Assembly: GCA_040757115.1 (NCBI GenBank)
Contig: JBFLYA010000025.1
Span: 1 to 28,037, forward strand
DNA length: 28,037 bases
Origin: a bacterium
GTDB taxonomy: Bacteria; UBA9089; CG2-30-40-21; SBAY01
Direction of reading: 5' to 3'
The position numbers and the translations under genes are program-made. Below the pieces are notes generated by a model. It made no database searches. It had not been told where the DNA came from and saw nothing but the letters and a program-made list of their open reading frames with translations. Every line of letters starts with the position of its first letter. The stretch's first letter is position 1. Of the stretch, positions 1 through 28,037 are shown piece by piece.

Positions 1-824
1 AATATAATGCCCCATCACTACATGTCGCCGCATCTCGCTGCGTTAATCCACTCCCTAATATCAATGTCGTCGTCCCTATCCGCAAGACGATATCCTGGCC
101 TAACTCATCCTTTGCCCTGACCTTAAACCCATACTTTATACCCACTAATGTCTTCTCTACCTGACTTAATGACCCATAGGTAAAGGTCGTCCCAGTAGCT
201 ATATACCCGGTCACCGTTACTGTCCCTTTATCTTCACCTGTCCCCGCAAAATATAATGCCCCAGCACTACATGTCGCATTGTCTATCTGCGTTAACCCAC
301 TCCCTAACATCAATGTCGTCGTCCCTATCCGCAAGACGATATCCTGCCCTAACTCATCCTTTGCCCTGACCTTAAACCCATACTTTATACCCACTAATGT
401 CTTCTCTACCTGACTTAATGACCCATAGGTAAAGGTCGTCCCAGTAGCTATATACCCGGTCACCGTTACTGTCCCTTTATCTTCACCTGTCCCCGCAAAA
501 TATAATGCCCCAGCACTACATGTCGCATTGTCTATCTGCGTTAACCCACTCCCTAACATCAATGTCGTCGTCCCTGGCCGTAAATTCATCACCTGACCTA
601 ACTCATCCACACCATTTACCTTAAATCCATACTTTATCCCTTTTAAACTTATTAGTGTTTGTGTTGACGAATCATAGAAAAAAGTAGTTGCAGTCGCTAC
701 ATATCCATGTATTGTTAATGTCCCTTGACCCGTTCCTGTTGCGGCTAAATATAAATAGCCTGAACTATAGGTTGCCCTTACCTGTCCTAAACCATCGCCT
801 AAAATTAAAGTAGTTGTCCCCTCT
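1..824 (-). repeat. Tandem repeats of 249/246 bp inside the surface-protein gene
   Basis: The string starting tcaatgtcgtcgtccc recurs at 61, 310 and 559, an exact 249-bp period (83 codons). The copies over about 1-575 differ by only a few bases. An older, diverged 246-bp copy lies at about 575-824. The repeat is in frame and continues beyond the left edge. The near identity points to recent unequal crossing-over or gene conversion. Confidence 0.9.
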
Positions 825-1390
825 CTCAGATACTTCCAACAGTTTAACTCATCCCATGCCTCTATTTTAAATCCAAACCAAAGAGAAATAGTGCCATAGT
901 TTGGATGTGCCAGGGAGTATGTTCCAGGAGGAAGAGTAGGTGTTCCTACAATATTTGTTGTCCAACTACCGACATAACCTGCGGCAGTAGCAGTAGCGTT
1001 CTCCCATGCATCACCATCATCAGCCCCGGCTATAGTCATTGTCCCTTTCGATACAGTAATTGTCCCATCCGGGACCCCATCTGCATCATTAAAACCTCCA
1101 TCAACCGCTACTGTCCCTACATCTCCTACTGTTTTAAGTGTAACCGTCCCACCAATAACTGGTGTCCCAAACTGGTCAACTAATTTTATGACCACATCAC
1201 CATTAGCCGCTTGTGCTACCCCATTAAAACAAAAAACTACTGTCCCTATGACAAATAGAGACAGTAGTCCTTTGATAATTTTTTGGTCTATAAAAGCTGT
1301 AATTTTGGACACACCTTGAGTATTATCCAATTTCTTGAACCTCGTTATAAATAAATTATGCTGGTTTGGTCTACTACTTTCTGTATCCAT
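1..1390 (-). CDS. Secreted tandem-repeat surface protein, 5' part (runs off the left edge)
   Basis: The frame is open from an ATG at 1390 to base 1, giving 463 codons without a stop; the 3' end lies outside the window. Residues 1-30 form a hydrophilic extension with the stretch TRFKKLDNTQGVSKI. A hydrophobic segment follows at about 40-58 and a likely signal-peptidase site after AQA near residue 61, so the protein is probably exported. Next is an Ig-like stretch starting GDVVIKLVDQFGTPV, then repeats of 82-83 residues marked by KYGFKV, DELGQ and GTTTLMLG. The last two full repeats are almost identical in DNA. An AAGGT ribosome site lies 5 bases before the ATG. I do not recognise the repeat as a named family; a structural or adhesive surface role is inference. 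The first 30 residues are shared with the 149-residue protein at 5965-6414. Confidence 0.85.
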   Translation of the reverse strand, partial: MDTESSRPNQHNLFITRFKKLDNTQGVSKITAFIDQKIIKGLLSLFVIGTVVFCFNGVAQAANGDVVIKLVDQFGTPVIGGTVTLKTVGDVGTVAVDGGFNDADGVPDGTITVSKGTMTIAGADDGDAWENATATAAGYVGSWTTNIVGTPTLPPGTYSLAHPNYGTISLWFGFKIEAWDELNCWKYLREGTTTLILGDGLGQVRATYSSGYLYLAATGTGQGTLTIHGYVATATTFFYDSSTQTLISLKGIKYGFKVNGVDELGQVMNLRPGTTTLMLGSGLTQIDNATCSAGALYFAGTGEDKGTVTVTGYIATGTTFTYGSLSQVEKTLVGIKYGFKVRAKDELGQDIVLRIGTTTLMLGSGLTQIDNATCSAGALYFAGTGEDKGTVTVTGYIATGTTFTYGSLSQVEKTLVGIKYGFKVRAKDELGQDIVLRIGTTTLILGSGLTQRDAATCSDGALY

Positions 1391-1493
1391 CAGTACCTTT
1401 CTCTTTTTTTATTTAGGACGCAGATTTTCGCAGATTATCAGGATATAATAAAATCTTTATCTTAAAATATATTAAAATCCTGAAAATCTGCGT
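1274..1493 (-). repeat. Leader module, copy 1 (5' leader plus N-terminal codons)
   Basis: About 220 bases, nearly identical to 5644-5862 (few differences), holding the upstream palindrome, ribosome site, start codon and first ~38 codons of the surface-protein gene. The upstream half is an inverted repeat: acgcagattttc at 1418-1429 pairs with gaaaatctgcgt at 1482-1493. A third, partial copy lies at 6298-6372. Confidence 0.85.
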
Positions 1494-1560
1494 TATTTAT
1501 CTTGCCTCCCCAAAAAAATTCGTGTCTATTCGTAGTTCTATCCGTGTGTATTCGTGGTTC

Positions 1561-3432
1561 TTATTTTACTTGCACTACAAAGCTTACAGTCGCCTCACTT
1601 ACCGCTGGTAATGGTGTTGTGCGTGTCCATTTCACCATGGTCGCTGTTGTACTGAATGTCGATGTCCAGCTACCACCTACATAATACTCAATTATCGTAT
1701 CTGTCCCTGTGGCTGGCTGGTCTAATGTTGTATTCGCCGGAATATAATCGATTATCATTATGTCTGTTGCGGGTGAACCAGAGTTGTTACGGTAAGTGAG
1801 TGTGTAGGTAATTGTTCCACCTGGTCTAACCAGTGATTTATCCCGTGACTTGGTAATCGTAATCACCGCTGGAATACCGGAACTGCAGATGGTTACTACT
1901 TCATCTGTGCGAGTATCCGGATATCCCCAGTTATCGTCTGCACCTGAACCATTTTGGTCTTTGGCAGTGAGTGTCGTTGTAGATTGCTGACCTGTAGTCG
2001 CTGTTGCAGGAATCTGCACTCCTAAGAAGAAGTAGTTGAATTCATTTGGCCCTAAACTCAGTTGTGTAATCGTAGTTGTTTCGGTGGCTTGATGCACTCC
2101 ATCTTGATTATCGTCCTTGATGATTATTGATCTCCACGAATTACTCGGTGTGAGAGTAATCGTATCTGTCCCGTTACCCATATTGCGAATCCAGTAGGTG
2201 TAATACACTGTGGTATTGTAAGTCCCTGATTTATCTGCTGGCTGTGGTAGATGGGATAGTCCATAGACCTGCTCTACGGTTGTGGTCACTTGATTACAGG
2301 TAATCGTTCCATGCCCATCCGTCGAGGTATAGACAAGTATCACATCACCTGGAGCATCTGCCTCATCTAAAGTAGCTGTGTCCGAGCCATTGATGATTTG
2401 TGTATTAGCTAATGTTAGAGTATAGAGTGGTGTAATCGCTACTCCCCAAGGATAAGAACCAACTGGAATAGAAGCCCCTACTACTTGATTTGTACTCGTA
2501 TCTATCACTGAAACACTAGCTAAAATAGCGTTAGTCACATAGGCATATCTTCCATCCGGTGTTATCGCTATCCCATAAGAACGAGAACCAACTGGAATGG
2601 GAGTTCCTACTACTTGATTTGTACCCGTATCTATCACTGAAACATTATGTGAGTCCCTGTTAGTCACATAGGTATATCTTCCATCCGGTGTTATCGCTAT
2701 CCCATGAGGATAAGAACCAACTGGAATGGTCCCTACTACTTGATTTGTACTCGTATCTATCACTGAAACATTATGTGAGTCCCTGTTAGTCACATAGGCA
2801 TATCTTCCATCCGGTGTTATCGCTACTCCCCAAGGGCCAGAACCAACTGAAATAGTCCCTACTACTTGATTTGTACTCGTATCTATCACTGAAACATTAG
2901 CGGAACCCCCGTTAGTCACATAGGCATATCTTCCATCAGGTGTTATCGCTATCCCAGTAGGATAAGAACCAACTGGAATGGGAGCCCCTACTACTTGATT
3001 TGTACTCGTATCTATCACTGAGACATTAGCGGAAACCTCGTTAGTCACATAGGCATATCTTCCATCCGGTGTTATCGCTACTCCCAAAGGACTAGAACCA
3101 ACTGGAATGGTCCCTACTACTTGATTTGTACTCGTATCTATCACTGAAACATTATGTGAGCTCCTGTTAGTCACATAGGCATATCTTCCATCCGGTGTTA
3201 TCGCTACTCCATCAGGATTAGTACCGACTGGAATGGGAGCCCCTACTACTTGATTTGTACTCGTATCTATCACTGAGACCTTATGTGAGCCATGGTTAGT
3301 CACATAGACATACGGATATGCGTTTACTTCGCCTGGCAGCACAGTATATCCTGCCCAAATCACCCCAGCCATCACCACACTAATTATCATTTTGCCCTTA
3401 TCACTTATCATTTTACATTTTACATTTTGCAT
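1561..3432 (-). CDS. Secreted seven-bladed YVTN beta-propeller with DUF11-type tail
   Basis: 623 residues from the ATG at 3432, chosen because AAGGAG lies about 12 bases upstream; the frame stays open to 3576, but those codons come from an intergenic repeat. A signal peptide ends near VNA (residue 38). Seven blades of 42-43 residues follow (about 39-335), each with YAYVTN, VSVIDTSTNQVVG, PVG and G(V/I)AITPDGR, as expected for a closed YVTN/surface-layer propeller. A middle domain (about 336-520) contains a DAPGDVI motif, and a DUF11-like domain (about 523-623) begins ITITKSRDKSLVRPGGTITYT. YVTN propellers are usually extracellular or surface-layer proteins; the ligand is unknown. The DUF11 part resembles the 126-residue protein at 4142-4522, and the PGDVI motif recurs in the protein at 4561-5511. 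The start codons read ATGCAAAATG, from the same repeat that starts the S23 fossil at 20931. Confidence 0.88.
   Translation of the reverse strand: MQNVKCKMISDKGKMIISVVMAGVIWAGYTVLPGEVNAYPYVYVTNHGSHKVSVIDTSTNQVVGAPIPVGTNPDGVAITPDGRYAYVTNRSSHNVSVIDTSTNQVVGTIPVGSSPLGVAITPDGRYAYVTNEVSANVSVIDTSTNQVVGAPIPVGSYPTGIAITPDGRYAYVTNGGSANVSVIDTSTNQVVGTISVGSGPWGVAITPDGRYAYVTNRDSHNVSVIDTSTNQVVGTIPVGSYPHGIAITPDGRYTYVTNRDSHNVSVIDTGTNQVVGTPIPVGSRSYGIAITPDGRYAYVTNAILASVSVIDTSTNQVVGASIPVGSYPWGVAITPLYTLTLANTQIINGSDTATLDEADAPGDVILVYTSTDGHGTITCNQVTTTVEQVYGLSHLPQPADKSGTYNTTVYYTYWIRNMGNGTDTITLTPSNSWRSIIIKDDNQDGVHQATETTTITQLSLGPNEFNYFFLGVQIPATATTGQQSTTTLTAKDQNGSGADDNWGYPDTRTDEVVTICSSGIPAVITITKSRDKSLVRPGGTITYTLTYRNNSGSPATDIMIIDYIPANTTLDQPATGTDTIIEYYVGGSWTSTFSTTATMVKWTRTTPLPAVSEATVSFVVQVK
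2428..3320 (-). repeat. Seven near-identical propeller-blade repeats (126-129 bp)
   Basis: Seven in-frame copies of a unit containing actacttgatttgtactcg and gttagtcacatag, with only loop positions differing. The conservation is at DNA level as well as protein level, which implies recent duplication or homogenisation of blades. Confidence 0.9.
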
Positions 3433-4141
3433 TTTATTTTTTAACTCCTTTCGCTTTTGAGAACACTTTCGGATAAATTTAACCCTCTTTTTATAGTTAT
3501 CCTTACCCACATCTTTTAGAAACCACGAAGGGCACGAAGAATTATAACATAAATAATAGGAGACAGATTTTTGCATTAAGCTCCAGAGGAGCTCTAACTG
3601 TTTGTAGAATTGAAGGACAAAAAATGTTTTTTAGCTCCGTAGGAGCGCCCTGATTATTTAATCTATTCAAACGAATATTTTACCTGTGCGGGTAGATTTT
3701 TACAAACAGGACGCCTCTACGAGGCTGAATTTTGTTACATTTCCTTTATTCTACTACAAACAGAATGCCTCTACAAGGCTAATCTCTTTATTTAATTTCG
3801 TGAAGTCCTATATTTCTAATATTCTTCGTGAACTTCATGCTTTCTTCGTGCTCTTCGTGGTTTATCTTTACTTACTTCCCTTCTTTTACCCAACTTGTGG
3901 GTAAGGATAAGCTTTTTATCAGGGATGACCACTGGTCATTTTTCTCTTCACCCTCATCCGTGGTTATGGGTATTTTCTTCTCACACCCACCACCTAAAAC
4001 TCAACACCTTATCCCTACTGGCTGCCTACTTTAACTTTTTATCCGAGACACTTCTCTATCTTGGTTGAAATCAAAATAACTATATTCACCTGTAACATTA
4101 TGTAGGTTATTAACCACAGTTTATAAGAGATTTAAAACCCT
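3433..4141. repeat. Gene-free region with two facing pairs of a ~35-bp interspersed repeat
   Basis: Four copies of a short repeat built on a GCTCC-N-AGGAGC or GCCTC-N-GAGGC mini-palindrome next to a tttgtag/ctacaaa box. Two point right (about 3576-3606 and 3631-3651) and two point left (about 3692-3728 and 3748-3780). The rest holds ttcgtgctcttcgtggtt-type repeats (about 3520-3545 and 3825-3865) also seen near 1515-1560. No coding region longer than short random frames is convincing. From 3900 to 4141 I see only a small palindrome, tgaccactggtca (about 3925). Confidence 0.65.
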
Positions 4142-4522
4142 TCACTTTATCTTCAATCGCAAAGTAACACTACCTACACCCCCTCCCTCTACTGGATTGT
4201 TTAGTAACCATTTGACTTTAGTTACTGGTAAAATAGGTAATGTATCAAAATCATCATTGTTATCATGACAATAATAGACGGTAGTATTCATATTTCCTGC
4301 TTCCTGGAAAATAGTATTTGCAGGAACTACATCAATGATAGCAATTTCATTTAAACTTACGCTGGTAAGATTTTGATAGGTAATTTTATAGGTGACAATA
4401 TCACTTGGGTTAGCAGATATTTTATCAACTTCCTTAGTTAAAATTACCTCTTGTCCCAAAACAGAAATTGGCAAGATAATCAAGATGATAAAAATATTTA
4501 TGAAGATTAACCTTAAATTCAT
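4142..4522 (-). CDS. Small secreted DUF11-domain protein
   Basis: 126 residues. The N-terminus is a signal peptide (about 1-23, ending VLGQ). The mature part is one DUF11-like beta-sandwich: EVILTKEVDK, then DIVTYKITYQN, IIDVVPANT and a closing VTLRLKIK. It matches the C-terminal domain of the propeller protein at 1561-3432 in motif order. AAGGAG lies 8 bases before the ATG. The gene starts 38 bases after the stop of the secreted protein at 4561-5511 and is probably co-transcribed with it. DUF11 domains are common in bacterial surface proteins; no enzymatic motif is visible. Its role as a structural or surface component is inferred. Confidence 0.8.
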   Translation of the reverse strand: MNLRLIFINIFIILIILPISVLGQEVILTKEVDKISANPSDIVTYKITYQNLTSVSLNEIAIIDVVPANTIFQEAGNMNTTVYYCHDNNDDFDTLPILPVTKVKWLLNNPVEGGGVGSVTLRLKIK

Positions 4523-4560
4523 TCTCCTGTCTCCTTACACTCTAAAAATAAATTTCATTG

Positions 4561-5511
4561 TTATCTTATAATTCCAATTTTACCTTTAACTTTGTAACCT
4601 TCTTCGGTAGTAATCAGATAGATATAAATTCCACTTGCTACCTTTTCACTATCTTCATTTTTCCCATCCCATGTAGGTCTACCGCTATCTACAGGTGTCA
4701 CTTCAATCGTTTTTACCAATTCTCCAGCAACAGTAAATATTCTAATGGTAGCATAGTCTGTTACATCGACAAATGTCATCCTATTATGTATTGCCGGTTT
4801 AAATGGATTAGGATAAACATAGACTTTGGATAAATCCTTACCAAAAGGAATTCCTCTTATGACATAGAGAGAAAAATGCCGCACATCTGCAGAAAGAGTA
4901 TTGGCTAAAATATCAATCACTCCTCCTGGCACCTCTACCCACTTATTATCCTGCAAGACATACATTTTTAAAGAACTTTCCCCTATTGTTGTTCCATCTA
5001 CTATGCCATCCTGATTGACATCAGGATAAGGAATAGTAATAGTAAGTTGTTTCTTAAAATCTTGTGTAATTGTTCCCTCTTCCTCATAGGCTAAAAAGAC
5101 TCGCACTGTAGAATCTATTTTCTTATAAGTATGGTCGCCATCATCCGCCAGTTCAATCTTTAATCCCTTAATTTGTTCCTCAAATAACTGAGGGGTATTA
5201 ATTGGATCTATGATAGAGATATAGGTAGTAGTGACAAAGGCATCTCCCGGAACCTCTATCTTCGTCTTTTTATCCTCCCCTACGATTACCTGAGGAGTAA
5301 AAGTAGCGACAACTGGTGTTAAAATTAGTGTCTCTACCATATTAGAGCAAACAAAGCGATTTACCCCATCCTTATAAAAGATAATTACATCTCCCGGCAA
5401 ATCAACTTCACCAAAATTACCCTCATCTCCTCCATTACGAATGATCTCTGAAAAGGATAGGTGAGGTAAAAAAACCATAAGTATCAGGCAGATAATCAAT
5501 TGGTAATTCAT
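4561..5511 (-). CDS. Secreted protein with FlgD-Ig/T9SS-like C-terminal domain
   Basis: 316 residues from the ATG at 5511, chosen because it directly starts a signal peptide (MNYQLIICLILMVFLPHLSFS); the frame extends 10 codons upstream into a fossil repeat. The early region has VDLPGDVIIFYKDG, echoing the propeller protein. The middle has an Asp-rich DVNQDGIVDGT loop and KWVEVPG / HFSLYV strands. The last ~85 residues form an Ig-like tail: VYVYPNPFKP, IRIFTVAGELVKTI, W-D-G-K-N, VASGIYIYLI and GKIGIIR at the end. This pattern is typical of type IX secretion sorting domains and FlgD-Ig-like tails. It is the upstream partner of the DUF11 gene. The cargo function is unknown. Confidence 0.8.
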   Translation of the reverse strand: MNYQLIICLILMVFLPHLSFSEIIRNGGDEGNFGEVDLPGDVIIFYKDGVNRFVCSNMVETLILTPVVATFTPQVIVGEDKKTKIEVPGDAFVTTTYISIIDPINTPQLFEEQIKGLKIELADDGDHTYKKIDSTVRVFLAYEEEGTITQDFKKQLTITIPYPDVNQDGIVDGTTIGESSLKMYVLQDNKWVEVPGGVIDILANTLSADVRHFSLYVIRGIPFGKDLSKVYVYPNPFKPAIHNRMTFVDVTDYATIRIFTVAGELVKTIEVTPVDSGRPTWDGKNEDSEKVASGIYIYLITTEEGYKVKGKIGIIR

Positions 5512-5519
5512 TCGCTTAA

Positions 5520-5760
5520 CTTCCTTAAATTCACTTTGCAAATTCTATTAGTCTGTCCTAACTCATCACCTCCTGTTACCTTAAACCCATACTTTAGCCC
5601 TTTTAATTCCATCAGAACCTGACTTAACAATTCATAATCAAATGATAATTTTTTGCTCTATAAAAGATGTAATTTTGGACACACCTTGAGTATTATCCAA
5701 TTTCTTGAACCTCGTTATAAATAAATTATGCTGGTTTGGTCTACTACTTTCTGTATCCAT
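5520..5760 (-). pseudogene. Fossil of a tandem-repeat surface protein gene (leader joined to repeat scrap)
   Basis: An ATG at 5760 opens a frame nearly identical to residues 1-38 of the gene at 1-1390, but it hits a TGA after about 40 codons (near 5640). In another frame the next bases encode a scrap of the 83-residue repeat: LSQV, KGLKYGFKV and DELGQ are recognisable. The scrap runs directly into the start region of the secreted-protein gene at 4561-5511. The simplest reading is an old copy of the surface-protein gene reduced by a large internal deletion plus a frameshift. Confidence 0.8.
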
Positions 5761-5862
5761 CAATACCTTCTCTTTTTTTATTTAGGACGCAGATTTTCGC
5801 AGATTATCAGGATATAATAAAATCTTTATCTTAAAATATATTAAAATCCTGAAAATCTGCGT
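5644..5862 (-). repeat. Leader module, copy 2
   Basis: Nearly identical to 1274-1493, including the 12-bp palindrome arms (5787-5798 and 5851-5862), the AAGGTATTG ribosome site and the first codons. It starts the fossil gene rather than a working one. The rest of the gap to 5964 holds nothing I can identify. Confidence 0.88.
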
Positions 5863-5964
5863 TTATCGGCGTCCTCAAAAAGCAAAAATATTTACATAAC
5901 TCCTGCATATCTTAAGCTTTCAGCCAATCTTGGTTCTCTTAAAGCGAATTCTTTAAGTGCTCGA

Positions 5965-6414
5965 CTAATCTTCTCTTCTTTCTCCTCCTAATTCATTAAT
6001 TTTTTTCACCGCAGGCGAGATTGCCGTTCTTCTATCCCAAATGATAAAACCTACCAATGTAAAAATTCCGGCTAACATAACATATAAAAGACTTCTCACA
6101 TCATCTATCCGTTTATTTACATCATCTATCCGCTTATTTACATATCCGAATTCTTTTTGCATTTCTTCCCTGAGGGCTTGAACTTCTTCTTTAACTATCT
6201 TCCGTATTTCTTCTATGTCCTGTTTAGTCAAATCTGCATATACACCACTACTGGAAAAAATTACTATCCCCATGACAAATAAAGTCAATAGTCTTCTGAT
6301 AATTTTTGACTCTATAAAAGATATAATTTTGGACACACCTTGAGTATTATCCAATTTCTTGAACCTCGTTAATAATTTATTACACTGATGTTCTTGAGAT
6401 TTACTACCTTCCAT
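5965..6414 (-). CDS. Small exported coiled-coil protein with C-terminal membrane anchor
   Basis: 149 residues. Positions 16-30 (TRFKKLDNTQGVSKI) and much of the following hydrophobic segment match the N-terminus of the surface protein at 1-1390, and both have the predicted cleavage site at residue 60-61 (here after VYA). The mature part begins LTKQDIEEIRKIVKEEV and is a charged coiled coil to about 107, with a tandem NKRIDDV heptad duplicated at DNA level. A membrane helix follows (about 108-127, LLYVMLAGIFTLVGFIIW) and then a basic WDRRTA tail. A short AAGG ribosome site precedes the ATG. Small coiled-coil/one-helix proteins of this layout are common but functionally unknown; no partner can be named. 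Confidence 0.75.
   Translation of the reverse strand: MEGSKSQEHQCNKLLTRFKKLDNTQGVSKIISFIESKIIRRLLTLFVMGIVIFSSSGVYADLTKQDIEEIRKIVKEEVQALREEMQKEFGYVNKRIDDVNKRIDDVRSLLYVMLAGIFTLVGFIIWDRRTAISPAVKKINELGGERRED
6298..6372 (-). repeat. Leader module, copy 3 (coding part only)
   Basis: About 75 bases closely matching 1274-1348 and 5644-5718, encoding the TRFKKLDNTQGVSKI stretch and the start of the hydrophobic segment of the coiled-coil protein. Outside this block the genes differ. Confidence 0.8.
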
Positions 6415-6475
6415 AATACCTTAATTTTATTTTTTTATCACCACAGATTTCACACATTATCACAAGATTAAAATC

Positions 6476-6677
6476 AGGTGGTGTCTTAATCTAGCATAAA
6501 GGTTGAAATAGTGTAAGAAAAGGAGATATGGGGATTATGGAGATAAAGAGATAAATTCATTCTAAAATTTTGCAAATTACAATGAATAATCTCCATATCT
6601 CCCTTTATCTCCTTATCCCCTTTTTTACACCAAATCTGCATAGATTTCACTATTAGCGTTATTTTCAGACACCACCT
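6476..6677. mobile_element. 202-bp MITE-like inverted-repeat element
   Basis: The ends are perfect 11-bp inverted repeats: aggtggtgtct at 6476-6486 and agacaccacct at 6667-6677. Inside is a second imperfect inverted repeat of about 45 bp per arm (about 6518-6563 and 6579-6625). It has no coding capacity and no clear target-site duplication. It could be a non-autonomous transposable element or an immobile long hairpin. The remainder of the 6415-7073 gap holds a copy of the cggattaaacagatt-type repeat (about 6688-6732) and the terminator listed separately. Confidence 0.55.
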
Positions 6678-6740
6678 TTTTTGTAACCGGATTAAACAGA
6701 TTTAGCACAAAAAAAATCCACTTAATCCGCTTACAATTAA

Positions 6741-6776
6741 AAAAAAAAGTGATAGCACAATTTGAGCCTATCACTC
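6741..6776 (-). terminator. Rho-independent terminator, minus strand
   Basis: Read on the minus strand, GTGATAG and CTATCAC (7 bp) enclose a 12-base loop and are followed at once by ten U residues. It lies downstream of the 648-residue IPT-repeat gene and would end that transcript. Confidence 0.75.
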
Positions 6777-7073
6777 TCTTATTAAAACCTTCTCTATGAT
6801 TAAAGAAAATACCCTGGGTATAATTAATCCTATAAAAAATATAAGTCCCAAAAATACTATTGAATTTTTGAATTTAAAAGATAATGTTTTTGTTTGGAAG
6901 AATTGTGCCCTTTTCATTAAATTTTAATCCTTTACCTGAAAATCGGGGTTCGGGGTTCGGATTTCGAAAATATATCTCCTTTCCACCCAAATCTCTAATC
7001 CCGAGAATTCCTAATCCCGTGCCTTTTCATTCACCTATGTGTCAATTTGTCGGCATAACCGTTTCCTCTGTCT

Positions 7074-9020
7074 TTAGTCTTTTTCCCCTTTTTGTTCACC
7101 TTCCTCAGAACCTTGTACCGGTTTTACTTCTTCCTTTTTCTCTTCTATAACCATAAAACTAATAGTCTGAACACTCCATGTATGGAAGCCAATTACCCTT
7201 ACTCTTACTTCTCCTGGGTCTTTAGTATTTACGGTAAAATTAGTCAAAAATCTGCCATTTTCATCAGCGGTTGCTTTGGCTATTTCAGTACTTTTTCCAA
7301 AATCTACTCGAACTGATTCATTTGCCCCATAGCCATTTCCTTCTATCTGGACTACGGTTCCATAGGATCCTGATGTAGGAGAAATCAATACTTTTTCTTT
7401 TATGCTCAAGGTATCACTTTTTTGTGCATTAGAATTCTTGCCTGTAACTGTATATGTCTTTTTACCACCAGATTGTGGTTCAATCTTAAACGAAATACTG
7501 AAATTCCCCTCTGAATCTGTGTTACCACTTGCCACATCTTTTGTCTTATCCACATCAATTTGCACTAATTCATTAACATCAAATCCATCACCCTGTATTT
7601 CTACCACATCCCCAACTGATGGAGAGGCATTTGGTGATATAAGTTTTATTTTTGGTTGAACAAGGAAATCTTCTTTTAAAACTTCACCATCACTCAAACT
7701 TACCACCTTAACAATAGCTTTACCTCCGGGATGAGTTGGGATTTTGAAACCCGCATCAAAATTACCCTGACGAACATCACTCGTGATTATGGCAATTGTC
7801 ATCACCTTGCCAAAGTCAATTTTAATCGGTTCATTACCAGGAAAACCTTCACCATGAATATAAATATTAGTCTCAACTTCTCCACTGGTTGGATTTATTT
7901 GTATGGTTGGTAATGTCGTAAATGCATCGGTAAAACTTATCTGGCGGCTATTAATTCCTACGACAGCTAACCGTCTTGTAACCTTACCTGGCTGAGGACT
8001 AACTCTTATCTGAGCCTCAACCATACCATCACAATTAGATTCAGTTCTTCCTGCGGCTAAAGTCCGACCTAAATCAATCCGGATTGATTCTGAAGAACCA
8101 AATCCTGTAGCGACTACCGTGATAAGACTTCCCACAATTCCTCTGGTAGGTGTAACTAACTCAATATTAGGCGTAATCACAAATCCCTTTTCATCCTTCT
8201 CACCGGTTAAAAGTCCATTGACAATAATATCTTTCCTGCCCTGACATTGGGTATTAACCGTAAATATAAGAGAAAACTTACCATTGCTGGTAGATGTAGT
8301 GCGGATAATACTTTCCGTCTTACCAAAATCAACTCGAATTGGCTCGTTGTTTCCATAACCTGCCCCTTCCACCGTAAGCAATGTGCCCACACAACCATTA
8401 GTTGGATTGACCGATTGGATTCCGCCTTGCAGAACATATTGAGTGGTATTGCTTTCTTTTGAAACCATACCCGTAACAACAATTTTCTTTGTCCCTGCTG
8501 GTTGTTCATCAGATGTAAAAGCGAGACTAAATCCTCCCTGGCCATCGGCTAAAATAGACTTCATCTCCTTATTTTCTCCAAAACTTATACAAATTTCCTC
8601 TCCTGAACCATAGCCATCTCCCTCAATCGCAATAAATTCACCTACCTTACCACAAACAGGTGTCATTAAACTAATTCTACTCTTTACGGCTATTGTGCCT
8701 CTATCTAAGGCATAAGAAGTGAATCCAACAACGACAAATTTATTCTCTCCGGCAGGATGCCTACCGAGTTGAAATGATGTTGAAAAACTACCTTCGCCAT
8801 TACATTGTGTTTGAACCGCACCAAATTGTCCAGCCAAATCAATTCTCACCGTCTCTGAAGGCGTGTATCCTTCACCTTCTACAGAGATAATTGTGCCCAC
8901 AGTCCCTGAGGTAGGATTAATTAAAGTTATCTTTCCTGCCTCTGCAGTAGTGCCCACTCCAATAACTATTCCCAGACATAAATAAACTAATCTCACTATT
9001 CTTTTTTTATTTATACACAT
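7074..9020 (-). CDS. Secreted protein of seven IPT/TIG-like repeats
   Basis: 648 residues. The signal peptide ends near TAEA (residue 28). Seven tandem Ig-like repeats of about 85 residues start near 31, 116, 201, 286, 373, 458 and 543. Each has the order (N/T)PTSGxVG, (I/V)xGxGYG, E(S/P)(V/I)R(I/V)DFG, an FS(L)xFxV strand and a final VxG. This order resembles IPT/TIG and related extracellular Ig folds. The tail (about 625-648) is Glu/Lys-rich, with no sorting domain or anchor visible. GGAGG lies about 10 bases before the ATG. The same repeat type occurs five times in the 1486-residue protein at 10212-14672, so the two probably share a surface role (inference). The gene sits behind a structured leader with its own promoter and a possible attenuator. 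Confidence 0.85.
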   Translation of the reverse strand: MCINKKRIVRLVYLCLGIVIGVGTTAEAGKITLINPTSGTVGTIISVEGEGYTPSETVRIDLAGQFGAVQTQCNGEGSFSTSFQLGRHPAGENKFVVVGFTSYALDRGTIAVKSRISLMTPVCGKVGEFIAIEGDGYGSGEEICISFGENKEMKSILADGQGGFSLAFTSDEQPAGTKKIVVTGMVSKESNTTQYVLQGGIQSVNPTNGCVGTLLTVEGAGYGNNEPIRVDFGKTESIIRTTSTSNGKFSLIFTVNTQCQGRKDIIVNGLLTGEKDEKGFVITPNIELVTPTRGIVGSLITVVATGFGSSESIRIDLGRTLAAGRTESNCDGMVEAQIRVSPQPGKVTRRLAVVGINSRQISFTDAFTTLPTIQINPTSGEVETNIYIHGEGFPGNEPIKIDFGKVMTIAIITSDVRQGNFDAGFKIPTHPGGKAIVKVVSLSDGEVLKEDFLVQPKIKLISPNASPSVGDVVEIQGDGFDVNELVQIDVDKTKDVASGNTDSEGNFSISFKIEPQSGGKKTYTVTGKNSNAQKSDTLSIKEKVLISPTSGSYGTVVQIEGNGYGANESVRVDFGKSTEIAKATADENGRFLTNFTVNTKDPGEVRVRVIGFHTWSVQTISFMVIEEKKEEVKPVQGSEEGEQKGEKD

Positions 9021-9090
9021 ATCCTAACCCTCCCTTGATAATTAAAATTTTTTGCTTTTTTGTTTAAAATTGTGATATTTCTTTGACAGT

Positions 9091-9129
9091 AAAAAAATAA
9101 AGAAGGATACTTTAATAGTTACCCTCCTT
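9091..9129 (-). terminator. Terminator/attenuator hairpin ahead of the IPT-repeat gene
   Basis: Minus-strand RNA: a 10-bp stem with some G-U pairs (9120-9129 with 9100-9109), a 10-base loop, then a U-rich run (9091-9099). It sits about 70 bases before the start codon at 9020 and after the structured leader, so it may act as a regulated attenuator or simply end the leader RNA. Confidence 0.6.
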
Positions 9130-9275
9130 TACCTTAATAATACCCAGTTTTGTTTGATTCATCCACATGATGTAGAGCATCAGAAATCAGTTGGGACTTC
9201 CTTTGCCCTGGCTCATCTCAAAAGAAGTTTCGCCTTAATGTAAGGCTTTTCATTATGGTGAGTTTTAGAAATATC
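9091..9275 (-). ncRNA. Structured leader RNA, class not recognised (riboswitch-like layout)
   Basis: A transcript from the promoter at 9282-9311 would begin near 9275 and end at the hairpin at 9091-9129. It can fold into a 6-bp GCCTTA/TAAGGC hairpin. It can also form a closed domain in which GAT-GAGC pairs with GCTC-TAC-ATC around an inner hairpin CAGGG...CCC-AA-CTG. Promoter, folded domain, terminator and open reading frame in that order are the layout of a cis-acting riboswitch or attenuator. I compared it by memory with c-di-GMP, cobalamin, SAM, TPP, glycine and SRP motifs and found no convincing match. Short frames inside it have no good ribosome sites. An independent small RNA is equally possible. 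Confidence 0.4.
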
Positions 9276-9281
9276 TGTTGT

Positions 9282-9311
9282 ATTTTATCATAATAGTATT
9301 AAATCTGTCAA
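9282..9311 (-). promoter_or_regulatory. Sigma-70-type promoter for the leader RNA / IPT-repeat gene
   Basis: Minus strand: TTGACA (9306-9311), 18-base spacer, TAAAAT (9282-9287). It lies just downstream of the RNase P RNA 3' end. Confidence 0.7.
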
Positions 9312-9751
9312 GCAAAAAATTTATTTTTTTTTAAAAAAAATATAGCAGGTCATAAGCCGAATTCTGTAACTATATGATACACATATAGTTTGGTAATCAT
9401 TTCTCTACGAAAAAAATTTATCTTTTTTTCTCCTGGCGACCTACCCGAAAAAAAGGTGGTATTTTTACCACTTTTAAGTGATAAATACCAAACTGTTAGC
9501 AGGCGACTAACAAGGCTAAAAAAATCCTCTTTTTTCCCTATTTGGTCTTGCACCAGGTGGGGTTTACCAGGCTAAGGAAGTCACCTTCCTTACTGGTGTG
9601 CTCTTACCACACCTTTTCACCCTTACCTGTACTCATTTTTAAAGAGCCATCGGCGGTATATTTTCTGTGGCACTTTCCGTAGGTTTTTACAACCCCCTGG
9701 GGATTACCCAGCACCCTGCCTTCTGGTGTTCGGACTTTCCTCTTCTGTTTA

Positions 9752-9807
9752 TTGGTAATTGGTTAAATGGTAACTGGTTAAATAATTACGAGTTACCACT
9801 TACCAAT
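9752..9807 (-). repeat. TTGGTAA-type palindromic repeat inside RNase P RNA (P3)
   Basis: A palindrome built of ttggtaa/ggtaact units and their complements, of the same family as the intergenic copies at 21901-21987, 23991-24054 and 27668-27713. In rnpB it lies between the two strands of the short P3 stem (CTTCT 9884-9888 with AGAAG 9742-9746), so it should fold as an extra hairpin. Confidence 0.75.
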
Positions 9808-9811
9808 TTTT

Positions 9812-9879
9812 AGATGCTGGATTCTAAGACATAAAACTCACCATATTTTTAGTTACTCAATACCTCGAATCCAGCATCT
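9812..9879 (-). repeat. Second palindrome inside RNase P RNA (P3)
   Basis: Perfect 13-bp arms: agatgctggattc at 9812-9824 and gaatccagcatct at 9867-9879, with a 42-base loop. It sits next to the TTGGTAA-type palindrome within the same P3 loop. Confidence 0.8.
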
Positions 9880-9912
9880 TTTTAGAAGCGATCACCTGAC
9901 CTACCTCTTTAT

Positions 9913-9941
9913 ATTATACCATAAATTTACTCAAAAGTCAA
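9913..9941 (-). promoter_or_regulatory. Consensus sigma-70 promoter of rnpB
   Basis: Minus strand: TTGACT (9936-9941), exactly 17 bases, TATAAT (9913-9918). The predicted start at 9906 coincides with the first base of the RNase P P1 strand. Confidence 0.88.
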
Positions 9942-10211
9942 TGGGGAGACAGAAGGCAGAGGGCAGAAGACAGAAGGCAGAGGGCAGAGGGCAGAAGGCA
10001 GAGAGCAGAGGGCAGAACAGAAACGGGGAAACGGAGAATAGGAGAAAAAGAAAAAATCCGAATGGTCCGAATGGGTCCAAATAGTCCGAATAGTCCGAAC
10101 TCAGAATGTTCCGAAAAAAAGAAACGGAGAATAGGAGAAAGAAGAATCAAAAAATATTCTCCCTTTCCCCCCTTCTCCGTTTCCCCGTTTCTCCCCTATC
10201 TGACCTCTGTC
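9942..10211. repeat. Gene-free stretch of simple repeats with a 19-bp inverted repeat
   Basis: Purine-rich short tandem units of the ggcagaaggcagag kind run from about 9948 to 10015. Degenerate 9-10-bp units (tccgaatag) run from about 10057 to 10100. A perfect 19-bp inverted repeat joins 10020-10038 to 10173-10191. The tandem tracts are in the same style as the pyrimidine tract at about 17935-17985. No gene is supported. Confidence 0.7.
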
Positions 10212-13200
10212 CTATTTAATTACACCAATCTTACCCTTCTTGACCGGGCTGACTTTGTCATTAAGAAGGAATATGTAGATACCTGAGGCAACTTCATTTT
10301 TATCTTTATTCTTCAAATCCCAGGTAATCTCATTCTGATTTTTCACCTCTCCTTCATAGACTAATTCACCGGCAATATTGAATATCTTCAAATTAACGGT
10401 TCGGTTATTTGGAATGTTAGTAAAGTGAACTGTATCGCCTTTATGTGCAGGATTGGGATAGGCAATCACTGACTCTAAATTCTCATATAGCCTCGGCACT
10501 GTAATAGTTACCTCATCATCTACAACATCAGGGAGTATAATCTCAGGCTTCTGCTCCTCATTTATCCACTGTTCAACAAATATTGTCTTGCGATTGTCGT
10601 CTTCATCATAGTCAAATTCAATCGTAGAATATCCACCACCTTTGATTACCTTAAATGGAATAGTTGCCAGTAGCCCGCTGTCCTGCTCGGTTTCAGGACT
10701 CCATAACAAGAGGGTATAATCAATCAACCCTTGTGTATTATCCACATTGTATATCACTACCTTATCTGCTTGTTGAGAGAACTCGCCTGGGATAACGCCA
10801 ATAACCTGTAATATCTCAGAATTAAATCCTAAGTGCATCTCACCTCCAAAGTAATTTTTCGCATCATTTATGAACACCTTAAGCTTGATAATATCGCCGA
10901 GTCTGAGGTCGTTTATATCTACATCATCCACCGCTTCAATCTCAAATGATAGAGTAATCCTTTCCGCGGTCATCCTTTTTTCCTTCATTGCCGCCATAGC
11001 AGGACTTCTCATTCTCCCCGCCTGGGTTCTACCATAGTTATAGTAATAGACCGGAAAATCCTTCACATTAACATAAGTATCGTGGTCAAAATCGCCTTCT
11101 CTATAGATTGTCCACCAGTCAGGGTCTCCTTGTGCCTCATATTTACCACAGGCATTAACAAAGTAAGGCCAATCTAAAGAATTCACCAAACCATCATTAG
11201 TTATATCTCCACTTAATAATGTTTTTGTGCCAATGTCCGTAGTATCATTAATTTGTGTTGGGCTAATGCAGGTACCAGTCACCGTTAATGGTGAAGCACC
11301 ATAGGTATCAAAATATAAGGTATATGTGCCAACATTGATGTTATTAAGGATAAAGTAACCTTGAGGATTAGTCGTAGTGCTCGTGCCCAGTTCGGTAATT
11401 GTTATAGTAACTCCTTGTGTCCCAAGGAGGGTTGAAGTGCCCTGGTCAAGCAGACAAAAGCCTGCAATATTCCCAAATCGACGCAAGGAATGGGCAGTAA
11501 ATTGACACGGCGAACCGGTTAGTCCGGTTGATGTAGCATTAACCGTATATGTTCCTGGTGGTTCTGTGCCTAAGGTAAGCCAGCCTTCAGCCCTCCCGGC
11601 AGAAGTAGTTAAAGTCTGGGTCGGTAAGATTGAGTAACCTGATGCACCAGATGGAACAGAAGTAATCATCCAGCCTACTTGCACATCCGGACAGGGATTA
11701 CTATAGGTATCGATTACCTTAACCACGAATGGATTGGGTAAGGTTGTGGTGCAGGTTCCAATCTGATTATCACCAGAAACTTTGACCAGTTGTGTAGGCG
11801 TGCCAGGGGTAATAATTACCAAGGTAGTGGCAATGGCACCAAGGTATGTGGCGGTAATAGTATGTGTGCCAATGAAGTATGGAAAGAAACTATTAAGGGT
11901 AAATGAGCCTCCACCAGAAACCGTGAATGTCGTTGACCCGGTTACAGTTATAGTTGCCTCTGCACATACGGCATAACAATTATACACTGTTGGCACCCCA
12001 GCACGCACAACCGCATTCTGTGGTTCCACATAAAGAGAACCAATGATATAATAATTCCCACTCTCTTTCCGACAGGGTATCTCGTGAACATCTACATCTA
12101 TCAGTATGGTATTGCGGTTATGCAAGGTATCCGAATCAAACACTACCGATGAACTCCCACTTGCCTTTGCACGGAACTTCACGGTGCAAAGTGTTCCTGA
12201 ACCTGTAACAGAATCTGTTGCTATCCCAACAGCATAATCTATCGTTCCCGTCCCATTCTCAAATTTCTTTATCATCACCAGAGGATTAGGGATAAATGTT
12301 CCCGTCCCCATCTCTACTACCTCAAGGATAGCAGGATTAAAACTAAGATATGTCCCTGCAGTAATCAAGCGATTAACATTTACTACCTCGATATTGACGG
12401 TAAATTCCTGGTTTAAGGCAACATTCTGAGATGCCGGGATAATCCTTAAGATGGTTCTTGAGAAAATGTTAAATCTTGCCATTACCCAAATCGCCAGTCT
12501 ATCGTCAAACGCAATTATAGTTGTTGTTCCCAGTGGCTGAGTATTTACCGTAAAGACACATTGGAAAACACCCATAGCATTACTCGTTCCTATAGCAATT
12601 GTCCGTGTGGTGCCAAAGGCAATTCGGATACAACTACTTGCCCCAAAACCATTACCCATTACCGTAACCTTAGAACCTATAGTGCCAGAAGTAGGGGTGA
12701 CAAAGATTATATTTGGTAGGATAGTGAATCTCTCAGAAACTCTCTCTTGAGTTATCAGCCCTATAACACTAATGGTGGTATTTCCGAAAGGTTGGGTATT
12801 GACAATAAAGGTAGTGTTAAAATTACCATTCCCAGTTGTGGAGGCAGTTGTAAGCGAGACTACGCTTCCAAAACTTATCATTATCATTTCTGTTGCCCCA
12901 AATCCATTTCCTATGACGGTGACACTTGAACCTACAGTGCCTGCAATCGGACTTATAATAATACTTCCCCTGATAAAGAACAAGCTCATGGATTGTAGTC
13001 CTGATGTTAATCCATAACAGCCAATACTGGTAGTGCCGTGAGGTTGGATATCTACAGTAAAGAGTGCACTAAAAGTGCCCGAGGAATTAGAAAAAACAGT
13101 ACAAATACTACGGGTCCGCCCAAAATCAATTCTAACTAATTCTAACGCCCCGTAGCCATTTCCCCAAATAGTTACCCTCGTTCCAACTGAACCAATGTAC

Positions 13201-14672
13201 GGTGAAATACAGATAATACTTGACACAATACGAAATGTCCCAAATGCGCTCCCACCAGTAGAAAGTCCAGAAGCACGGATGGTAGTCGTGCCATAAGGCT
13301 GAGTATCTACAGTAAATGTAGTAGCAAAGGTCCCTTGAAGAGTAGCAGGGATGGATGTAATCATCAGTGTAGTCCCAAAGTCGATACGGACATCTTCATT
13401 TCCCCCAAATCCATTACCCCATACAGTAACTATACTTCCTACTGTGCCTGTTGTAGGCATGACCATAGTAATCTTTGGAAGGATATTGAAGGAAGTTGAT
13501 GCACTTATGCCTGAGGTTAATCCGGTAGCCATAACTGTAGTAGTTCCATAAGGTTGGGTATCTGAAGTAAAGGTGCAAGAGAATGTTCCTCCCGAAGAAG
13601 AAGTAATAGTTGTAATTGTTATTTTATTTCCAAAATCAATTCTAATTAATTCTGTGGGGCCAAAATCTGTGCCTGTCAGTGTCACTATGCTTCCTACAGC
13701 ACCAGAAGAAGGATTGATTATTATTTGAGATATACCTGTAATAATTCCAACATTACCATCTTCCCCGTTTAGCCTACCAAAACCTTTAACACCCTTCTCT
13801 ACAGTTAATATTGCTTCTTGCCCTTTTAAAACAGAGGAGGCACATATCTTTATCCGTCCACCTCCACCTCCACCTCCACCTGATGCGGGATCCCACGCAT
13901 TACCTCCTTTTCCACCATTAGCAGTAAGTACTCCGTTTATTGTCACCATTCCAGTGAGGCTTTTGATAAGGATGCCACCTCCACTTCCACCTCCCCCTCC
14001 CCCACTCCGTTGTGAACTTCCTCCATTCTCTCCTTTTCCATCCTCTCCATTCTGTCCATCCATTTTGATAGCTCCTTCTATAGTTATATTATTTTGAGCA
14101 ATTAGGATAAGAGCTCCACCTCCATCTCCACCATTTCCACCTGAATCCCAAATATTAGCAGAGCCACCACCACCACCACCACCAGAACCTATCAACACCT
14201 CATTTTTTAAATCGTAACTATCTCCACCAATTCCATTTCCATGTGAAAAATTTCCACCATTTCCTCCTTTCCCACCATAACCTGCTCCTGCTCCTCCTCC
14301 TGCTGATCCATTTCCCATTCCGCCACCAGTCCCTTCACCATCTGCTCCTCTTCCATTTTGAGGCGGTCCTCCTATCCCTCCATAATACCCACTCCCGCTT
14401 CCAGTTATTGTTCCATGAATCTCAATAGTATTAGCTATAACTGAGACACTTCCATAATTATTTCCATCATAATCTTTAATATGAACTGTTACCCCTGATA
14501 GTACGGTAAATATATTAACATTAGTATGCACACCTGCAATTTCAGTATTTGCATTAATGATCCAATCTGCTCCTCCATGATCTCCTCCCTCAATATTATT
14601 CCACGCAAATCCTTTTCCAATTCCTCCAATTATTCCTATAACAACCAAACCTAAAAAAATTATCTTTTTCAT
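10212..14672 (-). CDS. Giant secreted multidomain protein: Gly-rich, IPT-like repeats, cohesin/dockerin-like modules, T9SS-like tail
   Basis: 1486 residues behind AAGGAGGT. Order of parts: signal peptide (1-23); Gly-rich region (about 90-300) with beta-strand steps like NTIEIHGTITGSG; five IPT-like repeats of about 84 residues (from 317, 401, 486, 570, 655) with TVGSxVTVxGNGFG and RIDFG; cohesin-like module 1 (about 741-865); an Ig-like region (880-955); a Big_1-like domain (957-1062); a carboxypeptidase-regulatory-like domain (1065-1135); a dockerin-like duplicated calcium loop (GDITNDGLVNSLD near 1155 and GDFDHDTYVNVKD near 1193); cohesin-like module 2 (about 1238-1392); and a FlgD-Ig/T9SS-like tail (1400-1486: AYPNPAHKGD, IFNIAGELVYEG, VASGIYIFLL, GKIGVIK). 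No catalytic domain is visible. It is the last gene of an operon with the GT39 and PorV-like genes, suggesting an exported, possibly glycosylated surface scaffold (inference). Confidence 0.88.
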   Translation of the reverse strand: MKKIIFLGLVVIGIIGGIGKGFAWNNIEGGDHGGADWIINANTEIAGVHTNVNIFTVLSGVTVHIKDYDGNNYGSVSVIANTIEIHGTITGSGSGYYGGIGGPPQNGRGADGEGTGGGMGNGSAGGGAGAGYGGKGGNGGNFSHGNGIGGDSYDLKNEVLIGSGGGGGGGSANIWDSGGNGGDGGGALILIAQNNITIEGAIKMDGQNGEDGKGENGGSSQRSGGGGGGSGGGILIKSLTGMVTINGVLTANGGKGGNAWDPASGGGGGGGGRIKICASSVLKGQEAILTVEKGVKGFGRLNGEDGNVGIITGISQIIINPSSGAVGSIVTLTGTDFGPTELIRIDFGNKITITTITSSSGGTFSCTFTSDTQPYGTTTVMATGLTSGISASTSFNILPKITMVMPTTGTVGSIVTVWGNGFGGNEDVRIDFGTTLMITSIPATLQGTFATTFTVDTQPYGTTTIRASGLSTGGSAFGTFRIVSSIICISPYIGSVGTRVTIWGNGYGALELVRIDFGRTRSICTVFSNSSGTFSALFTVDIQPHGTTSIGCYGLTSGLQSMSLFFIRGSIIISPIAGTVGSSVTVIGNGFGATEMIMISFGSVVSLTTASTTGNGNFNTTFIVNTQPFGNTTISVIGLITQERVSERFTILPNIIFVTPTSGTIGSKVTVMGNGFGASSCIRIAFGTTRTIAIGTSNAMGVFQCVFTVNTQPLGTTTIIAFDDRLAIWVMARFNIFSRTILRIIPASQNVALNQEFTVNIEVVNVNRLITAGTYLSFNPAILEVVEMGTGTFIPNPLVMIKKFENGTGTIDYAVGIATDSVTGSGTLCTVKFRAKASGSSSVVFDSDTLHNRNTILIDVDVHEIPCRKESGNYYIIGSLYVEPQNAVVRAGVPTVYNCYAVCAEATITVTGSTTFTVSGGGSFTLNSFFPYFIGTHTITATYLGAIATTLVIITPGTPTQLVKVSGDNQIGTCTTTLPNPFVVKVIDTYSNPCPDVQVGWMITSVPSGASGYSILPTQTLTTSAGRAEGWLTLGTEPPGTYTVNATSTGLTGSPCQFTAHSLRRFGNIAGFCLLDQGTSTLLGTQGVTITITELGTSTTTNPQGYFILNNINVGTYTLYFDTYGASPLTVTGTCISPTQINDTTDIGTKTLLSGDITNDGLVNSLDWPYFVNACGKYEAQGDPDWWTIYREGDFDHDTYVNVKDFPVYYYNYGRTQAGRMRSPAMAAMKEKRMTAERITLSFEIEAVDDVDINDLRLGDIIKLKVFINDAKNYFGGEMHLGFNSEILQVIGVIPGEFSQQADKVVIYNVDNTQGLIDYTLLLWSPETEQDSGLLATIPFKVIKGGGYSTIEFDYDEDDNRKTIFVEQWINEEQKPEIILPDVVDDEVTITVPRLYENLESVIAYPNPAHKGDTVHFTNIPNNRTVNLKIFNIAGELVYEGEVKNQNEITWDLKNKDKNEVASGIYIFLLNDKVSPVKKGKIGVIK

Positions 14673-14717
14673 TTTTTTTAAACCTCCTTTTTCTAATTAA
14701 AAAAATGTTATAAATCT

Positions 14718-16592
14718 TTAAGGTAAATCTTTGGAAATTAATTTTAATTCTATTTTATACTCCCCTTTTTCTTTCTTCCACATCTTCCCATTATCCATGG
14801 AAAAGTAAGATCTACCATAATTATAGCAGGCATCAATGGGGATATTTATATATCCGTTATCTTTGACCTGTAGAGTAATCGTATTTACTCCTTTTTTCAA
14901 GATAGAAGCATTTATAGGCCCTAAACTTACCTGCCCTACTATTCCACGCACTGCTTCATAAAGCGATTTAAACTCTAAAATAGGAAGAGCGTGGTCATTA
15001 AAGGTTGTCATCAACCTTCCCTCTTGACCGCAATTATAAGTAAGATTTAGATAAACAGCCTTTACCTTTGAAAGATCTGTAGTTATAATAATCTCTTTTT
15101 TTATCATCTTTTTATCAGAATCTATGGCAAATCCTCGATTATCCCGATTGCTGTTATCGGTAACAACAACCCCTCCTTCAACCGGTTGTATCTGTCCATA
15201 AGGATGTTTAATCATATGAATCTGGTCTATAATTGCCTGACTATAGACTGCGGTCGAAAATATCCCTACTATGATTAAAGAAAGTAATAGTTGTTGATAC
15301 TTCCGAAGATAAAATTTCTTATATCCCCACCATAAAGTAAAAGCACTGAAGATAATTAATGGAGGTAATACCGGCGGACGATACCTCCCTACTACAAGAA
15401 CAAGTATGACTGAAAAACTATAAATAATAATGAACAGAGGTAAAAGCAATAGTCTCTTAAAATCTTTTATTGATAACATAATTCCTGTCAGCCCAAGAAT
15501 GGCAATCAAAGAGAAATCGGGTAAAATATTCAAAATAGATGCATATTTTTTAGTATCATCATAACCTACCTGATGAGGTATATCCCAATTACCCCAAAAC
15601 AATAAAAACTTCTTGCCTAACAATTTTATATATCCCAATGGTTTTTCTCTCATAAACCTTAAGATATCTTCCATATAGAGGTTACCTATGTCTTTATTTT
15701 CTTTCATTGCTTTCTCTTCAAGTTGTCCCAGATAAGGCTGGCATAGATCTTCCCATCCCGGAGCATGTTCATTATTACCCTTCCACAGATTGAAAGGAGC
15801 TGAAGTTGTCAAAAGGATAAATTTTCCACTACTAAGATAATTTTTTACCGTTACAGGGGAAATGGTTAGCATCACCACAATTAAAAATCCTCCACTTGCC
15901 CAAATTGCCTTTTTTTTATCAACTGGTAAAACAAAGAATAACCACAGTAATACAAAAGGCAAAAAGAGGATTGTATTTGGTTGGGAAAGACACGCAAGCC
16001 CAAGAAAAATACCAGCTATTATTAAATCCCTCTTATTAAATCTATCCTTCAACCGAATAAGAAAATATAACGAAGCAATTGATAAAAAAGTACTTATGTT
16101 TGTAGATAAAAGCACACTGCTATAAAAAATTAATGTCCCACATATTCCTCCCAGTATCAAGCCAATTAACCCTACCTGGTAATTAAATAGCCGCTTACTC
16201 GTAAGATAAATCAATATGCATGTTCCAACATCTAATAAAACCTGGAGTATTCGAACCCCAAATAAGCTATAGTTGGTAAACCATAATGAGAAAGCAAACC
16301 AGTAATAATATAATGGGTTGTAATAAAAGGCACCTTTGAGAGATTCCCCCGCTAAAATCTCTCTTGCCGCCTCCCAATACATATATTGGTCTGTGCCAGG
16401 TAAAGGATGGTAAAATAATGGGTCATTTTTAGATAATTGAAGAAGATAGATTAAGCGTAAAATAAAGATTCCACCTACAATACATAAAATTAGCTGTCTC
16501 TGTTTGGTAAGTGTAAATATTTCAAGAAAAAGATATTTTCCTCTCTTGTTTGAATGATCATTTTTTACACTTTTACTTTTTTTCTTCTTCAC
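14718..16592 (-). CDS. GT39-like membrane glycosyltransferase (PMT/ArnT fold)
   Basis: 624 residues starting at a GTG (16592), with AGGAG 9-10 bases upstream; no better ATG is near. After a Lys-rich start, the first membrane helix is at about 34-52. The next loop carries PGTDQYMYW (65-73), with the acidic residue expected for lipid-phosphate-sugar transferases of the PMT/ArnT (GT-C) group. About ten more hydrophobic helices reach about 450, including GLIGLILGGICGTLIF and LIAILGLTGIML, followed by a soluble C-terminal domain. Members move a sugar from a polyprenyl-phosphate donor to protein or lipid on the outer face of the inner membrane. It lies 47 bases after the PorV-like gene and 45 before the giant secreted protein. 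The acceptor cannot be told from sequence. Confidence 0.8.
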   Translation of the reverse strand: MKKKKSKSVKNDHSNKRGKYLFLEIFTLTKQRQLILCIVGGIFILRLIYLLQLSKNDPLFYHPLPGTDQYMYWEAAREILAGESLKGAFYYNPLYYYWFAFSLWFTNYSLFGVRILQVLLDVGTCILIYLTSKRLFNYQVGLIGLILGGICGTLIFYSSVLLSTNISTFLSIASLYFLIRLKDRFNKRDLIIAGIFLGLACLSQPNTILFLPFVLLWLFFVLPVDKKKAIWASGGFLIVVMLTISPVTVKNYLSSGKFILLTTSAPFNLWKGNNEHAPGWEDLCQPYLGQLEEKAMKENKDIGNLYMEDILRFMREKPLGYIKLLGKKFLLFWGNWDIPHQVGYDDTKKYASILNILPDFSLIAILGLTGIMLSIKDFKRLLLLPLFIIIYSFSVILVLVVGRYRPPVLPPLIIFSAFTLWWGYKKFYLRKYQQLLLSLIIVGIFSTAVYSQAIIDQIHMIKHPYGQIQPVEGGVVVTDNSNRDNRGFAIDSDKKMIKKEIIITTDLSKVKAVYLNLTYNCGQEGRLMTTFNDHALPILEFKSLYEAVRGIVGQVSLGPINASILKKGVNTITLQVKDNGYINIPIDACYNYGRSYFSMDNGKMWKKEKGEYKIELKLISKDLP

Positions 16593-16639
16593 TTACTCTT
16601 TCTCCTATGAGTAAGAATTAAAGGGATATATTTTGTCCT

Positions 16640-17560
16640 CTAAAACTTTGTTACTAATGATACCCGATGCGTATTATCCAGATCACCATAATCACAATAG
16701 GCATAATCAAGTCCTATGCCTGTGCCTGGTAATCTAAATCCTGCTCCAAAGGTTAAATCTGATGATTTTAATTCATCTTTAGTTAGTGTTTTATACCCTG
16801 CTCGAAGTGCGGCCATCTCTTTGAACCAGTACTCTGCTCCAAGGTTAAAATTCGTATCATTGTCTGAAGGAAAATTAACATCCAGACTCAATGTCAACGC
16901 CTTGTCTAACAATTTATATGCCCCACCAACCTTAATATTCAACGGCAGTGCATCTTTCTCACTGATAAATGCCTTTAGTTTAGGACCAAGATTTTGGATG
17001 TTTGCTCCAAAGGTAAGATTTTCTATAGTAGGTTTGTATAAACAACCGATATCTAAAGCGATACCGGTAGATTTTTCATTATCTATCTTCATCTGAATAT
17101 ACTTTAAACTCACACCTAAATTACAATTATCCTGAAGTTTTTTGGCATAAGAAAGGGTCAGGGCAATATCCTTAGCGTCATAATCACCTATCTTCCCATT
17201 TTGATCTATAGTTCTATCAATACTACCTGAATCTAAGAGTGTCAAACCACCACCCATAATCCCACCCATAATTTGTTGTGGATGGATGTAGGCAAGATAA
17301 TTGTAGGTAATTTCTTCTAACCAATCTGCATACATAAAGGTCGCCTGTCTGTTTTTGACATCAGCGATACCTGCGGGGTTCCAATACAGGGCATTAATAT
17401 CATCCGCAATAGCGACAAAGGTTTCGCCCATACCAATTGGTCTTGCTCCCTGACTCAATTTCAAAAATACCGCCCCTTTTTCTCCTGGTGTCTTTGACAA
17501 ACAATAATCCGCTGAAAAAAACATAACTCCTATGACTATTAAACTTATTATCCTTTTCAT
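16640..17560 (-). CDS. PorV/PorQ-family outer-membrane beta-barrel protein
   Basis: 306 residues. The signal peptide ends near residue 22 (DYCLS). The start of the mature protein has the family signature GARPIGMGETFVAIADDINALYWNPAGIA, followed by amphipathic strands and a C-terminal strand ending in F (HRVSLVTKF), as in outer-membrane barrels. In Bacteroidota, PorV works in type IX secretion by shuttling cargo with C-terminal sorting domains; the broader family has other members without proven function. GGAGG precedes the ATG. It is the first gene of an operon, directly behind a consensus promoter, and is followed by the glycosyltransferase and the T9SS-tailed giant protein. A T9SS role is therefore plausible but not shown; no other T9SS component is in the window. 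Confidence 0.8.
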   Translation of the reverse strand: MKRIISLIVIGVMFFSADYCLSKTPGEKGAVFLKLSQGARPIGMGETFVAIADDINALYWNPAGIADVKNRQATFMYADWLEEITYNYLAYIHPQQIMGGIMGGGLTLLDSGSIDRTIDQNGKIGDYDAKDIALTLSYAKKLQDNCNLGVSLKYIQMKIDNEKSTGIALDIGCLYKPTIENLTFGANIQNLGPKLKAFISEKDALPLNIKVGGAYKLLDKALTLSLDVNFPSDNDTNFNLGAEYWFKEMAALRAGYKTLTKDELKSSDLTFGAGFRLPGTGIGLDYAYCDYGDLDNTHRVSLVTKF

Positions 17561-17617
17561 TTTTTCGCCCTCCTTTTGCCTTTGGTAAAAGATATATAAG
17601 TTTTAAACTTAACTTCT

Positions 17618-17646
17618 ATTATAACACATATTTTCCAATTTGTCAA
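17618..17646 (-). promoter_or_regulatory. Consensus sigma-70 promoter of the porV-like operon
   Basis: Minus strand: TTGACA (17641-17646), 17-base spacer, TATAAT (17618-17623). The predicted start near 17611 gives a 50-base leader with GGAGG before the ATG at 17560. Confidence 0.88.
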
Positions 17647-18097
17647 TACCTCATTTATAAAAATTCAGTTCTGAGTGTATAGGATCAGACCTCGAAAGCA
17701 GAATTATATCTTCTACCTTCTTTTTGTAAACGGATTAAACAGATTTTTTTTAGTAAGCGAATTAAGCGGATTGAGCGGATTTTTTTATTTCTTTTTCCGC
17801 TAAATCCGTTAAATCTGCTTACTAAATAGGAAATTTCCACCCCCCTAACCCCCGCCAGCGGGGGACAACCGATATCTTCAGGTCTTATAATTCCTGTCAC
17901 CTCCCCTAACCGCCGCCAGCAGGGGACAACTCGCCTCTGCTCTCTGCCTTCTGTCCTCTGCCTTCTATCTTCTGACCTCTGTATTTATCCGTGCTAATCC
18001 GTGTTAATCAGCGGCTGAATAGTTATCTTTACTTTTTGTCTTTTGTATTACACCAGGCACATTTTAACTTATTAACTCCATAAACTCTATTAACTTC
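17647..18097. repeat. Gene-free region with palindromic and simple repeats
   Basis: A large palindrome at about 17770-17825 (arms agtaagcg...gcgga and tccgctaaatccg...cttact) belongs with the partial copy near 6688-6732. Two copies of a ccctaacc-ccgccagc-ggggac unit lie at about 17840-17870 and 17903-17930. A pyrimidine tract of ctctgccttctg units runs at about 17935-17985. Neither strand has a T-run after the palindrome, so it is not a typical terminator. I reject the frames in this region as genes. Confidence 0.65.
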
Positions 18098-19129
18098 CTA
18101 ACTTCTCTCCACATACCATTTTTTCGTAAATTCTTGATATTCTTTGCTTTTTTCCTTTATATTCCGCCACCAGGATTCATTGTTAATATACCAATCTATG
18201 GTTTGTTTTATGCCTTCCCGGAAACTAACCGTTGGATGCCAACCAAATATTTTTTTTATCTTACTGGTATTAACGGCATGACGCATAACATGACCGGGGC
18301 GGTCTGTGACAAATTGCATCAAAGATTCATTTTTTCCTACGATTTGTAAAATTGTTTTACCTATTTGTAAAATATTAAACTCCTCCCCGCCTCCAATATT
18401 AAATACCTCACCATCCTGACCTGCGGTATGAAGTAATAAATCTAAGGCTTCACAATGGTCAAGCACATATATCCAATCACGAGTATTTATACCACTTCCA
18501 TAAACAGGCAATGGTTTATTTTCTAATGCATTGGAAATGAATAAAGGGATGAGTTTTTCGGGGTATTGATATGGACCATAATTGTTGCTACAACGAGAGA
18601 TGACAACCGGAAGTTTATAGTTTGTGTAATAAGAATATGCTAATCTATCAGCCCCGGCTTTACTTGCCGCATAAGGAGATTTAGGCATTAAAGGGTCTGT
18701 TTCTAAGGAAGGCCTGCCCTCTCCGTTAGGGGATTTTGCTTCACCATAAACCTCGTCTGTAGAAATATGTAAAAATCTTTTAATATTATGCTTTTTAGCA
18801 GATTCAAGCAATATATATGTCCCATAAACATTTGTCTGAATAAAGGTTCCTGCCTCTAAGATTGACCTATCGACATGGGTTTCAGCGGCAAAATGAACGA
18901 CCGCATCAGTATCTTTCATTAAACTATCCACTATCTCTTTATCACAAATATTTCCCTGATGAAAAGCAAATTTTGGATTTTGAAATATATCCTGTTCAAA
19001 ATTATCCAGATTTCCCGCATAAGTCAGAGCATCTAAAACCGTTACTTGATAATCAGAATACTTTTTCAGGATATACTTGACAAAGTTACTGCCAATAAAT
19101 CCCGCGCCACCTGTAATTAATAACCGCAT
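18098..19129 (-). CDS. rmlB: dTDP-glucose 4,6-dehydratase
   Basis: 343 residues, normal for the family. This extended short-chain dehydrogenase converts dTDP-glucose to dTDP-4-keto-6-deoxyglucose, the second step towards dTDP-rhamnose and other deoxysugars of surface polysaccharides. Visible features: nucleotide-binding TGGAGFIG (6-13), ETHVDRSI (83-90), the catalytic STDEVYG (123-129) and YxxxK at Y153/K157, then SRCSNNYGPYQYPEKLIPL. GGAGGT lies 8 bases before the ATG. The partner gene rmlA directly upstream is a pseudogene separated by an inverted-repeat element, so the pathway here depends on another RmlA or is dead. Confidence 0.95.
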   Translation of the reverse strand: MRLLITGGAGFIGSNFVKYILKKYSDYQVTVLDALTYAGNLDNFEQDIFQNPKFAFHQGNICDKEIVDSLMKDTDAVVHFAAETHVDRSILEAGTFIQTNVYGTYILLESAKKHNIKRFLHISTDEVYGEAKSPNGEGRPSLETDPLMPKSPYAASKAGADRLAYSYYTNYKLPVVISRCSNNYGPYQYPEKLIPLFISNALENKPLPVYGSGINTRDWIYVLDHCEALDLLLHTAGQDGEVFNIGGGEEFNILQIGKTILQIVGKNESLMQFVTDRPGHVMRHAVNTSKIKKIFGWHPTVSFREGIKQTIDWYINNESWWRNIKEKSKEYQEFTKKWYVERS

Positions 19130-19251
19130 TTTTTAGCACCTCCATTTTTAGTAAGCGTTCAGGGTGTCCGTAAGGAAAAATGGAAAAGTAGGGAAAAAGG
19201 GGAAAAATATTAAAGAATTTCATTTCAAATTTTTGGAGTCCTCAATTCCTG
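19130..19251. other. Short spacer between rmlB and the inverted-repeat element
   Basis: Contains gtaagcgttcaggg (about 19151), close to the GTAACCGTTCA element end, and AG-rich simple sequence. No gene is supported. Confidence 0.5.
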
Positions 19252-19572
19252 GTAACCGTTCACCGCACAGACACAAAGACACAGAGAAAAACACACCCCT
19301 AACCCCTCTCAAAAGGGGAAAATCTATGGACAATACGCAACAATTCCCTCTCTGATTTTCATCAGGGCAAACTCTTGAGTTCAGCAACATTAAACTTGCC
19401 CTGATGAAAATCAGGGATGGATTAACAAATCTGGCTTGCCTGTTAAACATTCGGCACGCAGGTCATATGTCTTTCAATAGCTGCACCAATAATCTTTTCT
19501 GTTATCTGATTTATTTCCATATCTTCTCTGTTCCTCTGCGTCTCTGCGGTAAATTACCCCCTGAACGGTTAC
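19252..19572. mobile_element. 321-bp inverted-repeat element interrupting rmlA, with a GxxExxY fossil
   Basis: The ends are perfect 11-bp inverted repeats, GTAACCGTTCA (19252-19262) and TGAACGGTTAC (19562-19572). Related accgca-agac-ca-ag sequences lie inside each end, as in the common cgcagagacgcagag intergenic repeat. Inside are a second perfect 19-bp inverted repeat (19352-19370 with 19396-19414), a cccctaacccctc-aaaagggg repeat (about 19295-19320) and the start of a GxxExxY gene. Homology to rmlA stops exactly where the element begins. No transposase is present. Confidence 0.65.
19443..19520 (-). pseudogene. Truncated GxxExxY-family gene start
   Basis: 25 codons beginning MEINQITEKIIGAAIE, the typical start of small GxxExxY proteins (PD-(D/E)XK-related, usually about 125 residues). 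The match stops after IE-x-H and a stop follows. It sits inside the inverted-repeat element directly after the cgcagagacgcagag-type repeat. Confidence 0.65.
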
Positions 19573-19945
19573 GGATTTAGATTTGAATTCCTCGACAAAT
19601 GAATTACACCATCTTTGACTAAATTATCTCCGAGATACATCACAAAAGGTTCATCCTTTATAAAATCCTGGCTTATTTTCACCGCATGAGCTAAACCTAA
19701 TGGTGCCTCCTGTTCAATATAGGTAATCTTTACTCCCCATTTAGTTCCATCCTGACAGGCAGATTTAATCTCTTCTTTAGTGTCCCCAACAATTATTCCG
19801 ATATCAGTAATTTGTGCAGATTTTAAAGCCTCTATGCCATAAATAGGACAGGTTTATTGGCAACAGGAATAAGTTGCTTAGCCGAGGTATGGGTAATAGG
19901 TTGCAATCTTGTTCCTGCTCCGCCACTTAAAATCAATCCTTTCAT
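19573..19945 (-). pseudogene. rmlA: Broken glucose-1-phosphate thymidylyltransferase
   Basis: Starts at the ATG at 19945 behind AAGGA, 21 bases after the rdgB stop. The first residues [18 protein letters not shown] and [13 protein letters not shown] are the nucleotidyltransferase signature of the long RmlA type. A one-base deletion in a T-run near 19841-19844 shifts the frame. Homology resumes as [19 protein letters not shown] and EAPLGLAHAV, then FVMYLGDN. A second shift lies near 19588, after which VEEFKSKS is recognisable. The gene then ends at the inverted-repeat element, leaving about 125 of the usual ~350 codons. It cannot make an active enzyme and would have been co-transcribed with rdgB and rmlB. 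Confidence 0.88.
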
Positions 19946-19966
19946 TTCTAATCCTTCTTTACTTTT

Positions 19967-20575
19967 TTATTTTTGCTTTACCTTTTGTATTATTTCCAAT
20001 AATATCTCTTTTGCCTTTGAAAAGGCAATGAAACGATGACTGATTTTATTTTTTATCTCACTCCCTAATTCTCCAAAGGTTTTGTTAAATCCGTCAGGAA
20101 TAAATATTGGGTCGTAACCAAATCCATAATTCCCTTTTGAAACTAAACTTATCACCCCTTCACATTCTCCAGATACAGTCATTATCTCTTCCTTAGATAT
20201 AGATATTGCTACAACACACTTAAATCTTGCCCTTCTTTGTGAAACAGAAACTCCTTTTAATAACTCTAATAACAGTTGATTCCTCTCTGCATCTAAAAGT
20301 TTTTTTCCTCCAAACTGCGCAGATTTAACACCCGGGGCACCCCCTAAATAATCTACTTCTAATCCTGAATCATCAGATAAAGTTATTTTCCCGGTTAATT
20401 CAAAAATACACCTTGCCTTTTTCACCGCATTTTCTTCAAAGGTAATTCCATCTTCAATAATATCTGGCAAAGCAAAAAAATCACTTAAAGATAAAATTTT
20501 AATCTCTAAATCTTCTAAAATCTTCTTTATTTCTGCTATTTTACCCTGATTCTTAGAGGCAATTATTATTTCCAT
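19967..20575 (-). CDS. rdgB: Non-canonical purine NTP (XTP/dITP) pyrophosphatase
   Basis: 202 residues from the ATG at 20575, which begins the family motif MEIIIASKNQGK; the 11 codons upstream in frame are not conserved-looking. The enzyme hydrolyses XTP, ITP and dITP to monophosphates and keeps deaminated purines out of DNA and RNA. Motifs: SKNQGK (7-12), the metal-binding SDDSGL (67-72), APGVKSAQ (80-87), YGFGYDPIF (150-158) and SHR (179-181). In most family members the third motif ends SAR; here the last residue is Gln87, an unusual change in a conserved loop. All else is regular. It is followed at once by the rmlA remnant. Confidence 0.92.
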   Translation of the reverse strand: MEIIIASKNQGKIAEIKKILEDLEIKILSLSDFFALPDIIEDGITFEENAVKKARCIFELTGKITLSDDSGLEVDYLGGAPGVKSAQFGGKKLLDAERNQLLLELLKGVSVSQRRARFKCVVAISISKEEIMTVSGECEGVISLVSKGNYGFGYDPIFIPDGFNKTFGELGSEIKNKISHRFIAFSKAKEILLEIIQKVKQK

Positions 20576-21165
20576 AATGTACCTGTTTAGCGTGGTCAGA
20601 GAGCACAAATGAATGGTACTGACTTAGTGCGAAACCACTTCAAACACAAGAAGTTGTGTAATACAAAATCAAAAATTAAATATTAAAATGCAAAATGACA
20701 TATCAAATATCAAAATGCAAAAAGCAAATATAAAAATTACATATCAAAATGTAAAATTATCTCTTTCCTTTCAGCATTAAAATACTTGAAGCAAAGATAT
20801 TACCAAATTCCTCCAACTCTTTGAGAAACATTATCCTTTGGCAACTTATCGATGAATCCTATAAGTCGCAGAGTAAAGTTATACAGTCTTTTCTCAAAGT
20901 CCTTTTTGAAATTTGATTTGTAATTTTGCATTTTGATATTTGATTTTTGATATTTATTTGTTGTTTCCCCCAAATCCTATTTTGCAGAACCCTATACACC
21001 AACTGAACGGTTACAAAAATCTTGACTTCGTGTTTAATTTATTGTCTTACAAGTATTTTTGCATTCGGGGCACCCACAGAGTGGGTCGTGTCCTTTTGAT
21101 TTTTACATTTTGATATTTGCATCAAACTCAGTGAACCATAGTCACAGTTCACTATTCACTTTTCA
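20576..21165. repeat. Gene-free gap with ATATCAAAATG-type repeats around the S23 fossil
   Basis: AT-rich repeats of the atatcaaaatgcaaaa kind (about 20663-20755) face their complements (about 20913-20963 and again about 21097-21122), flanking the S23 fossil. TGAACGGTTAC, the end motif of the 321-bp element, recurs exactly at 21004-21014. A small hairpin, cacccacagagtgggt, lies at about 21070-21085. No intact gene is present. Confidence 0.65.
20757..20931 (-). pseudogene. Internally deleted S23/four-helix-bundle gene
   Basis: The ATG at 20931 opens a frame, MQNYKSNFKKDFEKRL then LRLIGFIDKLPKDNVS, typical of the start of S23 (23S rRNA intervening-sequence) four-helix-bundle proteins. It then breaks. 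In the next frame the C-terminal end of the same family follows (ASSILMLKGKR, stop at 20757-20759). About half of the usual ~120 codons is missing. The start codon lies within the catttttgatattt-type repeat that flanks the fossil on both sides. Confidence 0.7.
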
Positions 21166-21885
21166 CTATCTCTCTACAACTTGTTTCTGAATAGTTATCA
21201 ATTCATTAATTCCTTTTTTGGCTAAATCAATCAAAGTATTCAGGTCTTCAAGAGAAAACGGGTTACCTTCGGCAGTGCCCTGTATTTCAATAATCTTTCC
21301 TTTTCCGGTCATAGCCAGATTAACATCTACCTGAGCAGATGAATCCTCTTCATAGGTTAAATCTAACAAAGTTTGACCTTGAACAATACCAACACTTGTT
21401 GCGGCAACAAAATCCATTATGGGAAATGTTTTAATTTTGTTTGATTCTTGTAATTCTTTAAATAGTTCCACCATAGCGACAAAGGCGCCCGTTATAGATG
21501 CCGTCCGAGTTCCACCATCAGCCTGAATAACATCACAATCAATGTGAATGGTTCTTTCTCCAAAATTATTCAAATCAACAATTGCTCGTAGGCACCTACC
21601 TATTATTCGTTGAATCTCATGGGTTCTCCCACCTACTTTTCCTCGCGAGGATTCCCTCTCAGTTCGAGTCAAGGTAGAAAAAGGCAACATAGAGTATTCA
21701 GCATGTATCCACCCCTGATTTGTTCCCTTTAAAAAAATAGGCACTCTGTCTTCAATTGTTGCGGCACAAATCACCTTTGTATTACCCACCTCGATTAAAA
21801 CTGAGCCCCGAAGATGTTTAAGATAATGTGGTGTAATAATTACTGGACGCATTTGATTTTCTTCTCTTCCATCTTTACGTATCAT
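21166..21885 (-). CDS. rph: Ribonuclease PH
   Basis: 239 residues, the usual length. A phosphate-dependent 3'-5' exoribonuclease that trims tRNA 3' ends. Motifs: [12 protein letters not shown] at the start, [11 protein letters not shown] (58-68), [24 protein letters not shown] (74-97) for RNA and phosphate contact, and [20 protein letters not shown] (114-133) with the active-site acids. AAAGGAG lies 5 bases before the ATG. It lies with rdgB downstream in the same direction, an association common in many bacteria (rph-rdgB), but here the two are separated by 590 bases of repeats. Confidence 0.95.
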
Positions 21886-21900
21886 CTCATCTCCTTTTGT

Positions 21901-21987
21901 TTGGTAACCGGTGATTGGTAACTGGTAATTAAATACCGTTTGGCTGAGCTGACGACGAATCTATTTAACCAGTTACCAGTTACCAAT
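21901..21987. repeat. TTGGTAA-type palindrome upstream of rph
   Basis: Facing arms of ttggtaactggtaattaaata and its complement around a short unique loop. Same family as the P3 insert in rnpB. It lies between queE and rph, and the rest of that gap (to 22077) holds nothing I can identify. Confidence 0.75.
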
Positions 21988-22077
21988 TATCCGTTTGTAG
22001 GTTACGAAACCTGATGATGCCCCGTGTAAAACTTACTCAACACTACAGATAGTAATTAGTTAATAGTTACCACCAGT

Positions 22078-22788
22078 TTATTTCCAGCCTGCTAATTTAT
22101 GCACCTGCGGAATAATTCTAACTATACTTAATTTTTTATTCGCCTCTGCTTGATATTGAAGTAATTCCTGTAATGATAAATTATTATCCAATGGTTGAAG
22201 CACTAATGGGATATTACTACTTATTTCTTTTACCAAAAAAATAGCCCTTCTAAACTCATCCATCACCATTTGAGCACCTGAAATTATTTTTACAAAAACC
22301 TCCTTTTTATTAGCTATCCTTAAAAATTTTTCGTGTTCTTTCCAGAATGGTTTTAGCCCGGTCAAAGAAGGTAATTTAATATCCATAGCAATTATATCAA
22401 TAAGATTAATAACCTGCTCTAATAGGTGAGGTAATGTTCCATTGGTTTCAAGATATATTTGTGTTTTATACCCTTTCTTTATTTCTCTTAGCAGGCGTTT
22501 TAAAGAATCAATTTGAATTAACGGTTCTCCGCCTGTTAAACAAATCATTGAATAATTTAGAATATCTTCTTTTATTAATTCAATTAAGGTAGAATTTGCC
22601 ACAGGATTAGAAATCCTATTTTTTTTACCTTGAGTTATTATTTCGCATTCCTGAGGTATGAACAAAGATTGTGTAGTATCACAGAACTGACATCTTAAAT
22701 TACAACCTGCAAATCTAATGAAAACTTGCGGTTGTCCAATGTATATACCTTCTCCCTGTATGCTGGTAAAAACCTCAACTAAATTCAT
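22078..22788 (-). CDS. queE: 7-carboxy-7-deazaguanine synthase (radical SAM)
   Basis: 236 residues. This radical-SAM enzyme contracts 6-carboxytetrahydropterin to 7-carboxy-7-deazaguanine on the way to queuosine. Motifs: VFTSIQGEG (6-14), FIRFAGCN, the 4Fe-4S ligands in CxxxCxxC (C29, C33, C36) followed by DT, and the SAM-binding TGGEPL (85-90). No other queuosine genes are in the window. The ribosome site is weak (AAAAAGTAAA before the ATG), but a 20-codon frame with a strong GGGGGAG site ends 9 bases upstream, so translation may be coupled. The promoter is at 22977-23005. Confidence 0.92.
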   Translation of the reverse strand: MNLVEVFTSIQGEGIYIGQPQVFIRFAGCNLRCQFCDTTQSLFIPQECEIITQGKKNRISNPVANSTLIELIKEDILNYSMICLTGGEPLIQIDSLKRLLREIKKGYKTQIYLETNGTLPHLLEQVINLIDIIAMDIKLPSLTGLKPFWKEHEKFLRIANKKEVFVKIISGAQMVMDEFRRAIFLVKEISSNIPLVLQPLDNNLSLQELLQYQAEANKKLSIVRIIPQVHKLAGWK

Positions 22789-22797
22789 TTTACTTTT

Positions 22798-22860
22798 TTA
22801 AAATTGTAATACGAATAATGTTTCGCTTTGTGATTTGTAACAAGATTTTAAAGGGTCCAT
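22798..22860 (-). CDS. Possible 20-residue upstream ORF of queE
   Basis: ATG at 22860 with GGGGGAG 8 bases upstream, reading MDPLKSCYKSQSETLFVLQF and stopping 9 bases before queE. It could deliver ribosomes to the poorly initiated queE. The sequence resembles low-complexity intergenic DNA, so a chance frame is a real alternative. Confidence 0.3.
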   Translation of the reverse strand: MDPLKSCYKSQSETLFVLQF

Positions 22861-22976
22861 TTTTATCACTCCCCCTCTAATTTCCTCTGAAAATCAGGTC
22901 TTCTGTCCCAATTTCTAATTTCAAACCGCAGATAACTTAACACATAAAATCCCAACATTAAATCAACCTGTCTTTA

Positions 22977-23005
22977 ATCATATCATAATCACCCATTTTT
23001 GTCAA
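22977..23005 (-). promoter_or_regulatory. Promoter of queE (divergent pair)
   Basis: Minus strand: TTGACA (23000-23005), 17-base spacer, TATGAT (22977-22982). Predicted start near 22970, giving a leader of about 180 bases. Its -35 box is the mirror arm of the -35 box of the opposite promoter. Confidence 0.75.
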
Positions 23006-23025
23006 TAAAAAATATGTTGACAAAA
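22999..23025. promoter_or_regulatory. Inverted repeat spanning both -35 boxes
   Basis: TTTTGTCAA and TTGACAAAA face each other over 11 bases. Each arm contains one -35 hexamer. The symmetry could simply reflect two divergent promoters, or could be an operator. Confidence 0.45.
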
Positions 23026-23045
23026 TTCATTTATTAGAATATAAT
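23017..23045 (+). promoter_or_regulatory. Consensus promoter giving a nearly leaderless mRNA
   Basis: TTGACA (23017-23022), 17 bases, TATAAT (23040-23045). The predicted start near 23052 is only about 3 bases before the ATG at 23055, and no ribosome site is present. Confidence 0.82.
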
Positions 23046-23054
23046 TTTTAAATT

Positions 23055-23954
23055 ATGAGTGTATTAGTTGTAGGAACTTTAGCCTTAGACTCAGTAAAAA
23101 CACCTTTTGGCGAAGTAAAGAATGCCCTTGGAGGCTCAGCGGTATATTTTTCATTAGCCGCAAGTATTTTCACTCAAGTAAAATTAGTTGGGGTTGTTGG
23201 AATGGATTTCTCGGATGAAGCTCTTTTACTTCTAAAAGAAAAAGGAATTGATTTAAATGGGTTACAAAAGATAAAAGGAAAAACATTTCATTGGAAAGGA
23301 GAGTATCATTACGACTTGAATGCGGCAATTACGATTGATACTCAATTAAATGTCCTTGAAAACTTCTCCCCTAAAATCCCATTACAATATCAAGATACTG
23401 AATTTATTTTCCTGGCTAATATTGACCCTGATTTGCAATTAAATGTGCTCCAACAATTGCACTCACCCAAATTAGTCGTAGCGGATACAATGAATTTCTG
23501 GATTGAACGAAAAAAAAATGCCTTATTGAAACTTCTAAAAAAGATTGATATAGTCGTGTTAAATGATGGGGAAGCAAGACAATTAACCAATGAACCTAAT
23601 TTAATCAATGCGGCTAAAAAAATACTCTCATTAGGTCCTAAACAAGTCATCATTAAAAAAGGTGAGCATGGTTCATTAATGGTTTCATCCTCAAATTTTT
23701 TCTCTGCCCCTGCCTATCCATTAGAATCCATTTTTGACCCAACTGGTGCGGGCGATTCATTCGCAGGTGGATTCGTTGGATATTTAGCCTCTCATAAAAA
23801 CTTAAGAGAACCAGAAATGAAAAAAGCCATTATTTATGGGACTACTATTGCCTCATTTACCGTAGAAGATTTTAGTATTAATAAATTAATTAATTTAACT
23901 AAAGATGATATAGAAAAAAGGTATCGTCGAATTAAAAAAATTACGCATTTCTAG
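23055..23954 (+). CDS. PfkB-family sugar/nucleoside kinase
   Basis: 299 residues. The start VLVVGTLALDSV and NALGGSAVYFSLAAS (24-38) match the N-terminal substrate-binding part of ribokinase/PfkB kinases. LVGVVGMDF follows, and near the end DPTGAGDSFAGGF (228-240) carries the anion hole and catalytic Asp234. These enzymes phosphorylate a sugar or nucleoside hydroxyl with ATP; the substrate cannot be read from the sequence and neighbours give no hint. The ATG is preceded by an AT-only stretch with no ribosome site, matching the prediction of a leaderless transcript. A Met-Ser start at the mRNA tip is unusual compared with the GGAGG sites of most other genes in the window. Confidence 0.9.
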   Translation: MSVLVVGTLALDSVKTPFGEVKNALGGSAVYFSLAASIFTQVKLVGVVGMDFSDEALLLLKEKGIDLNGLQKIKGKTFHWKGEYHYDLNAAITIDTQLNVLENFSPKIPLQYQDTEFIFLANIDPDLQLNVLQQLHSPKLVVADTMNFWIERKKNALLKLLKKIDIVVLNDGEARQLTNEPNLINAAKKILSLGPKQVIIKKGEHGSLMVSSSNFFSAPAYPLESIFDPTGAGDSFAGGFVGYLASHKNLREPEMKKAIIYGTTIASFTVEDFSINKLINLTKDDIEKRYRRIKKITHF

Positions 23955-24444
23955 TGTCGTGTTGAACAAATAACGCACGGAATTTGATTGTGGTAACTGG
24001 TGATTGGTAACTGGTAATTAAATACCATTCACCACTTACCATTTAACCAATTACAAGGAAAACTCTCAAGAAGTAAGAAGTGGGAAGTCCGAAGTTAATA
24101 TAAGAGGAATCAACTTCTTTTCTTACTTCTCACTTTCTACTTCTCACTTCCTGCTTAAAAAAGCTGCGGGTAAAGAAAATTTGTCTATTGGACAAAACCA
24201 ATAAAATCAACATTTAATTTTATCCAATAGTGTTGCGAATTGGAAAGAAGAAACGCTCATGCCCCTACAGGGCACAAATGACGATGAAAAATAATAGCAC
24301 GCTGACGATGCGGATATTCGCGGATATAAGATAGGAGATAGAAGGTGGGAGATGGAGAGATAAGCGTGAGGAGTGGTGTTTTCTTTACTTTCTACTCTCT
24401 ACTTTCTACTCTCTACTTCCTATTTTCAGAAGAACTGCTTAAAA
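23955..24444. repeat. Gene-free region of palindromic repeats upstream of the cobalamin cluster
   Basis: A TTGGTAA-type palindrome (23991-24054) is followed by facing purine/pyrimidine arms of the gaagtaagaagtggg kind (about 24068-24165). Then comes a palindrome with ctattgga and tccaatag ends (about 24184-24230), then ctctactttctact tracts (about 24385-24420). I looked for a cobalamin riboswitch (GCCACTG-type core) ahead of cbiL and saw none. Confidence 0.65.
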
Positions 24445-25167
24445 ATGACAGGTAAAATTTATGTAATTGGCATAGGTCCTGGTGACCCTGAATTATTAAC
24501 CCTTAAGGCTGTCCGAATCCTCAAGGAGGCACCCTGCATTTGTGTCCCCAGAGGCAAAGAAGATGGCAATAGTTTAGCTTTAACAATAGTTGAAAAGGCA
24601 ATAGACCTCCAGGGGAAAGAGATAATCCCTGCCTATTTTCCTATGAGAAAAACCCGGGACAGTCAGAAATCAGGACAGGACGAGATTGAGTCCAGATGGA
24701 ACGAGACAATTGAAAAGATATTGAACAGGATAAACAGGGGAATGGATGTTGCTTTTATTACCCTTGGTGACCCGACAATTTACAGCACCTTCTTTTACCT
24801 ATATCCCAGGTTGCTTGAGTTATCTGATGAGATAGTAACAGAGATTATTCCGGGGGTCTCATCGATAACAGCGGGAGGAGCTAAGGCTAAACTGCCGTTG
24901 ACTCTGGGTGATGAAACACTGATGATTGTCCCGGCAAACTATATGTCTCGCGTAAAAGAGTTACTTCTGCGGTTTGACACCATAGTTTTAATGAAAGTTA
25001 ATAAGGTCTTTGATGAAGTGGTGATACTTTTAGAAGAAATGGGGACTCTTGATAAGGCAATCTATGTCTCGCGGGCTGGGATGACGGATGAAAAAATAAT
25101 TAGAGACCTCAAACAGGTTAAGGAAACAGACCTTGATTATTTTTCCTTAATCATAGTAAAAAAATGA
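24445..25167 (+). CDS. cbiL: Cobalt-factor II / precorrin-2 C20-methyltransferase
   Basis: 240 residues from the ATG at 24445. The frame extends 24 codons upstream, but those are the ctactttctact tract; the family motif begins right after the chosen Met (KIYVIGIGPGDPELLTLKA). The enzyme methylates C-20 of the corrin precursor with SAM. Other motifs: the SAM-contacting ITLGDPTIYST and EIIPGVSSITAGGAKAKLPL, both typical of the CbiL/CobI branch of tetrapyrrole methylases. The ribosome site is poor. The last codons overlap the ATG of a 22-codon ORF in an ATGA junction, which then overlaps cbiF the same way. Confidence 0.92.
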   Translation: MTGKIYVIGIGPGDPELLTLKAVRILKEAPCICVPRGKEDGNSLALTIVEKAIDLQGKEIIPAYFPMRKTRDSQKSGQDEIESRWNETIEKILNRINRGMDVAFITLGDPTIYSTFFYLYPRLLELSDEIVTEIIPGVSSITAGGAKAKLPLTLGDETLMIVPANYMSRVKELLLRFDTIVLMKVNKVFDEVVILLEEMGTLDKAIYVSRAGMTDEKIIRDLKQVKETDLDYFSLIIVKK

Positions 25168-25232
25168 TGAGTAGTATTATGGAGTGCATTGACAGGGTCA
25201 AGTATGGGTTTGGTATTGAGGTGAAGATATGA
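25164..25232 (+). CDS. 22-codon ORF bridging cbiL and cbiF
   Basis: ATG at 25164 overlaps the cbiL stop (ATGA), and the TGA at 25230-25232 overlaps the cbiF ATG (ATGA). The predicted product, MMSSIMECIDRVKYGFGIEV-KI, has no recognised family. Its 3' end contains GAGGTG, the ribosome site of cbiF. It may serve only to couple translation of cbiL and cbiF, or it may be the scar of a gene lost between them. Confidence 0.5.
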   Translation: MMSSIMECIDRVKYGFGIEVKI

Positions 25233-25984
25233 GTAAGGTTTATTTTGTTGGTGCGGGTCCTGGCGACCCGGAATTAATAACCATCAAAGGTAGAAATCTG
25301 CTTGATAAAGCAGATGTAGTTATCTATGCCGGGAGTCTGGTTAATCCACAACTCCTTGAAGGTATCAAGGCAAAGATATATGATTCTGCCGGGATGACAC
25401 TTGATGAAATCATAGATGTAATCAGATGTTCCGTAAATGGTGGCAAGATGATTGTCCGTCTCCATACAGGCGATACATTCCTGTACAGTGCCATATCAGA
25501 ACAAATAGAAAGATTACGGGCATTGAACATAAAATATGAGGTTATACCAGGTGTATCTTCGGCATCATCTGGTGCGGCAATACTTGGTCAGGAACTTACC
25601 ATACCAGAGATAAGCCAAACCCTAATATTTACCCGCCTTGAAGGCAAAACGAAAGTGCCAAAGGCAGAAAAAATGAGCAAATTGGCTAAACATAAAGCAA
25701 CTATGGTGATTTTTTTGAGCGTCGGAATGATTGAGGATGTCCAGAATGAACTCCTGCAGGGCTATCCTGAAGATACACCAGTTGCGGTTATCGAAAAGGC
25801 ATCCTGGGACAACCAAAGGATAATAAGAGGGAAATTAAAAGAAATGGTAGAAATGGTCAAGAACGCCAAAATTAAAAAGACCGCCTTGATATATATTGGC
25901 GAGGCACTGAAAGCCTCAGAAAAATCATTAGGAAAGGAATCAAAACTTTATCATAAAGATTTCAAACATGTATGCCGAAAATAA
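25229..25984 (+). CDS. cbiF: Cobalt-precorrin-4 C11-methyltransferase
   Basis: 251 residues. It methylates C-11 of the corrin ring, using SAM. Motifs: VYFVGAGPGDPELITIKG at the start, YAGSLVNP (about 31-38), VRLHTGDTFLYSAI in the SAM site, and EVIPGVSSASSGAAILGQELT. In most relatives the third motif reads GDPS-YGA; here it is GDTFLYSA, a small departure. GAGGTG lies 6 bases before the ATG. The 3' end overlaps the next gene by 17 bases. With CbiG next door, the anaerobic (early cobalt insertion) route is indicated. Confidence 0.92.
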   Translation: MSKVYFVGAGPGDPELITIKGRNLLDKADVVIYAGSLVNPQLLEGIKAKIYDSAGMTLDEIIDVIRCSVNGGKMIVRLHTGDTFLYSAISEQIERLRALNIKYEVIPGVSSASSGAAILGQELTIPEISQTLIFTRLEGKTKVPKAEKMSKLAKHKATMVIFLSVGMIEDVQNELLQGYPEDTPVAVIEKASWDNQRIIRGKLKEMVEMVKNAKIKKTALIYIGEALKASEKSLGKESKLYHKDFKHVCRK

Positions 25985-27482
25985 AACCGTAATACTTTAC
26001 ATCACAAATAATGGTAGAAACCTTGCACAACGGATTAAGGGACTTTATCCAGATGCCCAAATCCTAAAATTTCAATCTGCGGCTGTTTCTGAAATATGGA
26101 ATGAATGCAAAAACCTTATTTTTATTATGGCTTGTGGTATTGTGGTAAGGACGATTGCTCCATTGATAAAGGATAAAAGGACAGACCCGGCTGTAGTTGT
26201 GCTTGATGAAAAGGGAAAGTTTGCCATCAGTCTCTTGAGTGGACATCTGGGCGGAGCAAATAAAGCCGCAAGAAATATCGCAAAATTCCTTGATGGTCAG
26301 GCAGTTATCACCACGGCATCAGATGTTGACAATATATCCCATAGCAAATTGGTGATTGGTATTGGCTGTAATCGCGGCACATCAGAAAATGAAATAGAAA
26401 AAGCAGTAAGAAAGACATTGGCAAAACATAATTTCTCATTTACTGATGTCATATCTATTGCTACCATTGATATAAAATCTCAGGAACCAGGATTAGTGGC
26501 ATTTGCCCAAAATTACAACCTCTTGACTCAGACATTCTCTACGGACGAACTCAATTCAGTAAAGGGGATATTGAAATCTGAGTCTGTATTTAAGTCCACC
26601 GGGGCAATAGGTGTCGCTGAGCCAGCCGCACTACTTGCCTCAAAGGCAAACAAACTGCTTATACCAAAACAAAAGATAGGAAATGTAACGATAGCCGTGG
26701 CAGAACACAAAACAGAAGAAAAAGGGGAAATATACATTGTCGGTGTAGGCCCCGGTGATAGTGAACATATTACACCTTATGCCCAGAAGAAAATCAGAAA
26801 TTCTGAGGTTATTGTAGGATATAACAGTTATATCAACCGCATAGCAGAACTGATTAAAGATAAAGAAATCATCTCTACGGGGATGACGCAGGAACTAAAG
26901 AGATGTCAAAAGGCAGTAGAATTGGCTATTGCCGGCAAAACCGTTTCAGTCATCAGCGGCGGTGACCCTGGCATTTACGCTATGGCTGGATTGGTGTTTG
27001 AAATTATCAAAAAACAGAACTTTCCTGAAATTAATATTGAGGTTGTGCCGGGCATTTCTGCCTTGAATGCCTCTGCGGCAAGACTGGGTGCACCGTTGAT
27101 GCACGATTTTGCCGTTATCAGCTTATCAGACAGACTTACCCCATGGGAATTGATTAAAAAAAGGCTTGAGTCAGCGGCTATGTCTGATTTCGTTATCGTC
27201 TTTTACAATCCCAGAAGCATTGGCAGACAAAAACAGATTAATAAAGCCAGAGAGATTATCTTAAAATACAAAACCCCAGAAACACCAGTAGGAATTGTAA
27301 AAGGGGCAACGCGAGATAACGAAAAGATAATTATCACAAATCTTAAAGATATGCTTGATTATGAGATTGACATGCAGACAACAATAATAATCGGCAATTC
27401 ACAAACCTTTCTATGGAATAACCGGATGATAACACCAAGAGGATATGAAGTACCGTTTTACCCCCCTCAAAATTTAACTTGA
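25968..27482 (+). CDS. cbiGH: Fusion of cobalt-precorrin-5A hydrolase (CbiG) and C17-methyltransferase (CbiH)
   Basis: 504 residues. The N-terminal half is CbiG: a central part (about 50-100) with IMACGIVVRTIAPLIKDK and ISLLSGHLGGAN, and a C-terminal part (about 128-246) starting LVIGIGCNRGTSENEI. CbiG opens the delta-lactone and releases acetaldehyde in the anaerobic pathway. The C-terminal half (about 253-500) is CbiH: GEIYIVGVGPGDSEHITP, VISGGDPGIYAMAG, VVPGISALNASAARLGAPL and FYNPRS, the C-17 ring-contracting methyltransferase. The two act close together in the pathway, so a fusion is sensible; similar fusions are known. The start overlaps cbiF by 17 bases. No cbiC, D, E, J or T is in the window. 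Confidence 0.93.
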   Translation: MYAENKTVILYITNNGRNLAQRIKGLYPDAQILKFQSAAVSEIWNECKNLIFIMACGIVVRTIAPLIKDKRTDPAVVVLDEKGKFAISLLSGHLGGANKAARNIAKFLDGQAVITTASDVDNISHSKLVIGIGCNRGTSENEIEKAVRKTLAKHNFSFTDVISIATIDIKSQEPGLVAFAQNYNLLTQTFSTDELNSVKGILKSESVFKSTGAIGVAEPAALLASKANKLLIPKQKIGNVTIAVAEHKTEEKGEIYIVGVGPGDSEHITPYAQKKIRNSEVIVGYNSYINRIAELIKDKEIISTGMTQELKRCQKAVELAIAGKTVSVISGGDPGIYAMAGLVFEIIKKQNFPEINIEVVPGISALNASAARLGAPLMHDFAVISLSDRLTPWELIKKRLESAAMSDFVIVFYNPRSIGRQKQINKAREIILKYKTPETPVGIVKGATRDNEKIIITNLKDMLDYEIDMQTTIIIGNSQTFLWNNRMITPRGYEVPFYPPQNLT

Positions 27483-27507
27483 CAATTTACTTTTATTTTG
27501 ATAAAAT
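27479..27507 (+). promoter_or_regulatory. Promoter of tRNA-Thr overlapping the cbiGH stop
   Basis: TTGACA (27479-27484), 17-base spacer, TAAAAT (27502-27507). The -35 box includes the TGA stop codon of cbiGH. Predicted start near 27514, 11 bases before the tRNA. Confidence 0.8.
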
Positions 27508-27524
27508 AAATACAAAGTTATTTT

Positions 27525-27600
<76 letters not shown>

Positions 27601-27603
27601 AGA

Positions 27604-27639
27604 AAATTTTGGATTTATGTTTCAATCCAAAATCTAAAA
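27604..27639. terminator. Palindrome after tRNA-Thr, possible terminator
   Basis: ATTTTGGATT and AATCCAAAAT (10 bp) enclose a short loop. No T-run follows on the plus strand, so termination of the tRNA transcript here is uncertain. Confidence 0.35.
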
Positions 27640-27667
27640 TAAAAGCTCGCGGATAAAAAATAAGTAA

Positions 27668-27713
27668 TCGGTTAAATAATAATGGGTAACTAATTACCAT
27701 TTACCAATTACCA
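27668..27713. repeat. TTGGTAA-type palindrome
   Basis: Degenerate member of the family at 21901-21987 and 23991-24054, with ggttaaataataatgggtaac facing attaccatttaccaattacc. The rest of the gap between tRNA-Thr and 27788 holds nothing I can identify. Confidence 0.65.
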
Positions 27714-27788
27714 AATAGGGCTTCACGAAATTCCCTCACCCAAATATATAGAAAAGATTAGAGGTGGAGGACAGATATTCCCCCTTAA

Positions 27789-27843
27789 TAAAGGGGGTTA
27801 GGGGGTTGTAAGTATATAAAGGGGGTTAGGGGGTTGTAAGTAT
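27789..27843 (+). repeat. Tandem 28-bp-period repeat before the DUF559 gene
   Basis: A 27-base unit (taaagggggttaggggg...gtaagtat) occurs at 27789-27815 and again, identical, at 27817-27843. The second copy ends within the ATG of the next gene, so the repeat supplies its purine-rich ribosome site. It belongs to the ccctaaccccc repeats seen at about 17840 and 19295. Confidence 0.85.
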
Positions 27844-28037
27844 GAAGATTCATTACAATCCGAAATTGAAAACTTACGCCAGAGAACTTAGAAAGCAAGG
27901 GGTTTTATCCGAAGTATTGCTTTGGAAGTATTTGAGAAGCAGAAAGATGAATGGCTATCAGTTTATGAGACAAAAGCCTATTGGGGAGTATATTGTTGAT
28001 TTTTATTGTAGTAAACTAAAACTGGTAATTGAAATTG
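27842..28037 (+). CDS. DUF559 endonuclease-like protein, 5' part (runs off the right edge)
   Basis: 65 complete codons to the window end. The start MKIHYNPKLKTYARELRK, then SEVLLWKYLRSRKMNGYQF-MRQKPIGEYIVDFYCSKLKLVIEI, matches DUF559, a PD-(D/E)XK-like fold related to very-short-patch repair endonucleases; D and E of the core (VDFYC, VIEI) are visible. Full members have about 120 residues. These proteins occur as single genes in gaps between unrelated genes; the biological role is not established. The ribosome site and start codon are provided by a direct repeat. Confidence 0.82.
   Translation, partial: MKIHYNPKLKTYARELRKQGVLSEVLLWKYLRSRKMNGYQFMRQKPIGEYIVDFYCSKLKLVIEI

Follow-up and report, generated by a model that had tools for sequence, protein, structure and literature searches.

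A dispersed palindromic repeat within the enlarged P3 domain of an apparently functional class A RNase P RNA

The rnpB gene and its promoter

The window (the whole stretch of DNA analysed, 28 037 nucleotides) carries on its minus strand an rnpB gene (9337–9907), whose class A RNase P RNA measures about 570 nt. The gene matches the RF00010 model with 224.9 bits against a cut-off of 100, covering model positions 1–367 in cmscan, and its 5' end was extended by hand to helix P1. A sigma-70-type promoter, TTGACT-17-TATAAT (9913–9941, minus strand), agrees with the consensus at 11 of 12 positions and has a TG-extended −10 element. It is conserved in the sister species of the same genus (G001) and in G002, which belongs to a different genus within the family; the window genome itself is referred to as G000.

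The partners of P1, P2 and P3 were read from the sequence and compared with those of 14 relatives from the phylum. On the minus strand, the 5' strand of P1, GUAGGUCA (9897–9904), pairs with UGACCUGC (9352–9345), that of P2, GGUGAUC (9890–9896), pairs with GAUUACC (9398–9392), and that of P3, CUUCU (9884–9888), pairs with AGAAG (9746–9742), the corresponding P3 strands of G002 being CUUCUG/CAGGAG. The 3' strand of P3 is directly followed by the invariant GAGGAAAGUCC, which resembles a Shine–Dalgarno sequence. The P1, P2 and P4 pairings are present and the cores GAGGAAAGUCC, ACAGAA, GGUAAGGGUGAAA, CGGGUAGG and ACAGAA..CGGCUUA are kept, so that an earlier note, made from the letters of the window and describing these cores and pairings as intact, is borne out by both the RF00010 match and the relatives.

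A search of the 4.3 Mb genome (99.9% complete) with RF00010 returned one match, making rnpB a single-copy gene. There is no second normal rnpB in G000, only a decayed 3' fragment. At the DNA level, plasmid records contained only distant matches to the core of rnpB. The window gene appears to encode a functional class A RNase P RNA.

The decayed fragment (G000:C4:2667–2822; L099, L204) reaches from P18 to the 3' end and includes the downstream promoter. Similar decayed 3' ends are found at G003:C77:33428–33533 (L184) and at G002:C66:1998–2082 (L185), where the copy adjoins a gyrB-like 3' end; in the G000 and G003 copies CGGCTTA has become TGGCTTA. They are possibly remnants of an older rnpB site or integration scars. 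A complete rnpB was not found in the bins G003, G004, G006 and G018, three of which are 93–96% complete, and G003 has the 3' fragment only.

Folding of the enlarged P3

The two strands of P3 enclose 137 nt, which fold into two independent hairpins with helices of about 18–20 bp each. The segment 9742–9912 has a folding energy of −56.1 kcal/mol, compared with −28.9 kcal/mol for shuffled sequences (z = −7.3). The arms of the outer hairpin, AGATGCTGGATTC and GAATCCAGCATCT, pair perfectly over 13 bp as previously claimed, a length that was not reached when the segment was dinucleotide-shuffled 200 times. In the minimum free-energy structure of the full RNA the short helix at the base of P3 is not formed, and its assignment is based on comparison. 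The promoter lies upstream of both palindromes, which places them downstream of the transcription start and within the RNA.

Helices of 18–20 bp have the size that RNase III cuts, and other bacteria are known to remove extra stem-loops from their rRNA. The two hairpins might likewise be excised, in which case P1 and P2 would hold the two pieces of the RNase P RNA together. The inserts resemble the intervening sequences of 23S rRNA in that both are extra stem-loops at the tip of a hairpin in an essential RNA. The documented cases of removal by RNase III concern the latter, and the 5' piece left after excision would be only about 30 nt long and would have to be held by P1 and P2. We consider excision unlikely and infer that both inserts are retained in the mature RNA.

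The outer hairpin is an older arm of P3

The outer hairpin (9812–9879, minus strand) has a perfect 13 bp base and is single-copy: a second copy was not found in searches of the G000 and G001 genomes. Homologous hairpins are present in P3 of both G001 and G002. The P3 of G001 contains both hairpins, as in the window, while that of G002 contains one enlarging hairpin, AGATGCTGGGTTC..GAATCCGGCATCT, which is a diverged version of the 13 bp hairpin. MAFFT misaligns this G002 hairpin and it was therefore compared by hand. Two of the 13 base pairs differ between G000 and G002, each through a one-sided change that preserves the pair, and there is no change that breaks pairing.

The phylum set consists of 19 genomes (small uncultured MAGs), 15 of which have a complete rnpB match. 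P3 measures 10–34 nt in nearly all of the RNAs read, within and outside the phylum, and among these the enlarged form is confined to the family of the window genome. The one exception in the automatic survey of P3 (L027) is a failed motif match and was left out of the reading. As the outer hairpin is present in G000, G001 and G002 and the inner palindrome in G000 and G001, the outer one is the older and the inner one came later. The comparison thus indicates that the outer hairpin predates the genus and is a lineage-specific arm of P3 rather than a spreading repeat, contrary to the earlier note, which had taken both palindromes for spreading repeats.

The conserved pairing across genera could also mean that the enlarged P3 is functional, its succession of helix, internal loop and helix binding an additional protein as in eukaryotic RNase P. 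We know of no partner protein for it. In a recent survey of how RNase P RNA has grown, ES3.1 is an expansion of P3 by an internal loop and a helix that is found in Archaea and eukaryotes and binds proteins, and the bacterial expansions listed include P5.1, P18, P18.0, P14 and P10.1 (PMC12974513). The family of the window genome shares with ES3.1 the internal loop and the added helix at the end of P3 and provides a bacterial example, but the window P3 is recent and derives in part from a genomic repeat. The loop sequences vary among G000, G001 and G002, the inner palindrome is a later addition and related orders get by with a P3 of less than 35 nt. A protein-binding role for the enlarged P3 therefore seems rather improbable to us, and we retain the reading of the outer hairpin as a lineage-specific arm.

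The inner palindrome belongs to a dispersed family

The inner hairpin is a GGTAA/TTACC palindrome (9751–9807, minus strand) located in the internal loop of P3, on its 3' side. Three related palindromes lie between genes of the same window, at 21904–21990 (plus strand; matched arms 21904–21931 and 21961–21990), 23992–24054 (plus strand; E 6e-12) and 27664–27716 (minus strand; E 1e-6). They were found with nhmmer, and the relatives that the earlier note had placed near 21901, 23991 and 27668 are thus real. Beyond the window, the BLAST matches listed include 68 in G000, 100 in G001, five in G002 and seven in G003, whereas G005, G007 and G008 gave no match. Palindromes match on both strands, and the number of sites is therefore lower than the number of matches. 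In an unbiased 428 kb sample we found seven sites at about E <= 1e-6 (rough upper end 1.6e-6), from which about 70 copies per genome are estimated by extrapolation. Among the nine sites of this sample with E < 1e-3, only the weak L107:14532 (E 6.5e-4) lies mainly within an ORF.

The copies are near-identical at many unrelated loci, as is characteristic of MITE/REP-type elements. Over 61 bp the rnpB copy shares 97% identity with a copy at G000:C87, and its 30 bp right arm recurs unchanged in copies next to unrelated genes. Its identity at a lag of seven nucleotides is 0.62, a value not reached in 2000 shuffles, and the element is built of 7 bp units arranged as a hairpin. At P3 it is present in G000 and G001 and absent from G002. 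No clean target-site duplication is visible at the edges of the element and no exact empty site was identified. The BLAST and nhmmer copies elsewhere in the genome support the proposal that P3 of this single-copy and apparently functional RNase P RNA contains a dispersed intergenic repeat.

The tandem arrangement of the 7-mers, and a left arm that differs by one extra unit between G000 and G001, would also be in agreement with an origin in place, through slippage and template switching from a GGTAA-like sequence. The 97% identity to the G000:C87 copy and the identical right arm near unrelated genes argue against this, and we regard it as quite improbable compared with the arrival of a dispersed copy.

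The start of the cmscan match at 9807 falls inside this palindrome and might suggest that the true 5' end lies there, leaving the P3 segments outside the mature RNA; this is hardly tenable, since the P1 that cmscan proposes is a poor, mismatched helix formed by the repeat, G000, G001 and G002 all have the promoter and proper pairing partners for P1, P2 and P3 further upstream, and in G002 the same RF00010 model begins at the equivalent of our P1. The covariance check that had been suggested thus upholds the type A assignment, but its start position is false and is overridden by the upstream partners and the promoter. These also show that the P3 coordinates given earlier are right and that the RNA measures about 570 nt (about 560 nt in the earlier note). 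Rfam misplaces the 5' end in rnpB genes of this kind, and annotated RNase P RNAs of the group will be truncated.

Adjoining another copy of the element is a stretch of about 470 bp (L135, 467–938) that G001:C154 lacks at the corresponding position. Part of this stretch (564–806) is a repeat in its own right and occurs many times in G001.

The element is often found at Shine–Dalgarno edges

Among 41 distinct copies in G000, 23 have a Shine–Dalgarno-like word at most 12 nt from an edge, compared with 7.1% of random placements (P ~2e-16). In 20 of these a suitably spaced start codon follows as well (random 4.1%, P ~2e-17), and the spacing is 6–9 nt in 19 of the 20. The null model consists of random intergenic placements and not of gene-upstream DNA; a general preference for the fronts of genes could therefore explain part of the enrichment, but not the tight spacing. 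The flank typically runs from the end of the hairpin through AAATAA or a similar sequence to GGAGG and the start codon. Some of the remaining copies have one more repeat unit between the edge and the Shine–Dalgarno sequence, and a few copies are located directly before tRNA genes. The idea that the palindrome always faces the Shine–Dalgarno sequence in the same way was considered and dropped, as both orientations occur (eight right, 12 left). In a mirrored class of copies (for example L138, L139, L141 and L145) a conserved 28 bp tail, AATAGGGCTTCACGAAATTATAAAGTAA, is found on the side away from the Shine–Dalgarno sequence; this tail may represent part of a promoter or a conserved 5' leader that travels with the repeat.

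This distribution does not agree with the earlier suggestion that the repeat enters any site that tolerates a hairpin. The tmRNA was also checked for inserts; none is present and its length is normal.

In rnpB the palindrome ends in CCAATAAACAGAAGAGGAAAG, with GAGGA 11 nt from the edge, and the copy is positioned 11 nt before the invariant, Shine–Dalgarno-like GAGGAAAG. The spot is thus close to the usual neighbourhood of the element, which makes Shine–Dalgarno mimicry a plausible reason for the choice of site. The element may recognize, or ride with, A-rich/GGAGG sites of the Shine–Dalgarno type and may have entered the RNase P gene through the mimicry of GAGGAAAG. We put this forward tentatively: it concerns a single insertion event, the P3 loop would be a favoured site on grounds of tolerance alone, and GAGGAAAG is in any case close to whatever is inserted on the 3' side of P3. 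If it is true, a universal RNA motif would be a standing target for such repeats and the growth of P3 by these insertions would be predictable rather than random. The link between the repeat and Shine–Dalgarno edges is in itself a separate, testable observation in a little-studied phylum.

Other repeats occupy P12 in related genomes

P12, which like P3 is an outer helix, is short in the window genome (9626–9656, minus strand). It measures 22 nt in G000 and 82 nt in G001, where the additional 60 nt are an insert of an ACTGACT/ACTATCT-type repeat that is dispersed in G000 and G001. In G008, P12 contains an AGTAGAC palindrome that is dispersed in G008 and G013, and similar heptamer palindromes are inserted in P12 of G013 and G015. 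The identity at a lag of seven nucleotides is 0.53–0.78 in the P12 inserts of G001, G008 and G013, again not reached in 2000 shuffles. A significant period of seven is observed for P3 of G000 and for P12 of G001, G008, G013 and G015, while P12 of G002 has a period of nine and is not heptameric. The inserts of dispersed repeats in G001 and G008 are independent. The comparison indicates recurrence, with different dispersed and mostly heptamer-based palindromes occupying P12 of the relatives.

Presence and absence at orthologous sites can be followed twice: for P3, in G000 and G001 versus G002, and, with a different repeat, for P12, in G001 versus G000. In G005 and G007 (L035, L036) the P12 region is enlarged to about 235–331 nt and is not a simple palindrome.

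A model for the growth of P3

Comparison of the relatives shows two steps and the order in which the hairpins were acquired. The first took place in the family's ancestor, where a helix, an internal loop and a second hairpin, the single-copy arm with the 13 bp base, came to form the tip of P3. The second took place in the ancestor of the genus, where a copy of the dispersed palindrome was inserted into the 3' side of the internal loop, turning P3 into a three-way junction. Each hairpin folds alone at the distal end of P3 and at a distance from the catalytic core, and the insertion would thus have survived as a tolerated passenger; we infer that the inserts are harmless. The element may have reached P3 because GAGGAAAG resembles its usual Shine–Dalgarno neighbour, which is less certain than its tolerance. 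The account as a whole, a working class A RNase P RNA with a P3 enlarged in two steps, is in our view probably correct, and the RNA would represent a rare natural case of a catalytic RNA growing by insertion of a repeat.

Structured RNAs as a rule acquired their expansion segments long ago, and the origin of these segments has to be guessed. Here, before and after can be compared for two recent insertions, one in P3 between sister genera and one in P12 between species. The source of the repeat is visible elsewhere in the genome, which suggests dispersed hairpin repeats as raw material for the growth of a catalytic RNA.

Comparison with known repeat systems

The closest precedent is provided by the STRRs, heptamer repeats that were reportedly described in rnpB of heterocyst-forming cyanobacteria by Vioque in 1997, and whose site in that RNA is said to be P12. 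In both systems, dispersed intergenic heptamer repeats capable of forming hairpins lie within the RNase P RNA gene, and the P12 inserts in the relatives of the window genome are the same kind of event. The window repeat differs in phylum, in repeat sequence and in its palindromic architecture (the STRR units being set apart by description), as well as in its site, P3 in the catalytic domain. Tandem heptanucleotides and dispersal are both found here, in a host that is not a heterocyst-forming cyanobacterium, and the element is thus analogous to the STRRs and not a member. We know of no report of a Shine–Dalgarno-edge habitat for STRRs. What is new relative to this precedent is the site and the habitat, while the kind of event was already known.

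REP/BIME, ERIC, BOX/RUP, Correia and Rickettsia palindromic elements are short, palindromic, intergenic and non-coding and occur in tens to hundreds of copies; some small dispersed palindromic repeats of bacteria also intrude into genes. The window element has these general properties. Compared by description, it differs from them in its 7 bp units, its placement at Shine–Dalgarno edges and its copy in a catalytic RNA. In the literature within our reach, which left out most subscription papers, we found no direct precedent for repeats in P3 of rnpB, for Rickettsia palindromes in rnpB or for Shine–Dalgarno-linked repeats.

Other features around rnpB

Directly downstream of rnpB on the minus strand, the stretch 9150–9311 starts with a second promoter, TTGACA-18-TAAAAT (9311–9282), and contains blocks that are conserved in G001 and G002. 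Rfam gave no match in this stretch at loose thresholds; it is perhaps a small RNA or a leader. In G002 (L034) a palindrome, AAGTTAAAAGTG..CACTTTTAACTT, is situated between the TATAAT promoter and P1. Arrays of the heptamers CAGAAGG/CAGAGGG are found in opposite orientations just upstream of rnpB (9947–10016) and 8 kb away (17934–17981), and constitute another dispersed heptamer family.
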